Source: Sphingobacterium bovisgrunnientis (GTDB lineage: Bacteria; Bacteroidota; Bacteroidia; Sphingobacteriales; Sphingobacteriaceae). Taken from it: DNA of 64,000 bases. Below, piece after piece: positions 1 through 64,000 of the stretch. Both the position numbers and the translations under genes were made by a program. A model generated the notes under the pieces. That model saw only the letters and a program-made list of their open reading frames with translations, was not told the DNA's origin and made no database searches. How positions within the stretch are numbered: the stretch's first letter is position 1; each line of letters starts with the position of its first letter. The stretch covers positions 62,001-126,000 of the forward strand of contig NZ_WUQY01000002.1 in the NCBI RefSeq assembly GCF_009829085.1. The letters run 5' to 3'.

Positions 1-1765
1 CTTCCTTAGAACCATAATTAATCTCATGGATTACTGTAATTGGGAAATTACTAGCTCCAGCTGAAAATACATTACCAGTTCCTTTATAAAATTCGTATAA
101 TAGCAATCCTCCTACTGAATGGTCATTAAAAGTGTTATTATAATTTAAGCTTCCTTGCAGAGTTTTACTATAGTTTGCAGAATAACTTTGTCTTAAAGTT
201 GTTTTAGAAATACCAGGAACAACATATTGAGCCACATAATTTCCAGAAACTTGCTCTTGATCACGCATCATAGTGGTATAGGGTTGCGTCCAGGTTTTAG
301 CTTCTTGGCCTTGATAATCGTAAGCTCCCTGCAATTTAGCTGTTAAGCCTTTCACACCAGGAACATAAAATTCTAAGTGACCCGTTCCTTGGAAAATATT
401 CATTAGGTATTTTTGGTAACCAGATTCTTCCACTGAAGCGATAGGACTCATTAATCCTGCACCATTTCTAGATGAAGTATATTCACCCGTTGGAGCGAAC
501 ATTGGCAAGTTAGGCAACATACGCGTAGCTTGATAGAATGGATTCATGTAAGCTGTATTATCCGGAGAAATACCTGGCGTATTACTTTCTTGATTTCTCA
601 AACCAATATTTAAGCCCACTTTCAAATAGTCAGTAACCTTCGTATTGATATTTGTGCGTACGTTATATCGTTTGAAATTCGTATGATTAATTACACCATC
701 TTGCTCCAAGTGATTAATAGAAGCAAAGTATTGCGTATTGTCAGAACCACCGTTAATAGTTGCCGCATGATGTTGAGAATAGCTATTGTTACCTGCTAAA
801 ATGCCCATCCAATCTGTGTTTCCCAGTAAAGGATTATCATTTGTACCATTGCGCACAGCATCAATCATCTCTTGTGAGAATACGAAAGCAACTTGATCAG
901 CTCCTGTATTTAATAAAATATCATTATCTACCTCAGTTCCTTTATTATACCATGCCATATAATCTGGACCATCTAAGAATTTAGGAAAGCGCGTATTTTG
1001 TCCAATATTTAATGAAAAATCATAAGAAACCTTTGGCTTAGACTTAGAACCAGATTTCGTTTTTACGATAATAATACCATTCGCTGCCTGCACTCCGTAT
1101 GCAGCAGTTGCTACCGCATCTTTTAATACTGAAATGGTTTCAATCTCATTTGGATCCAAATAAGCCAAAGTAGAAGAAGGTCTTTCGATATCATCTACAA
1201 TAACTAATGGACCTCTGTTAGAGCCATATGTACCAATACCACGAACAAATAAACTCGCATTATCAGCTCCTGGACGACCAGATTGCTGTAATGAAGTTAA
1301 TCCAGGAAGACGGCCCGCTAACGTATTGGTAATATTCATTGCAGGTGCTTTCTTAATTTCAGCACTACTAATTTGAGCAACTGATCCGACCATAGTACTT
1401 TTCTTTTGCGTACCATATGCCACTACCATTACTTCATCAATTTCATTATTAGATTCTAACAATGTTACATTTACTTGCCGATTATCTGAGACAGACACTA
1501 CCTGAGTTTCATACCCCAAATAAGACACCTCCAATTCTAAAGGGAATTTGTCCACATTAATAGTGAATTGACCATCAGATGAAGAGAAGACAAGTTGATT
1601 ACTGTTTTTTAATTTGATTGTAGCTCCTGCGATTGGACTTTGCTTATCGGTACGAACCACTCCACGCAATGCCGTTTGCGCATAAAGAGTCATTGTACTG
1701 AACAGCATAAAAATCAAACAGAAAGCTCTAAACACATTAGATGTTGCGAAGTTTAGACATTTCAT
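1..1765 (-). CDS. SusC/RagA-type TonB-linked outer membrane receptor (partial, C-terminus outside window)
   Basis: The minus-strand frame is open from an ATG at 1765 to the left edge, giving about 588 residues of a protein that normally has about 1000. It starts with a signal peptide ending near LYAQ (about residue 30), then a carboxypeptidase-regulatory-like domain (about 33-115, with the SYLGYETQ strand), then the TonB plug, seen as VAYGTQKKS, a GRLPGLTSLQQSGRPGADN stretch, LFVRGIG, and VLKDAVATAAYGVQAANGII before KTKSG. The rest is beta-barrel sequence rich in aromatic residues. Such proteins import glycans or oligosaccharides across the outer membrane together with a SusD lipoprotein, which should lie just beyond the left edge. 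It is the last gene in the direction of the sugar cluster, 320 bp after the epimerase gene, so it may have its own promoter. SusC family is certain; substrate is inferred from neighbours. Confidence 0.93.
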   Translation of the reverse strand, partial: MKCLNFATSNVFRAFCLIFMLFSTMTLYAQTALRGVVRTDKQSPIAGATIKLKNSNQLVFSSSDGQFTINVDKFPLELEVSYLGYETQVVSVSDNRQVNVTLLESNNEIDEVMVVAYGTQKKSTMVGSVAQISSAEIKKAPAMNITNTLAGRLPGLTSLQQSGRPGADNASLFVRGIGTYGSNRGPLVIVDDIERPSSTLAYLDPNEIETISVLKDAVATAAYGVQAANGIIIVKTKSGSKSKPKVSYDFSLNIGQNTRFPKFLDGPDYMAWYNKGTEVDNDILLNTGADQVAFVFSQEMIDAVRNGTNDNPLLGNTDWMGILAGNNSYSQHHAATINGGSDNTQYFASINHLEQDGVINHTNFKRYNVRTNINTKVTDYLKVGLNIGLRNQESNTPGISPDNTAYMNPFYQATRMLPNLPMFAPTGEYTSSRNGAGLMSPIASVEESGYQKYLMNIFQGTGHLEFYVPGVKGLTAKLQGAYDYQGQEAKTWTQPYTTMMRDQEQVSGNYVAQYVVPGISKTTLRQSYSANYSKTLQGSLNYNNTFNDHSVGGLLLYEFYKGTGNVFSAGASNFPITVIHEINYGSKE

Positions 1766-2087
1766 AATTTATTATTTTGTTGTTTTTGGTGTTTTGGTGT
1801 TTTTCATAATACAGCTCTTGTTATTACTCTATTTTACAAATAAAGTATCGTATAGATGTAAATTTGGTCCAGCTTTTTATAAATAATTTTATTCTTATCA
1901 GGTTATTATTAAGATATAATTAGTAATTATTGCACTAATTTATAAATATTAAAAGCTATATCCAATATATTTTTAAAAATAATTAATAAATAAATCAAAA
2001 AAATACGATGAAATTTCGCTAGATTCTATATATAAGAAATTTATTTGAAAACTGAAACGAAGTAATTTACTAACTAAGTATAGTTAA
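1766..2087. other. Intergenic region between epimerase gene and susC-like gene
   Basis: This 322-bp, very AT-rich stretch holds no ORF or clear hairpin. On the minus strand a TTTATTTG (rc of 1837-1844) resembles the Bacteroidota -7 element TAnnTTTG with one mismatch and lies about 70 bp before the susC-like start, so a separate promoter for the receptor is possible but weakly supported. Confidence 0.35.
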
Positions 2088-3260
2088 TTATTGCATAAGA
2101 ATAGTTTTATCTTGCTCAATTGCCTCATACACTTTTAATAAAGCACGTGGTACGTGGAAACAGCCTTTCCATTTACCTCCTTTGAGTGTAAGCAATGGGT
2201 CGCCCTGACGATTCAAGTACCCGTACCATTCTCCATAAGTAGGATCCGAAAAACGTGTAAATGTATAGGCATCCAATTTCTCAAACCATACTTTACATTT
2301 TTCATTTCCTGTATACGCATAGCCTTTGGCCATACAAACTAAAGCTTCTAAATGTACCCACCACAATTTCTGATCCCACTCCAACTGTTGAGGAGGACGA
2401 TTCAAAATATCTTTAAAATATAAAATGCCGCCATATTGCTCATCCCAACCATACTCTAAGGCGCGTAATGCAATAGCAATGCATTTATTCATCAAAACAA
2501 GATCCTGGCGACGATCCGCCAAATCCATCATAAACCACATAGCCTCAATGATGTGACCCGGATTCACCAAGCGCCCTTCAAATGTATCAGAGAATGATCC
2601 ATCCAAATGCACGCTCTCCATGATCAAACCACTATCTGCTTGATAGAAAACCTCCATTACTTCATGGATAATTTCATCAATTAGCGTTTCAACGGTTTGC
2701 GTACCAACTAGATGTTCTAATTCCAAGGATAGATTACTCAAGATCATTGGAAGAGAAAAACCTTTAAGATTGCGCGTACCAGGATACGCCTTGCTGTATT
2801 TTCCTTTGGGATTTTCTTGCCTTGCTAGGATTCGGTTAAATGTATCTACAGCAACCTGAGCATACTCATCTTTGTTGGTGATTTTGTACAATGAAGCTAA
2901 TCCCATTGTCGCAAAACAATCCGAAAAAATATTATACGGTTGGACTAAAGGCTTGCCGCTGCGATTCAAAGCAAAATACCAATCTCCGTTAGCGTCACGA
3001 CCATGATCCAAGATAAATCGTGCCCCATGCTCGGCAATTGATCTCCATTCTTCCTTTGACTCTACGCTATCATACATCGTAGACATTGTCCAAATTTGAC
3101 GACCTTGAAGCCACATAAATTTGTCCGTATCGAAAACAGAACCATCACGCTCTAAACACGTAAAATATCCCCCAAACTCTTTATCAATAGAATATTTCTC
3201 CCAAAAGGGCAAAACATTCAAGAGCAATTCATCCTTATATTTTCTTGCGTATTCTTTCAT
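2088..3260 (-). CDS. N-acylglucosamine 2-epimerase (AGE/RenBP family)
   Basis: The 390-residue protein matches the length and landmarks of the cytoplasmic (alpha/alpha)6-barrel N-acetylglucosamine 2-epimerases. Visible motifs are GGYFTCLERDG near the N-terminus, KFMWLQGRQIW (about 48-58), NPGHIIEAMWF (about 234), EWDQKLWWVHLEAL (about 295) and the C-terminal GKWKGCFHVPRAL, which carry the conserved His, Glu and Arg of the active site. Family members interconvert ManNAc and GlcNAc; in Bacteroides an enzyme of this type is the NanE step of sialic acid catabolism. No signal peptide is seen. It follows the DUF4434-like gene by 10 bp, so the two are probably cotranscribed. Mannose or cellobiose epimerases share the fold, but the close resemblance to the RenBP motifs favours an N-acyl sugar. 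Confidence 0.88.
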   Translation of the reverse strand: MKEYARKYKDELLLNVLPFWEKYSIDKEFGGYFTCLERDGSVFDTDKFMWLQGRQIWTMSTMYDSVESKEEWRSIAEHGARFILDHGRDANGDWYFALNRSGKPLVQPYNIFSDCFATMGLASLYKITNKDEYAQVAVDTFNRILARQENPKGKYSKAYPGTRNLKGFSLPMILSNLSLELEHLVGTQTVETLIDEIIHEVMEVFYQADSGLIMESVHLDGSFSDTFEGRLVNPGHIIEAMWFMMDLADRRQDLVLMNKCIAIALRALEYGWDEQYGGILYFKDILNRPPQQLEWDQKLWWVHLEALVCMAKGYAYTGNEKCKVWFEKLDAYTFTRFSDPTYGEWYGYLNRQGDPLLTLKGGKWKGCFHVPRALLKVYEAIEQDKTILMQ

Positions 3261-3270
3261 CCCTATATCT

Positions 3271-4203
3271 CTACAACGTATCTATATATTCTTTATATCT
3301 ATTATACAAATGTCCAGCTTGTAAGTATGCAGATTGCGGACTCATAAAATGTGAAAATTCAAAAGTTATAGCCTTGTCATAACCTGACCTACGAGCTGCA
3401 TCCAATTTTAATTTTAGTTTCTCGAATTTGATAGGCAGAAATTTAATAGGCATATCACGATCAAAAGATTCTGCATTTGTCCAACATTGCATATTGTATT
3501 TATCAGCTAACTTTTTATTAATCGTAAAAAAGTCTTCTAATTCGTGGTAATCGATATGTCCATCTTGAAAAGCTACAGCATCAACTGCGGTATGTATCTC
3601 ATGAAAAATTTCATTCCACTCAGTCTCGTGTTGTTGCAAGGAGACGAAATCAGTTTTAGAAAGTTCAGACGAAGCTGCCATTACTGCTTTCTTACCATCT
3701 ATCCATGGAGATATAAAAGTCGGTAAATTACCGCTCACGCCTTTACACTGTTCTCCCAAAATACGGAAAGCGCTTGCCGCACCTTTAGTTTGACGACTGA
3801 TTTCCATACTCAAATACCAACCCGCAAAACTGGAATAATGTCCATATTTTTTCCAGACTTCATCTATCACGTAGCGATTAGCATCGATCTCGTGTTGCAT
3901 TACACCTGTATCCCAATATTTACCACTGTCGTAAAGCCCGAAATAAAATTTTAATCCATGCTTCTCCGCTAACTGCAAATACATTTCTACCAGATCGACA
4001 GGAGGCTGGTAGCAACCGTATTGATCTTGCAACCATGCTGAAGGATAAGTAATAAATCGTCTATACCCACTTCTTATTAAGATTACGGTATCTATCCCCA
4101 CAGCTTTCATATACGCGAAATCGCGATCCCATTCTTCTCTACCCCAATTTTGGTGCGGTATATCGTGACTAATTTCGTCAATAAAGGTTCCCGTAATTTT
4201 CAT
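3271..4203 (-). CDS. DUF4434-like TIM-barrel protein, putative glycoside-hydrolase-like
   Basis: The 310-residue protein looks like a TIM barrel. It opens with KITGTFIDEI, then WGREEWDRDFAYMKAVGIDTVIL, a pattern seen in DUF4434 proteins, and ends with a strand-like KAITFEFSHFMSP. Acidic residues at strand ends (GWYLSMEIS around 120; WTNAESFDRD around 240) could be catalytic, as in retaining hydrolases, but this is inference. There is no signal peptide, so it should act in the cytoplasm unless the start is wrong. Its ATG overlaps the stop of the preceding esterase gene by one base (TAATG), a sign of translational coupling. Association with the epimerase and esterases suggests a role in processing an imported glycan fragment. 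The biochemical function is unknown to me. Confidence 0.65.
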   Translation of the reverse strand: MKITGTFIDEISHDIPHQNWGREEWDRDFAYMKAVGIDTVILIRSGYRRFITYPSAWLQDQYGCYQPPVDLVEMYLQLAEKHGLKFYFGLYDSGKYWDTGVMQHEIDANRYVIDEVWKKYGHYSSFAGWYLSMEISRQTKGAASAFRILGEQCKGVSGNLPTFISPWIDGKKAVMAASSELSKTDFVSLQQHETEWNEIFHEIHTAVDAVAFQDGHIDYHELEDFFTINKKLADKYNMQCWTNAESFDRDMPIKFLPIKFEKLKLKLDAARRSGYDKAITFEFSHFMSPQSAYLQAGHLYNRYKEYIDTL

Positions 4204-4886
4204 TATAAATACTTTTTAGCTTTCAAATATTTTGCCCACTCCAAGTATGCATCTGTTGTGAGGTGAATTCCGTCTTTTGTATAATTTGCCTTAAGCACAT
4301 AATCATCTGCCAAAACCTCCTTTACATCAACATATTGCAATCTATACTTTTGAGCCAATTCAACTATTCCCGCATTCAATGCACGAATCTTTTCCTCTTT
4401 ACCCAACAAATAATCGTATTTCAAAACTTTATCATTAAGTGGTAAAGTACTTTGCAGATAGATCTTTGTTTTTGGACTTTGCTTTTTGATAATTTGAATT
4501 ATTTCTTCATAATTTTTCAATATCCAAGAGGTCGCTTGTCCACGACCAATATCATTGATACCCATCATCAAGAAAATCTTCTTCGGTTTGGACTTGACAA
4601 CATCCCCAATCCTTGCTTTCATACCAAATGTATTGTCGCCACCAATACCTCTATTTGCAATTTTGTATTTCGCACCAAAAAGTTCATGCCACGGTCCGCC
4701 TTCCGTTATACTATTACCAAAAAACACCACATCAACCTGTTGTGATGTAAGTCCCTGATATAATTTCTCTCGCGAATCATAATACCAATTTTTAAAAGTA
4801 CTATCCGTCGCCAAATCTCTTTGCGCCTGTGCATATACCCCCTGCACACCTAACAATGAAACAATTAATAAACCCCAATATTTCAT
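4203..4886 (-). CDS. Secreted SGNH/GDSL-family hydrolase (esterase 1)
   Basis: The 227-residue protein has a signal peptide (about 1-20, ending in VYAQA) and all four SGNH blocks: FFGNSITEGG with the nucleophile Ser (about 57-60), the block II Gly in NRGIGGDNT, GIND (about 109-112) with the oxyanion Asn, and DGIHLT near 206 with the catalytic Asp and His. It belongs with PAF-acetylhydrolase/sialate-O-acetylesterase-like enzymes that remove acyl groups from sugars in the periplasm. It starts one base after the stop of the second esterase and its stop overlaps the next start, so the genes form a tight operon. The two esterases are clear paralogues and share their layout, but their sequences have diverged, suggesting different positions of deacylation. 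Substrate is inferred. Confidence 0.88.
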   Translation of the reverse strand: MKYWGLLIVSLLGVQGVYAQAQRDLATDSTFKNWYYDSREKLYQGLTSQQVDVVFFGNSITEGGPWHELFGAKYKIANRGIGGDNTFGMKARIGDVVKSKPKKIFLMMGINDIGRGQATSWILKNYEEIIQIIKKQSPKTKIYLQSTLPLNDKVLKYDYLLGKEEKIRALNAGIVELAQKYRLQYVDVKEVLADDYVLKANYTKDGIHLTTDAYLEWAKYLKAKKYL

Positions 4887-4887
4887 A

Positions 4888-5577
4888 TTACAATGCCTTT
4901 ATCTTTTTTAAATAATCAACTACTTCTATATACGCTGCTACCTCTAGATGAATTCCATCAGGTGTGATATCTGCACGCAATTGACCTTTATCATCTGCAA
5001 GAATTTTATGTAAATCAACAAATTGTACTTGCTTATTCTCTTGGGCTATTTTTTTAAGCGCGACATTTAACGTAGCGACATCCTGATTTTTTACGGATTT
5101 AAAAGCATCAATTAGCGTTGTCTCATTGATCGGCAAAATACTGTTCAAGTAAATTTTTGTTTTGGGAGAATCTTTTTGAATTCTCGAAACTATTTTGTGA
5201 TAATTGGCTATAATATATTCTGTAGGAACATTACGTTTCAAATCATTCACCCCTATCATCAAAAATATTTTTTTGGGCTGGTGACGCAAAATCTCATCCA
5301 ATCTAGCCAATACACCAAATGAAATATCACCACTGATACCTCTATTCAGAATGGGCAACTCTGGCGCAATATCATTCCAACGACCTGCATCTGTAAGACT
5401 ATTCCCCACAAACACGACAGCACCCTTACGCACTGGCATCTTATTGAAAATTTCCATTTTCTCGGTGTATCCCGAAAAAACATAATTACTGTCTACAGAA
5501 GACTGTTCTTGCGCATACACTTGAGTTAGCGCACATACACTTAGCACCGCGGCAAACAAATTTTTCTTCATACTCAA
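4888..5577 (-). CDS. Secreted SGNH/GDSL-family hydrolase (esterase 2)
   Basis: This 229-residue paralogue of the next gene in the operon has a signal peptide (about 1-22, ending VYAQE) and the SGNH motifs FVGNSLTDAG (nucleophile Ser), NRGISGD, IGVNDL (oxyanion Asn) and DGIHLEV (catalytic Asp and His). It should be an active serine esterase of the periplasm, likely releasing O-acetyl groups from sugars. It lies 12 bp after the DUF5009 gene and one base before esterase 1, so it is transcribed with them. Such esterases are part of sialic acid clusters in other Bacteroidota (NanS-type sialate esterases), which fits the neighbourhood, but sequence alone cannot fix the substrate. Confidence 0.88.
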   Translation of the reverse strand: MSMKKNLFAAVLSVCALTQVYAQEQSSVDSNYVFSGYTEKMEIFNKMPVRKGAVVFVGNSLTDAGRWNDIAPELPILNRGISGDISFGVLARLDEILRHQPKKIFLMIGVNDLKRNVPTEYIIANYHKIVSRIQKDSPKTKIYLNSILPINETTLIDAFKSVKNQDVATLNVALKKIAQENKQVQFVDLHKILADDKGQLRADITPDGIHLEVAAYIEVVDYLKKIKAL

Positions 5578-5589
5578 ATTGGTTTGTTA

Positions 5590-6990
5590 TTAAGACCTCC
5601 AAAACCACTTTTTATTCGTAGCAATATTGGTAATTAGTATCATCAAAAACATAAAAACGCCAGCACGGATCAAACCTAAATAAGGACTTGAAGCAGCGAT
5701 ATTATCTAACAAAGGAAGGATTTGTAATAATCCCAACATTGGGGTAACACAGAATGCAGTCACACAATAGGCAATCATCGGATTTTGACCACATTTCACC
5801 AAGGAACTAATCAGTATATTTTGTGAATGCATTTTAGTCAAATAGTCGCAAGTCACATAAAAAATAAATGCTAATCCGCTTGTCATAAACCAATAGGAAA
5901 AAGATGAAGGGTCTTTCTTAATTCCACCTTCCAAAGGTTCGAAAAACAATCCTAGCGTAGAAAAAACAAGGCCACAGCCAATTAGAATTTTGTAAAATGT
6001 AACTTGACCTTTTTTTTCACGTGAAAAATAAACAAAGTATAAAACGACAAACAAAAAATGCCCTGCGATATTAAATGATAAATCACGCGTATAAAGTGTG
6101 ACTATATGAAATAACAAAAATCCAAAACATACCAAAGCTATTAAACCTGCTTCGCGAACCTCATTGGAAGCATATAACTTATTAGTGTCAGCTTTGTACT
6201 TTAAAACTAAGTCCCCCAAAATCGAGCCTGGTAAAACAATACACAAATACTTTAAAAATGCAAAGTTGTAGAACCAATGCAATTCAGGAGAGAAATTCCA
6301 AATATGTGCTGTCCAACTTCGCTCTATATTATGAGTGAAATACACACCCATAAAGGCTACCATTATGGCAATTCGTAAATAAATATTGGAAGCAGACAAA
6401 AGCCAAAATAACGACCCAAAAACAGCCATATTGGCCAGTACAAGAATAATTATATTGTTTTTGCTTTTACTAAATTCATTTCCTAAAATATCACTATGGT
6501 AATATGTGAAAACTGTTACGAGAGTAAAACCTAATAATTGTATACCGTACCTTATCAAAACAGAACCTTCAAATCGCATAAAGATTAGAAAGAAACTGCC
6601 AAATGTTGCTAATGAAGTAAGGTAGTTCAACCAAGGAGGCCCTGTTAAATTATTAGGTGTGAGATAAGCTAATGCAATAGCAAAAAACACCAATAACATG
6701 CCTCTTCTTAAAATTCCTGTGAATAGGTTAAGATATTCTCCTTTCTCCAGTTTGGCACGTAACGAAAATGGAAACGCTGCGCCCATAGCAAACAAAAAGA
6801 AGGGAAAAACTAAATCCACCCATGTAATTCCTGGATTATTTGCATTAAAAACAAAATCTGGAGGTCCCACCTGAGCATGATACATCCAACCTGGAAATTG
6901 CGCAGTCCAAGGAATGACAGCAGCGAGCACCATACCAAATATGGCTATACCTCGCATAAAATCAATACTCAAATTTCTGTATTTCGTCAT
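5590..6990 (-). CDS. DUF5009 / NagX-like multipass membrane acyltransferase
   Basis: The 466-residue protein has about 11 predicted membrane helices. The N-terminus carries the family signature: RNLSIDFMRGIAIFGM, then a loop with VGPPDFVF and GITWVDLVFPFFLFAMGAAFPFSL. This matches the DUF5009/COG4299 family, related to heparan-alpha-glucosaminide N-acetyltransferase (HGSNAT) and to NagX of N-acetylglucosamine gene clusters. Such proteins are thought to carry acetyl groups across the inner membrane to amino sugars, though bacterial members are little tested. It lies between the unrecognised secreted protein and the tandem esterases in the same operon, so acetylation and deacetylation functions appear side by side. 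Family assignment is secure; reaction is inferred. Confidence 0.83.
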   Translation of the reverse strand: MTKYRNLSIDFMRGIAIFGMVLAAVIPWTAQFPGWMYHAQVGPPDFVFNANNPGITWVDLVFPFFLFAMGAAFPFSLRAKLEKGEYLNLFTGILRRGMLLVFFAIALAYLTPNNLTGPPWLNYLTSLATFGSFFLIFMRFEGSVLIRYGIQLLGFTLVTVFTYYHSDILGNEFSKSKNNIIILVLANMAVFGSLFWLLSASNIYLRIAIMVAFMGVYFTHNIERSWTAHIWNFSPELHWFYNFAFLKYLCIVLPGSILGDLVLKYKADTNKLYASNEVREAGLIALVCFGFLLFHIVTLYTRDLSFNIAGHFLFVVLYFVYFSREKKGQVTFYKILIGCGLVFSTLGLFFEPLEGGIKKDPSSFSYWFMTSGLAFIFYVTCDYLTKMHSQNILISSLVKCGQNPMIAYCVTAFCVTPMLGLLQILPLLDNIAASSPYLGLIRAGVFMFLMILITNIATNKKWFWRS

Positions 6991-7064
6991 TGCTTGAATC
7001 GCAAATTCAACTTTGATAAAAAAGATGCTTCCTTCTTAAAAGAAAGGGAGCTATCTACTATAAA

Positions 7065-8258
7065 TTATAATTTAATAGGAATTAAAACTAAAGGAGTTGG
7101 TAAACATGACGCTCCTGGAGGAGAATAGATGAATTCAATTTCCTGAATTTCTTTTGTAGGATCTGGTTTATAAATTTCAACTAATATTGCTTCAGGAGCA
7201 GCTTTAGTTACCAAAACATCAGACGGTAGCTGTCTTACAACACTTTTTCCATCAGCAGTTTTTAAATCCATTGTCAACCCCATTCCACCACACCACTTGT
7301 TGTCAGCGGATCTTGAGTTCCATGTCACAAGAGCTAGACCTTTACCATCTGTACTTTTCCACTTTAATTTAGTGTGGTACATTACACCATAATTTCCCGC
7401 ATTTTGTGCAAAATCTTTATTCTCACCTACTGTGCCAGTAACCCAAGGATCTGATTCACCATCAGCAATAACCAATTGCGTCACGCCATTCGCAGTACTG
7501 ATAGTATCGGCAGAAGAAATTTTATAATTAGACACTCCAAAAATACCACGACCTGCATTTTCATGACTATTAGGAATTACAGTTTTTATTTGTGCATAAG
7601 CCTCTGGACCAGACTTCTCAGGAGAAGTCTGTAGAATACTAATCTGACCTGGTTGATCAACGACAAACTCGTAAAAACCATGAACTAATTCATCATAACT
7701 AACAATATTCTTTTCCAATTGCGGATCTATAGCAATTACTTCACCCGGCTGAATATATCTTACATCATTTTCAACATTAGAATTAAAGAAATCCTCAAGT
7801 CCTTTTTTACCTATTGCAAAATAATTCAATGAAGGCTTCTGAGAAGAATACTTTAGCATACGCAAAGTCATTTTCTCTTTACCCGTATTTTTAATTACTG
7901 CTGTAATTTTAGTCTTAATTTGTTGTGGCTCTTTGATTCCATTTACATTGTAAACATACAATCGTACTGCACCAGGAGCTACATTTTCTTGCATCGCAAT
8001 GGCATTATTTTGACGAATGTATTCTGGATCATCTGATATCAGGAATTGTGGCCCAGGCAACACTTCCTTCGTATATTTCACTTCAGGGTATGCTGTTGTT
8101 AAAAACTCATCTAAAACAACGATATTTCCTACTTTAGCCTTTTTGATAGCTTGCTCAACTTTTCCTAAAACTTTGGGGTTGTTAAAATCTTGCGCATTCA
8201 ATGTTGATGTAAAACTTAACAACGCCGCAAATGCAGCATAACCAAATATTTTTTTCAT
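7065..8258 (-). CDS. Secreted protein of unknown function in sugar-utilisation cluster
   Basis: The 397-residue protein has a signal peptide (about 1-22, ending LNAQ) and otherwise no domain I recognise. Its composition suggests an all-beta exported protein of two or three domains: a segment rich in short strands (about 60-230, with VRLYVYNVNG and GFYEFVVDQPGQISILQTSP) and a C-terminal part with WNSRSADNKWCGGMGLTMDL containing a lone Cys. A possible sugar-binding or structural role is suggested only by its place between a secreted FAD enzyme and the NagX-like protein, with 74-bp gaps on both sides. It has no lipobox and no obvious type IX sorting domain. It ends in a Cys/Pro-containing PPGASCLPTPLVLIP stretch. 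Confidence 0.7.
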   Translation of the reverse strand: MKKIFGYAAFAALLSFTSTLNAQDFNNPKVLGKVEQAIKKAKVGNIVVLDEFLTTAYPEVKYTKEVLPGPQFLISDDPEYIRQNNAIAMQENVAPGAVRLYVYNVNGIKEPQQIKTKITAVIKNTGKEKMTLRMLKYSSQKPSLNYFAIGKKGLEDFFNSNVENDVRYIQPGEVIAIDPQLEKNIVSYDELVHGFYEFVVDQPGQISILQTSPEKSGPEAYAQIKTVIPNSHENAGRGIFGVSNYKISSADTISTANGVTQLVIADGESDPWVTGTVGENKDFAQNAGNYGVMYHTKLKWKSTDGKGLALVTWNSRSADNKWCGGMGLTMDLKTADGKSVVRQLPSDVLVTKAAPEAILVEIYKPDPTKEIQEIEFIYSPPGASCLPTPLVLIPIKL

Positions 8259-8332
8259 TTTAATTAGATTTTGTGAGTCGTTCTAGACATTATTTTATAA
8301 TCCAGAACAAGTCATAATTAGATTATATATAT

Positions 8333-10186
8333 TTATTTTAGATTTCCTGAGTGATCAATATCTTTTTCAAATAAGCGTAAATGTGCATCCAATATCACGG
8401 ATAAATAACGACGATTAATTCTTGAATCTTCGTCTTTTAATATATCCAACTTATTTGTAGCTAATATGTTGTTCAAATCAACAAGACTAATTTCCTTTTT
8501 GATTTCTTTCAATATATCTTGTAATCCCTGCACACTAAGAGGTTTGCCTGAAGCTGTCCACACACTATTCAATTCGGGATAATACAAACGCAATCCCTCC
8601 ATCAACTCATATTCGCTTATCTCACGCTCTGGGTAAAACCAAGTTTGATTAGCCCATTTGTATGGCACACCAACAGCTTTTAATACACCGGTTGCACCGA
8701 TTTTATGCAATGTCTTAAATTGTGGGTCTGTAGGAGGAACATCAAAGTATGGCATGATATAAGCCTTGTGATCTAAGAGCGTAGACTGTACATCACGTAT
8801 TGCGACTTCAGCTGGTTTTTTATTTTGTTTTACAGCTAAAGCTGCCAAAACACCTGATGCTTGACCGATTCCCAAAACTACAGGTTGCAAACGTGTAGCG
8901 CCATTAACTATGTTTGTAGCACCGATACTTTTCTCAGCAACGATTAAGCCGTCATAATCCTTTGGTAACAATACCCCCAAAGGCACATTGTAAGAAGGAA
9001 CACGAATTTTCACAAAATCGATTTCTGGTGCATTTCCATATTTATAGTGATGATGATCAATAGGATAATCGCCCACAATCACTCCCGCACGATAATATTT
9101 CTCTGGAGTATCATACGGCGTCGTAATATGTTGAAGAGCAAATAATGATTTACCGACTACACGTCTAGATTCTCTATGATAAGGAATCATAGGAAAGCCA
9201 TCCTTTGTTGGGTATTGATCGTAGTCTATCCCCAAATTCTTAAATCCCAACTCATTTTGTATATAATAAACAAAGCGCAAAGTCATCTGCTTTGCATCTT
9301 CCAAAGCTTTCACGCGCTCCTCTGGCGACATCTCGACTATATTAAGATAAATGTCATTCCCTTTTTTAGGCCAATTGATCATAAATCTATTATTAGGCAA
9401 TCTGCCATAAGTCAACATCTTGAAACAATCATTGTTATCTTGATTAAATGTTGCAGGATCAGACACATCACAACAGCCAGCAAATTCTTCTTTAGTATAA
9501 TTTTTCGGCTTCTTAATTGTTTTATCTGCCTTAGGTCCAAAATCTCTTAACGTGATTACATACGTCAAATCTTGCACAATATCGTTTGCTTGATCCAAAG
9601 CAAAAGGCTCCTTAGTCAACTCTTTGCTGTCCATCCCCAAATAATAAGGAACTTTCAGCGAAGCCATTACATCACCTAATTCTGTTGCATCTATTAATAC
9701 TTTACCTTCAACAGTTTGTAAATTATTATTAGCATCTACATAAGATATAGACCAACCATTAGTTTTTTTTTCTGCAGATTTCCAAATGGTTTCATGCAAA
9801 ACTTTAATATTAGGCTCTGCTGCGACCATTTTTTTAAGAATTTGATTACCTACCTGAGGTTCAAACAAAGTATTACTAACCCATCCCGTTTCTACTTCTT
9901 TTGGACCTCCATAATACGCATACAAATGCCCTCTGAATTCTCCCCACAAACCTGATGGCATATTATGATTTCCATCTATCGCCGCAACGCCTGCAGACGT
10001 CAACATTCCTCCAAGCCAAGTGGTCTCTTCTAAAACAATTGATTTTACTCCCAACCTAGAAGCTTGAATTGCAGCCATTGTTCCGCTAGCTCCACCACCA
10101 ACTATGATTACTTCAGTTTTCAACTGAGCAATAGTCGTGTCCAACATCCCTACAATTAAACTGATTAATACTAAAAATCTACGCAT
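8333..10186 (-). CDS. Secreted FAD-dependent oxidoreductase (FAD_oxidored family)
   Basis: The 617-residue protein has a signal peptide (about 1-20, ending TIAQ) followed at once by a dinucleotide-binding motif, VIIVGGGASGTMAAIQASRLG, with the acidic residue that binds the ribose at the next strand (VLEE). WLGGMLTSAGVAAIDGNHN follows and matches the FAD-dependent oxidoreductase family PF12831 found in many Bacteroidota glycan loci. A second FAD-contacting region is seen around residue 430 (GATNIVNGATRLQPVVLGIGQASG). The last 120 residues form an extra helical domain. The enzyme should act in the periplasm. Its substrate is unknown; such genes often accompany sugar-degrading enzymes and may oxidise or eliminate a sugar. 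A degenerate relative lies beyond the ROK regulator at 13137-14378. Confidence 0.85.
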   Translation of the reverse strand: MRRFLVLISLIVGMLDTTIAQLKTEVIIVGGGASGTMAAIQASRLGVKSIVLEETTWLGGMLTSAGVAAIDGNHNMPSGLWGEFRGHLYAYYGGPKEVETGWVSNTLFEPQVGNQILKKMVAAEPNIKVLHETIWKSAEKKTNGWSISYVDANNNLQTVEGKVLIDATELGDVMASLKVPYYLGMDSKELTKEPFALDQANDIVQDLTYVITLRDFGPKADKTIKKPKNYTKEEFAGCCDVSDPATFNQDNNDCFKMLTYGRLPNNRFMINWPKKGNDIYLNIVEMSPEERVKALEDAKQMTLRFVYYIQNELGFKNLGIDYDQYPTKDGFPMIPYHRESRRVVGKSLFALQHITTPYDTPEKYYRAGVIVGDYPIDHHHYKYGNAPEIDFVKIRVPSYNVPLGVLLPKDYDGLIVAEKSIGATNIVNGATRLQPVVLGIGQASGVLAALAVKQNKKPAEVAIRDVQSTLLDHKAYIMPYFDVPPTDPQFKTLHKIGATGVLKAVGVPYKWANQTWFYPEREISEYELMEGLRLYYPELNSVWTASGKPLSVQGLQDILKEIKKEISLVDLNNILATNKLDILKDEDSRINRRYLSVILDAHLRLFEKDIDHSGNLK

Positions 10187-10401
10187 TGTCTCTGGTTCAA
10201 AAAATTAAAGTTAGTCATATACCAAATTTCAAAATCAATATGTATTCATACAATCAATATATTTTCAGAATTTTTACTTTTTGGTAATTAATGCTAAATA
10301 ATAAAATTATATTCAAAAATGCAATATATATTTTAAATAAAATTAAAAATAAGGTTTGTGTAAAAAAATCCAGAAATATCTTAATAAGAAATATAAATTA
10401 A

Positions 10402-11697
10402 TCAAGAGTCTAAACTTTCATCTGTAGAATCATTTGATTTTCGCAAAGGAACTAACCATGTAACCAAAAATGCTGGTATAGTCGATATCAAAACCCAAAT
10501 AAAAAACACCTTATAACCCATGTAATCACTCAAAACACCACTCAACATAGAAGGCAACATAAACCCTAAATTTATCAAACCACTACCAAACGCATAATGA
10601 GCCATTTTATATTTACCCGGTGCAATATTTTGCATTGTAAAAAGAATTATGCCAACAAACCCAAAACCATAACCGAAATACTCGACTATTACAGCTGTAG
10701 CTATTACAACCAAATTAGTCGGAACAAAAATTGCCAAGAATGCATACGCAGCAAATGGAATATTAAAGCAAGCACATAACGTAAGCAAAGTTTTACGAGT
10801 TAATCCCTTTTTAGCCACATAGTTCCCAGCCAAGATAGATCCTAAAACAAATGCAATTGCACCAAAAACACCATATAAAAGACCTATCTCAGAAGTACTT
10901 AATCCAAGTCCACCTTCAGAACGGTCGGCTTTAAAAAACAAAGGAATAATTTTGATAGCCTGTCCTTCAGCAAAACGATAAAACACTACAAATAGCAAAC
11001 TATACCAAATATTTTTTTTCTGAAAAAACGTGATAATAACATCCTTAAGGGTCGCAAAACCTTCTTTTAGTGAAGTAGTTTTTGCCTCTTCTTGTGAATT
11101 AGGCAAAGCCCTCGAATTATATATACCCAAACCAACCATTAGGAAACCGTAACAAAACATTACGACCATCCACGCGTTACTAATACCTATTCTTTGTTCC
11201 AATTCACCGGCCAAGTAGACTAATACACCACCAGAAAATACTTTAGCTATGTTATAAAAAGCGCCTTGCCAGCCAACGTATTTAGCTTGATTCTTCTCAT
11301 CTAACTCATTTAAATACACCCCATCAGCAGCAGTATCATGCGTAGAAGCACTTAAAGCAATTATGGTCAAAATAGCGATTGAGAAGCTAAAGAATTGATC
11401 CAACTGTAGCGTAAGACCTACTAAGCCAAACAATAAGCCTGTGAATATTTGCGTTACATATACAAAAAATTTTTTGGTCTTGTACAATTCTAAAAATGGC
11501 CCCCAAAATGGTTTTAATGTCCACGGTAGCATAATTAAAGATGTCCAAAAAGCAATTTGTGCATCCGATACACCTAAATTTTTGTACATGATCGAACTTG
11601 CTCCTGATAGAGCCACAAATGGCAATCCCATAGCAAACCAAGTGGTAGGAATCCACGATATTGGATGGATAGATTTTTTAGAGTTTACGTTTTTCAC
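10402..11697 (-). CDS. MFS permease, probable sugar or oligosaccharide transporter
   Basis: The 431-residue protein shows 12 predicted membrane helices. Loop sequences such as LGVSDAQIAFWTSLIMLPWTLKPFWGP and THDTAADGVYLNELDEKNQAKYVGWQGA recall the AmpG/acetyl-CoA-transporter-like branch of the major facilitator superfamily, whose best-known member carries GlcNAc-anhydromuramyl compounds. It is the first gene of the minus-strand sugar cluster, facing the ROK regulator across a 213-bp divergent promoter region. In sialic acid clusters of other Bacteroidota an MFS permease (NanT) does the inner-membrane uptake; this protein is a candidate for the same role with an N-acylated sugar. The 215-bp gap to the FAD gene means a second promoter may exist. 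Confidence 0.85.
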   Translation of the reverse strand: MKNVNSKKSIHPISWIPTTWFAMGLPFVALSGASSIMYKNLGVSDAQIAFWTSLIMLPWTLKPFWGPFLELYKTKKFFVYVTQIFTGLLFGLVGLTLQLDQFFSFSIAILTIIALSASTHDTAADGVYLNELDEKNQAKYVGWQGAFYNIAKVFSGGVLVYLAGELEQRIGISNAWMVVMFCYGFLMVGLGIYNSRALPNSQEEAKTTSLKEGFATLKDVIITFFQKKNIWYSLLFVVFYRFAEGQAIKIIPLFFKADRSEGGLGLSTSEIGLLYGVFGAIAFVLGSILAGNYVAKKGLTRKTLLTLCACFNIPFAAYAFLAIFVPTNLVVIATAVIVEYFGYGFGFVGIILFTMQNIAPGKYKMAHYAFGSGLINLGFMLPSMLSGVLSDYMGYKVFFIWVLISTIPAFLVTWLVPLRKSNDSTDESLDS

Positions 11698-11910
11698 GGC
11701 TTAGTTGTTAGTTTTAATAATGATTTTGTTACCCAAATTAGGTTTTCAACTAAAAATAATTTAGATTTACTCTAAATTAGCTTTTAGCTACAAAAACTTT
11801 TCAATTATATTTAAAAAAAATCAATTACTAAAATTATATTATTAAATATTTTTACAAATAAAATCAACATAATCAAATTTGATTAAATAAACATTTAGCT
11901 AATAAGTTAT
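11698..11910. promoter_or_regulatory. Divergent promoter region with candidate ROK operator
   Basis: The 213 bp between the MFS gene (minus) and the ROK regulator (plus) contain a perfect 8-bp inverted repeat, AATTTAGA (11758-11765) and TCTAAATT (11771-11778), with a 5-bp spacer. Further TTAGCT/AGCTAA half-motifs lie nearby (around 11777-11790 and 11894-11900). ROK regulators such as NagC and XylR bind AT-rich palindromes in this kind of position, so this is a reasonable operator candidate. No binding evidence exists in the sequence itself, and AT-rich DNA yields short palindromes by chance. Confidence 0.4.
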
Positions 11911-13140
11911 ATGACTTCTAACTTTTTTAAAGATATTCACGAGGCTAATAAAAATGGAGTAGCCTATAAAAATATACGACTAAAGAAAAAAATACTAGCC
12001 TATTTTGCTACAAACGAAACGGCTACAATTGCGGAATTAAGCAAGGAATTTAACATAAGTATTCCAAAAATTAACGAGTGTGTTAGCGAACTTATTGCTG
12101 ACGAGTTGGTAAAAGATTACGGGAAAACAACCTCAGCTGTTGGTCGTAAACCTAACACCTACGGATTGGTAGCGAATTCAGCATACTTCATTGGTGTACA
12201 AGTTGGTATCGATAATTTAAGTATTTCGATGATTAACATGAAAAAAGATATTGTCTCTAAAAAAGATAACATCCCTTACATACTAGAGAATAACGAAGAA
12301 TCTTTACTAGACATCTGTAAAGAAATAAATGAATTCATTGCTAAACACAATATTGTAAAGGAAAAGATATTGGGTATAGGAATTAATCTATCGGGTCGTA
12401 TTAATTACAGGACTGGATATTCCTACTCATACTTCAACTTTTACGAAGACCCACTTTCTAAATTATTCGAAGAAAATATCGGAATTCCAACGTTCTTAGA
12501 AAACGACACAAAAGCTCTGTCCTATGCTGAATTTAGTAGTGGGATTCTTTCGGAAGAAAAAGACGCCTTATTTGTAAATGTGGATAATGGAATCGGATTG
12601 GGCATTATGATAGACGGTAAGTTATACTATGGCAAATCGGGATTCTCTGGAGAATTTGGTCACATTTCTATCTTTGATAATGATATCATTTGTAAATGTG
12701 GTAAAAAAGGATGTTTAGAAACTGAAGCTTCAGGTTATGCATTAATACGCCGCGTAATAGACCAAATTAATGACGGTGCTACAAGTAGTTTGACTAAAAA
12801 GTTCAAAAGACTTGAAGATATAAAGCTTAATGATATCATTGCTGCAGCAAAAAAAGACGACAACTTATGTATCGAAGCAATAAATTATATCGGTGATAAG
12901 CTTGGACGAGGAATAGCTTCTTTAATAAACATCTTCAATCCTGAATTAATCATAATTGGAGGAGTTGTAGCGAAATCTGAGGAATACTTAAGCTTGCCAT
13001 TAAAAAATGCGGTGAACAAATACTCCCTATCAACCGTAAACAGAGACACCAAAATTATTTTATCATCTAAGAATGATAATTTGGCTTCATATGGAGCATG
13101 TTTGTTATTGAGAGACAGATTACTAAATGTAACTGACTAA
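11911..13140 (+). CDS. ROK-family transcriptional regulator with N-terminal winged HTH
   Basis: The 409-residue protein begins with a winged helix-turn-helix (about 35-70, ATIAELSKEFNISIPKINECVSEL) and continues with a full ROK sugar-kinase-like domain. Landmarks are ILGIGINLSGRI, FLENDTKALSYAEFSSG with the Asp used as base in ROK kinases, GIGLGIMIDGKLYYGKSGFSGEFGHI, and the zinc site in CKCGKKGCLETEASG. HTH plus ROK is the layout of NagC/XylR-type regulators that sense sugars or sugar phosphates. It is transcribed away from the MFS-to-SusC cluster, the usual arrangement for its controller. The catalytic residues look intact, so residual kinase activity cannot be excluded. Its stop overlaps the convergent gene by four bases. 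Confidence 0.88.
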   Translation: MTSNFFKDIHEANKNGVAYKNIRLKKKILAYFATNETATIAELSKEFNISIPKINECVSELIADELVKDYGKTTSAVGRKPNTYGLVANSAYFIGVQVGIDNLSISMINMKKDIVSKKDNIPYILENNEESLLDICKEINEFIAKHNIVKEKILGIGINLSGRINYRTGYSYSYFNFYEDPLSKLFEENIGIPTFLENDTKALSYAEFSSGILSEEKDALFVNVDNGIGLGIMIDGKLYYGKSGFSGEFGHISIFDNDIICKCGKKGCLETEASGYALIRRVIDQINDGATSSLTKKFKRLEDIKLNDIIAAAKKDDNLCIEAINYIGDKLGRGIASLINIFNPELIIIGGVVAKSEEYLSLPLKNAVNKYSLSTVNRDTKIILSSKNDNLASYGACLLLRDRLLNVTD

Positions 13141-14378
13141 CGATAAATAGTAGCCCCATCCTGGCTCACTTTTTTCACAGAAGGCGAAGCATACAAATCG
13201 AATAAAACAGCAAATTCATATCTGGAAATAACCTTTGAGGGATCATAATCTCCCTTGAAGGTTAATTCCTTATTCCATTTTTTTTTCACTTCTACATCCA
13301 GTTCTTCTCCTCGAAATGCTGTAAATTTTATCAAATTCAACGCATCATGAACGGTAAGAAATTCTGGATTATTATCTACAAACCACAGTTGGGCTCTCGA
13401 ATAAAACTGATTAATAAATGGCTTAATATCTGAAACTCGTACCGAATCAGCTAAATCAAACACAGGTTTATCATTAAGATTTCTTAACGGTAATATTCCA
13501 GCCAAGTATGTCCTTTGTAAAGAAATGAAATTTCTATCCACTACACTTACATCTCTAGTAGGCAATAATCTAGCTCTATACATTAAAAGTTCATTTTGCA
13601 GCGTACGCAAATCAATTTTTTCTGATGTGGTTTTGAAAAAAGCACAATACCCTGCGATTGCTCCCATGGCCTGTGCATAACTTATTCTGAAAGATTTCGA
13701 TACATCTTTTGTAAAATTCATCAAATTAGCGACAAAAAAATTATCCTTTTGTGTCAATAAATCTGAAAGTGTAGAAGCATAGACTTTCTCTCCAAAATCA
13801 CCAACCATTACCACAGCACGTGAATCTGCAATACTCAAATCATTTGCATTTCTATATTTGAATGCAGGAATATCCTTCAAATTAGCTTTTTGTAATAATA
13901 AATTACCTGTACTAGCATCAAGAATAGTTACTACATCATATTTCTTCTTATTGGACAATGTAATAGACCAATTTTTTCCACGCTTCATCTGCACAACATC
14001 TGCATCTGCTATGGTAGATAAAAGCAAATTATCTGCTGTCAACACATTATAAGATTGACGCTTGTCATTTTGCTGAAATAATTTTATTGTGTCTGTAGCA
14101 ACTGATTCGCTTTTTTTAAATTGAAGCTTAACACCACCATCAAGCAAATTTGAACTTGTTTCTTCAACAATCTCCTTTTTATCCAAATCAAAGGTATAGC
14201 CTTGGGGATTGACCCAAAGTGTAGGAACACCTGAAGCAGCTGATTGCAATGCTGCAACATAAGCCTCCAAAGTACTCCCATAAATCAATATTTTCGGCTT
14301 TGGGGATCTTGCAAAAAGAAATAATGGTAGACTGCAGATTAACAAAAACCAATATCTATAGACTTGTTGAAATTTCAT
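13137..14378 (-). CDS. Secreted protein related to FAD-dependent oxidoreductases, nucleotide-binding motif degenerate
   Basis: The 413-residue protein has an N-terminal signal peptide (about 1-23, ending FARS). Then comes KILIYGSTLEAYVAALQSAASGVPTLWV, which has the strand-helix-strand pattern of the FAD-binding motif of the 617-residue enzyme at 8333-10186 but not its glycines (YGSTLEA in place of GGGASGT). Its C-terminal helical stretch also resembles the end of that enzyme, including a similar RYEFAVLFDLYA segment. It is about 200 residues shorter. FAD binding is therefore doubtful, and it may be a non-catalytic partner or a decaying copy. It is convergent with the ROK gene, overlapping it by four bases, and is divergently oriented to glnS. 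Confidence 0.65.
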   Translation of the reverse strand: MKFQQVYRYWFLLICSLPLFLFARSPKPKILIYGSTLEAYVAALQSAASGVPTLWVNPQGYTFDLDKKEIVEETSSNLLDGGVKLQFKKSESVATDTIKLFQQNDKRQSYNVLTADNLLLSTIADADVVQMKRGKNWSITLSNKKKYDVVTILDASTGNLLLQKANLKDIPAFKYRNANDLSIADSRAVVMVGDFGEKVYASTLSDLLTQKDNFFVANLMNFTKDVSKSFRISYAQAMGAIAGYCAFFKTTSEKIDLRTLQNELLMYRARLLPTRDVSVVDRNFISLQRTYLAGILPLRNLNDKPVFDLADSVRVSDIKPFINQFYSRAQLWFVDNNPEFLTVHDALNLIKFTAFRGEELDVEVKKKWNKELTFKGDYDPSKVISRYEFAVLFDLYASPSVKKVSQDGATIYR

Positions 14379-14466
14379 ATTCTAATTTATAAAACAATTT
14401 TAGATTTATTACCGCCCAAGCCCATATATTTTAAAAGCAACATTCCTATATTTAGCAATATATAAG

Positions 14467-14482
14467 TAACTTTGCACTTATG
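14467..14482 (+). promoter_or_regulatory. glnS promoter -7 element close to the start codon
   Basis: TAACTTTG at 14467-14474 matches the Bacteroidota -7 consensus TAnnTTTG exactly. The ATG of glnS begins at 14480, only five bases after the box, so the transcript should have almost no 5' untranslated leader. A -33 TTTG is not obvious. Confidence 0.5.
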
Positions 14483-16150
14483 ATAGAGGAAGAAAAATCA
14501 TTAAATTTTATTGAAGAAATCATCGAAGAAGATCTTCGAACTGGAAAACATGATGGTCGTGTATTGACAAGATTTCCTCCTGAGCCAAATGGCTACCTTC
14601 ATATTGGCCATGCCAAATCCATCTGTCTTAACTTCGGATTGGCGCAAAAATACAATGGCAAAACAAACCTTCGTTTTGATGACACAAATCCTGTGACAGA
14701 AGATACAGAATATGTGGAAAGCATCAAAAAAGATATTCAATGGTTGGGATTCCAGTGGGCTGAAGAATTATATACTTCGGATTATTTCGAAACATTATAT
14801 GCATACGCTGTCAAACTCATCGAAAATGGCTTAGCCTATGTTGATGATAGTACAGCTGAAGAAATTGCGGCAGCGAAAGGTACGCCTACAGAACCTGGCG
14901 TTCCTACACCAAATCGCAGCAGATCTATCGAAGAGAATTTGCAACTTTTCCAAGAAATGCGCGAGGGTAAATATCCAGATGGTGCTAAAGTATTACGTGC
15001 AAAAATTGATTTGGCAAATCCAAATATGCACATGCGCGATCCTATTATCTACCGCATCAAGCACGCACATCATCACCGTACTGGAAATAGTTGGTGTATA
15101 TACCCCATGTATGATTTCGCACATGGACAATCGGATTCTATTGAGAAAATTACACATTCGGTGTGTACATTAGAATTTATTCCGCACCGTGCTTTGTACG
15201 ATTGGTTGATTGAGCAATTGGAAATATTCCCTTCTAAACAATATGAATTCGCACGCCTAAACATGACTTATACAGTGATGAGCAAGCGTAAGTTGTTACA
15301 ATTGGTAAATGAAGGTCACGTAGAAAGTTGGGATGACCCACGTATGCCTACGATTTCAGGATTGCGTCGTCGCGGCTACACACCAGCAAGTATTCGCAAT
15401 TTTGCGGAGCGTATCGGTGTGCAAAAACGTGAAAACATGATAGACGTAAGCTTGTTGGAATTCTGCATCCGCGAGGATTTGAACAAAACAGCTTGGCGTA
15501 GAATGGCGGTATTAGATCCTATTAAGTTAATTATAACAAACTATCCTGACGGAAAAGTTGAGGAATTAATAGGTGAAAATAATCCAGAAGTAGAAGGCGG
15601 CGAGGGCTCGCGTGTTATTCCATTCACAAAAGAATTGTGGATAGAACGTGATGACTTCATGGAAAATGCCCCTAAGAAATTCTTCCGTCTTGGACCTGGT
15701 CTTTCTGTACGTTTGAAGCATGGTTACATCGTGGAATGCCATGATTTCAAAAAAGATGAAAACGGAAATGTCACAGAAGTTCATTGTAATTATATACCGA
15801 ATTCAAAATCAGGTGAAGATACTTCGGGCTTGAAAGTAAAAGGAACAATTCACTGGGTTTCTACAGCACACGCTAAAGAAGCTGAAGTACGTCTGTACGA
15901 TCGTCTTTTTCAAGTAGAAAATCCTGCTGCAGAAGAAGATTTCAAAGCATCATTGAATCCAAACAGCTTGACGATTATTCCAAAAGCGTATATCGAACCT
16001 GATTTAGCAAATGCTATTCCAGGCAAAGGCTATCAATTTATCCGTTTAGGATATTTCAATTTGGATACTAAATCCACACCAGAAAATTTAGTCTTCAACA
16101 GAACAGTAACTTTGAAAGACTCTTGGGCTAAAGAAGTCAAAAAAGGATAA
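14480..16150 (+). CDS. glnS: Glutaminyl-tRNA synthetase
   Basis: The 556-residue class I aminoacyl-tRNA synthetase charges tRNA-Gln with glutamine in the cytoplasm. The HIGH motif appears in [16 protein letters not shown] (about residues 32-47) and the KMSKS loop in the GlnRS form VMSKRKL (about 268). [18 protein letters not shown] and the end of the catalytic domain ([13 protein letters not shown]) are typical of GlnRS rather than GluRS. The two beta-barrel anticodon-binding domains follow from about residue 340. Length matches the E. coli enzyme. The start is supported by a -7 promoter box directly upstream and by a conventional N-terminus. A strong bidirectional terminator follows. Confidence 0.97.
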
Positions 16151-16153
16151 TAT

Positions 16154-16190
16154 ATACAAAGAAGGAGGTCAATAACCTCCTTCTTTGTAT
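16154..16190. terminator. Bidirectional terminator between glnS and the DUF2723 gene
   Basis: A perfect 16-bp inverted repeat (16154-16169 and 16175-16190) with a 5-base loop sits four bases after the glnS stop and just before the convergent gene's stop. Its outer arms are A- and T-rich, so it can serve both directions. Confidence 0.85.
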
Positions 16191-16193
16191 TAC

Positions 16194-19184
16194 TTAATTC
16201 TTCAAATATCGTTCTTCCATTCTGCTCACCTGCGCAATTAACTGTTTATCACCTAATGCAGCGACAATTTCTTTATAGCGCTTCAAGGAATCTAAAGCTG
16301 TGTTTACTTCCATACGATCAAATGCAGTCAACTTGTCTGCTTTTCCAACAAGATAATTCAAGTTCGACTCAATATAATCTATATCACGTGTAGCTAACTT
16401 TTGTGCCTTTTCTGTTTCCCTTACCTTAATCAGTGTGTCCACGACAACAGCATTTGAATGAACATATTTTATATCAACAATTTGTTTTGGCATATGATTC
16501 ACCGCTAACAAAGCGATTTCCTTAGCTTCTTGGATTCGATTTTCTGTTATAAGTGTATCCAAAGCAACATTTAAAGTCTGATCAAACAAGTAGCTTTGCA
16601 CAAATCGGCGATAATCTATATCATAATGCTTTAGATTAGAAATAGACCCGTACACATACTTGGATTTAACATTCCGAAACAATGTATCTGTGTTTACCAA
16701 AGATATTTCATCTTGAGGTTGACCTTTTTCAATAGGCATCAGACGATAAACTAACCCTTCATTTACCAAATATTTATCCAATCCAATAAAATTCTCACTT
16801 CCTAACATATTGGCAAAATATATGGGTCTTTCCCAATTATTATTCAGAATGATGGACAACATACTTAATTCTGCTTTGGTAACATAAGGTTTATTGTAAC
16901 TCCATTTCATTACATCAGCTATATTATTTTCCCAAGATTTTGGAACGACCTTATTATGCAACACAGAATCTTTATCTATCACCATTTGAATATTTTTGGT
17001 TGGTAAAACATTCACATATTTGCCGTTAGACATTGGCAATTGATTATTCGGATTGTCCGAAAGCATCACTTGAATCAGCGTATCCAAGTCTACGTATCCA
17101 TCTACTTGCATATCATAATAATGAATTACATCACGAACACCCCTTTTAATCTTTTCAGGATCAATGTTGATTGGAGCAGCTTTGGCCGAATTGATGTCTT
17201 GCATCGCCTGCTTGACATACCAATCCGATTGCAAGTAACTCAAATTAACGATACGTACATCTATTCGTACACCTTCTACTTCTTGTAAATACCATAACGG
17301 AAAGGTATCGTTATCTGCATACGTGAAGAGTATAGCATTGGGCTCACACGATTCTAAATAATTATATGCCAGGTCGCGCGTCCAAGTACGATCGGAGCGA
17401 TCATGATCATCCCAATTTTGATACGCTAAAATCCCAGGACCAGCTACAAATACGAGCAATACAGAAACGCTAGCGACTACTTTATTCGCATATATCCGTC
17501 GAAAGATATCTAAAACAGCGATTGCTCCAAGCCCAATCCAAACGCTGAACATGTAGAAAGATCCTGCATAGGCATAATCTCTTTCACGCGGTTGCATTGG
17601 AGTTTGATTTAAGTATATCACAATCGCCAACCCCGTAAAAAAGAACAATAAACCAACAACTAACGCATCACGCTTACTCCGTTTGTATTGCCATATTAAA
17701 CCCGCGATTCCAAGTAAAAAAGGAAGAAAGAAATAGGTATTTCTAGAGACATTGCCCAAAGAATTTACTATTGTCTCATCCCCTAGCCTTTGATTATCTA
17801 TAGCCGAGATTCCCGAAATCCAATTGCCATGAATGGCGCTACCATGACTGTGTTCATCATTTTGCCGTCCCACAAAATTCCACAAGAAATAACGCACATA
17901 CATATGATTAACTTGGTAGGTAAAAAAGAACTTCAGGTTATCCCACATGGAAGGATTTACACCTTGCTCCAAACCGGTATAATACGAATAAAAATGAGCC
18001 TTATCGGCATTCCATAATCGTGGAAACAGCATTTCTTTATCGTATGTATATTTACCTCTTGCATCGATTTTACTGTATTTGTCAGTATCTTTTCTATAAG
18101 TATGTGCTTCTTGAAAATCTATAATTTTAGAATTATACGTAGGTCCTTTGAGTAATGGTTCTGTTTCATATTGTTCACGGCTCAAATACCCAAGAAAAGA
18201 AAAAGCATTATCAGGAGAATTATTATTTAACGAAATATTCGTTTGAGAACGAATCAATAACATCGTATAGGAACTAAAGCCAAACAGTACAAAACACAGC
18301 GACAAAACTGCCAATTGCAAAATAGCCTTATTCTTTTTCCACGAATAATAAAGTCCGAAAATCAAGGAAGATACTAACAGTAGTAGAAAAAATACAATCC
18401 CAGATCCGAAATTCAATCCTAAACTATTCACGAAGAATAAATCAAAATAAGCCGCCAGTTTTACGCTATACTGTATCACACCCCACAGTATAAAAGCTAA
18501 AATTCCTACGCCAATCCCCAAAGTTTTGAAAACACCTTTAGGAGTAATCTTCTCAGCTTTCTTAAAATAAACAACCAAGGCTAAGGCAGGAATGGTAAGC
18601 AAATTCAATAAATGTACTCCGATGGATAATCCCATCACAAATGCAATGACCAAAATCCATTTATTCGCATCATCTTGGTCAGATCTTTTTTCCCATTTCA
18701 ATATCAACCAAAATACCACAGCCGTACACAAAGATGACATCGCATACACCTCACTCTCTAATGCTGAATACCAAAAAGAATCTGTGAAAGCATAAGCTAA
18801 AGAACCTACTACGCCAGCTCCAAAGATTTTTAAAAGATCAAAAGACTCAATTTTTAATACATCCTTGATTAAAATTTTGCGTGCTAAAGCTGTAATCGTC
18901 CAAAATAAAAATGTAATAGTCAAACCACTACATACCGCAGAACCTACATTCATCCAAAACGCAATTCTACTCACATCTCCTGCTGCCAAGTTGCTAAACA
19001 GATTTTGAATCATTAGAAATAAAGGCGCTCCGGGCTGATGTACAACCTCTAACTTATAAGCTGACGCAATAAATTCTCCCGTATCCCACCAACTGTTGAA
19101 TCGATCGGTAGTAAGCACATATACGATCGTCGCAATTGCACCACATAGCCACCCCAGAAGATTGTTGATTTTTGTGTAATTCAT
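16194..19184 (-). CDS. DUF2723 large membrane protein, TMEM260-like glycosyltransferase candidate
   Basis: The 996-residue protein has about 12 membrane helices in its first 550 residues and a soluble C-terminal half. The first loop has DRFNSWWDTGEFIASAYKLEVVHQPGAPLF, with the acidic Asp/Glu pair expected in GT-C glycosyltransferases, and this is the DUF2723 signature. Human TMEM260, which contains the same domain, is a protein O-mannosyltransferase, so a role in O-glycosylating exported proteins is plausible and fits the general O-glycosylation known in Bacteroidota. The C-terminal part (ESCEPNAILFTYADNDTFPLWYLQEVEG and beyond) ends in a helical region. It is a single-gene unit, convergent with glnS. 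Donor and acceptor are not shown by the sequence. Confidence 0.8.
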   Translation of the reverse strand: MNYTKINNLLGWLCGAIATIVYVLTTDRFNSWWDTGEFIASAYKLEVVHQPGAPLFLMIQNLFSNLAAGDVSRIAFWMNVGSAVCSGLTITFLFWTITALARKILIKDVLKIESFDLLKIFGAGVVGSLAYAFTDSFWYSALESEVYAMSSLCTAVVFWLILKWEKRSDQDDANKWILVIAFVMGLSIGVHLLNLLTIPALALVVYFKKAEKITPKGVFKTLGIGVGILAFILWGVIQYSVKLAAYFDLFFVNSLGLNFGSGIVFFLLLLVSSLIFGLYYSWKKNKAILQLAVLSLCFVLFGFSSYTMLLIRSQTNISLNNNSPDNAFSFLGYLSREQYETEPLLKGPTYNSKIIDFQEAHTYRKDTDKYSKIDARGKYTYDKEMLFPRLWNADKAHFYSYYTGLEQGVNPSMWDNLKFFFTYQVNHMYVRYFLWNFVGRQNDEHSHGSAIHGNWISGISAIDNQRLGDETIVNSLGNVSRNTYFFLPFLLGIAGLIWQYKRSKRDALVVGLLFFFTGLAIVIYLNQTPMQPRERDYAYAGSFYMFSVWIGLGAIAVLDIFRRIYANKVVASVSVLLVFVAGPGILAYQNWDDHDRSDRTWTRDLAYNYLESCEPNAILFTYADNDTFPLWYLQEVEGVRIDVRIVNLSYLQSDWYVKQAMQDINSAKAAPINIDPEKIKRGVRDVIHYYDMQVDGYVDLDTLIQVMLSDNPNNQLPMSNGKYVNVLPTKNIQMVIDKDSVLHNKVVPKSWENNIADVMKWSYNKPYVTKAELSMLSIILNNNWERPIYFANMLGSENFIGLDKYLVNEGLVYRLMPIEKGQPQDEISLVNTDTLFRNVKSKYVYGSISNLKHYDIDYRRFVQSYLFDQTLNVALDTLITENRIQEAKEIALLAVNHMPKQIVDIKYVHSNAVVVDTLIKVRETEKAQKLATRDIDYIESNLNYLVGKADKLTAFDRMEVNTALDSLKRYKEIVAALGDKQLIAQVSRMEERYLKN

Positions 19185-19274
19185 AATAGTTTTTTTAAGG
19201 CTTTTGGAAACTATTATAAATTTAGAGGAATTAACGAAGCTAAATTGTTAATTAACAGAATTTAACAAAAAGAA

Positions 19275-19298
19275 AAAGCTTCCTGATTGGGAAGCTTT
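19275..19298 (-). terminator. metF terminator
   Basis: A 9-bp inverted repeat, AAAGCTTCC (19275-19283) and GGAAGCTTT (19290-19298), follows the metF stop on the minus strand. The minus-strand RNA continues with a U-rich run from the A-rich stretch at 19267-19277. Confidence 0.75.
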
Positions 19299-19304
19299 AA
19301 TAGG

Positions 19305-20261
19305 TTAGAATAACTTTTCTACAATTCGTTTCGTTGGACCAGGATTACTCATGGTATAAAAGTGCAATACAGGAACACCAAAATCAATCAACTCTTTACA
19401 CATATTGACCATCCATTCCGTGCTCACTTTTTGCACGTCTGCGTTATTTTTACATGCTTCTACGGCATCACTTAATTCTTCTGGAATATCCAAATGGAAA
19501 ATTTTTGGCAAAGCAATCAATTGCTTTTTCGTCGTCAACGGTTTCAATCCTGGAATAATCGGTACATGAATATCATTTTCACGGCATTTCACTACGAATT
19601 CTTTGTATTTTTCGATATTATAAAACATCTGTGTAACGATGAATTCCGCTCCCATTTCAACTTTTTTCTTTAACCATTTGAAATCAGTATTGAAATTTGG
19701 AGCTTCAAAATGTTTTTCGGGATAACCTGCCACACCGATACAAAAATTTGTTTTTGAACTATTTTCAATATCTTCATGCAAGTACTTTCCATTGTTCATA
19801 TCCGACACTTGTGCCAACAAATCCGTAGCATAGCCATGTCCACCTGGTGTAGGAATAAAATCTGCATCTCCTTTGCGCGCATCGCCTCGCAAAACCAAAA
19901 CATTATCAATACCTAAGAAATCCAAATCGATTAACGCGTTTTCTGTCTCTTCTTTCGTAAAACCACCACAAATCAAATGCGGAACCGCATCGACCTTATA
20001 TTTATTCATGATCGCTGCACAAATAGCCACCGTACCAGGACGTTTGCGATACGCTACACGTTCCAACAAACCATTATCGTGTTGTTTGTACAAATAATCT
20101 TCTCTGTGGTATGTTACATCAATAAAAGGAGGTTTGAATTCCATCAACGAATCCATTGTATTGAAAATACTTTGAATCCCTTGACCTTTTGCAGGAGGTA
20201 ACAATTCGAATGAAAACAAAGTCTTCCCGTTCGCGTTTTTAATATGATCTACGATTTTCAT
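19305..20261 (-). CDS. metF: 5,10-methylenetetrahydrofolate reductase
   Basis: The 318-residue flavoenzyme reduces methylenetetrahydrofolate to methyltetrahydrofolate, the methyl donor for methionine synthesis. The TIM-barrel MTHFR pattern is clear: FSFELLPPAKGQG with the catalytic Glu, PFIDVTYHRED, PHLICGGFTKEETENALIDL, NVLVLRGDARKGD, CIGVAGYPEKHFEAPN, GAEFIVTQMFYN, and PIIPGLKPLTTKKQL. Length matches bacterial MetF without the eukaryotic regulatory domain. The gene is monocistronic: a terminator follows and a SAM-I riboswitch precedes it, so expression should fall when S-adenosylmethionine is plentiful. Confidence 0.96.
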   Translation of the reverse strand: MKIVDHIKNANGKTLFSFELLPPAKGQGIQSIFNTMDSLMEFKPPFIDVTYHREDYLYKQHDNGLLERVAYRKRPGTVAICAAIMNKYKVDAVPHLICGGFTKEETENALIDLDFLGIDNVLVLRGDARKGDADFIPTPGGHGYATDLLAQVSDMNNGKYLHEDIENSSKTNFCIGVAGYPEKHFEAPNFNTDFKWLKKKVEMGAEFIVTQMFYNIEKYKEFVVKCRENDIHVPIIPGLKPLTTKKQLIALPKIFHLDIPEELSDAVEACKNNADVQKVSTEWMVNMCKELIDFGVPVLHFYTMSNPGPTKRIVEKLF

Positions 20262-20319
20262 GATTATTCTTTTCGTTTTAGGCCAAGAGAAAAGACACAG
20301 AGGTGCGGTCTATCCAAAA

Positions 20320-20414
20320 CTTATCTTTCCCAATTGGGGTAGAATGTAGCACCTTGAAAAATATCAGGTTGCTAAGGCTTCAGCGGGTCTATTCCCTCTG
20401 CCTTTCTCTATAAG
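20320..20414 (-). promoter_or_regulatory. SAM-I (S-box) riboswitch upstream of metF
   Basis: On the minus strand the conserved S-box core reads in order: a P1 strand CTTAT, AGAGAAAGGCAGAGGGA, GACCCGCTGAAGCC, TTAGCAACC, then AAGGTGC and the closing AAGATAAG that completes P1 with CTTAT. The order and wording match the SAM-I aptamer consensus. It ends 59 bases before the metF ATG. No terminator with a U-run lies between aptamer and gene, so control is probably at translation or through the alternative pairing described in the findings. SAM-I control of metF is well known in other phyla. Confidence 0.92.
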
Positions 20415-20510
20415 CTTCGCTAATATCGGAGTATTAACTCAAAAGTTAAAATTTAAAAGCAAAAAGATTTATGAAATCTTCAATTTGAAACGCAGAATTA
20501 TCGATATTTA

Positions 20511-20942
20511 CTAGATTTTCAGGTCAGTTTCTATCAAAATTTCATTTGAAAGCAGTTTATTCACAGGACAAGCTTCGGCAATTGCCATTAGCCTTTTCAG
20601 ATCCCTTTCTTCTATATCTTTATTTTCAAATGAAATAGACTTCTTAAATGTCGCTGTTTTATCCGTCGTATTATGTACCAATTCTACATTAACTTGTATC
20701 TTCCCGATATTTAACTCTTTACGATCTGCATACATTTTCAATGTTGCAGCCGTGCACATACCCAATGATGAAGCCAACAATTCATAAGGATTAAACCCTT
20801 TATTTTGTCCTCCTAATGATTCCGGTTCATCACCGATTATTTCTTTCCCATCTAAAGTCGAAATAGTGGTTATATACTTTACATCAGCAATCGAGGCTGA
20901 TATTTCCGCATTTATCGTCTTTACGTCTACTTTAGCATCCAT
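20511..20942 (-). CDS. OsmC/Ohr-family protein
   Basis: The 143-residue cytoplasmic protein fits the OsmC/Ohr family, thiol peroxidases that reduce organic hydroperoxides. It has the two cysteines expected: one in LLASSLGMCTAATLKMYAD at the start of the long central helix and one in EACPVNKLLSNEI. The GFNPYELLASSLG motif is typical of the YhfA/OsmC-like branch. It is followed 8 bp upstream in transcription order by the GNAT gene, and then pirin, making a three-gene minus-strand unit (pirin-GNAT-osmC) with gaps of 5 and 8 bp. The grouping suggests a general stress role. Confidence 0.85.
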   Translation of the reverse strand: MDAKVDVKTINAEISASIADVKYITTISTLDGKEIIGDEPESLGGQNKGFNPYELLASSLGMCTAATLKMYADRKELNIGKIQVNVELVHNTTDKTATFKKSISFENKDIEERDLKRLMAIAEACPVNKLLSNEILIETDLKI

Positions 20943-20950
20943 GAATTATC

Positions 20951-21265
20951 CTAATTAAATTTTTCTTTATAATCATCACGCACAACCCTAACCCATTCTG
21001 GATGTCTTTTGATATAGGCGAATACCAAAGGACATAGCGGCACTAATGTATATTTATTCTCTTCAATATATGCCAATGTCTTTTCGATAAGCGCCGTAGC
21101 CACTCCGCGACCAGCCAATTCTTCTGGACTTTCGGTGTGAATTAAAGTAATTACATTATTTCTTTCTTTGTATTCAATAAATGCTGTATATCCATCAACT
21201 GTTAATTGGAATCGCTTTGCCTCTTCATTCTTAACAACGGAGATATTTTCGAATTCTGGTTTCAT
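20951..21265 (-). CDS. Small GNAT-family N-acetyltransferase (YjdJ-type)
   Basis: The 104-residue protein is a short GNAT domain of the Acetyltransf_CG type. It has FIEYKERNNVITLIHTESPEELAGRGVATALIEKTLAYIEE, with the acetyl-CoA pyrophosphate-binding segment GRGVATALI, and LCPLVFAYIKRHPEW near the end. Such mini-GNATs are close to human NATD1. Acceptor unknown. It lies between the pirin and osmC genes in the same direction with gaps of only 5 and 8 bp, so it is almost surely cotranscribed. Confidence 0.86.
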   Translation of the reverse strand: MKPEFENISVVKNEEAKRFQLTVDGYTAFIEYKERNNVITLIHTESPEELAGRGVATALIEKTLAYIEENKYTLVPLCPLVFAYIKRHPEWVRVVRDDYKEKFN

Positions 21266-21270
21266 CGCTT

Positions 21271-22143
21271 TTAATTTAAATTACCAAATTTACCATTTTG
21301 AAAATCTTGGATTGCTTCTTCAATTTCCTGCTCTGTATTCATCACAAATGGTCCATAATGTACAATAGGCTCATTGATTGGCTCTCCTCCTGCAATAAAT
21401 AAAACAGCATCTTCTTGTACATCTAAAGTAAACTCATCACCTTCATTTGCCAACAATGACAAATGATTTACTTTAACCTCATCAGTACTATTCACAATCA
21501 CATTGCCTTCAACAACCAATATAAAGGTATTGTGAGAAGCAGGAATACTAAAAGTAGCATGCGCACCTTTTTGACCTTTAAAATTATACATTTCTATCGG
21601 TGTGAAAGTACTAGCAGAACCAATTACATCTCTGTATTTTCCAGCTATCACTTCGACAGAACCTAATCCATCTTCTAGCGTTTTGGTCTTAATAGTTTCT
21701 TTCGAGACACTCTGATATTTAGGTGGTGAAACTTTATCTTTTGCAGGAAGATTTACCCAAAGTTGTATCATCTGAAACACCCCACCTTCTTTACTCCATT
21801 CTGTTTCATGAAATTCTTTGTGCAACACACCATTTCCAGCAGTCATCCACTGCACATCTCCCTCGCCGATTACTCCGCCTCCACCACTGCTGTCTCCATG
21901 CTCTACGCGACCGTGATAAGCGATTGTCACCGTTTCGAATCCTTTGTGCGGATGCACACCAACACCTTTAGGAATTTCACTCGGTGGGAAAACATATTTT
22001 GAATTGTAATCCAACATAATGAAAGGATCCATTCTTTTTTGATTCAATTGCGGATAGCCTGGAATAAAATTATGTACTCTAAAACCATCTCCTACGAAAT
22101 GTGGAGTTTTAGGTGAGAAAATGTGTTCAACTTTTCTAATCAT
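21271..22143 (-). CDS. Pirin family protein
   Basis: The 290-residue bicupin has the pirin N-terminal domain with the metal-binding pattern GVHPHKGFETVTIAYHGRVEHGDSSGGGG, in which the His residues and the later Glu (HKEFHETEW) bind iron. The C-terminal pirin domain follows from about 175 (IEMYNFKGQKGA, FILVVEGN). Bacterial pirins of this kind include quercetinases and stress proteins; the specific activity here cannot be read from sequence. It is the first gene of the pirin-GNAT-osmC unit. Confidence 0.9.
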   Translation of the reverse strand: MIRKVEHIFSPKTPHFVGDGFRVHNFIPGYPQLNQKRMDPFIMLDYNSKYVFPPSEIPKGVGVHPHKGFETVTIAYHGRVEHGDSSGGGGVIGEGDVQWMTAGNGVLHKEFHETEWSKEGGVFQMIQLWVNLPAKDKVSPPKYQSVSKETIKTKTLEDGLGSVEVIAGKYRDVIGSASTFTPIEMYNFKGQKGAHATFSIPASHNTFILVVEGNVIVNSTDEVKVNHLSLLANEGDEFTLDVQEDAVLFIAGGEPINEPIVHYGPFVMNTEQEIEEAIQDFQNGKFGNLN

Positions 22144-22315
22144 ATTAATAATACTTTATTTAACTGATCTATTTTTTAAGATAGTTAAAATTATGAAGAA
22201 AGCACACCTTAATTCTTAATATAGATTAATAAGTTTAATTACACTGCCGTTAATAACTTTATAATACGAGTCAAACTTATGATACTAATTGAAATAAAAT
22301 AACTCTAACTAATTA

Positions 22316-23188
22316 CTATTCGTAATGGAATTTTGTGACATAACTGAAATTACGAGGGAAAAAAAAATTTTCTATTTTCGATTGATTCTCAACCCTTTCT
22401 AATAAATTATTAGATTCAAAAAAATACTTAAGATCACTATGAACTCCATATGAATCCATGCGATTATACGATTTAACAGCATAGGTTAAGCTACTAATAT
22501 CAAAATCTGCAAAGTTAACATAATGAGGAACAAATCCCAATGAATGAAAAACATCCTTTATAGAGTTAGGCTTAGTATCTTGTTCGATTATATATGAGAC
22601 TTTCGAAACGTTACTATTAAATAGTGAATCCACGAGCCACCGATCTTGAAGAGGTCTTTTACCTGTATTTTGAACAGTAACAGAATCTAATCTCTTACCA
22701 GAATGAAAATAACTCACCACTTTTTTACTCTGCAAATCAAAAGTATAGATATATTCTATTTTAGAGATTTCATCTCCTTGATAGAAATACTTAATATTGA
22801 AACGATAGTTCGAAGAAGGCAGAATATAGACGGTAGACAAATCAGTTACTAGTTTTATCTCCGAAAGTCTATTCTTCTGATCGTACATATAAGCATAAAC
22901 TAAATCAAATTCTGGCGTGCCTGATATGAAGTTTGGATCAGTTTCTTGAGATACCCGCTGTAATTCTTTAATTACCTTTCCGTCCTCATTGTAATAATAG
23001 TTTGATGTTCCAACTTTTACAATTCGTTCACCTTCGTATTCAACATTCATCTTACTAGATGATACTGGCAATCCATCATAAATTAATTCAATGGATGTAA
23101 GTTTTCGTGAGTTGATAAGTTCCTCCTTATCTCCACAACTAAACAATATTGCAGAATATATACTAAAATATAATATCGCTTTTTTCAT
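22316..23188 (-). CDS. Putative lipoprotein, unknown function
   Basis: The 290-residue protein has a lipoprotein signal peptide with a lipobox ending in FSCGDKEE (Cys about 18). The mature part resembles the beta-rich lipoproteins of Bacteroidota that carry YD/RHS-like strands: NYYYNEDGKVIKEL, YAYMYDQKNRLSEIKLV and YFYQGDEISKIEYIY. These look like imperfect repeats of a strand-turn-strand unit with a Tyr-rich start. I recognise no catalytic residues. It stands alone, separated from both neighbours by about 80-170 bp. Confidence 0.65.
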   Translation of the reverse strand: MKKAILYFSIYSAILFSCGDKEELINSRKLTSIELIYDGLPVSSSKMNVEYEGERIVKVGTSNYYYNEDGKVIKELQRVSQETDPNFISGTPEFDLVYAYMYDQKNRLSEIKLVTDLSTVYILPSSNYRFNIKYFYQGDEISKIEYIYTFDLQSKKVVSYFHSGKRLDSVTVQNTGKRPLQDRWLVDSLFNSNVSKVSYIIEQDTKPNSIKDVFHSLGFVPHYVNFADFDISSLTYAVKSYNRMDSYGVHSDLKYFFESNNLLERVENQSKIENFFFPRNFSYVTKFHYE

Positions 23189-23265
23189 TATACCGGCTTA
23201 TTGTCTAAAAATAAATAAAGCGAAGTGGAAATACCAATTCGCTTTAATATATCTAATAAAAACTT

Positions 23266-23793
23266 TTACTCCTTATATAAATCAACCAATCCTTCTGGCA
23301 GATCTACTTCGATAATTTCTTCATCCCCATCTATACCTAAAATCAAATCTTCCGAAAGCGGAAACATCAATTGCTTACCTTCTTCTAACTCGACTGTTGC
23401 AATAAATTGTTGTGGCATTTCAGTCACATCAACAATTTCACCCAACTCACCATGCTCTTCGTCTATAACCAGAAAACCAACTAAATCTTTCCAACGGAAA
23501 TCGTCAGGATCGCGCTCGGGCATTTTATCGTTTGGAAGATACATCTTGCGTCGCACTATAGCCTGCGCCTTGTCAATATGATCCACATCCTCAAAGGTTG
23601 CGTAAGCTGTACTATTTTTCTGCAATTTGATAGCATCCACGAAATAAGGAACCAATTTTTTGTTCACTTCAAGAAAGATAACATCCAATTCCAACTCATC
23701 GTAATCCTCAAATTCGAAAAACAATTGCACTTCCCCTTTTAGACCACGCGTCTTAGATACATATCCGATGTAAAAACTTTCCTCTATTGTCAT
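23266..23793 (-). CDS. rimM: Ribosome maturation factor RimM
   Basis: The 175-residue protein assists 30S maturation by binding uS19 near the 16S rRNA head. The N-terminal RimM barrel shows FYIGYVSKTRGLKGEVQLFFEF, and the C-terminal PRC barrel shows WKDLVGFLVIDEEHGELGEIVDV and LMFPLSEDLILGID. A longer open frame extends upstream into the rpsP tail in another frame and is not credible (Leu/Lys-only sequence). The ATG at 23793 gives the normal N-terminus MTIEESFYIG. It follows rpsP by about 115 bp, the common bacterial order rpsP-rimM, with trmD elsewhere in this window rather than adjacent. Confidence 0.93.
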   Translation of the reverse strand: MTIEESFYIGYVSKTRGLKGEVQLFFEFEDYDELELDVIFLEVNKKLVPYFVDAIKLQKNSTAYATFEDVDHIDKAQAIVRRKMYLPNDKMPERDPDDFRWKDLVGFLVIDEEHGELGEIVDVTEMPQQFIATVELEEGKQLMFPLSEDLILGIDGDEEIIEVDLPEGLVDLYKE

Positions 23794-23860
23794 GCTATAA
23801 ATTAAAAAGACAAAATTAAAAAATAAAAAAATATGGTAAAGACCCCAATTCAATAAAAAA

Positions 23861-23883
23861 GCCGATTCAAAATCTGAATCGGC
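23861..23883 (-). terminator. Hairpin between rpsP and rimM
   Basis: A 9-bp inverted repeat, GCCGATTCA (23861-23869) and TGAATCGGC (23875-23883), lies between rpsP and rimM. The minus-strand RNA continues with UUUUUUAUUG, so it looks like a terminator that may reduce transcription into rimM relative to the ribosomal protein gene. Confidence 0.75.
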
Positions 23884-23908
23884 CTTTCTTGAATACTGTA
23901 TGAAAGGA

Positions 23909-24433
23909 TTAACCTTCAGTTTCTTCAGTTGTAGCTTCTTCTGCAGCCTCTTCAGCTGGAGCTTCTTCAGCAACAGGAGCATTTTTAGCAGCGATAGCAG
24001 CAGCTTTAGCTTCTTTTTTAGCAGCCTCAGCAACTAAAGCAGCTTTTTTAGCTTCATCTTTAGTGTTAGCTAGACCATCTTTTTTACCAGAAATTTTCGC
24101 TTCGTTAGACGCAGTCCAAGCCGCAAATTTTTCTTCTAAAGCAGCCTCATCAAAAGCACCTTTTTTCAAACCACCTTGCAAGTGTTTTTTGTACAATACA
24201 CCTTTGTAAGAAAGGATAGCACGAGCTGTGTCTGTAGGTTGCGCACCTTTGTTCACCCAGTCCAAAGCTTTGTCAAAATCCAAAACGATAGTCGCTGGAT
24301 TTGTGTTTGGGTTGTAAGAACCGATACGTTCGATGAATTTACCATCACGTGGAGCACGTGAATCTGCTACTACTAGGTGGTAAAAAGGACGTCCTTTTTT
24401 ACCATGTCTTTGCAATCTGATTTTAGTTGCCAT
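23909..24433 (-). CDS. rpsP: 30S ribosomal protein bS16 with long C-terminal tail
   Basis: Residues 1-85 are standard bS16: [40 protein letters not shown], and [24 protein letters not shown]. From about residue 110 the protein has an Ala/Lys/Glu-rich tail ending in an acidic Glu/Thr stretch, giving 174 residues instead of about 80-90. Such tails are common in Bacteroidota and are likely disordered or helical. A TATCTTTG -7 promoter box lies 58 bp upstream. The 5' leader contains a small GC-rich hairpin. Confidence 0.95.
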
Positions 24434-24464
24434 GTTTTGTAATTATTTATGTATTCAACATATC

Positions 24465-24498
24465 CCCCGTACTTCATGCATGAGGGGACGCAAAGATA
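24465..24498 (-). promoter_or_regulatory. rpsP promoter -7 box and leader hairpin
   Basis: On the minus strand TATCTTTG (rc of 24491-24498) is an exact -7 box. The leader that follows begins with CCCC pairing to GGGG (24465-24468 with 24484-24487), enclosing the self-complementary TCATGCATGA. Ribosomal protein leaders often carry autoregulatory structures, but nothing here proves that. Confidence 0.45.
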
Positions 24499-24603
24499 AA
24501 AATATTTTTTCAAACTAAAAAGCTTTAAATGAGCCTACTCTATAATGCGTTTGATATAACAGCTTTTTTAATGTATTTTCAATCTTCCAAATCGTATTTC
24601 GAA

Positions 24604-27600
24604 ATGACGCATGTAGCTCCATTAAAAATTCTTAAAGCTTCCGCAGGTTCAGGTAAAACTTTCAGCCTCACTTTACATTATATCTCCTTACTCATGACCA
24701 ATGAGAACAGCTACAGAGAGATTCTTGCTGTTACCTTTACCAATAAAGCGACAGCAGAGATGAAAGAACGTATTCTTTCAGTGCTGCAAGGTCTTGCTGT
24801 TGGTGAAACATCAAGTAAGATTGATAGCTTTAGAAAACTACTTTTGGAACATAATCCACAATGGTCAGCTTCGCTCATTCAAGAGAAAGCATATCGTGTT
24901 TATCGCAGAATTTTGCACGATTACAGTCATTTTACGATTAGCACCATTGATGGTTTTTCGCAAAAAGTCATTCGTTCTTTTACGTACGAACTGAACCTAG
25001 ATGCAGCGTTTAAGATTGAAATGAACACCAACAAAGTCAAAACAGATTTGACGATGATGCTGAATCAATTGTTGGACGAAAAACCAGAATTATTGGATTG
25101 GATTATTGGCTACGCCGAAAAGAAAATTGCTAACAATGAAAATTGGAATTACCGCAATCAATTGAGCCAATTGGCTAGTTTGATATTCACAGAGAATTTT
25201 CAAGAGTTTGATGGCGCCTTAGCATCTGCTGATACAAATGAGATTTTTAATTTACTCAACAAAGAGGTTTTTGAGAAAACACAATCTTACCTTGATAGCT
25301 TAAGTCTAGCCATTCAGTCTTTTCAAGAAACATTCAAATCCTTGCATGTAGATGCCAATGAAATGAAAGGTAAATCTCGAAACCCCCTAGTTTCGGCAAA
25401 TAAAATTACGCCACAAGTTCAGAAGTTGTCTTTATCTGGTCTTATAGAGTTACTAGGAAAATACACCAAACTAATCGACGATGAAGATCCGTATACTGAT
25501 AAAGACAAGAACCTACGCTATGATCTGATTGAAGGATTTAGACCGGTATTGAGGCAATTTGCGACTTTAGAACAGTTGTTGCCAACCTATATTGCTTATC
25601 AATCTGTGCAAGGCAATCTTTATTATTTAAGACTGCTGAAAGAAATGTCTGACTTGCTTAGTACTTGGCGGAAAGAAAATAGTGCACAATTGATTTCTGA
25701 TTCGCAGATATTGTTGAACAAATTAGGTTTAGACTCACACAATGACCCGACATTTATCTGGGAAAAAATTGGTAATCGTTATAATTATTTCTTGTTTGAT
25801 GAGTTTCAGGACACTTCACGTATTCAATGGAAAAATTATAGTCCTTTATTATTAAATGCATTGAGTAACTCCGAAGGATTGCAAAATGAGCATTTGATTG
25901 TCGGGGATGTCAAACAAAGTATTTACCGCTGGCGAAATGGTGATTGGCGCATTTTGTTGCAACAGGTGGAAGAACAGGTTACTAAAAATTTCCATCTGGA
26001 TGCAGATAATACAAAGCATTTTATTGATAATGGAATATTAGAAACTAATTTCCGAAGTCTGCCAAATATCATTCGATTTAATAACTATCTCTACCAATCT
26101 ATTCCGACTCAAATGCAAAATGTGCTGAATGATATGGCTCAAAATGAGCTTTCGGAAGAAGGTATACGCTGGTGGCGAAATGCACAGAACGATAGTATGC
26201 TTGTGCGCGCTTACGAAAATAGTGCACAGGAAATTCCTGAATTTAAGTTAAATGATCCGAATAAGCAGGGATCAATAGAAATAGAATACATAAATGTAGA
26301 GGATAGCCGATGGAGAGCAAATCAAGCCAAGGAAGAATCTATCAATAAGCTTTGCGAAAAAATAGATAACTGGATTTCGAGTGGTAGATATGATGCCAAA
26401 CAAATTGGTATTTTGGTACGTAGCAATAGGCAGGCAGTAGAGATTATTCAAAAGCTGATGGAGTACAAAAATGCTACAGGACTGCAATTTGATGTGATTT
26501 CGGGAGATGCATTATCTCTGGCATCGAACGATGCTATCGGTCTATTGGTCGAATCGTTAAAAGCTTTCATTTACAACAGTGACAAACATGTGATTCACCA
26601 TGCGCGCATGGCTTATCTCTATCAGATTATTTCCACCCAAAAATCTTTTGAAAATGACGCCTGGTTGAATTTTAGAGATAATAATATTGAAAATCTCCAA
26701 AGTCTTATTCCCGAAAAGCTTATCTCGGACTGGGATGTTTGGCAGAAATTACCGTTGATTCATCTTGTTGAGAAACTTATTGAAATCTACGGTTTCACAT
26801 CCGAGCACAATGTGCATTTACCGTACATATTGACATTTAAAGACATTGTAGGCAATTTCACCGCAAATGGCGAACGAGGTATAAATCAGTTTATAGAGTT
26901 TTGGGAAGAAGATGGCAATAAAGCAGTATTACCTTCAAGTGGAAAAGTAAATGCTATAGAAGTCACTACTATCCATAAGTCCAAAGGTTTAGCTTACGAT
27001 GTGGTGATGATTCCGTTTTGCTCGTGGACGTTAGATGGTATGGCTAACGGGGATTTTTGGATTAATACCGAAAATACACCTTTTGTACAGCTAGGAAGAA
27101 TTCCAATTAAATACAGTTCTTCAGTTGGAAAATCCCTTTTTTACCAACAGTACTTTGAAGAAAAGCTGTTTAATTACATGGATTCATTGAATACATTATA
27201 CGTGGCAACAACTCGAGCTATCGAACATATTTATATCAGTGCACCAGCATTTGCTACAGATAAGAAAACTGGTAGCGTTAAAGTATGTAATGACCTCATT
27301 TCTGATGTCATCTATCAAGTATTAGATAATCCTAATGCGCCATTTCCAATTGAAGAGCAAAAAATTCAATTGGACAATATCATTGTCAAAGAAGAAAACA
27401 AAGAGTTGGTCGATAGTGGGAAAATAGCTTTAGAGCGCTATCCTATTTCAGTAGCAATGGAAAATGCGTTGGATAAAAACAGTAAACGCACGATAAACAC
27501 CATTTTAATGCTCGAAAAAGCATCGCAATACGGTATTCTAGCGCACGAAGTCATGTCAGAAGCTTCCAAAGAATCGGATATTCAAAAGATCATAGCGCGC

Positions 27601-27945
27601 TATATTGATGAAGGTATTTTAGCGGTAGAAAATAAAGACCTCCTTGAAAAAGAAATTTATCAAATATGGCATCATCCACAAATTAATCAATGGCTTTCTG
27701 GGGAATACAAAATCTGGAACGAATCAGGGATTATAACTGCAGATGGTCGAACACTCCGCCCAGACAAAGTCTTTACAAAAGAAGGAGAAACAATAATTTT
27801 GGATTTTAAATTCACAGGAGACAATTATATCGAGCATAAAACACAAGTTGATCAATACATGAAAGCCCTCCAAAACTTAGGTTATAAAAATATCCGTGGC
27901 TTTTTGTTCTACGCCAAGGTCAATGAATTAGTAGAGGTGAAATAG
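24604..27945 (+). CDS. AddA/RecB-like UvrD-family helicase with C-terminal PD-(D/E)XK nuclease
   Basis: The protein (1113 residues from ATG 24604) is a superfamily I ATP-dependent DNA helicase-nuclease for double-strand break repair. Walker A is ASAGSGKTFSL near the N-terminus, motif Ia AVTFTNKATAEMKER, motif II LFDEFQDTSRIQW, motif III VGDVKQSIYRWR, then TTIHKSKGLAYDVVMIPF and LYVATTRAIEHIYI. The nuclease domain at the C-terminus has AHEVMS, LRPDKVF, ILDFKFTGD and QVDQYMKAL, giving the D-DxK-Q-Y pattern of a working RecB-type nuclease. An upstream ATG at 24529 would add 25 unlikely residues, while 24604 puts the start directly before the Walker A strand. The AddB-like gene follows after 15 bp. 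Confidence 0.88.
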   Translation: MTHVAPLKILKASAGSGKTFSLTLHYISLLMTNENSYREILAVTFTNKATAEMKERILSVLQGLAVGETSSKIDSFRKLLLEHNPQWSASLIQEKAYRVYRRILHDYSHFTISTIDGFSQKVIRSFTYELNLDAAFKIEMNTNKVKTDLTMMLNQLLDEKPELLDWIIGYAEKKIANNENWNYRNQLSQLASLIFTENFQEFDGALASADTNEIFNLLNKEVFEKTQSYLDSLSLAIQSFQETFKSLHVDANEMKGKSRNPLVSANKITPQVQKLSLSGLIELLGKYTKLIDDEDPYTDKDKNLRYDLIEGFRPVLRQFATLEQLLPTYIAYQSVQGNLYYLRLLKEMSDLLSTWRKENSAQLISDSQILLNKLGLDSHNDPTFIWEKIGNRYNYFLFDEFQDTSRIQWKNYSPLLLNALSNSEGLQNEHLIVGDVKQSIYRWRNGDWRILLQQVEEQVTKNFHLDADNTKHFIDNGILETNFRSLPNIIRFNNYLYQSIPTQMQNVLNDMAQNELSEEGIRWWRNAQNDSMLVRAYENSAQEIPEFKLNDPNKQGSIEIEYINVEDSRWRANQAKEESINKLCEKIDNWISSGRYDAKQIGILVRSNRQAVEIIQKLMEYKNATGLQFDVISGDALSLASNDAIGLLVESLKAFIYNSDKHVIHHARMAYLYQIISTQKSFENDAWLNFRDNNIENLQSLIPEKLISDWDVWQKLPLIHLVEKLIEIYGFTSEHNVHLPYILTFKDIVGNFTANGERGINQFIEFWEEDGNKAVLPSSGKVNAIEVTTIHKSKGLAYDVVMIPFCSWTLDGMANGDFWINTENTPFVQLGRIPIKYSSSVGKSLFYQQYFEEKLFNYMDSLNTLYVATTRAIEHIYISAPAFATDKKTGSVKVCNDLISDVIYQVLDNPNAPFPIEEQKIQLDNIIVKEENKELVDSGKIALERYPISVAMENALDKNSKRTINTILMLEKASQYGILAHEVMSEASKESDIQKIIARYIDEGILAVENKDLLEKEIYQIWHHPQINQWLSGEYKIWNESGIITADGRTLRPDKVFTKEGETIILDFKFTGDNYIEHKTQVDQYMKALQNLGYKNIRGFLFYAKVNELVEVK

Positions 27946-27960
27946 ATTAAGAGAGTCGAA

Positions 27961-30849
27961 ATGAACACAGCATTTTTAGCAGGAGTAGCAGAAGATATCA
28001 AACAACGCTTCGGGACAGATTTGTCCGAAATAGCGATTGTTTTCAACAATAAACGTCCGATTACGTATCTCAAAAAACATCTTGCAGACACGTATGGTCA
28101 CGCGATATGGTCGCCACAGTTTTACACTATACAAGAGTTTTTCAGTTTGGCTTCCGAAGCAGAGCAGGTGAGCCAATTAACGCAATTTTTCTATTTGTAC
28201 GAATTGCACAATGAATTGTTAGGCAAAGAAGGACATGAACCCGAAACGCTTGAAGAATTTTATCCGATTGCTGAAATTATTTTAAGTGATTTCAGCCAAT
28301 TGGATTATGACTTGGTGAATATCGATCACATCTATATGGAATTGTACGATACAAGCAAAATCGATATTGAGTTCCAGCATTTGACTAAAGAACAACAAGA
28401 TTTTATTCGTAAATTTTGGCAATCATTCAGTATAGCAGGGCATACAGGTATTCAAGAACGATTCTTGAAATTATGGAAAAGACTTCCTATACTTTATCGT
28501 GCTTTCAAACAAAAATTAATAGAACATAAGCAAACTAATTATCCTACGATTTATCGCCAATTGGCAGAGGGAGAATTAGATAGCATTTCATTAATAAAAC
28601 CTTTCAAAAAAATTCTATTTGTAGGATTTAACGCGTTGAATAATGCGGAAGCTAAACTTTTCAAACAATGGCAAGAACTAGGAAAAGCGCTATTTTATTT
28701 TGACACCGATGCATATTATTTGGAAGACAAGCAACAAGAAGCTGGGTTATTTATCCGAAGGAATATATTTCAGACGGAATTACAGAATGCATTAGGCGAA
28801 GCACCCAATGTCATTGGAAATCGTAAGGATAATATACACTTGATTGCTTCTAGTGGTAAGGTTAGTCAAACAAAACTTCTTCACGATGTCTTGTTGGGAA
28901 ATGAAAAAGAAGGAAAAACCTCTGCTATTCTATTAGCTGACGAATCCTTATTGGTTCCCTTATTACAAAGCTTACCCAATCTCAAAGCAAACATCACAAC
29001 AGGTTTTCCGCTGACACAATCTCCGATTTTTGGTATACTAGATTTGTGGATGCGAGTGCATGAGCAAGTTTCGCATCTTAAGAAAACAAAAATAACATAT
29101 CAAGAAGTACAAACATATTTGAACAATCCACTAACCAAAACTTCAACTAAAGAAAAAACGGCTTTACAAAAAGCCATTGCTGACAAACAACTTTTTGAAA
29201 TCGATATTGACGATATAAGTGTCAAAACATCAGTTTTGCCTCATTTTTTTAGACCATTAGAATCCTCCAAAAAGGTCATCCCAACCTTGATTCATCTATT
29301 GGATGAATTGTTGATTTCCCTAGCGCAAGACACGCAAATTAAGCAAATCGATGCGAATCTATTGATCGAAACCAAAAAGGTTTTGAACCAATTGCATCTA
29401 GGATTTGAAAAAATGCCGCAACTGAGCATAATCTTTCAAATAGGTTTGATTCGAAAAGCAATTGCGCCGATTAACTCTGCTATTGAAGGAGATCCATTAG
29501 ATGGATTACAAATTATGGGATTGTTGGAAAGCCGATGTTTAAATTTCGACAACATTTATATTTTGGGTGCTAATGAAGGTATTTTACCAAAAACTTCGAG
29601 TGCTGCAACCTTTCTACCCAACACCTTGCGAAGAGCATATGGATTACCCATTTTAGAAAATCAAGATGCACTTTCGGCGTACCTATTCTACAGACATTTG
29701 CAATACAGCACAGGTATTCACTTGTTTTATAACAGTATCGTAGACGAAAGCAGTACAGGTGAAGAAAGTAGGTTTATTCGCCAGTTGGAATTTGAAAGCA
29801 ATTTTAATATTATAAAAAAGCAACAGCAGCAACCTATTCTTTTCCCTCCAAAAGAGGAAGAACTTATAATTCCAAAAACAGGTAAAGTGTGGGAAAAATT
29901 GTACGAGAAATATATAATTGGTAAAGCCAAAATTTCAGCAACAGCATTGACAACGTATTTGCTTTCACCGTTGCAATTTTTCTTCAAGCACGTTGCAGAA
30001 ATCAAAGAACCACCACGCATTTCACAAGAATTTGAGATGAATGTATTAGGTACAGTTATTCATAATGTGATGGAAATCATTCTAAAACCATACAAAGGGT
30101 TAGCTGAATTTACTTCAACCCAAATATTAAGGGATAAAATCAATGAAGTTGATTCGCTTATAATTCTTGAAATCGGAAAACAGTATAGTGTTGAATTCAC
30201 CGAAATTAATCAATTGAATAGTTTACAACTCATCATGCACAAGATTGCATGCGAGTACGTTAAAATGTATTTGGAATACGACGCAGAAAACTACCAGTCT
30301 TTTCGTATTATCGAATTGGAGAACGATGAAGATTATGTATTAGACTTTCCTATCCATGTAAACGGAAAAAAGGAAAAAGTGCAAATTTTTGGTATTATTG
30401 ACCGAGTAGATGAAGTAGTTACTGACCTAGGCGAAGTTAAAAAACGCATTGTCGATTATAAAACAGGTGGAGATACGGTTGATTTCAAAAATATAGAGAA
30501 AGTTTTTGCGTCCAATACCTCGAATAAAGCGTTAATCCAAACTTTATTTTATGCGTATGTATTTGAACAAAAGACAGGTATATTAAATCTTGAACCGCAT
30601 CTTTATGTCGCACGCAAAATGCGCGAAGAGGGAACGCTTTTCTATGGCAGCCGAGGAGCTTTGATGGAAGGTGAATTTTTAGCCGATCAAAAGGAGAAAT
30701 TCTTCAAATTTTTAACAGCTACATTGGAGGAAATATTCAACCCAGCTATTCCTTTTAAACATAATCCTGAAGCACAAATTTACGATTCAGATCCTTATAC
30801 TTTATTCTATAGAAATGCGATAAAAGAGGAAGAAGAAATTTCAGAGTAA
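27961..30849 (+). CDS. AddB-like helicase-related protein with PD-(D/E)XK nuclease domain
   Basis: The 962-residue partner of the preceding gene resembles AddB/RexB: an inactivated helicase core without a Walker A motif, with IHLIASSGKVSQTKLLHDVL and GLQIMGLLESRCLNFDNIYILGANEGILP, and a C-terminal nuclease domain with GTVIHNVMEIIL, GIIDRVDEV, RIVDYKTGGD and a following Gln-containing helix (ALIQTLFYAYVFEQ). AddB proteins usually have four Cys holding a 4Fe-4S cluster around the nuclease domain; only two Cys occur in the whole protein, so no such cluster can form. With AddA it should process DNA ends for RecA loading. Assignment rests on motifs and pairing. Confidence 0.83.
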   Translation: MNTAFLAGVAEDIKQRFGTDLSEIAIVFNNKRPITYLKKHLADTYGHAIWSPQFYTIQEFFSLASEAEQVSQLTQFFYLYELHNELLGKEGHEPETLEEFYPIAEIILSDFSQLDYDLVNIDHIYMELYDTSKIDIEFQHLTKEQQDFIRKFWQSFSIAGHTGIQERFLKLWKRLPILYRAFKQKLIEHKQTNYPTIYRQLAEGELDSISLIKPFKKILFVGFNALNNAEAKLFKQWQELGKALFYFDTDAYYLEDKQQEAGLFIRRNIFQTELQNALGEAPNVIGNRKDNIHLIASSGKVSQTKLLHDVLLGNEKEGKTSAILLADESLLVPLLQSLPNLKANITTGFPLTQSPIFGILDLWMRVHEQVSHLKKTKITYQEVQTYLNNPLTKTSTKEKTALQKAIADKQLFEIDIDDISVKTSVLPHFFRPLESSKKVIPTLIHLLDELLISLAQDTQIKQIDANLLIETKKVLNQLHLGFEKMPQLSIIFQIGLIRKAIAPINSAIEGDPLDGLQIMGLLESRCLNFDNIYILGANEGILPKTSSAATFLPNTLRRAYGLPILENQDALSAYLFYRHLQYSTGIHLFYNSIVDESSTGEESRFIRQLEFESNFNIIKKQQQQPILFPPKEEELIIPKTGKVWEKLYEKYIIGKAKISATALTTYLLSPLQFFFKHVAEIKEPPRISQEFEMNVLGTVIHNVMEIILKPYKGLAEFTSTQILRDKINEVDSLIILEIGKQYSVEFTEINQLNSLQLIMHKIACEYVKMYLEYDAENYQSFRIIELENDEDYVLDFPIHVNGKKEKVQIFGIIDRVDEVVTDLGEVKKRIVDYKTGGDTVDFKNIEKVFASNTSNKALIQTLFYAYVFEQKTGILNLEPHLYVARKMREEGTLFYGSRGALMEGEFLADQKEKFFKFLTATLEEIFNPAIPFKHNPEAQIYDSDPYTLFYRNAIKEEEEISE

Positions 30850-30855
30850 AACAAA

Positions 30856-30881
30856 AAAGGTCGAATTAAATTTCGACCTTT
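30856..30881. terminator. Bidirectional terminator between addB-like and cupin genes
   Basis: AAAGGTCGAA (30856-30865) and TTCGACCTTT (30872-30881) form a 10-bp hairpin with a 6-base loop just after the addB-like stop and before the convergent cupin gene's stop. Confidence 0.82.
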
Positions 30882-30885
30882 CTTG

Positions 30886-31752
30886 CTATTTGTATCTATT
30901 CATTGCTTTATCAGCACGTTTGCGTGCTTTATCAATTTTATAATGCAACCATTTATCTTTAAAAATTTTACGCATCGTATCGTCAAAATGACGCGTAATA
31001 AATAAATTGCGTGCGCCTTTCAATTTTTCGCCCAAAGAGTTTGCTAAAGCACGTACTGAAATGGAATATCCTTCTGTTTCATACTGTATGTAATGCCAAT
31101 ATCCAGCAGGCATGTAACATGTATCTCCAGGACCAATCACAGCTTCATAACCATTCAAATATTTCAAAGCTGGATATTCTTCTAAACTACTAGTTTTCAG
31201 ATTCGCAATACTGTGAAAATTGTAAGGCAACTTATACATAAGGTCGGACTGATCATTTGGAAATAACCAGATGCGTTTGTACCCCTGAAACTGCGAAATA
31301 AACACATGCGACATATCTATATCAAAGTGATTACGCGTAGCAGATCCTTCTCCACCAAAAAACATATACGGTAAACCTTGTATTACCTTACCCCCTGTCA
31401 CGTCATTATAAATTACATCCTTTTTCAATTCTGGACGTATTTTCAATAAATTAAACAAGAATAAACGTAATTCAGTAGGTTCACTGCTAATTTTATCTAA
31501 ATACTGTGCAAAAGTCATTTTACCAACGGGCGGACTTGCAGCGTAATTGTGGCCTTCTTCTTCCTTACCGTAGACATCAATTTTAACATCTCCAGCTATT
31601 TCCTTGAAATAATCATAACTCCACTTCGTCCAACAAGCACTATCCTTACTTATAAAATCTTTCAAGATAACGGGCTGACCTTTGTTTAGATAATCTCTAA
31701 CAAAATCTTTAGGAGAAATTCCCGAAATGCTATCAACAGGTTTTAGTTTCAC
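30886..31752 (-). CDS. Cupin-like JmjC-domain protein (Cupin_8 family)
   Basis: The 288-residue protein fits the Cupin_8 group of Fe(II)/2-oxoglutarate oxygenases, relatives of FIH and JmjC hydroxylases. Metal ligands are visible as HFDIDMSHVF (His and Asp, about 145) and PAGYWHYIQY (second His, about 225), and IWLFPNDQSD supplies the usual 2-oxoglutarate-side segment. The last 60 residues are basic and helical. Such enzymes hydroxylate proteins or small molecules; the substrate is unknown. It lies 156 bp before the gld operon's end in the same direction, with only a weak hairpin between, so read-through from gldN is possible. Confidence 0.82.
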   Translation of the reverse strand: MKLKPVDSISGISPKDFVRDYLNKGQPVILKDFISKDSACWTKWSYDYFKEIAGDVKIDVYGKEEEGHNYAASPPVGKMTFAQYLDKISSEPTELRLFLFNLLKIRPELKKDVIYNDVTGGKVIQGLPYMFFGGEGSATRNHFDIDMSHVFISQFQGYKRIWLFPNDQSDLMYKLPYNFHSIANLKTSSLEEYPALKYLNGYEAVIGPGDTCYMPAGYWHYIQYETEGYSISVRALANSLGEKLKGARNLFITRHFDDTMRKIFKDKWLHYKIDKARKRADKAMNRYK

Positions 31753-31908
31753 AAGCTTTTAGTTTTTTATCAAGTAAGTACAAACATAAAAAAAAATATT
31801 TCTACATTTTTATCTCTTTCCATATTTTATATCTACTTGTAATAGATAAAAAGATAGAACCCAAATCTGTAGAAATATCCTTTATTTTCTAGTGATATAA
31901 ATCACTAA

Positions 31909-32931
31909 TTAGTAAGACCATAAGTCTTGTTCATAATCCATAAGCGCTTTTTTAATGCGTTCAGACTCTAATAATCTATCTAAATCGTCATTTATATAAT
32001 CTTTGATACGAAGATCTTCAGAATTAGATTGCTTAATTATATAACTAGAAAAAAGTCGTTTAATAAACACATCATCATAACTCAAACCCGTAGCATCACT
32101 ATTTCTATTCACGACTTCTTTGTTTACAAATACATGTCTAGCTTCTGGAAAATAAATCCAAAATGCTGGCGTAGCGTCTACTTGAGGTCCGATATTGTTT
32201 ACAGCGGCAATTGGGGCTACAGGCTGCTGAGCTTCAGAAGTTGCAACAGATTCTGAAGCTTGGACTGCAAATGGATCAAAAGGATCGGCATTTGCTACTG
32301 TTGATGCTTGTGCTTCGAATGCGGCTTCTACACCAGGTATTTGAGGGGTAATCAATGGTGCGATACCAATTATACGTGGCTCAAAAACTGCTCTTTGCTT
32401 GTCAAAAATCCAATCTTCTTTAATTCTGAATTTAAATACACTTTCTCCGCTCCAATCCCGTTTTTCATAATGCGAACCCACAACTTCATTGTTTTCATTG
32501 TATTGCTCAACCAACACGCTATCACCACCCAATCTTGCCATTACCTGATCGATAGGAAGAATATTTTTGAAGCTATCGCCATTAGGATCATTCTTCGTCG
32601 GTGTAGGATCATAAGCTGTTAATTCGCCTTTCTGAATTGCATCGACAATTATATCCATCAAGCGTGCCTTTGGAGAAGCAAAAGCTTGGTTCATTTTCTC
32701 GCGCAAATCAATCTCTCTCCATACACGCTTGCTGAAAGCAACATCAGTCTGACGAATAGGCGCGTAAGGGATTACCTTTCTATTCTCCACATCTGATTTC
32801 ACAACATACCCATCCACTGGAGGCTCTTTCTCTTGAACAGGCGTCGTACTATTGGACAGGTTTCCAACTTGTGCATACACTGCAAAAGTAGATCCTATAC
32901 CAATGATGAGTGTTAAAAATTTCTTTATCAT
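31909..32931 (-). CDS. gldN: Type IX secretion/gliding protein GldN (PorN)
   Basis: The 340-residue periplasmic protein has a signal peptide (about 1-20, ending VYAQ) and the GldN/PorN pattern: DVAFSKRVWREIDLREKMN, PKARLMDIIVDAIQKGELTAYDP, KEDWIFDKQRAVFEPRIIGIAPL and FWIYFPEARHVFVNKEVV. It forms a ring complex with the lipoprotein GldK on the periplasmic face of the outer membrane. A Pro/Ala/Gln-rich insert (about 205-245) sits before the WIYFPEAR segment. It is the last gene of gldKLMN, 15 bp after gldM, in conserved order. Confidence 0.95.
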   Translation of the reverse strand: MIKKFLTLIIGIGSTFAVYAQVGNLSNSTTPVQEKEPPVDGYVVKSDVENRKVIPYAPIRQTDVAFSKRVWREIDLREKMNQAFASPKARLMDIIVDAIQKGELTAYDPTPTKNDPNGDSFKNILPIDQVMARLGGDSVLVEQYNENNEVVGSHYEKRDWSGESVFKFRIKEDWIFDKQRAVFEPRIIGIAPLITPQIPGVEAAFEAQASTVANADPFDPFAVQASESVATSEAQQPVAPIAAVNNIGPQVDATPAFWIYFPEARHVFVNKEVVNRNSDATGLSYDDVFIKRLFSSYIIKQSNSEDLRIKDYINDDLDRLLESERIKKALMDYEQDLWSY

Positions 32932-32946
32932 AGAATATAAATTCTA

Positions 32947-34470
32947 TTAGTTCGTTACTTGGAATGTGATAGCATTCAGATTTTGAGCTACTCCATCTGG
33001 ACCCACCCCAACAATGTCATATATCATTACCACAGATCCCGCTGTAATACCTGATAATGCTGTTTTCATTTGCGCACTAAAATTATTCCCAGCAGCAGCA
33101 TAAGGTCCAATTGGATCTACACGCGGTTTACTAATATACATGTTAAATTTAGTTACTTGGAATTTAGCATCAAAATCAAAATTTTCTAATGATGCTGAAA
33201 CTACAGATTGTCCTCTTAACTGTGCAGCTGATATACGTCCTCCATCTTTACCACCAATTTTAGCTGTAGGTTTTGGAATACGCTTTACACGGAATTTGGA
33301 CATACCCAAATTCTGGGATTTTCCATCAACAGTTGCAGTTACATTCAGCGTAACCTCACCTGGACTAGACACACGAGCAGTGTATTTGCCATTACCTCTG
33401 TCATTCAAAGTTACTCCAGAACCCGTAAGTTTTAGTGACTCAGCTGGAACACCTGGTGCCGATATAGACAACGGGTTGTCTACACCAATATACATCACAT
33501 TCATCGCATCTGGTGATACTACAGCTGATGGTTTAGAAACTTGAAAAGTCATTGGCTCAGTTTCATAAACTTTTACTGTACCATCTGTTTGCTGAACTGA
33601 TATAGAGCCTTTCCATGTATGCGTTCCTACGCCTGGTGTGTAAGAATATGTACCTTGTCCATCAGAAACGGGAATTGAAGAACCATTTACTGTAATTTGT
33701 GGATTCGATTTTGAATCATAAGCCGTTAAAAAGACCTTAGCTGTGTAAGGTTGCCCAGCTATCAGATAAGATGTAGGGGCAACTGCCACCGCAGCAAACT
33801 TATCCAAGTTTACCACCGCCTGATCCATCTTACCAAAAATATGCTTTACTACAGCTGATTCGGCATTCTTAGCGTCGGCATTAATTTTTTCCAAAGCAGT
33901 TATAGCAGCTGTCAAAGGAATACCATCGCCAAAATTAGATTCTTCCCACGACTTTTTTATTCCACCCCTAGGAGCAGGATCCTCTGCAGATAAAGCAAAA
34001 CTTACTTCATTATTTGTCAATTTTTTAAGCTCAGCAGAAGTTTGATTTATCAAATCACGGAGTTCTTTACCTCTTTTTTCATTGATCATCAAACGCGCAG
34101 AAATATCTGTACTACTTCTGAATTTCACATCACCAGTCTCTTCATCTATACCACCACCTTCAGAAGAAAGTAATTTATTATATTCACCCACTTTGGCGGT
34201 AAGCTTAGCCACTAATGCCTGTGCTTGTTCTGCTTTTTGTAATATAGGTTGAGCTCTTTCTGGATTTTCTTTCAATTTTGTCTCTCTAAAAGACAAAAAC
34301 ATATTATCAATTCCGCTCTGTGTATTTTGGGTAGAAGTATTCAAACTATTACCCAAATTTTTAAATGCATCTAATATGGAATCACTTACATTCAATGCTA
34401 CTAAACCTAGTAACACCAAATAAAGTATTCCAATCATCCGCTGCCTTGGAGTTTCTTTTTGTCCTGCCAT
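32947..34470 (-). CDS. gldM: Type IX secretion/gliding motor protein GldM (PorM)
   Basis: The 507-residue protein has one N-terminal membrane helix (GILYLVLLGLVALNVSDSILDAF, about 14-36) and a long periplasmic part. ETPRQRMIGILYLVLLGLVAL is the family signature. The helical D1 domain is followed by immunoglobulin-like domains D2-D4 ending VVMIYDIVGVGPDGV. GldM dimers couple with the GldL pentamer in the inner membrane to form the proton-driven motor that powers type IX secretion and gliding. Length and gene order (after gldL, before gldN) match the family. Confidence 0.96.
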   Translation of the reverse strand: MAGQKETPRQRMIGILYLVLLGLVALNVSDSILDAFKNLGNSLNTSTQNTQSGIDNMFLSFRETKLKENPERAQPILQKAEQAQALVAKLTAKVGEYNKLLSSEGGGIDEETGDVKFRSSTDISARLMINEKRGKELRDLINQTSAELKKLTNNEVSFALSAEDPAPRGGIKKSWEESNFGDGIPLTAAITALEKINADAKNAESAVVKHIFGKMDQAVVNLDKFAAVAVAPTSYLIAGQPYTAKVFLTAYDSKSNPQITVNGSSIPVSDGQGTYSYTPGVGTHTWKGSISVQQTDGTVKVYETEPMTFQVSKPSAVVSPDAMNVMYIGVDNPLSISAPGVPAESLKLTGSGVTLNDRGNGKYTARVSSPGEVTLNVTATVDGKSQNLGMSKFRVKRIPKPTAKIGGKDGGRISAAQLRGQSVVSASLENFDFDAKFQVTKFNMYISKPRVDPIGPYAAAGNNFSAQMKTALSGITAGSVVMIYDIVGVGPDGVAQNLNAITFQVTN

Positions 34471-34512
34471 GTCTTGTAATTTCTCTACGTTAGGTCTTAG
34501 ATTTTACTACAA

Positions 34513-35160
34513 TTATGCACGATTATTAATATTCATCGCAGACAACATATTTCCGTAAACTGCATTAAGTGAAGACAAATTTTTATTGAATGTCGAAACT
34601 TGCTCTTTAAATTGTTGCATATCAGCCGATGCTTCGTTGAATGTTTGCAAATCCGCCGCCGCACGCTCAAAGGCATGACTTAATTGCGAAGCTCCTGTTG
34701 ACGCGGCATTCAATTTGTCCGCAAATTGATTAGTAGCAGCGGCTGTATCAGCTACTTTTGAAATAGAGGCTACTTTGTCACTAAATGTTCGCAAACCATC
34801 ACCTAAGTTTCCAATCAAATTTTCGTCTATTTTAGCATTTTGCAACAGTTGATCAAGAGCGGCTGTGTTGCCTGTACTAACAGGCTGAGCGATAGCTACT
34901 GGTTGTACGCTACGTGCTGGAAGCTCCCCTGCAAAATCGTCATCCAATTCTGGGTAAACACGCGTCCAATCAACATCTTTCTCTGAAGCCATAAAGCCCA
35001 TAATGAAGAATAATAAAGCTTCAACCGCCAATCCAATTCCGATCATCCATTCTCCACCTTTAAAATGAAGAATCTTGAACATTAATCCTACAATAACCAC
35101 TGAAGCACCCCAATTTATTAATGTATTGATGCCGAAACCAAATTTGCTTTTCTTTGCCAT
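34513..35160 (-). CDS. gldL: Type IX secretion/gliding motor protein GldL (PorL)
   Basis: The 215-residue protein has two N-terminal membrane helices (about 14-32 and 38-58) and a cytoplasmic helical tail. Charged residues characteristic of the motor stator are present inside or next to the helices: Lys29, His32 and Glu47 (in GLAVEALLFF). These correspond to the proton-pathway residues described for Flavobacterium GldL. The tail (about 90-215) is coiled-coil-like. It sits between gldK and gldM, with spacings of 56 and 42 bp. Confidence 0.95.
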   Translation of the reverse strand: MAKKSKFGFGINTLINWGASVVIVGLMFKILHFKGGEWMIGIGLAVEALLFFIMGFMASEKDVDWTRVYPELDDDFAGELPARSVQPVAIAQPVSTGNTAALDQLLQNAKIDENLIGNLGDGLRTFSDKVASISKVADTAAATNQFADKLNAASTGASQLSHAFERAAADLQTFNEASADMQQFKEQVSTFNKNLSSLNAVYGNMLSAMNINNRA

Positions 35161-35216
35161 TTCTATTTAAAGTATTATAAGGTTAAATATTTTTTATGTT
35201 TAGTATATTAATAGTT

Positions 35217-36518
35217 CTATTTTAATGCTGAACCAGCTACTCTAGTTACTCCTCTAAATCCAATATAAGATTTTGATGTATCTTGATATTCATATTGACG
35301 AGTACCATTTTGCAAAAAGAAACCCACGTCTTTCCAAGAGCCTCCACGAATCACTTTTCGTTTCATGGTTGCCATTTCTTCATTTCTAGCAGAATAATTA
35401 TACGTCGGGTTCATATCATGCACATATGAATAACCTGATTCATCATAAGAAGATTGTGTCCATTCCGACACATTTCCCGCCATATTATAAAGTCCATAAT
35501 CATTTGGAAAATACGAATACACTGGAGCCGTATAAGCATAATTGTCACTCATGTAATCCCCTCTTCCTGGTTTGAAATTCGCCATTAAACAACCTCTCGC
35601 ATTTCGAGCTGTAGGACCACCCCAAGGAAATGGAGACCCCACACGTCCACCACGTGCAGCATACTCCCATTCTGCTTCAGTAGGTAACTGATAATCAAAT
35701 CGCTGAGGTCTTTTGTTTTTTATTGCTTGATTATTATATAATTGCGTACGCCATGCATTGAAGGCTTGTGCTTGTTTCCAAGACACACCAATAACAGGAT
35801 AATCATCATAAGAAGGGTGCGAGAAGTAACCCTTTACTAACGGCTCATTTGCGGCATAATGAAAGTCAGACATCCATACTGTAGTATCTGGATAGATACC
35901 TATCTTTTCTCTATATATAAAATCCGAACGTTTTTTATTTTTGTCATTCTTGTGGCGAATAGCATTTTCTAAATCATACCATTCGTAATGATAATTAATC
36001 AAACGAACGTCCATTTCATTTTTCCCAAAAAGCCTGTCCTCTCCTTGGTAGTACATACTTTCAATTCTCGACTTCACATTAGCATCAGTCGATTTCCAAG
36101 GAGATTGACGTTTAACCTTTTCCCAATCAATGTATTTTGTGTTGCTCTGTGCCTGAGTTTGTAAAAAGTATGAAGCATCACCTAAGTAATCTGTTACCAG
36201 TATAGAATCACGTACCCAATAAACAAATTGACGATATTCACTATTAGAAATTTCAGTGTCATCAATATAAAAAGGAGCGATAGTTACTTGACGGTTTTGC
36301 GCAGTTTGTGAGAAAGTGATATCCTCATCCGACTGTCCCATTATAAAAGTGCCACCAGGAACTAATACCATCCCATAGGGTGTTTTACTAGTCTTCAGTT
36401 TATCTAAGCGCACTCCAATTAATTCTCCATTTTTTGTAGATGTCTTACATCCAATAGTTAGTACGATTAATATAATACCGAAAATATACTTTAAAAATCT
36501 CAAATGATTTACAATCAT
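35217..36518 (-). CDS. gldK: Type IX secretion/gliding lipoprotein GldK (PorK)
   Basis: The 433-residue protein has a lipoprotein signal ending VLTIGCKTS (Cys about 24) and a formylglycine-generating-enzyme-like fold: MVLVPGGTFIMGQSDED, IDDTEISNSEYRQFVYW, YPVIGVSWKQAQAFNAWR, QLPTEAEWEYAARGG, GNVSEWTQSSYDES, VIRGGSWKD and GFRGVTR. GldK uses the fold structurally and joins GldN in the outer-membrane-associated ring. It is the first gene of gldK-L-M-N. Upstream is a terminator and 180 bp of noncoding DNA that should hold the operon promoter. Confidence 0.95.
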   Translation of the reverse strand: MIVNHLRFLKYIFGIILIVLTIGCKTSTKNGELIGVRLDKLKTSKTPYGMVLVPGGTFIMGQSDEDITFSQTAQNRQVTIAPFYIDDTEISNSEYRQFVYWVRDSILVTDYLGDASYFLQTQAQSNTKYIDWEKVKRQSPWKSTDANVKSRIESMYYQGEDRLFGKNEMDVRLINYHYEWYDLENAIRHKNDKNKKRSDFIYREKIGIYPDTTVWMSDFHYAANEPLVKGYFSHPSYDDYPVIGVSWKQAQAFNAWRTQLYNNQAIKNKRPQRFDYQLPTEAEWEYAARGGRVGSPFPWGGPTARNARGCLMANFKPGRGDYMSDNYAYTAPVYSYFPNDYGLYNMAGNVSEWTQSSYDESGYSYVHDMNPTYNYSARNEEMATMKRKVIRGGSWKDVGFFLQNGTRQYEYQDTSKSYIGFRGVTRVAGSALK

Positions 36519-36651
36519 AAGTCTATAGCAAAATAGGTTAGTTCAATATCTAATAATATTGAAATGTCATAAAAATAAGGTAATTATAGCATTTTAGAAA
36601 GTTTAATTAAAATTAATTAATAAACAATCTTCATCCTCCTGCTATAATAAA

Positions 36652-36681
36652 AAGGGTCAGTATTTAATTATACTGACCCTT
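36652..36681 (-). terminator. Terminator after the uroporphyrinogen-III synthase gene
   Basis: AAGGGTCAGTAT (36652-36663) and ATACTGACCCTT (36670-36681) form a perfect 12-bp stem with a 6-base loop, followed on the minus strand by UUUAUUAUAG. It ends the DUF4271-hemD unit and separates it from gldK. Confidence 0.82.
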
Positions 36682-36698
36682 CAACTATATTTTTACGG

Positions 36699-37466
36699 CT
36701 ACTTATTAACTAATTTTATATATTGCTCTACAGCCATAGTCATACTTGGTGCAACAGGTGTAGGTGCCGGAATATCTAAAATCAATCCCTTATCCAATAA
36801 CGCTTGTTGTGTAGAAGCACCAAAAGCTGCAATACGCGTATTGTTTTGAACAAAATCAGGGAAATTTTCATATAAAGACTGAACGCTCGATGGGCTGAAA
36901 AATACAATCACATCATAAAATACATCTTTTAAATCTGTTATGTCTGTAATAACAGTTTTAAACAACACAGCTGGTGTGAAATTATAACCATTTTCTTGAA
37001 GCCACTTTTGCGTTTCTTCATTAGCGACATCCGAACATGGGAAAAGGAATTTTTCTTTACTGTGCTTTTTCAATACTTCTTCCAAATCTTTAGCTGTCTG
37101 CTTTCCAAAGAAAATCTTACGCTTACGATACTGTATATATTTTTGCAAATAAAGCGCTATAGCTTCCGAAATACAGAAGTATTTCATCTCTGCAGAAACT
37201 TCAAAACGCATCTCTTCACAAACCCTGAAGAAGTGGTCTACAGCATTTTTACTCGTAAAGATTACTGCTGTATGTTCAGCGAAGTTGATCCTTTCTTTCC
37301 TAATCTCTTTTGCAGGTACTCCCTCCACATGTATAAACCCACGAAAATCTAACTTCAAGTTATATTTTTCTGCTAATGCGAAGTATGGTGACTTGTCATT
37401 TTCTGGTTTTGGCAACGTAACTAAGATACTTTTAACTTTCTTAGCTCTAGCAACATCAATCTGCAT
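36699..37466 (-). CDS. hemD: Uroporphyrinogen-III synthase family protein
   Basis: The 255-residue protein has the two-domain U3S layout with low sequence conservation typical of HemD. Key pieces are KSILVTLPKPEN, FAEHTAVIFTSKNAVDHFF, YFCISEAIALYLQKY, FLFPCSDVANEETQKWL, DVIVFFSPSSVQSLYENFP and RIAAFGASTQQALLDKG. HemD converts hydroxymethylbilane to uroporphyrinogen III, the branch point of tetrapyrrole synthesis. It follows the DUF4271 gene by about 10 bp, a pairing common in Bacteroidota. No other heme genes are nearby in the window. Confidence 0.87.
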   Translation of the reverse strand: MQIDVARAKKVKSILVTLPKPENDKSPYFALAEKYNLKLDFRGFIHVEGVPAKEIRKERINFAEHTAVIFTSKNAVDHFFRVCEEMRFEVSAEMKYFCISEAIALYLQKYIQYRKRKIFFGKQTAKDLEEVLKKHSKEKFLFPCSDVANEETQKWLQENGYNFTPAVLFKTVITDITDLKDVFYDVIVFFSPSSVQSLYENFPDFVQNNTRIAAFGASTQQALLDKGLILDIPAPTPVAPSMTMAVEQYIKLVNK

Positions 37467-37476
37467 AAACTTATCT

Positions 37477-38427
37477 TTAATTGTTTAGTGATTTCACTAA
37501 TATTAAAACCGGCGCTATTTCTAGAGCACAAAGATAGAGAATTAAATAAAAGATTGAAAACTTTAGATTACCTAATAAACTAAAAGCAGAACGAATAATA
37601 CGATAACTAAACAGCAAAATAGTGCTTACAATCAAGATTAACGCCAATACATCCAAATAATTATAAGGCAAAAAAACACCTAAAATTAAAATAGGAATAA
37701 GAATTAGTAAGCTATTAAAGTACACGATATATAAAACAGTGATGTAATCTCTGGCTATACGCTTTGCCTCAAATATGAGAGATATAATTCGGATAAGTAG
37801 AAATTTAGCTACAAACAAGAAACCAATAACTAAAGAAATACGCCCAAAATTATTCAATGTCAAAAAAAGCGTATCCTCTTTGGCACTGAAATATAGAACA
37901 ACAAATAAGCCTAAGGAAAAACTAAAAATAATATATAAAAAGATATATGGCCAAGAAGTTAAGACATTATCCTCCTTACTTATTTGCGCGAGTACCCTTT
38001 CGTTAAAATAGCCGTAAATAATATTTAAAAATGTAGGATAAAAGAAAATTCGAACCAAACCAAAACTTATCAAAATCAACAAAAGAATACCAACAAGCCA
38101 AGCTGGACGATTCGATTTATCAATCAGTGGAGAAGCAATTCTTGTTTTTTTAAGCTTATCCATTTTAGCAAACCAAGCACCTAGATCGGTGTATTCTATT
38201 TCGATAATCCGCAACACGCTATCTTGTATAGGATTATGATTTAGCCTCTCAGAAGTGTCAAGAAAAATATAGTCAAACGATTTGACATAAGAGCTATCAA
38301 TAGCTGAATTATCGTGATTAACTATAGTACTGTCCGTTTGAGAGAACGCTGTATCTAAGGAAAACGCATTACTCCTGCAAGAGAATAACAAAAACAAAAA
38401 CAACAGGATATGTTGCTTATTTTTCAT
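37477..38427 (-). CDS. DUF4271 membrane protein
   Basis: The protein (316 residues from ATG 38427) begins with a signal-like hydrophobic stretch ending FLLFSCRSNAFS. A soluble region of about 90 residues follows, then about six membrane helices with charged loops (KFLLIRIISLIFEAKRIARDYI). It fits the DUF4271 family, whose members usually lie next to hemD in Bacteroidota. The function is unknown. The in-frame ATG at 38457 adds ten residues before the signal and is less likely. Its transcription diverges from the glycosylase gene on the plus strand. Confidence 0.78.
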   Translation of the reverse strand: MKNKQHILLFLFLLFSCRSNAFSLDTAFSQTDSTIVNHDNSAIDSSYVKSFDYIFLDTSERLNHNPIQDSVLRIIEIEYTDLGAWFAKMDKLKKTRIASPLIDKSNRPAWLVGILLLILISFGLVRIFFYPTFLNIIYGYFNERVLAQISKEDNVLTSWPYIFLYIIFSFSLGLFVVLYFSAKEDTLFLTLNNFGRISLVIGFLFVAKFLLIRIISLIFEAKRIARDYITVLYIVYFNSLLILIPILILGVFLPYNYLDVLALILIVSTILLFSYRIIRSAFSLLGNLKFSIFYLILYLCALEIAPVLILVKSLNN

Positions 38428-38502
38428 AATTTGCCTTAAAAAATCATTCCTTAACATACGATCTCAAAGGTATGATTTTGTACTAAATATTTAAACACAA
38501 AA

Positions 38503-39069
38503 ATGGCAACAACAACAAAACGCTGTCCGTGGTGCGGAGAAGACCCTCTTTATGTAGACTATCACGATAAGGAATGGGGTAAACAAGTGACTGATGATAA
38601 AACACTATTCGAATTTTTAATTTTAGAATCTGCTCAAGCGGGTTTAAGTTGGTACACCATTTTAAAAAGAAGGGAAGGATATCGAAAATTATTTGCAGAT
38701 TTTGATGTTGAACAAGTCTCACAATTTACAAATGATGACGTCGAAAGAATAGTTCTAGATGAAAGCATTATTCGACATCGCGGAAAAATAGAAGCAGCTA
38801 TAAATAATGCTAAAATATTCATAGAAATTCAAAAAGAGTTTGGCTCATTTTATAATTATTTATATCAATTCTTACCTAATCAACAGCGCATAGAAAATAA
38901 CATTGCAACAATGAAGGACATTGTACCGGAATCCGCAGAATCAAAAGCTATAGCAAAAGATTTGAAAAAACGTGGGGTAAAGTTTTTCGGGAGCACTATC
39001 TGCTATGCTTATATGCAAGCAGTTGGTATGGTAAATGATCACCTTACAAATTGTGACTTTAGGAACTAA
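38503..39069 (+). CDS. tag: DNA-3-methyladenine glycosylase I
   Basis: The 188-residue base-excision-repair enzyme removes 3-methyladenine from DNA. Family landmarks are KRCPWCGEDPLYVDYHDKEWG at the N-terminus (zinc-binding Cys and His, and the conserved Trp), LFEFLILESAQAGLSWYTILKRREGYR with the helix-hairpin-helix region, and the C-terminal KFFGSTICYAYMQAVGMVNDH, which with NCDF supplies the remaining zinc ligands. Length equals that of E. coli Tag (187). Its stop overlaps the convergent hpt gene by four bases. Confidence 0.95.
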   Translation: MATTTKRCPWCGEDPLYVDYHDKEWGKQVTDDKTLFEFLILESAQAGLSWYTILKRREGYRKLFADFDVEQVSQFTNDDVERIVLDESIIRHRGKIEAAINNAKIFIEIQKEFGSFYNYLYQFLPNQQRIENNIATMKDIVPESAESKAIAKDLKKRGVKFFGSTICYAYMQAVGMVNDHLTNCDFRN

Positions 39070-39611
39070 TCTCCTAAAGTCACTTCTCTATAAATATCTT
39101 TTAGGTTTCTGAATTTCCCATTATAATCTAATCCATAGCCTATTACAAATTCCTTTTCAATTTCGAACCCTACATATTCAATTTGATCGAAATCGTATTG
39201 TAGGCAAGAGGGCTTCAATAAAAGTGTACAAACCGCAACCTCCCTTACTCCTTCTCTTTGCAACGCATCAATTGTATATTTCAAAGAATTGCCACTATCT
39301 ACCACATCTTCCACAACAATTACATTCCGATCTTTTATATCTATCCCAACCCCTATCAATTGAGATAAATCCCCTTGTTCAGTACCATGATAAGAGGAAA
39401 GTTTTACAAAACTCATTTCGCTGTCGATCTCAATTTCTTTCATCAAATCTGCCATAAACATGAAGCACCCATTCAGCACACCAATAAAAACAGGATTTTT
39501 GTCTTCGTATTTTAAATTAATATCGATAGCAATTAAACGTATTCTTTTTTTGATTTGTTCATAATCGATAAAAGGCTCAAATCGCAGCTCATCAATCTCA
39601 ATTATTTTCAT
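39066..39611 (-). CDS. hpt: Hypoxanthine phosphoribosyltransferase
   Basis: The 181-residue purine salvage enzyme makes IMP (and often GMP) from hypoxanthine or guanine and PRPP. It has the PPi loop region PVFIGVLNGCFMFMADLM, the flexible-loop SFVKLSSYHG, the PRPP-binding motif VIVVEDVVDSGNSLKYT, and EKEFVIGYGLDYNGKFRNL near the end. The start overlaps the preceding transglycosylase gene by 14 bases, so translation may be coupled. It is convergent with tag. Confidence 0.94.
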   Translation of the reverse strand: MKIIEIDELRFEPFIDYEQIKKRIRLIAIDINLKYEDKNPVFIGVLNGCFMFMADLMKEIEIDSEMSFVKLSSYHGTEQGDLSQLIGVGIDIKDRNVIVVEDVVDSGNSLKYTIDALQREGVREVAVCTLLLKPSCLQYDFDQIEYVGFEIEKEFVIGYGLDYNGKFRNLKDIYREVTLGD

Positions 39612-41649
39612 TCTTGTCCCCCATTAATTTTTCTAGTATAGATTTTCTAGAATTCTCTATCGATTCAATCTCACGCATGAACAATTCATGCTCATCAATT
39701 ATATCTAGTGAAGTATCCCGAACAGCAGGAGCTTTTGGTCGAAGAGCAGGCTGCAATACAACTTGATAGAACCCGTAATTTTCTGGAACAGCCACATCAT
39801 TTAGCTCACCTAGTTTATGCATAATAGAACCATAGGTATTAAAATGACGTTGCACCCAAGGTTTTAAATGTCCGGTGTATTCAAAAGAAGTCAAACCTGT
39901 CTTTGGTCGCGGAATTATGCTAGACAAAAACAAACTTTCTCCTATATTTAGTTCTTCAGGCTGCTTTTTAAAATAATAATCGGCAGCCTCTGTGATTCCG
40001 TAAACATTATGCCCCCATTCAATTACGTTAAGATAGATTTCAAATAGTCTATCTTTGCTTACGCGGCCAGAAGATTCCATTAACCAGACCAATAATATCT
40101 CTTCAAATTTTCGATTTAATGTTTTCTTTCTGTGTAGAAAGACATTTTTGATCAGTTGCATGGAGATTGTACTTGCCCCACGTTTAAATTTCTTTTCTTT
40201 AATATTTGTTGCAATTGATAATTTGAATGCTTCTTCTTCAAATCCATTGTGCTTATAAAAAAAAGGATCTTCCGTATTTCTTACGGTTGTTTTTAATACA
40301 TATGGGATTTGATCTAACCTCTTAAATTTAGGATTCTCAGGTCCAACAGCAAAACGTTTTACTAATACTGTATCATTGTAGGCATCATATATAAATGACG
40401 AATTCAGCGAATCAATGTTTGCTTGCCCCCAAGAAATCACTTTTAAATCTTCATCATCAATTTTGGATTCAAATATTAAGTCATCTGGTTTATCCAGATT
40501 TACAGAGAAATCTAAGTCATAAGCTATACTCCCTTCCACTTTAACACCCTCCACATTCTGAAACAAACCATTAGGAATAGCATCAAAAAAATCTTGAGCT
40601 TGAAACATTCCTGTGTGAATGGCTAGATCAAATTGCTTTGTTGGTTTTAAAGTAAGTTTGATTTGAGGAGATATAGAAAAATCTTTAATTCGAATCGTCG
40701 AGTATTCACGCAATGCGACATAATTATCTGCAAATTGCAAACCACCTTCCATTTCTGCACTAGGCAACACAATTGTGGAATCAGACAACCTACGATGATT
40801 TATTTTTAAATTTTCATATGCGAAAACACCATCAACCTCCAACAAATTTTTTTTGATTTTTATTATATCTTGCAGATCAAAAATTAGCTTATCAAAACTT
40901 ACGGACAAACCAAACTTACTGCGTAAAAATGGTAATTCGACATCTGCTTCTTTTGAGGAAACCTCTACACGCATACGCTGTGATCCTGCATTGACCTTCC
41001 CCGTAAGTATCCATTCAGCTTCATGATCATTCAAGAACACGGAAGATTCGAACTTACCAGAATTCATAATTGCCTCTGGAACATGCACTTGTTGTGAAAT
41101 TTTATCATCCGTGTATGAAAGCACAAAATTTTTTAAAGTTAAATCATCAGGTACGGTGGCGAAAAACTGCTTACTTAATCTTTCTGCCAAGTCCGCAAAG
41201 CCCTTAGATTCTGATTTATCCTTTTGTTCAGTAACACTTTTGCGTTTTTTGAAAATAAAATCGTAATTGCTGATAGAATCTTTCTTTACAAAAGTAAGTG
41301 AACCATTTTCTACACCAATAGCCCCGATCTCAATATTACCAATCAACAATGGCAATACACGAACTGAAACTGAAAAAGACTCCATAGAAGCGAGTGTGTC
41401 TCTATTTTCAGGAATAATTAACAAATTTTTAAATTCCACAGTTGTAAATCCAGAAAAATAATATTTATCAACTGTAAAAGTTACATCGTAATCATTCTTC
41501 AATTTTTGTTGAACCTTATAAATCGCTTTATCTAGCAGACCTTGACGTTTAGACATACCTATTGCAAATCCACCAACTAGAATTACGATTACTGCGACAC
41601 CAACAATTAAAAACCATTTATTGCGTTTTCTTGAAAAGAAACTACCCAT
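39598..41649 (-). CDS. Membrane-anchored AsmA-like protein with C-terminal GT51 transglycosylase domain
   Basis: The 683-residue protein has one N-terminal membrane helix (about 12-32), about 400 residues of beta-rich AsmA-like periplasmic sequence, and a GT51 peptidoglycan glycosyltransferase domain from about 440 to 600. The GT51 motifs are complete: EDPFFYKHNGF (catalytic Glu near 460), GASTISMQLIKN, RKFEEILLVWLMES, YLNVIEWG and YGITEAADYYF. There is no transpeptidase domain, so it would polymerise lipid II only, like MtgA, but with a long extra stalk. An AsmA-like region fused to GT51 is unusual outside Bacteroidota. It overlaps hpt by 14 bases. Confidence 0.82.
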   Translation of the reverse strand: MGSFFSRKRNKWFLIVGVAVIVILVGGFAIGMSKRQGLLDKAIYKVQQKLKNDYDVTFTVDKYYFSGFTTVEFKNLLIIPENRDTLASMESFSVSVRVLPLLIGNIEIGAIGVENGSLTFVKKDSISNYDFIFKKRKSVTEQKDKSESKGFADLAERLSKQFFATVPDDLTLKNFVLSYTDDKISQQVHVPEAIMNSGKFESSVFLNDHEAEWILTGKVNAGSQRMRVEVSSKEADVELPFLRSKFGLSVSFDKLIFDLQDIIKIKKNLLEVDGVFAYENLKINHRRLSDSTIVLPSAEMEGGLQFADNYVALREYSTIRIKDFSISPQIKLTLKPTKQFDLAIHTGMFQAQDFFDAIPNGLFQNVEGVKVEGSIAYDLDFSVNLDKPDDLIFESKIDDEDLKVISWGQANIDSLNSSFIYDAYNDTVLVKRFAVGPENPKFKRLDQIPYVLKTTVRNTEDPFFYKHNGFEEEAFKLSIATNIKEKKFKRGASTISMQLIKNVFLHRKKTLNRKFEEILLVWLMESSGRVSKDRLFEIYLNVIEWGHNVYGITEAADYYFKKQPEELNIGESLFLSSIIPRPKTGLTSFEYTGHLKPWVQRHFNTYGSIMHKLGELNDVAVPENYGFYQVVLQPALRPKAPAVRDTSLDIIDEHELFMREIESIENSRKSILEKLMGDKNENN

Positions 41650-41722
41650 AAATCATAGTACTTAAAATTCTGACTAAAAATAGAGTTTTAAATTTGAATA
41701 CTTTATTATCAAAATAAAAAAA

Positions 41723-41747
41723 GCTATACTTCATTACAAAGTATAGC
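41723..41747 (-). terminator. Terminator after the interrupted outer-membrane protein gene
   Basis: GCTATACTT (41723-41731) and AAGTATAGC (41739-41747) form a 9-bp stem. The minus-strand RNA continues in a run of six or more U residues, and A-rich sequence on the other side would also serve a plus-strand transcript. Confidence 0.8.
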
Positions 41748-41775
41748 CTTTTTTAACTAAATTATATATTCCAAA

Positions 41776-42570
41776 TTAGAATTTATACGCTATTGATAAT
41801 CCGCTACGGATATTGCCCCAAGGACTTTTATTCAAAGTAATGTCCGCACCATTTGCATGAACGTTGTAATCCATCTTAAACTTCAGTGGTAAGTCATTTA
41901 AACTTTCCTTCAAGTCACCTAATTGATCTCGTAATCCGGCTTGTTCATCTGCGTTTAACGCCATCTTACCCGCGAGATTGCCTTTCGACATTCCATAACC
42001 TGGCCCAATAATTCTCCAGTCTAAGAAAATATTATCCTTTAATCTGAAGTTAATACCAGCAGAAATACCAGCTGTAACAGTAGTCAAATCTCCTTTCAAA
42101 CTAATAGTTTCTTCACGATCATATACCATTTGACCTTGATATTCAATGGATACATCATAAGTATAAGGCGCTGATTAATTGAATTTTGCATATTTAACGT
42201 AGGGTGCCAAATAAAATCCTTGACCATAACCCTTTTTAGAAAGATAATATTTAAACTCTGGAACTATAGCGGTGCTAGATGATTTCATTCCATCCAACAA
42301 AGAATTAACTTCTGCATCATCGACAATGTCCATAATGCGGGATTTGAATGGTAATTCACTTTCTGGACGTAAATTAAGTGCTACACCTACTGCAAATTTT
42401 TCACTTAAAACACGTTCGTACTCCACTGAAATCTTTCCGCCAAGTAGGGGCAATAAATTTAATTTCACAAAATTAGGCTGCTCTAATGTATTCTCTATTT
42501 CTACAGTTTCTTGAGCATTGACACCAATAATTGAAATAGCCAATGCTATTGTTAATAATATGTTTTTCAT
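41776..42570 (-). pseudogene. Outer-membrane beta-barrel protein gene interrupted by one in-frame stop
   Basis: Two open segments lie in the same minus-strand frame: 42175-42570 (131 residues with a signal peptide ending VNAQ) and 41776-42129. They are separated only by a TAA at 42175-42177 and fifteen codons that translate sensibly (SAPYTYDVSIEYQGQ). The whole reading is 265 codons. The joined protein looks like a small beta-barrel of the DUF3575/OmpW-like type found in Bacteroidota: KLNLLPLLGGKISVEYERVL, KSSSTAIVPEFKYYLSKKG, then FYLAPYVKY before the stop and the terminal NIRSGLSIAYKF after it. Everything but the stop appears intact, so decay is recent, or the base is a sequencing error or a readthrough site. 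A terminator follows the last segment. Confidence 0.75.
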
Positions 42571-42718
42571 CTAATGGTTATTAAAGTTTGGTTTAAAAAA
42601 CAAAAATAAACATTCCTAAATGTGAATGAATAAAAATATTCCTACACTTTTAAAAATACCTAGTTATCGGTACTTAATATTCAAACAAAGAAATGACAGG
42701 TTTATTTACCTTAATTCT

Positions 42719-42726
42719 TAGCTTTG
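42719..42726 (+). promoter_or_regulatory. mrp promoter -7 element
   Basis: TAGCTTTG matches the Bacteroidota -7 consensus TAnnTTTG exactly and lies 21 bases before the ATG at 42748, supporting that start rather than the in-frame TTG at 42739. Confidence 0.5.
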
Positions 42727-42747
42727 TACTATTAGAAATTGCAAACC

Positions 42748-43809
42748 ATGACTATTACGCAAGAACAAGTATTACATGCATTAAGTCATGTGGAAGAACC
42801 TGATTTGAAGAAGGATCTGGTTACGCTTCACATGATTCAAAATATTGAAATTTTCCCTAATAAAGTCAAATTCGACGTGGTATTAACTACGCCAGCTTGC
42901 CCTTTAAAAGGACATATTGAACACGCTTGTCGCAATGCTATCGCATTATTTATAAGCAAAGAAGTAGAAGTAGAAATCAACATGACCTCGCGAGTAACCA
43001 GTGTTGATCCAAACCAACTTAAAGGAATCAAAAATATAATCTTAGTTTCTTCTGGTAAAGGAGGGGTAGGAAAATCTACTGTCGCAAGTAATTTAGCCTT
43101 AGCCTTAGCAAGTAAAGGTGCCAAAACAGGACTTTTGGACGCAGATATTTATGGTCCATCACTGCCAATAATGTTTGGTCTTGAAGGTGCTAAACCAATG
43201 GCTTCTCAATTACCGGACGGATCTACTAAAATCGAGCCTATCGAAAAGTTTGGTCTTAAATTGCTTTCAATAGGTTTTTTTACAGATCCAAATCAGCCTA
43301 TTCCATGGAGAGGACCTATGGCAACATCTGCTATCAAGCAGTTATTCAATGATGCAGATTGGGGTGAATTAGACTATTTGGTTGTTGACATGCCTCCAGG
43401 CACAGGAGATATTCACATTACAGTATCGCAAACTTACCCAATTTCAGGTGCCGTAATCGTGACAACACCACAGAATGTTGCGCTTGCTGACGCCATAAAA
43501 GGTATCGGAATGTATAAGATGGAAGGAATTAATGTTCCTATACTTGGTATTGTAGAAAATATGGCATATTTCACGCCAGCAGAATTACCTGACAACAAAT
43601 ATTACATCTTCGGTAAAGAGGGCGGTAGACGTTTAGCTGAAGAAAACCAAATTCCATTTTTAGGAGAAGTTCCGTTAGTAAAATCTGTAGCTGACGCTGG
43701 AGATAACGGTTTCCCAATTGTATTAGACAGCGAAGATACTATCGGAGAAGCTTACAGAAATATTGCCGGCAGAGTAGCTCAAGAATTGAGTATCTTGGCG
43801 AATAGGTAG
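42748..43809 (+). CDS. Mrp/NBP35-family iron-sulfur cluster carrier ATPase
   Basis: The protein (353 residues from ATG 42748) has an N-terminal MIP18/DUF59-like domain (about 1-90, with PACPLKGHIEHACRNAI) and a P-loop NTPase domain starting IILVSSGKGGVGKSTVASNLA, the deviant Walker A with two Lys. DADIYGPSLPIMFG, DYLVVDMPPGTGDIHITV, TTPQNVALADAIKGI and VENMAYF follow. Members (Mrp/ApbC) assemble or deliver Fe-S clusters. The C-x-x-C pair usual in many homologues after VENM is not present here (VENMAYFTPAEL), as in several Bacteroidota proteins. The gene is single, with a promoter and a strong terminator. Confidence 0.92.
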   Translation: MTITQEQVLHALSHVEEPDLKKDLVTLHMIQNIEIFPNKVKFDVVLTTPACPLKGHIEHACRNAIALFISKEVEVEINMTSRVTSVDPNQLKGIKNIILVSSGKGGVGKSTVASNLALALASKGAKTGLLDADIYGPSLPIMFGLEGAKPMASQLPDGSTKIEPIEKFGLKLLSIGFFTDPNQPIPWRGPMATSAIKQLFNDADWGELDYLVVDMPPGTGDIHITVSQTYPISGAVIVTTPQNVALADAIKGIGMYKMEGINVPILGIVENMAYFTPAELPDNKYYIFGKEGGRRLAEENQIPFLGEVPLVKSVADAGDNGFPIVLDSEDTIGEAYRNIAGRVAQELSILANR

Positions 43810-43813
43810 AAAT

Positions 43814-43851
43814 AAATTGAGCTCTGAAAAATAAATTTCAGAGCTCAATTT
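43814..43851. terminator. Bidirectional terminator between mrp and the first susD-like gene
   Basis: A perfect 16-bp inverted repeat (43814-43829 and 43836-43851) with a 6-base loop begins five bases after the mrp stop and serves the convergent susD-like gene as well. Confidence 0.85.
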
Positions 43852-43878
43852 ATAATACTACAGCAGTTTTTTTTATTG

Positions 43879-45378
43879 CTAGTTAATATTCGGATTATTT
43901 AATATCTCATTTTGTGGAATTGAGAAGGTGATTTTTTGCGAATTAAATGGAATAACTTCCCCTGGATTAAATAGGTGATTTGAAGCTACAGTTATTGTTT
44001 TCTTATTTCGTTTATTATACAAATAAATTTTACCCTCACCCCACAGTTCTATACGAGTTTGGAAATAAATTTCATTCTTCAATGCATTCCCAGATAGAGA
44101 GGAAAGATAATTAACATTATCCTTTCTTAGCTCAACTAATTTTTTCAACGAATTAATAGCAGCAATATCCTGTCCTAAATTAGCATTTGCTTCTGCATTC
44201 AAAAGATAAAACTCATCTACACGCATATACAATAAATCTGTTGTCACAGGTAATTGTCCATCCCATACACGAGCAGGATCGAATAATTTATAAATAGGTA
44301 ATAACGCTGAAGCATGAAATTGTTTTTTTCGTATATCATCAGTAGGAATAGCGTCATATAGATCCTCACTTATAATTTTAGCATCTCCAGATGATGCATA
44401 ACTATACGTATAATAATCCATATGACCCCACCAAGAATCCAACGCAACATTACTTTCTGCTGTTAAATCAGTTCCCCACATCCAACTAGGAGTAGCTAAA
44501 TTATTAAAGCCTGACTCAGGATTAGTAACTACTCCACCTTGTATTATAGCCGCAGTTTCGCCTTTTGTTGTTAGCGGATGTCCTGAATTTGTAATAATAT
44601 CATTAGTTAATGTTACTACCTCTTGCCAATCTGCATTTGTACCTCTTGCCATTAGTGCATAACTTAACAGACCTTGTGCTACAGACTTACTAATTTGAGA
44701 TTTCGAAGATCTTGAAAAAGTTTCAAGGTTTGTTATTGCCGATCTAAGATCTTGAATAATAAATTCATAAACATCTTTTGAGGCTGAGAGAGGTTTGTCC
44801 GCCTCGGTAGCAGATTTATACAATGGAATTAACAATTCATTCCCGGTACCATAACCTTCTTTACCATATAATTGTGCAAGATAAAAATAAGCATATGCAC
44901 GCATAGCTTTAGCTTGCCCCATAACATGTTTACTAGCATCATCGGATAGAATAGCATCGGATCCTCCTAAAATATCAATAATTGAATTAGCAGCACGTAT
45001 TACTCTATAATAATAACGCCAAGGCATATATGAACCATTACTAGTAAAATCCACAGTAGGCTGAAATCTAGAAATGGCAACAAACCATCCATAGTTATCT
45101 CCCTCCATGACCATATCAGTAGATAGTAAATCCATGCTTATGTCATACGATTTTTGACCAAAGTCGTCATCTCCTGTTGTCCCCCCTGATTCAGGTGCAA
45201 ACATTAACGCATACAAACCTAGAACACTAGAATTAAGAGTATTAGGGTCCTTACTAACTACTTCTGCCAAATCTTTCTCAGAAATCACATCAGTGGGTGT
45301 TTTTTCTAAAAAATCTTTACTGCAAGCTGTTAACAGAACAGCCGATAGTATGAATATATTTAAAATATTATTTTTCAT
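43879..45378 (-). CDS. SusD/RagB-type nutrient-binding lipoprotein (pair 1)
   Basis: The 499-residue surface lipoprotein has a lipobox ending AVLLTACSKDFLEKTP (Cys about 19) and the SusD fold with TPR helices: SKHVMGQAKAMRAYAYFYLAQLYG near 150 and ARVWDGQLPVTTDLLYMRVDEFYLLNAEANANLG followed by FQTRIELWGEGKIYLYNKR toward the end. It binds substrate as the lid of the SusC-like channel encoded 4 bp upstream. It is clearly paralogous to the SusD at 56466-57983: both have SGGTTGDDDFGQK or SGGTTGHDDFGQK and the same SGFNNLATPSWMWG-type segment. Substrate unknown; no degradative enzyme is linked. Confidence 0.93.
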   Translation of the reverse strand: MKNNILNIFILSAVLLTACSKDFLEKTPTDVISEKDLAEVVSKDPNTLNSSVLGLYALMFAPESGGTTGDDDFGQKSYDISMDLLSTDMVMEGDNYGWFVAISRFQPTVDFTSNGSYMPWRYYYRVIRAANSIIDILGGSDAILSDDASKHVMGQAKAMRAYAYFYLAQLYGKEGYGTGNELLIPLYKSATEADKPLSASKDVYEFIIQDLRSAITNLETFSRSSKSQISKSVAQGLLSYALMARGTNADWQEVVTLTNDIITNSGHPLTTKGETAAIIQGGVVTNPESGFNNLATPSWMWGTDLTAESNVALDSWWGHMDYYTYSYASSGDAKIISEDLYDAIPTDDIRKKQFHASALLPIYKLFDPARVWDGQLPVTTDLLYMRVDEFYLLNAEANANLGQDIAAINSLKKLVELRKDNVNYLSSLSGNALKNEIYFQTRIELWGEGKIYLYNKRNKKTITVASNHLFNPGEVIPFNSQKITFSIPQNEILNNPNIN

Positions 45379-45382
45379 TGTT

Positions 45383-48300
45383 TTAAAATTTAGCTCTTAA
45401 ACCAAAAGAGAATGTTGATAATGGTGCATAAGTATACATACTTGTACTTCCCGCCTCTGATACCATTGGATTGAAACCTTTACGCTTAGTTGTCAAATAA
45501 AGATTATCACCAGACGCCCAAACACTTAGCCCATCAAAACCAAATGAACGCGTGAAATTTTGATTGAAATTATAGGCTAATCGAACATTATTCAATGCTA
45601 AATAATCTGCTTTTGTTAAAAATCTACTTGACGCAGAAGCTACATTAGCATCCTGATTATTTGATATTCTCGGTACATCTGTAATATCACCTGCTTTTTG
45701 CCATCTATTTAAAATATCAGAGTGCCAATTATTACTTCCAATAGTTCCATTAGCCATCAAATTTGCATAAGCACCATCATATGCATATCCACCTAAACTA
45801 TATAAGAACTGTGCATTAAAATTAAGCCCCTTATAACCTGCCGCTAAATTAAATGCACCACGAATCTTGGGAATAGCTGACTTATTAATGTATTTTATTG
45901 TTGCTTGTTGATAAACTTTAGTTTCTCCAACTAGAATCTCATCGTTATTAACATTTTCAAATGCAGATAATGAAACTATTCCTTGATCAATAGAATTGTC
46001 AAAAACCCCGTCACCATTTTTATCTATAAAATGAACTGCCCAAGTCGATCTTCCATCTTCGGAATCAACACCTACAAAATCTCTTAAATAAAAATCATAT
46101 ATGGATCGACCTTTTGACCATCCATAAGGAGATTGCGGATCCAAAATTTTTGGTAATCCTGTAGAGGGTTCTATAGGCATTTTTTTAAGTTTATTTTTAA
46201 AAACTTCGCCATTTACTCCTATGTCAAGGAAAAAGTCCTGATTTTTTAATAAATGTGCAGTAAGATCAAACTCAAAGCCTCGATTTTGTAATTCGCCATC
46301 ATTAACAGTTATTAAACCATATCCATTTGAGGGTCCTACTCGGCGATCAAAAATTAAATCAGTAGTATTCTTAATATAATATTCAAAAGATCCTGTCAAA
46401 TATCTTCCAATTTCGAAATCTACACCAGTTTGAAACATTTTTGCTTTCTCCCATGTTAAATCTGGGTTACCAATATTTGGCGCACCTATAGCTGCTAAAT
46501 CATCCAAATTGGAAAGAGGGTACGTAATCAAGCCAGGGTAATAAGCTCCTACTGATTGGTCTCCAATTACACCATAACTCATTTTTACTTTTAAATAATC
46601 AAATAAATTCTGATCATTCATAAATTCTTCTTTAGAAATTACCCAACTACCACCTATTGATCCAAAAGTACCCCATTTTTGATTTATAAATCTTGAAGAC
46701 CCATCACGACGCAAACTTCCTGACAGATAATATTTATTACTATAATCATAATTAACTTGCCCAAAGAAACTCTCGACAGAAAAACCCTCCTCGTATGATG
46801 AAAAAGGAAACGTTACAACTGCATTATCAAACTCCTCAGAGTCATCTCTTACAAGCTGTCTTTTTGAGCCTGACAGTACATTATTAGAAAAATCTTGCAC
46901 TTCGTGAGCAGCTAACACCTCAATATTATTCAACTCATTTATTGCCTTTCTATAACGTAATAAATTCAACAATGTGTAAGAGAAAGTTTCTGTTCTAGTT
47001 TGGGATATGGCACCATTAGTAGAAAACGAATTTCCATAAAATTTACTATTTCTCGATACATTTTTATTATGAAAATAGTTTATTCCTAGAGAGTTCTCAA
47101 AAGTCAAACCATCTATAATATTAAAATTTAAATAGGCTCTACCATTTACTTCATTTCTATAAGCTCTGCGCAATCCATATGTAGCATCAGCTAATGAATT
47201 AGTAGAATTAGCGAAACGTCTTTGAGTAGCTCTACCGTAATCATACAGATATCCTCCATAAATCGGGTCTGGGATTTTTTCTCCATCCTCATCTCTTTCA
47301 AATAAAGGAAAAATTGAAGGTATATTATCCATAAACCAAAAGATACTACCCGAATCATTTGATTGACCACTATTATTTCTTGTTGTACGCGCGAAAGATA
47401 AATTGACACCAGCATTCAACCAAGGCTTAACTTTATTATCTAAGTTGACACGACCAGATAATCGCTCAAAATCTGATTTTATAGAGTACCCCTTATCTGT
47501 TAGATACCCCAATGATGTATAGTAATTGCCTGTTTCTGTAGAACCGCCCATTTTTATATTGTAATCAGCTCTAAAGGCATTCTGAAAGGCATAGTCCTCC
47601 CAGTTTTCAGGGTCAAATTTTCTTGTAACTCCTGCCCTAACTGATTTAGTTACTGGATCAATTAATTCTGCAGCAGTAGCCACATTCCACAAATTACTAG
47701 CAGCATTAATTCCTGCTGAAGAAAATAACCTAGCATTAGCATATGCCACAGGATCTGCATTATTGATTATATTTCCGTGATTATACAGAGCTTCCCAACT
47801 TAATCCTATATATGTCTCAGGCGACTTAATTACATCATAACGAGGAATTAAAGCAGCATTTGTTCCCAGATTAACATCAGCTTCAACAAAAGCCTTTTTA
47901 CCACGACCAGATTTCGTAGTGATTACAATTACACCATTTGCACCTCTAGATCCATAAATAGCAGTAGCAGCACCATCTTTCAAAACAGTAGAAGATTCTA
48001 TGTCTTGTGGATTAATCGAAGTCAGATTTCCTGTATAAGGCACACCATCAACCACATATAATGGCGCACGATTTCCATTAACAGAACCAAAGCCACGAAT
48101 CCGAATTGTTGCAGCTGTACCAGGTTGACCAGTCGGGTTAACAACAGTTACGCCGGCAACTTCACCTGCTAAAGCTTGAGAAATATTAGATACATTTTTA
48201 CGTTCAAGAGTTTCAATTGTGATTTTCTTCGCCGATCCTGTGAAAGCTTCTTTTGTGGTACTGCCATAACCAACAATAACCACCTCTTCCAATGCTTGAT

Positions 48301-48592
48301 CACCACCTTGCAAAACAATCGATAAATTTGTGGAATTTCCGATAGAAACTCTCTGCGTTGTGTATCCAATATAAGATACATTTAATGTTGAGCCAGATGG
48401 CGCAGAAATTTTGAATCGACCTAATTCATCTGTTTGTGTGGCAGTATTAGAACCAACAACTGAAATAGATGCTCCACTTATTGGAGTTCCATCTGTTGAC
48501 GTAACTAAACCACTCACTTCTTTGGTTTGGGCAAATGAAATGCTGGAGATGCAAGCCATAGCAAACACTGTACTGAGTAACTTTTGCTTCAT
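45383..48592 (-). CDS. SusC/RagA-type TonB-linked outer membrane receptor (pair 1)
   Basis: The 1069-residue receptor has a signal peptide ending ISFAQ (about 22), a carboxypeptidase-regulatory-like domain (about 25-100), the TonB-proximal EVVIVGYGS, a plug domain (about 120-240, with ATIRIRGFGSVNGNRAPLYVVDGVPY and VLKDGAATAIYGSRGANGVIVITTKSG) and a barrel ending FSFGLRAKF. No STN domain is present, so no direct signalling to an anti-sigma factor is expected. It is a close paralogue of the SusC of pair 3, matching through plug and barrel. Its promoter region contains a large palindrome directly behind a TATGTTCG -7-like box. Confidence 0.95.
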   Translation of the reverse strand: MKQKLLSTVFAMACISSISFAQTKEVSGLVTSTDGTPISGASISVVGSNTATQTDELGRFKISAPSGSTLNVSYIGYTTQRVSIGNSTNLSIVLQGGDQALEEVVIVGYGSTTKEAFTGSAKKITIETLERKNVSNISQALAGEVAGVTVVNPTGQPGTAATIRIRGFGSVNGNRAPLYVVDGVPYTGNLTSINPQDIESSTVLKDGAATAIYGSRGANGVIVITTKSGRGKKAFVEADVNLGTNAALIPRYDVIKSPETYIGLSWEALYNHGNIINNADPVAYANARLFSSAGINAASNLWNVATAAELIDPVTKSVRAGVTRKFDPENWEDYAFQNAFRADYNIKMGGSTETGNYYTSLGYLTDKGYSIKSDFERLSGRVNLDNKVKPWLNAGVNLSFARTTRNNSGQSNDSGSIFWFMDNIPSIFPLFERDEDGEKIPDPIYGGYLYDYGRATQRRFANSTNSLADATYGLRRAYRNEVNGRAYLNFNIIDGLTFENSLGINYFHNKNVSRNSKFYGNSFSTNGAISQTRTETFSYTLLNLLRYRKAINELNNIEVLAAHEVQDFSNNVLSGSKRQLVRDDSEEFDNAVVTFPFSSYEEGFSVESFFGQVNYDYSNKYYLSGSLRRDGSSRFINQKWGTFGSIGGSWVISKEEFMNDQNLFDYLKVKMSYGVIGDQSVGAYYPGLITYPLSNLDDLAAIGAPNIGNPDLTWEKAKMFQTGVDFEIGRYLTGSFEYYIKNTTDLIFDRRVGPSNGYGLITVNDGELQNRGFEFDLTAHLLKNQDFFLDIGVNGEVFKNKLKKMPIEPSTGLPKILDPQSPYGWSKGRSIYDFYLRDFVGVDSEDGRSTWAVHFIDKNGDGVFDNSIDQGIVSLSAFENVNNDEILVGETKVYQQATIKYINKSAIPKIRGAFNLAAGYKGLNFNAQFLYSLGGYAYDGAYANLMANGTIGSNNWHSDILNRWQKAGDITDVPRISNNQDANVASASSRFLTKADYLALNNVRLAYNFNQNFTRSFGFDGLSVWASGDNLYLTTKRKGFNPMVSEAGSTSMYTYAPLSTFSFGLRAKF

Positions 48593-48654
48593 AAGTTATA
48601 GTTTTTGTTAGTAAATAAACCATTATCAAATTTTGGTAAAATGATTATGTTATG

Positions 48655-48662
48655 CGAACATA
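48655..48662 (-). promoter_or_regulatory. Candidate -7 element for susC of pair 1
   Basis: On the minus strand TATGTTCG differs from TAnnTTTG at one base. The context TATGTTCGCATA is nearly the same as TATGTTTGCATA in front of susC of pair 2 (rc of 54561-54572), which supports both as promoters. It is 63-70 bp from the start codon. Confidence 0.45.
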
Positions 48663-48664
48663 AC

Positions 48665-48711
48665 TATTTTAATTTGAAATGTTAAAAAATTTAACATTTC
48701 AAATTAAAATA
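48665..48711. repeat. Perfect 22-bp inverted repeat with 3-base spacer
   Basis: Arms 48665-48686 and 48690-48711 are exact reverse complements with a 3-base AAA spacer; the core reads GAAATGTTAAA-AAA-TTTAACATTTC. It lies three bases upstream of the -7-like box of susC of pair 1, covering the -33 region, where an operator or activator site would sit. It could also form a hairpin, but no gene ends here. Confidence 0.85.
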
Positions 48712-48769
48712 TAAACTAAAAAAAACTTATAAAAAATATAAGCAAATAATAACTTAAAACTTTTTTCTC

Positions 48770-48804
48770 AAAACTTTTTAAGCAAAACTTTTTAAGCAAA
48801 ACTT
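48770..48804. repeat. Tandem 14-bp repeat, 2.5 copies
   Basis: AAAACTTTTTAAGC occurs at 48770-48783 and 48784-48797, followed by AAAACTT at 48798-48804. It lies upstream of the palindrome and has no recognised function. Confidence 0.8.
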
Positions 48805-49203
48805 AAATTGAAATAATTATGAATAATATACTTAGCCTTGAAATAAATCAACAAAATAGATCATTTAAGACACTATATTAGTAATATTTATGAAAATGAA
48901 TTTTCAGGAATTTTATATATAGCAACACAGATAAATCAAACCTTTACTTCTATTTTAGCAATTTCACCAATAAAGACATGATTTAATTTATTATTTAATT
49001 CAGACACATTAGCCTGTAAATAAAATTGATAAAAGAGATTCCAAATAAAAGTTCTTCATAGGAAAAATTATGAATACCCAAATACAACAAGAATAAGCAT
49101 CAAATATTAAGCCCTCATGATTAACCTTATTAATTGACTTTCTGAAGCGACCATTCTGTGAAAATTGTTAATTTAAACAATTGAATCATATTAATTTAAG
49201 AAT

Positions 49204-49854
49204 TTATAATTTAGAAAGCAGTTGATGTTTTAGTAAAAGAATTGTGGCTTCATTCAATCCTTCTTTGTTTATTTTAAAATACGATTTAATAATGTCAGTT
49301 TTTGAAGGAAAAATTTTTATAAATGAATTTTGTTTTCCGTCAAATGGGTACAGTTTATTATCTTTATAAATAAAATACTGATCCTTATTTCTCTTATATT
49401 CTGAGGGTACACCCTCTTCGTATGTATTTCTGGCTGGCTTAGCCTTTATGTAGTTTATACTTATTACTTTTGTAATCCTAATTTGATTTGTATCTGCTAA
49501 AATCTGATGATATTGCAATTTGTTGTTGTTATCAATTAATAAATAATTAATAAACTCATTTGAAACCCTTGTTGTAGCTTCCTTACTTAATTCTATAATA
49601 TTATTATTATCAGCTTTATATTCCATCAAATCTTTAAGTGCATTATATCTTATCAAATACTTTTTGTCACTTCCGTTAACAGAATAAAGCTTAAAATCAT
49701 CAACATATTTTGAACCCTTAACTTCTGTATCAGTACTACCTAGCGGTCTACCGAAAACCAAAAAAGAATTTACCCCTTCTTGATATCTAATCTGTGTAAA
49801 GCAAGTCAAACTATTGACCATCAATAAAATTAATAAATAGATATACTTTCTCAT
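49204..49854 (-). CDS. Small secreted protein of unknown function downstream of SusC/SusD pair 2
   Basis: The 216-residue protein has a signal peptide (about 1-21, ending CFTQ) and no domain I recognise. The mature part is charged and mixes short strands (YLIRYNALKDLMEYKADN) with helices. It may be an unrelated exported protein rather than a part of the uptake system, because a terminator lies between it and the SusD of pair 2. No enzyme motif is seen. Confidence 0.6.
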   Translation of the reverse strand: MRKYIYLLILLMVNSLTCFTQIRYQEGVNSFLVFGRPLGSTDTEVKGSKYVDDFKLYSVNGSDKKYLIRYNALKDLMEYKADNNNIIELSKEATTRVSNEFINYLLIDNNNKLQYHQILADTNQIRITKVISINYIKAKPARNTYEEGVPSEYKRNKDQYFIYKDNKLYPFDGKQNSFIKIFPSKTDIIKSYFKINKEGLNEATILLLKHQLLSKL

Positions 49855-49873
49855 TATAATAAGATTAAAGTAA

Positions 49874-49903
49874 AAAGGACAGTATTATAACATACTGTCC
49901 TTT
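49874..49903 (-). terminator. Terminator of SusC/SusD pair 2
   Basis: AAAGGACAGTAT (49874-49885) and ATACTGTCCTTT (49892-49903) form a perfect 12-bp stem with a 6-base loop, ten bases after the SusD stop. The minus-strand RNA continues UUUACUUU. Confidence 0.82.
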
Positions 49904-49913
49904 ATATTTTTAA

Positions 49914-51368
49914 TTATTCATATCCTTCGTTTTGTTGTATCAATTGATTTGCTAATCTTTCTTCATTAGGAATTGGTAATACAAATCTAAAATCATTTGC
50001 TGGCAAAGTTGCAGTTGCAGGAGTAGGTGCATCAGCCGTTGCACGCTGTACAGGTAGCCCTCTACGCTTTAAATCCCAAAAACGGTGCCCCTCGAAAGCT
50101 AATTCTTTATATCTCTCATTCATTATTGCTTGGATAATTAAATCTTTAGAAGCAAATGATTGATTAACATATCCATTTATTCGAGCTGCTCTTAAAGTAT
50201 TAAGGTCTGATTCAGCACTATTAGCACCATTAACCAATCCATCCTCAGCACGAGCCTCAGCCCTAATTAAATACATTTCAGCTGTTCTAAAAACTTTTAG
50301 ATCATTCACATTTTCATTAGCAGAAGCATATTCACCTCCAGCATATTTCTTTACAATCTTAGATGGCTTACCTTGAACTGAAGCCAAGATTGGTTCATCT
50401 ATCAAATAGTTTTCAAAGCGAATATCGTTAACTTGATCAAAAGAATCCCATAATTTGCTCGATGGCACCCAAGAAATAGAACCTGGAGCCTGTAGTACAC
50501 CATTTACTCTAGTGAATAACCCTCTATAAATACTTCCTAATCTTGTATTTGATACAGTTTTTGCTATTTTAAAGCCAACCTCAGCATTATTTGTATCCTT
50601 CCAGATACCAGGAAACTCTGTCTTTGTGGCAAGTGGTTTAGCATTTATATATTCAGTAGAATATGTAATAGCATCTTTCCAATTGCGCATATATAAAGCA
50701 ACCCTAGCTTGTAAACCCACCACTGCTAAACGACTCGCTCTATATACATCAGTAGATGTTGCTGGCAACAAAGTTTTTGCTTCTGTAATATCAGCAAGAA
50801 TCTTTTGAAAATATGTATCCATATTTTCTCTAGCCTTTGGCTCCAGAGATGGTTCAGTCATATAAATCATGCCTAACCCACTAGGATCGTAATTTTTACA
50901 GTAATACCTAAATAATTCAAAATGTGCAAAAGCCCTTAAAAATAATGCCTCCCCTTTTATAATTGACTTTTTAGCCTCATCTGTAGACGCCTCTGAAACC
51001 GCATTTGGTAATGCTATAAAGATCCTATTCACACGATCGATTACTCTATACAAAGGATCAACAGCAGTATAGCTATCTCTAATACCTATGTCATCTGCCG
51101 CAAATTGCCACTCATGTGTTGTTTGAGCATTATAAAAATCACCAGCTTTTAATTCATCAGAAAAAACCCCATTCAATCTTACCGCCATGTCGGCATCGTA
51201 AGACGAATATGCACCCATCAATAATGACTCATTATTACTTACAGTTCTAAGAGCAATATCACCTCCTAAGAAATCAGTTTCTTTGATTTCTAATAAATTA
51301 TTACAAGAGGTTGAAAGAAATAGAATGGATGCAATAGTATATATTTTAAGAAAATTCCTTTTCATCAC
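49914..51368 (-). CDS. SusD/RagB-type nutrient-binding lipoprotein (pair 2)
   Basis: The 484-residue lipoprotein has a lipobox ending LFLSTSCNNLLEIKE (Cys about 22). It is a more ordinary RagB/SusD than those of pairs 1 and 3: KSIIKGEALFLRAFAHFELFRYYCKNYDPSG, ASRLAVVGLQARVALYMRNWKDA, DLKVFRTAEMYLIRAEARAEDG and AIMNERYKELAFEGHRFWDLKRRG are classical family segments. It shares the start of its operon with the SusC-like gene 9 bp upstream. The divergence from the neighbouring SusD paralogues indicates a different ligand. Confidence 0.94.
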   Translation of the reverse strand: MMKRNFLKIYTIASILFLSTSCNNLLEIKETDFLGGDIALRTVSNNESLLMGAYSSYDADMAVRLNGVFSDELKAGDFYNAQTTHEWQFAADDIGIRDSYTAVDPLYRVIDRVNRIFIALPNAVSEASTDEAKKSIIKGEALFLRAFAHFELFRYYCKNYDPSGLGMIYMTEPSLEPKARENMDTYFQKILADITEAKTLLPATSTDVYRASRLAVVGLQARVALYMRNWKDAITYSTEYINAKPLATKTEFPGIWKDTNNAEVGFKIAKTVSNTRLGSIYRGLFTRVNGVLQAPGSISWVPSSKLWDSFDQVNDIRFENYLIDEPILASVQGKPSKIVKKYAGGEYASANENVNDLKVFRTAEMYLIRAEARAEDGLVNGANSAESDLNTLRAARINGYVNQSFASKDLIIQAIMNERYKELAFEGHRFWDLKRRGLPVQRATADAPTPATATLPANDFRFVLPIPNEERLANQLIQQNEGYE

Positions 51369-51377
51369 TTTATTCTT

Positions 51378-54300
51378 TTAAAATTTAAAATCAATACCAA
51401 AAACAAACATTCTTGGATTTGGATATTCAACTAAACTAATATTATTGTTATCCTCTGGATCAGTACCTGCCCAAGGACTCCACACAGCCAAATTATATGC
51501 ATTAAAGTATAAATTTGCACCTTTAACTACAGTATTTCCTGCATATTTTATCTCTGGCAAACTATAAGCTACATTAAGATTTCTTAGACGTAAAAATTTA
51601 GCGTCTTGCAAATCAGAATTTGTAAAGCCTTTTGCATAAGCCGGGCTTGGGAAAAACTTATTATCACCAGGCTTCAACCACTGATTGTCAATTAATTCTC
51701 TAGATTGAGTTATCGCACCTGTATTACCTCTAGTTCCATCCGTTATCCAGTTACGCACATTATTACTTCTTACTACATCAAATTGATAAGAAAACAATAA
51801 TCCTACAGAAAATCTTTTATACCTAAAGTCCGCATTGAATCCTCCTACATGTTTAGGTAGATAAGTACCAAAATCAGCAAATCTTCCCGCTTCTGCTAAT
51901 GCATAAACTTTAGTCGTACCATCTTGAGCATAATAAGTAGGACGTCCGTTATCAGGATTTGCCCCTAAATAATTATATGTATAATGCGAACCATATGGTA
52001 ATCCCTTTCTGATGATAAACGTTCCTAATTCATATTCAGAAACAAGGCCTAAATCTTCAATTTTGTTAATATTTATAGCATGATTTAACCCTAGTGAAAC
52101 ATCGAAATCTTGATTTCTAACAACATCCACAGCTAATAATGCTTCAATACCTTTGTTAGACATCTTACCGGCATTTATTGCCATATTATTAAAGCCAGTC
52201 GTATTGCTCAATGGCTGGTTAACAAATAAATCGTTAGTCATTTCTTTATAAACATCCAACGTCAAACGAGCTCTACTATCCCATGTTGCAAAATCAACTC
52301 CAATATTTGTCTTATTTACAGTTTCGATTTTCAGATTAGGATTACCGGGAGTTGAAGGACCTAAACCAGGAAGTGTAGAACCAGAATATGATGAAGAGCC
52401 AAAAGATGGTATTTGAGCTGATAAATAATTTGGAACGCTAAATCCATTAACAGCGTAACTATTAACTGTTATACTACCAATATTTGGAGTCTGACCATAT
52501 GTAGCACGTAATCTCAAATCATTTACAAAACCTAAATCTTCGATAAATGACTCTTTAATAGCGTTCCATACAAGACCTGTAGACCAAGTAGTAATCTCTC
52601 GATTATCGATATTAACAATTCTAGATGTACCATCTCGACGGATATTTGCATTAATTAAATACTTGTCATTATACGCGTACTCAGCTGTACCGAAATACGA
52701 ACGAATACCATATCCAGATCTTGCACTAGTAGAATTTTGTGCCATTGAAGCTGCACCATTAGTTGGCAATGGATTCGCTCCTTGACCTGTCCAAGGTAAA
52801 GAAGGATTAAGATTATATAATACAAAGCCCATACCTTTATTATATACACGAATACCTTCAAAATATGCACCCGCTCTTACAGCATGAACATCAGCGAAAG
52901 TTTTACTATAATTTAAACTTGATGTATTAATAAGCTGCGCATTAACCATACTTGCTTCTCTGACAAAACCCTTATTATAAGTTTGTACAGATCCGCGATA
53001 AGAGTCCGGGTTAATATAGTATTCATACAGATTATTATCAGCATCCAGACCAGTTGTGTTTCTAAGAACTAAATCATCTGTTAATTTAAACGCAAGAGTT
53101 AGACCAGTGTTGATTTTCCATTTTTTCTCTGTCCAACGCGAATTTTCTGCTGTTTCTATTAAGTTGGCTAAAGCTTTTGGGTTTAAGTTGGTACTTCCCC
53201 CTCCAAAATTTAAATCACCATTTGCTAAATATGGATTTTCATATGGTCTAGCTCTATAAATCATTTGGAATGGATTTAATGTACTATTTCCCCATGAATC
53301 GCCTATAGCATTGTTTTGAATACCATATGATAGGTTACTATTCCATTTTAAAGTGAAACGTCCCTTATCATACCCCATGTTAAAACGTCCCGAATACCGA
53401 TCATAATCAGAAGTTTTATCAATACCTTCTTGAGAAAAATATCCCAAACTAGAAAAATATGTAATATTATCAGCCCCTCCCTGAAGATTTATCTCATAAT
53501 TTTGAGACAATCCATTTCTAAACAATATATCCTTAATATCTGAATTAATGTTACGAGTACTATCAAGTTTCCTTGCATACTCATCTTTTTGAGCTTGAGA
53601 CAGATTTGCGTTAGCTGGATTTAAAGGACTATAATACCAGCCCGGTACATTAGAAAAATTAGCATTAGTTGATTGTGTTATGACACCTGTACGCTCTTCA
53701 TATGCTAGTAACTCTGCTGTATTCATCAAATTAAGCCTATCAAAATTCGGTGGAGCAGTTGATCCCAATTGTGTTCTGAATGTAATATCAGATTTACCCT
53801 TTTTACCCGACTTTGTGGTAATAACAATAACTCCTACCCCCCCTCTGGCACCATATAAAGCTGCAGCATTTGCATCTTTTAGAACTGTAACAGATTCAAA
53901 ATCATTTTGATTTAAGCTTTCTAATCCTGAAACCGGAATACCATCTACAATATATAAAGGTTGAGCACCAGCTCCTTGTATAGATTTAATACCCCTAATA
54001 GTGATTGTCGCGCCATTACCTGGTTGACCTGACCCTGAGTTTGCAAGAACACCTGGCAATCTTCCTTGCAAATTTTGAGTAATATTTGCTACAGGCTTAT
54101 TTTCGACTTCTTTTGGTCCAATAGTTGCCGCAGCTCCCGCAAAGTCCGATTTTTTTACAGTGCCATATCCAGTTATCACTACCTCTTCTAAAGCTTGATC
54201 TCCTGGAGTAAGTACTATGGACAAATTTGCAGACCCGCCAATAGATACACGTTGAGAAATGTATCCGATATAAGATACACTTAACGTGGCACCTGAACTA

Positions 54301-54491
54301 ACGGAAATTCTGAATCGACCTGATCCATCTGTTTGAGTTGCAGTATTTGTCCCAACCACCGAAATAGAAGCCCCACTAATTGGAGTTCCATCAGATGATG
54401 TAACCAAACCACTCACCTCTCGAGTTTGCGCAAATGACATGCTTGTTACACAAGTCATTGCAAACATTGCACTGAGTAACTTTTGTTTCAT
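51378..54491 (-). CDS. SusC/RagA-type TonB-linked outer membrane receptor (pair 2)
   Basis: Starting at ATG 54491 gives 1037 residues and the same signal peptide pattern as its neighbours (MKQKLLSAMFA, ending MSFAQ); an upstream in-frame ATG at 54530 would add 13 polar residues. The carboxypeptidase-regulatory-like domain (about 25-100) is nearly identical to that of pair 1. After EEVVITGYGTVKKSDF the plug and barrel diverge: ATITIRGIKSIQGAGAQPLYIVDGIPV and VLKDANAAALYGARGGVGVIVITTKSG. The barrel ends MFVFGIDFKF. So it is a mosaic with a shared N-terminus and a different pore. A TATGTTTG -7 box lies about 75 bp upstream. Confidence 0.94.
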   Translation of the reverse strand: MKQKLLSAMFAMTCVTSMSFAQTREVSGLVTSSDGTPISGASISVVGTNTATQTDGSGRFRISVSSGATLSVSYIGYISQRVSIGGSANLSIVLTPGDQALEEVVITGYGTVKKSDFAGAAATIGPKEVENKPVANITQNLQGRLPGVLANSGSGQPGNGATITIRGIKSIQGAGAQPLYIVDGIPVSGLESLNQNDFESVTVLKDANAAALYGARGGVGVIVITTKSGKKGKSDITFRTQLGSTAPPNFDRLNLMNTAELLAYEERTGVITQSTNANFSNVPGWYYSPLNPANANLSQAQKDEYARKLDSTRNINSDIKDILFRNGLSQNYEINLQGGADNITYFSSLGYFSQEGIDKTSDYDRYSGRFNMGYDKGRFTLKWNSNLSYGIQNNAIGDSWGNSTLNPFQMIYRARPYENPYLANGDLNFGGGSTNLNPKALANLIETAENSRWTEKKWKINTGLTLAFKLTDDLVLRNTTGLDADNNLYEYYINPDSYRGSVQTYNKGFVREASMVNAQLINTSSLNYSKTFADVHAVRAGAYFEGIRVYNKGMGFVLYNLNPSLPWTGQGANPLPTNGAASMAQNSTSARSGYGIRSYFGTAEYAYNDKYLINANIRRDGTSRIVNIDNREITTWSTGLVWNAIKESFIEDLGFVNDLRLRATYGQTPNIGSITVNSYAVNGFSVPNYLSAQIPSFGSSSYSGSTLPGLGPSTPGNPNLKIETVNKTNIGVDFATWDSRARLTLDVYKEMTNDLFVNQPLSNTTGFNNMAINAGKMSNKGIEALLAVDVVRNQDFDVSLGLNHAININKIEDLGLVSEYELGTFIIRKGLPYGSHYTYNYLGANPDNGRPTYYAQDGTTKVYALAEAGRFADFGTYLPKHVGGFNADFRYKRFSVGLLFSYQFDVVRSNNVRNWITDGTRGNTGAITQSRELIDNQWLKPGDNKFFPSPAYAKGFTNSDLQDAKFLRLRNLNVAYSLPEIKYAGNTVVKGANLYFNAYNLAVWSPWAGTDPEDNNNISLVEYPNPRMFVFGIDFKF

Positions 54492-54991
54492 AAGTTTTTG
54501 TTTTTGTTTAGTAATTGTTAGTGTTGTCAATACAACTTTTATTCACAATTCATTTGGTACTATGCAAACATATAAAAAAATATTTTACACTTTTTAACAC
54601 TTCAATAAAAGATTTTAAAAATATTGTATTGGTTATTTTATTTTCAACAAAAATACTTTTGATTTACTTTTAAAACATTTTAAAGAAATTGAATGACAAT
54701 AAAAAATATTAAAAAGTAACGAAATTGAATGTAAACATTAAAATTATGAATAAACAATTTATCAAGTTATTGCTGTCAAAAATGAGCACAAATAAATGGA
54801 TTTATTTCATAAATAAAGCCAAACAACTATTTCATTCATTACACTGATTTTTAATAGTTAGGGCACTATCGTTTTGATAATATTCAACAAGCAACACTTA
54901 ACTAGTTTAATGTTTTCAAGACTAGAATTCTATTTATGCTACCTATAGCTAGTAAAACTGAAAAGGAGTAATCCTATTTAGAACCAGAGGC
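54492..54991. other. Noncoding region between susC of pair 2 and the IS element
   Basis: AT-rich 500-bp stretch. On the minus strand an exact -7 box TATGTTTG (rc of 54565-54572) lies about 75 bp before susC of pair 2, and a TGTTAAA-type motif (rc within 54591-54605, GAAGTGTTAAAAA) lies behind it, similar to half of the palindrome upstream of susC of pair 1. No gene or structured RNA is apparent in the rest. Confidence 0.5.
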
Positions 54992-55009
54992 GTCCTAAAT
55001 AAGGGAAAA

Positions 55010-55073
55010 ATGGCGGTGGTTTAATATAGCAAGGATTGCTATATTTATTTCGCTAAAATATAACTACCGCCAT
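55010..55073 (+). promoter_or_regulatory. Hairpins covering the transposase promoter and start codon
   Basis: ATGGCGGT (55010-55017) pairs with ACCGCCAT (55066-55073), whose last two bases are the first two of the transposase ATG. An inner perfect 9-bp stem is formed by AATATAGCA (55023-55031) and TGCTATATT (55037-55045). RNA entering from outside would hide the start codon, a known IS strategy against activation by read-through; a transcript starting inside would not form the outer stem. Confidence 0.6.
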
Positions 55074-56242
55074 GGTAAATATAAACGTATTTTCTCAGAT
55101 ATTAGGTCTAGTAGACCGTGACATTTTTAATAAATTGGTTCAACAATATCAGTCCGATAAACACCATAAAGGAATTAATAGTTGGACACATTTTGTGAGT
55201 ATGCTTTTCTGCCATCTTTCCTCCGCAGATTCCGTTCGTGACATTTCTAATGGTCTCCGTAGTACTACAGGAAACATGAGCCATATGGGAATTTCCAGAA
55301 CACCTAGCAAGTCGAACTTATCTTACATCAACAAACATCGTAATCATGGCATATTCCGTGATTTGTATTATAGACTTTTGGATGATTTGTGGCGTAAAGA
55401 TTCACCAAGACGCGCCGAGCTTAACAGACTCAAACGTAAAGTATATCTCATGGATGCTACTATTATTCCCTTATGCTTAAGTGTATTTGACTGGGCTAAA
55501 TTCCGCAGTGCTAAGGGAGCTATTAAACTTCATACTATACTTGATTATGATGGCTGTATGCCCAGTTTTGTGCATATCACAGATGGTAAACAACATGAAT
55601 CTAAAATCGCCAAGACCATTTCATTTCCTAAGGGCTGTGTGGTGGTTGTGGATAGAGGCTACGTTGATTATGCTTGGATGAACGTTTTGGACAGCACCCA
55701 GAGCTTTTTTGTCACACGCAGTAAGAGCAATATGAAATATACTGTGGTGAGATCAGTTCAAAGTGAAGCACTCAAAGAAAGCGGAGTTATTCAGGATCAG
55801 ATCATTGAGCTTGATGGGGATGCTAAAAAGCACTATCAAGGAAAGAAAATGCGTCTAGTTCGCTTTTGGGACAGCATAAATAATGCTGAATATGAGTTCT
55901 TAACAAATAATTTCACCTGGAAAGCATCAACAGTAGCGGCCTTATATAAGGAAAGATGGGAGATTGAAACTTTCTTCAAACATCTTAAACAGCGTCTGAA
56001 AGTAACCAGTTTTGTAGGGACCTCAGAAAATGCCGTCTACATCCAAATTTGGACTGCATTAATAGGTTATACTACTCTTTAAATACATTCAAAAGAAGGC
56101 TAAATACGATTGGAACTTATCTAATCTGGTGAACTTTATTCGCTTGAATATATTTGTGAAGATTGATCTCTAGAAATGGGCAAACGATCCATTCTTTTCT
56201 GGTAAACCTGCTGATAGAATTGGGCAATTCAAGCTCTTTTAA
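55072..56242 (+). pseudogene. IS4-family DDE transposase, frameshifted and with a nonsense codon near the C-terminus
   Basis: The first frame (55072-56082, 336 residues) carries an N-terminal DUF4372-like region (SWTHFVSMLFCHLSSADSVRDI), the DDE residues in VYLMDATIIPL and VVVDRGYVDY, and the YREK-type motif YKERWEIETFFKHLKQRLKV. It stops right after IQIWTALIGY. The expected C-terminus continues one frame over from about 56075 (FKYIQKKAKYDWNLSNLVNF, then WANDPFFSGKPADRIGQFKLF to 56242), and that part has a TAG at 56171-56173 where a Trp is expected (DL-stop-KW). So one single-base insertion and one nonsense mutation separate the copy from an intact gene. Catalytic residues remain, so residual activity cannot be ruled out. 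Confidence 0.8.
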
Positions 56243-56417
56243 AGTCAATACTGGGGATATAATTTGATTTTTTATCAAAAGCTTTCTTAATTCATAAAAG
56301 AAGGTAGGTTTTGCACGTACTAAATTTTATTTAGGACAGTAATGATTTAGAACAATATTCCATAAGATCAAAAGTACTCATACATATAAAAAATTTATAG
56401 GCTAAATATTCAACTAA

Positions 56418-56447
56418 AAAGCCCATAAGTATACACTTATGGGCTTT
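56418..56447 (-). terminator. Terminator of SusC/SusD pair 3
   Basis: AAAGCCCATAAGT (56418-56430) and ACTTATGGGCTTT (56435-56447) form a perfect 13-bp stem with a 4-base loop. On the minus strand the RNA ends with a U-rich stretch, about 20 bases after the SusD stop. Confidence 0.85.
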
Positions 56448-56465
56448 CTTTAGCATTTGTATTGA

Positions 56466-57983
56466 CTATTTATTCAAATTAGGATTGTTTAATTCTTCTG
56501 ATTGAGGAATCAAAAATGTCAATTTTGGATCATTGTAATTGAAAGTTGTATTTTCGTAGAACAAGTGATTAGATCCTCTTGTAACCTTTTCTTTATTTCT
56601 TTTCAACGATAAGTATGATTTACCCTCACCCCAAAGTTCGATTCTAGTTTGTAAGTAAATCTCTTTCAATAACGCTTGACCAGTAAGATTATTCACATAA
56701 GCGTAATCAGCAGCATTAGCGAATCTGTTTTCAAGGATTAAATTCAATGATGCTTTTGCAGCAGATTCATTACCTAATTTTGCATTTGCTTCTGCATTCA
56801 ATAATAGAATTTCCTCGAAACGCATATAAACATAATCTGTTACAATATAACGTTGACCATCTACTCTTCTCTCAGGCGCAAAAAACTTGTTTATTGGCCA
56901 ATAATCTTCGTCAAATTGTCCTTTACGCACATCGCTATCTTTGATTGTTTCGAACAAACTATTATCAATGATTTTAGGGTCCCCTGCAGATGCATAACTA
57001 TAAGTAAATAAATCTACTTGTCCCCACCATGATACCAAGTCAAGGTCACTTGCTAATGTCAGGTCTACACCCCACATCCAGCTAGGAGTCGCTACATTAT
57101 TGAATCCCGACTCTGGGTTTAGTAAAGCTCCATCTTCATCTAACTGAGCAACAACTTCATTAGCAGTAGTAACTTTAAATTTATTACTAGCTATTATTTC
57201 ATCAGTAATAGTGACAACATTTCTCAAATCTTCATTTGTACCTCTTGCTGACAATGCATAAGATAACAAACCTTGCGCTACCGATTTATCAATAGCATGT
57301 TTAACAGTTCCTCTATTAAACGTAGCAAGCAACTCCACCGATTCAGTCAAATCATTAATAATTAAATCATAAACTTCTTTAGTCGTTGATTTTGGATTAT
57401 TAGCAGTAGCCATGGAAGTGTAGATTGGCAAAACCTTTTCATTACCTGTACCATATCCTTCACGAGAATATAGGTTAACAAGATAGAAATAAGCATAAGC
57501 ACGCATTGCCTTAGCTTGTCCCATCATATGTTGAGCCACTTGATTTGTTAATTCTGCATCATTACCACCCAAAGTTTCAATAACATTATTTGCATTGAAA
57601 ATAACAGAATAGTAATATCTCCAAGGTGTGTAAGCTTGGTTCACCGTATAATTTTCAGTAGCTGTTAAGTTGGCAATATTCAAATACCAACCGTAATTAT
57701 CACCACCCAAAACCATATCGCCTGATAATAGGTCAGAAAAGATATCATAGCCTTTTTGACCAAAATCATCATGCCCAGTTGTACCACCACTACCTGTTTC
57801 ATACATTTTAGCGTATAAACCCGCTAAATAGCCATCAAGAATAGATGGGTCTTGCTGAGATAAATCTACAAGTTGTTCTGTAGAAATTTGCTCAGAAGGA
57901 TATTTCTCTAGAAAATCTTTGCTACAGCTCGAAAAGCTTAATGCTGCTGCAGCCAGTATTATCGTATATAATTTATTTTTCAT
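56466..57983 (-). CDS. SusD/RagB-type nutrient-binding lipoprotein (pair 3)
   Basis: The 505-residue lipoprotein has a lipobox ending ALSFSSCSKDFLEKYP (Cys about 20). It is a close paralogue of the SusD of pair 1, with SGGTTGHDDFGQKGYDIFSDLLSGDMV, MMGQAKAMRAYAYFYLVNLYSREGYGTGNEK, ESGFNNVATPSWMWGVDLT and LQTRIELWGEGKSYLSLKRNK. It should work with the SusC encoded 5 bp upstream as a surface receptor. The paralogy suggests related but not identical ligands for pairs 1 and 3. Confidence 0.94.
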   Translation of the reverse strand: MKNKLYTIILAAAALSFSSCSKDFLEKYPSEQISTEQLVDLSQQDPSILDGYLAGLYAKMYETGSGGTTGHDDFGQKGYDIFSDLLSGDMVLGGDNYGWYLNIANLTATENYTVNQAYTPWRYYYSVIFNANNVIETLGGNDAELTNQVAQHMMGQAKAMRAYAYFYLVNLYSREGYGTGNEKVLPIYTSMATANNPKSTTKEVYDLIINDLTESVELLATFNRGTVKHAIDKSVAQGLLSYALSARGTNEDLRNVVTITDEIIASNKFKVTTANEVVAQLDEDGALLNPESGFNNVATPSWMWGVDLTLASDLDLVSWWGQVDLFTYSYASAGDPKIIDNSLFETIKDSDVRKGQFDEDYWPINKFFAPERRVDGQRYIVTDYVYMRFEEILLLNAEANAKLGNESAAKASLNLILENRFANAADYAYVNNLTGQALLKEIYLQTRIELWGEGKSYLSLKRNKEKVTRGSNHLFYENTTFNYNDPKLTFLIPQSEELNNPNLNK

Positions 57984-57988
57984 TAGTA

Positions 57989-60900
57989 TTAAAATTTAGC
58001 TCTTAAACCAGCAGAAATTGTTGATAATGGAGAGTATCTGTACATATTAGAGTTACCAGCCTCAGCAGTTGAAGGATAGAATCCTTTACGAGCTGACTTG
58101 TACCATAAGTTATCAGCTGACACCCAAACACCTAGGTTTTTCAATCCCATAACAGACACCAAACTTTTGTCAAAATTGTATCCTAAACGAATATTGTTAA
58201 GTGACAAGTAATTTGCCTTTGTTAAAAAGCGTGTAGAACTTGAACTCACGTTTTGATCAGTTGTAGCATTGTTAGAAATACGAGGTACATCCGTAATGTC
58301 ACCTGGTTTTTGCCATCTATTTAAGATATCCGAATGCCAATTGTTACCACCTACTGTACCATTACCCATCAAACCTGCGTAAGCTGCATCATAAGCATAA
58401 CCACCGAAAGAATATAACATTTGAACAGATAGATCAAAGTTTTTGTAACCTGCTCTCAAGTTTAATGCACCTCTCAATTTGGGAACAGCAGATTTACCTG
58501 TATAAAATTGAGTTGCTTGAGAATACGTTTTAGTTGTACCTTCTTTGATTTCATCTTGATTTGGATTCTCAAATTGATTCAAAGAAGCAATTTGCTCTCC
58601 TGCATCAAATTGACCATTTGCATTATTGTCCGTATAGAACACTTTCCAAGTGCTTCTTCCATCATTAGGGTCTACACCAGCAAAATCTCTTATGTAAAAA
58701 TCATAGATTGAATGACCTTCTGCCCAACCATAGTTCCCTTGAATATCCAATATTTTTGGTAATTCAGTAGAAGGATCGATAGGCATCTTAGTAATCTTAT
58801 TTTTGAAAGTCTCACCAATAATCGATAAGTCTAAATAGTAATCACTATTTTTCAAGATATGACCTGTCAAATCAAATTCTAAACCTTGGTTTCTTAGATT
58901 TCCGTCATTTACACGAACCATAGCAAAACCGATTGAAGGTCCTATACGTCTGTCAAATATTAAGTTTGATGTGTTCTTTAAATAGTATTCAACATTACCT
59001 GTCAAATAGTTACCTAATCTGAACTCAACACCTGTTTGGAACATTTTAGATGTTTCCCAAGTCAAGTCTGGATTACCTTTTGTATCAAATGAAAAGGCAG
59101 GCTTGTCATTAACATTTACAATGTTAAATTTATCATAACCTGGATAATATCCTACACCACCTTGATCTCCAATAACACCATAAGAAGCTTTTAATTTCAA
59201 GAAATCGATAGCATCAATATTCATGAATTCCTCATTTGAGACAACCCATCCAGCACCAATAGCACCAAAAGTACCCCATTTGTTATTCAAGAATCTCGAC
59301 GAACCATCACGACGAACACTACCTGATAACAAGTATTTTCCATCATAATCATAATTCACTTGCCCGAAGAAACTCTCTAACGCATATGAATTAGTATATC
59401 CTGAATTTGGATTTGTAACAATCACATTGTTGAAATCCAAAGAGTATGGATCTACCAATTGATTACCCGAAAGAATAGTATTTTGTACTTTAAATTCACT
59501 TGACTCGTGAGCCACCAATGCCTCAAAGTTATGAGAAGCGAATGATTTTTTGTAACGCAACAAGTTCAAAATGTTATAAAAATTCATTTCTGAATTATTT
59601 TTATACAATGAACCGTTTGTCGAAGCCGCAGAGCCAAAGAATTTGTCATTCTTAGATACATAGTTATTGTTGTAATATTGATATCCAAATGAATTTTCAA
59701 ATGTTAATCCATCTACAATATTAAAATTCAAATAACCTCTACCATTCAATTCACTTCTGTTGTGACGATCAACACCGTAAGTTGCATCAGCGATTGAGTT
59801 AGTTAAAGCGCCAAATCTTCTGTTTTGACCATAGTCAAATTCGTAACCACCATATATAGTGTTTTCAATTTTGCTACCATCAGCATTTCTTGTAAACAAT
59901 GGATAGATTGAAGGAATATTATCCACAAACCAGAAAATACTTCCAGAATCTTCTGATTGTCCATTGTTATTTCGCTCCGACTTCGATAAATTTAGATTCA
60001 AACCAACATTCAACCAAGGCTTAACTTTATGGTCAATGTTTACGCGAGCAGAGAAACGCTCAAAATCTGAATTAATTGAATATCCTTTATCCCCTAAGTA
60101 TCCGTATGAAGTAAAATAGTTTGTCTTATCAGAAGAACCACCAAACTTAACATTCACATCTGTACGAGTAGAATTTTGGAAAGCGTAATCTTCCCAATTT
60201 TCAGGATCGAATTTACGCGTTGCAGAAGACAATACTGTTCTTGTAGCAGGATCTATTAATTCAGATCCGTTTGTTACATTCCAAATATTTAATTTTCCTG
60301 CTCCCGCACTCACAATTTGTCCATTTGCGTAGGTTGTAGCCTGTTCATTAGTGTAACCACCAATAATCTGCGCATAGTTGTATAAACCTTCCCACGCTAA
60401 ACCTGCGTATTGTTCTGGACTTTTAATTACATCATAACGAGGCAATAAAGCCATATTTGATCCAACATTAACATCAGCTTCGATAAATGACTCTTGACCA
60501 CGACCATTTTTTGTAGTTATAACAATTACACCATTCGCACCACGAGAACCGTAGATAGCTGTAGCTGTTGCATCCTTCAAAACGGTTACAGAAGCAATAT
60601 CAGAATTGTTGATAGATGTTAAATTCCCAGAATAAGGAACTCCATCTACAACATATAATGGATCTCTATTACCATTTACAGAACCAAAACCACGAATACG
60701 AACGGTAGCAGCTGTACCTGGCTGACCTGAACCATTAACGACCTGAAGACCTGCTACTTCACCAGCAATTGCTTGGGAAATGTTAGATACGTTCTTTTGT
60801 TGTAAGTTTGCGCCATCAACTTTCTTAGCTGATCCTGTGAACGCCTCTTTAGTCGTGCTTCCATAACCTACTACTACTACTTCTTCTAATTCTGTATCAT

Positions 60901-61189
60901 CTGCTTGCAATACAATTGAAATTATAGAAGAATTGCCAACACTCACTCGTTGTGTAATATAGCCAATAGAGGAAGCACTTATAGTAGCACCAGGAGCTGC
61001 AGATAAAGTAAAACTTCCAGATGCATCAGTTTGAGTTGCTGTTGAAGTACCTACTACGGAAATAGAAACACCACCTATTGGAGATCCATTCGCTGCAGTT
61101 ACTTTACCACTCACTTGACGTTCTTGTGCATACGATGAACTTGCAATGCAAGCTACCGCAAACATAGTACTGAGTAACTTTTGTTTCAT
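57989..61189 (-). CDS. SusC/RagA-type TonB-linked outer membrane receptor (pair 3)
   Basis: The 1066-residue receptor has a signal peptide ending SSYAQ (about 21), a carboxypeptidase-regulatory-like domain (about 24-100), EEVVVVGYGS, a plug domain with TVRIRGFGSVNGNRDPLYVVDGVPYSG and VLKDATATAIYGSRGANGVIVITTKNG, and a barrel ending ISAGLRAKF. Plug and barrel run parallel to those of the pair 1 SusC, with many shared segments such as SGSIFWF and FYLKDFVG/FYIRDFAG-like stretches. No STN domain. Upstream lies a 443-bp noncoding region with an inverted repeat. Confidence 0.95.
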   Translation of the reverse strand: MKQKLLSTMFAVACIASSSYAQERQVSGKVTAANGSPIGGVSISVVGTSTATQTDASGSFTLSAAPGATISASSIGYITQRVSVGNSSIISIVLQADDTELEEVVVVGYGSTTKEAFTGSAKKVDGANLQQKNVSNISQAIAGEVAGLQVVNGSGQPGTAATVRIRGFGSVNGNRDPLYVVDGVPYSGNLTSINNSDIASVTVLKDATATAIYGSRGANGVIVITTKNGRGQESFIEADVNVGSNMALLPRYDVIKSPEQYAGLAWEGLYNYAQIIGGYTNEQATTYANGQIVSAGAGKLNIWNVTNGSELIDPATRTVLSSATRKFDPENWEDYAFQNSTRTDVNVKFGGSSDKTNYFTSYGYLGDKGYSINSDFERFSARVNIDHKVKPWLNVGLNLNLSKSERNNNGQSEDSGSIFWFVDNIPSIYPLFTRNADGSKIENTIYGGYEFDYGQNRRFGALTNSIADATYGVDRHNRSELNGRGYLNFNIVDGLTFENSFGYQYYNNNYVSKNDKFFGSAASTNGSLYKNNSEMNFYNILNLLRYKKSFASHNFEALVAHESSEFKVQNTILSGNQLVDPYSLDFNNVIVTNPNSGYTNSYALESFFGQVNYDYDGKYLLSGSVRRDGSSRFLNNKWGTFGAIGAGWVVSNEEFMNIDAIDFLKLKASYGVIGDQGGVGYYPGYDKFNIVNVNDKPAFSFDTKGNPDLTWETSKMFQTGVEFRLGNYLTGNVEYYLKNTSNLIFDRRIGPSIGFAMVRVNDGNLRNQGLEFDLTGHILKNSDYYLDLSIIGETFKNKITKMPIDPSTELPKILDIQGNYGWAEGHSIYDFYIRDFAGVDPNDGRSTWKVFYTDNNANGQFDAGEQIASLNQFENPNQDEIKEGTTKTYSQATQFYTGKSAVPKLRGALNLRAGYKNFDLSVQMLYSFGGYAYDAAYAGLMGNGTVGGNNWHSDILNRWQKPGDITDVPRISNNATTDQNVSSSSTRFLTKANYLSLNNIRLGYNFDKSLVSVMGLKNLGVWVSADNLWYKSARKGFYPSTAEAGNSNMYRYSPLSTISAGLRAKF

Positions 61190-61632
61190 GTGTTTATTAA
61201 TTGTTTTAAAATATTTACAAACTAAATTGTATATACAACTTTTAAGAGGAGAATAGACGGTAGACTATTATCTATTAATGAATTGCATACAATGTGCCTT
61301 TCATTAATTTAGAATAAATAAATAGTTAGTTGTGAAAATTCTGTTTAACATTATTTAACAGAATGGAAGGCAAATGTATAATATAGAAGTTGTTATTGCA
61401 AGTTTTTCAATAAAAAATATAGATGGTTAAGATTAATCAACAAATAACCACACATAACTATTAAATATTCAACAAATAAATAAAGTGGCAATCATTCGAT
61501 AAAAGCTAACTTTAACAGAATTTAATTTTGAACACCATTGTATTAACAAAATATTAAGATTAAAAATCTACTGTCACAAAACTGTAAAGAGATACTTTCC
61601 CATTTCAATACAATGTTTTCTATCTTTGCAAA
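61190..61632. other. Divergent noncoding region between susC of pair 3 and trmD
   Basis: The 443-bp AT-rich region must hold the promoters of susC of pair 3 (minus) and trmD (plus). It contains an inverted repeat ATTCTGTT (61338-61345) and AACAGAAT (61357-61364), about 150 bp upstream of the susC start, with TTAACA inside as in the palindrome before susC of pair 1. No gene or RNA structure is evident elsewhere. Confidence 0.5.
61621..61628 (+). promoter_or_regulatory. trmD promoter -7 element next to the start codon
   Basis: TATCTTTG is an exact -7 box four bases before the ATG at 61633. A TTTC at 61596-61599, 21 bases upstream, could be the -33 element. The transcript should be leaderless or nearly so. 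Confidence 0.55.
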
Positions 61633-62310
61633 ATGAGATTTGATATCATCACCGTATTACCATCATTACTAGAGAGTCCCTTTGCGCATTCCATTCTTCA
61701 GCGTGCCCAAAAAAAAGGAATCGCAGAAATTCATGTCCATAATCTTCGTGATTATGCCGTTAATAAACAAAAGTCTGTGGACGACTACCCCTACGGAGGA
61801 GGATCTGGTATGGTTATGCAAATTGAACCTTTTGCATTATGCATTGAAAAATTACAAAGCGAAAGAGATTATGATGACATAATTTATATGACCCCAGATG
61901 GTGTCACTTTAAATCAAAGTATTGCAAATGATTTATCCACTAAAGGAAATATTATCATCCTATGTGGTCATTATAAAGGTATAGATCAACGCATCCGCGA
62001 TGTATTCGTTACAAAAGAAATTTCTATTGGGGATTATGTACTTTCTGGTGGTGAATTACCAGCGGCTATTGTTGTTGACGCTGTAGTACGATTAATACCT
62101 GGTGTGTTATCGGATGAGACTTCTGCGCTTTCAGACTCATTTCAAGATGGGTTATTGGATGCACCGATCTATACCCGACCCGCAGAATGGCGAGGATTTC
62201 GTGTACCAGATATCTTATTGAGCGGAAATGAAGCAAAAATCAACGAATGGCGTGACGAACAGCAGCTTGTAAGAACAAGGGAAAGAAGACCTGATTTATT
62301 AAATGATTAA
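61633..62310 (+). CDS. trmD: tRNA (guanine-N1)-methyltransferase TrmD
   Basis: The 225-residue SPOUT enzyme methylates G37 of tRNAs next to the anticodon, using S-adenosylmethionine, and is essential in most bacteria. The signature stretch is complete: [54 protein letters not shown] (the trefoil knot), [30 protein letters not shown] and [21 protein letters not shown]. The start is fixed by the family N-terminus and by a -7 promoter box four bases upstream. It is separated from rimM-rpsP, unlike in many bacteria. Confidence 0.97.
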
Positions 62311-62347
62311 ACATTCATAAGTTTTGTTATTTTTTTTTCAATTTTTG

Positions 62348-62378
62348 TTTGAATATATAAAATTAATTACAATATTTG
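62348..62378 (+). promoter_or_regulatory. Candidate promoter of the trp leader
   Basis: TTTG (62348-62351) and AATATTTG (62371-62378) are spaced 19 bases apart, fitting the Bacteroidota -33/-7 layout with one mismatch in the -7 box. Transcription would start about 62383-62385, at or just before the leader peptide ATG. Confidence 0.5.
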
Positions 62379-62386
62379 TATCGTTA

Positions 62387-62449
62387 ATGCAAACGATTGT
62401 TACATATCAGTATTGGTGGTGGCCTGAAGCTATAAGCATCGGGAACTAG
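62387..62449 (+). CDS. trpL: trp operon leader peptide with three consecutive Trp codons
   Basis: A 20-codon ORF, too short for usual gene calling, starts ATG at 62387 and ends TAG at 62447-62449. It encodes MQTIVTYQYWWWPEAISIGN, with Trp codons at 62414-62422. Its product is not expected to act as a protein; its translation senses charged tRNA-Trp. Just after the Trp codons the RNA can fold into a hairpin (62423-62443), and the last part of it, GCATCGGG (62436-62443), can instead pair with the 5' arm of the terminator before trpE. Three adjacent Trp codons in such a small ORF directly before trpE are very unlikely by chance. Confidence 0.88.
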   Translation: MQTIVTYQYWWWPEAISIGN

Positions 62450-62503
62450 TCTATAATGGTATTCAAGATAAAACATTTTTATTAAATCAACCAAAACCAT
62501 TTA

Positions 62504-62533
62504 AGCCCGATGTATATACATCGGGCTTTTTTT
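62504..62533 (+). terminator. Attenuator terminator upstream of trpE
   Basis: AGCCCGATGTAT (62504-62515) and ATACATCGGGCT (62516-62527) form a perfect inverted repeat, followed by a run of seven T residues to 62533. It lies 28 bases before the trpE ATG and after the Trp-rich leader peptide, so it is an intrinsic terminator inside the operon leader. Its 5' arm CCCGATG (62506-62512) can pair with leader bases 62437-62443 to form an antiterminator. Confidence 0.9.
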
Positions 62534-62561
62534 GTTATTATTGACAACTTATTTGAAAAAT

Positions 62562-63965
62562 ATGAGATATTCATTTAAAACTAATTATAAAAGAATACTA
62601 GCGGACACGACCACTCCGGTGAGTATATATTTGCGATTAAGAGATACCTTTCCAAACAGTCTCCTGTTGGAAAGTTCCGAATACCACAGCCGCGACAATA
62701 ACATCAGCTATATATGTTGCCAACAAATCGCTGGAATTATTTTAAATGACCAAGAATTATCCATATCCTACCCAAATCAACCAAAAGAAATTAAACAAGC
62801 AAGTCAAATAAATTTACGCGAAGAGGTATCTGCATTTCGCAAATCTTTTGAGGGACTTGAACTTCCAGAGGTAAATGTAATTTCTAATGGTTTATTCGGT
62901 TATTTTACATTCGATGCTGTTGAACATTTTGAAGACATCAAGCTGACCGCTGATGCAGATGACGCGCGAAATATACCTTTCATGCAATACCATGTCTACA
63001 AATATGTCATTGCTATCGACCACTTTAGAAATCAGCTTTATATTTTCGAAAATCTTTTAGATGGTGAAGAATCTGATTTAGACCGTTTAGAATATTTGAT
63101 TCAAAATAAAAACTTCCCAGAATATTCGTTTGAAGTCAAAGGAGAAGAATCTTCGAACATGACAGATGAAGAATTCAAAACCTTGGTAAACAAAATGAAA
63201 GTACATATCCAACGCGGAGACGTGTTTCAAATTGTTCCTTCAAGAGGTTTTTCAACACCTTTTGCTGGTGATGAATTCAACGTATACCGCGCACTTCGCT
63301 CGATCAATCCTTCGCCATATTTATTCTATTTCGATTATGGCGATTTCAAACTATTCGGATCTTCACCTGAAGCACAGATTACCATCAAAAAAGATGTGGC
63401 AACTATTTATCCTATTGCTGGTACTTTCAAACGAACTGGGAATCTAGAAGAGGATGAAAAAATTGCGGAATCATTAAAAAATGACCCTAAAGAATCTGCA
63501 GAACACGTGATGTTAGTGGATTTGGCGCGCAATGACTTGAGCAGACATTGTCATCATGTGGAAGTGAAATCGTACAAAGAAGCCCAATATTATTCGCATA
63601 TTATACATTTGGTATCTAAGGTATCAGGCAAATTAAAAGAGAATACCAACCCATTTGACGTTGTCGGTGACACTTATCCTGCTGGAACACTTTCGGGGGC
63701 TCCAAAGCATATGGCACTAACTCTGATTGATCGTTACGAAGGTTTGCAACGCTCTTTCTATTCGGGTGCTTTGGGTTATATGGGATTCAATGGAGATTTT
63801 AACCATGCCATCATGATTCGATCGTTCCTTAGTAAAAAGAATGTATTGCATTACCAAGCTGGTGCAGGCATTGTATTGGATTCAGATCCAGAGAAAGAAT
63901 TGCAAGAAGTAAATAACAAAATTGCTGCATTACGCAGAGCTTTAGATTTAGCTCAAAATATATGA
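62562..63965 (+). CDS. trpE: Anthranilate synthase component I
   Basis: The protein (467 residues from ATG 62562) makes anthranilate from chorismate, the first step of tryptophan synthesis. The chorismate-binding domain is clear: RGDVFQIVPSRGFSTPF, NPSPYLFYFDYGDFKLFGSSPEAQI, YPIAGTFKRTGNLEEDEKIAESLKNDPKESAEHVMLVDLARNDLSR, TYPAGTLSGAPKHMA, and FYSGALGYMGFNG before AGAGIVLDSDPEKE. PAGTLSGAPK and LARNDLSR are typical of TrpE/PabB. The Trp-codon leader upstream favours TrpE over PabB. The in-frame TTG at 62532 lies inside the terminator run and is not a likely start. A next gene begins in an ATGA overlap. Confidence 0.94.
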   Translation: MRYSFKTNYKRILADTTTPVSIYLRLRDTFPNSLLLESSEYHSRDNNISYICCQQIAGIILNDQELSISYPNQPKEIKQASQINLREEVSAFRKSFEGLELPEVNVISNGLFGYFTFDAVEHFEDIKLTADADDARNIPFMQYHVYKYVIAIDHFRNQLYIFENLLDGEESDLDRLEYLIQNKNFPEYSFEVKGEESSNMTDEEFKTLVNKMKVHIQRGDVFQIVPSRGFSTPFAGDEFNVYRALRSINPSPYLFYFDYGDFKLFGSSPEAQITIKKDVATIYPIAGTFKRTGNLEEDEKIAESLKNDPKESAEHVMLVDLARNDLSRHCHHVEVKSYKEAQYYSHIIHLVSKVSGKLKENTNPFDVVGDTYPAGTLSGAPKHMALTLIDRYEGLQRSFYSGALGYMGFNGDFNHAIMIRSFLSKKNVLHYQAGAGIVLDSDPEKELQEVNNKIAALRRALDLAQNI

Positions 63966-64000
63966 TACGTCCATTAGATTACTGTACAGATATACAACAC
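63962..64000 (+). CDS. Start of a further gene overlapping trpE (partial)
   Basis: An ATG at 63962 overlaps the trpE stop as ATGA, and the frame is open to the right edge for 13 codons (MIRPLDYCTDIQH). The overlap suggests translational coupling in the trp operon. The N-terminus does not look like TrpG and recalls the start of small GNAT acetyltransferases, but 13 residues are too few to assign. Confidence 0.5.
   Translation, partial: MIRPLDYCTDIQH

Follow-up and report, generated by a model that had tools for sequence, protein, structure and literature searches.

Here, we describe a leader region of Sphingobacterium bovisgrunnientis which very probably controls the trpEGC operon by ribosome-mediated attenuation of transcription. 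It is part of a window of 64,000 nt, i.e. the whole stretch of DNA that was analyzed, and fills the gap between trmD (61633-62310) and trpE (62562-63965). The underlying mechanism is already known from textbooks: the locus functions like the enterobacterial trp attenuator and stands outside of its sequence family. Since the same arrangement recurs in most of the Bacteroidia sampled, it is regarded as real, but of a well-known kind.

Leader elements and predicted promoter

The gene trpE, located on the plus strand like all features of this locus, encodes anthranilate synthase component I (Pfam PF00425 and PF04715) and heads the operon trpE-trpG-trpC, with trpG and then trpC following downstream on the contig. 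Its closest named relative is trpE of Sphingobacterium alimentarium with 87% identity. Upstream of trpE, the list of open reading frames (ORFs) contains a leader peptide ORF, MQTIVTYQYWWWPEAISIGN, which extends from 62387 to 62449 and comprises 20 codons and the stop codon TAG. It includes the putative sensing site, three adjacent and conserved Trp codons (TGGTGGTGG, 62414-62422), directly followed by a hairpin of segments 1 and 2 (CCTGA with TCGGG, 62423-62443). Unless a ribosome is stalled, this 1:2 hairpin would sequester segment 2, the antiterminator strand CATCGGG (62437-62443) inside the leader ORF. Segments 3 and 4 constitute an intrinsic terminator (62503-62533) with a stem of 11 pairs (62503-62528), a loop of 4 nt and a T7 run (62527-62533). 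Segment 2 and segment 3 (CCCGATG, 62506-62512) form a perfect antiterminator of 7 bp, and the 7-nt leader strand is identical to a part of the 3′ arm of the terminator. The fold of the leader RNA beats 199 of 200 dinucleotide shuffles (z = -3.4). The peptide of 20 residues with three adjacent Trp codons, the hairpin right behind them, the perfect antiterminator and the terminator had all been proposed in an earlier note on this DNA, and each of them was recovered here at the positions stated in that note.

Promoters of Bacteroidota follow the consensus TTTG-N19-TAnnTTTG. A predicted promoter of this type is located at 62348-62378 and consists of TTTG (62348-62351), a spacer of 19 nt and the -7 box AATATTTG (62371-62378), whose first base is the single mismatch to TAnnTTTG. 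A study on Flavobacterium psychrophilum gives the TAnnTTTG box as well (PMC9723704). The -7 box and the ATG of the leader are 8 nt apart at this locus, and almost every locus of the genus shows a distance of 6-10 nt. For a wider comparison, 181 stretches 5′ of trpE or trpB from the class Bacteroidia were collected, a redundant sample of which 130 loci remained after the removal of near-copies. An exact TAnnTTTG is found 2-10 nt 5′ of the leader start in 66 of these 130 loci, compared with 1.2% in shuffles, and a second group in the class, to which many Flavobacteriaceae belong, has the box about 15-20 nt from the leader start. Transcription probably starts a few bases 5′ of the leader ATG in S. 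bovisgrunnientis; the promoter position puts the predicted start there, so that the term “nearly leaderless” is reasonable for the transcript we infer. Short 5′ UTRs are rare in mapped transcriptomes of the phylum, with about 3.7% of the 5′ UTRs of Bacteroides thetaiotaomicron being shorter than 10 nt (PMC7366714) and 5.5% leaderless transcripts in F. psychrophilum (PMC9723704), and thus the trp leaders seem to be enriched for near-leaderless starts. Such a start may favour fast loading of ribosomes.

The elements described suggest the following course of events. Transcription would start a few bases 5′ of the leader ATG, so that a ribosome could load almost immediately. When charged tRNA-Trp is scarce, this ribosome would stall at one of the three Trp codons and mask segment 1, leaving segment 2 free to pair with the emerging segment 3; the 2:3 pairing would block the terminator and RNA polymerase would continue into trpE. 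When Trp is plentiful, the ribosome would reach the stop codon and mask segment 2, and the 3:4 terminator would form. It would also form without a ribosome, with segment 2 sequestered in the 1:2 hairpin, and transcription would then end 5′ of trpE. In this scheme, leader translation, the site where transcription starts and the regulation by Trp are predictions from the sequence. Features of a classical attenuator found at this locus include a short ORF with WWW, whose codons specify the very amino acid that trpEGC serves to produce, a terminator separating this ORF from the first gene, an antiterminator excluding this terminator and, in the folding model only, the release of the antiterminator strand by a stalled ribosome and its coverage by a ribosome arriving at the stop codon.

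Competing pairings and their conservation

The earlier note had claimed that a ribosome stalled on the Trp codons frees the antiterminator strand and that one arriving at the stop codon covers it. Folding of the leader with a masked ribosome footprint switched in just this manner: in the model, and before segment 4 is made, the probability of the antiterminator is 1.0 with the footprint on any of the Trp codons and 0.0 with the footprint at the stop codon. The complete free leader is predicted to form the 1:2 hairpin (P 0.99) and the terminator. For the free transcript without a ribosome and before segment 4, equilibrium favours the 2:3 pairing (P 0.98), and termination without a ribosome would therefore depend on the 1:2 hairpin forming first. 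From the order of synthesis it is plausible that 1:2 folds before 2:3.

Within the genus, the regions upstream of trpE were sampled from 36 loci, and the alignments used for covariation contained 32 sequences. Segments 2 and 3 are paired in 93% of the cells of this alignment. One of their positions changes from A-U to G-C in 13 of the 32 sequences, exceeding all 500 shuffles, and three sequences break this covarying pair. The evidence from 2:3 covariation is modest, because it concerns a single position in related species. As segment 2 is coding, the exchange shows in the peptide as Ile (ATC) or Val (GTC), and it is accompanied by matching changes in both arms of the terminator. The terminator itself (3:4) has six covarying pairs with changes on both sides in the 32 sequences, and the 1:2 hairpin is paired in 96% of the cells with zero double changes.

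Across the class, the stretch behind the Trp codons pairs with the terminator better than shuffled sequences do (mean z -2.1, combined p 2e-60), and this pairing is significant (p ≤ 0.05) in 67 of the 130 non-redundant loci. The partner of segment 2 in Sphingobacterium is the 5′ arm of the terminator. In several Flavobacteriaceae, the pairing involves the loop and the 3′ arm (TCGTGA with TCACGA), and in other members of the class the 5′ arm and the loop (GTGAACAG with CTGTTCAC). It is the logic of the switch that is conserved across the class, not the sequence. Sequence, covariation and the excess of pairing together bear out the claim that the antiterminator strand copies the 3′ arm of the terminator and that the two folds are mutually exclusive.

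A leader with WW or WWW is present in all 36 genus loci, and one with WW or WxW in 169 of the 181 class stretches. The named genomes, 80 in number, include Pedobacter, Mucilaginibacter, Flavobacterium, Aquimarina, Spirosoma, Dyadobacter, Chitinophaga and Draconibacterium. Their trpE loci have a WW ORF in 67 of 80 cases, compared with 1.35% of 4,000 dinucleotide shuffles, and a WWW ORF in 53 of 80, compared with 0 of 4,000; those without WW are mostly loci of Pedobacter, which carry WxW. Since the leader ORFs are conserved far above shuffles, an origin by chance is excluded. All 130 non-redundant class loci have a terminator of -10 kcal/mol or lower in the interval from leader to gene, compared with 6 of 260 shuffles. 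The leader stays at the head of the operon, be this trpE or trpB: four genomes appear to have lost the leader at trpE because trpB heads the operon there, and the leader is located 5′ of trpB. A few genomes seem to be without a leader (e.g. loci L065 and L097), and the leaders of loci L064 and L068 contain a single Trp codon only. Conservation in relatives was the check which the earlier note had named beforehand as able to refute it, and Trp codons, terminator and competing pairing turned out to be kept genus-wide and class-wide. Its view of an isolated clean case outside the Proteobacteria has to be given up, as the arrangement is near-ubiquitous among the Bacteroidia sampled and attenuation by a leader peptide had been suggested before for F. 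psychrophilum (PMC9723704).

Three loci of Draconibacterium and Maribellus (L172, L179 and L181) carry two Trp leaders in tandem at most 400 nt 5′ of trpE. A near-identical WLPWWGLLT leader comes first and a WWW leader second, each followed by a terminator-like hairpin. The two would represent attenuators in series.

An invariant 14-nt element and alternative explanations

The longest invariant run within the leader is the linear element AATCAACCAAAACC (62485-62498), which spans 14 consecutive columns in the 32 genus sequences. Variants of it are present in Pedobacter and Mucilaginibacter, and a search for copies elsewhere in the genome yielded no excess over the control. Possible pairing partners of the element are the Trp codons and a UGGU strand 3′ of the ORF; neither of these pairings accounts for its conservation, and the attenuator model leaves it unexplained. 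Pairing of the Trp codons with CCAAAACCA, as contained in the minimum-energy fold, was rejected as the sole reason for the invariance because the WQW and WLW leaders of Pedobacter keep the element unchanged. An inner antiterminator helix (62455-62460 with 62496-62501) was rejected as well: its P is only 0.07 in S. bovisgrunnientis, and in Pedobacter the sequence behind the leader lacks a corresponding strand. A second input into the trp attenuators of the Sphingobacteriaceae, with AATCAACCAAAACC binding a dedicated factor or programming a pause of the polymerase, is conceivable but rather unlikely. If it existed, the factor or pause would keep the polymerase waiting for the first ribosome on these near-leaderless leaders.

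The same element might be taken to mean that the leader is a direct target of a protein or tRNA (TRAP-like, T-box-like or a factor on the 14-nt element) and that the peptide is secondary, given that the run is invariant in the genus without a pairing to explain this. We consider such direct binding highly improbable. No match to the TRAP gene (PF02081) was obtained in the genome, the control search being positive only in B. subtilis, and no T-box appeared in the leader region when Rfam matches with E values of up to 5 were considered. Furthermore, an element similar to AATCAACCAAAACC is not evident in families beyond the Sphingobacteriaceae in the class loci compared, whereas these families do show the Trp codons, the terminator and the competing pairing. 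At the terminator, Rfam matches to sRNAs such as CyaR all stayed below their gathering scores and were taken as chance.

There is also hardly any likelihood that the hairpin merely terminates the upstream trmD transcript and that the Trp-rich ORF is incidental. The gene trmD does precede the leader on this strand, and no second strong terminator was detected behind it. Yet the combination of promoter, Trp-codon ORF and terminator is found again at trpE or trpB in genomes whose upstream genes are quite different, and pairing of the leader with the terminator is stronger than chance. Finally, translational coupling or re-initiation instead of termination, as proposed for leader genes near structural genes in a survey including Bacteroidota (PMC4833913), would suit a leader ORF that shares one transcript with trpE, but its probability is minimal, with the leader stop 112 nt 5′ of the trpE ATG, a strong terminator in between, and distances of only 11-14 nt for the effect surveyed in Bacteroidetes. 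Ribosome-mediated attenuation is thus the explanation we prefer.

Further leaders, known systems and implications

Other biosynthetic genes of this genome are also preceded by leaders. Before the trpD cluster (stretch L208 of contig C193, 1115-1260), another leader with Trp codons, MNQFVSNKAWWHNN, precedes a hairpin and a T run; each operon of the split trp pathway seems to have an attenuator of its own. At pheA (L206, reverse strand, about 1340-1480), a Phe/Tyr-rich leader, MKNFNTYYFNFFYFSNKSWDN, is followed by a terminator whose 3′ arm repeats the leader segment CTGGGAC; this leader is a probable Phe attenuator. The gene hisG has a His-rich leader, MTKFFTYHMHTHHRHCGDM (L202, reverse strand, 1210-1269), where a strong hairpin over the leader end and no clear intrinsic terminator were found, possibly reflecting a different mode of control. 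At the ilv and thr/hom loci, no obvious attenuator was seen in the stretches examined, which included only some of the operon heads. With leaders for Trp, Phe/Tyr and His in one genome, leader-peptide attenuation appears as a habit of this genome rather than a single case.

The architecture of enterobacterial trpL comprises the leader, a 1:2 hairpin, a 2:3 antiterminator and a 3:4 terminator. Adjacent Trp codons, the pairings 1:2, 2:3 and 3:4 and the position before trpE are common to trpL of E. coli (Rfam RF00513, Trp_leader) and the leader described here. In contrast to E. coli, segment 2 is located inside the leader ORF and the Trp codons just before strand 1, the predicted promoter is near-leaderless, the 14-nt element is invariant, and no TrpR gene was found in the genome. 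The match to RF00513 reached 21.7 bits (E 0.24), compared with a gathering score of 41. The trp operon of Bacillus subtilis is controlled by TRAP through attenuation via competing RNA folds. Competing folds likewise act in the attenuator proposed here, but a Trp-codon leader ORF takes the place of TRAP. Bacteroidetes/Chlorobi were reportedly among the groups with predicted attenuators in a comparative study by Vitreschak and others from 2004. In Sinorhizobium meliloti, trpL (rnTrpL) likewise encodes a Trp leader peptide before trpE(G) and mediates attenuation without TrpR, and it is a known leaderless trp attenuator with the 5′ end of the transcript at the leader ATG (PMC7298713). The Sphingobacterium leader differs from it in phylum and sequence and in its 5′ end, which is predicted and probably lies a few bases before the ATG; in addition, no function in trans is known for the leader of Sphingobacterium. 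Within the phylum, leader-peptide attenuation has already been suggested for F. psychrophilum in a main text that does not name trpE (PMC9723704), the only statement that a search of the open literature for trp attenuators in Bacteroidota brought up.

Our results indicate ribosome-mediated Trp attenuation as a standard control of trp operons in the class Bacteroidia, where translation initiation works largely without Shine-Dalgarno sequences. As neither TrpR nor TRAP was found, this genome may rely mainly on attenuation for its control by Trp. A covariance family of Bacteroidia trp leaders could join Rfam, and the probable near-leaderless layout makes these leaders a simple test case for transcription-translation coupling in Bacteroidia.
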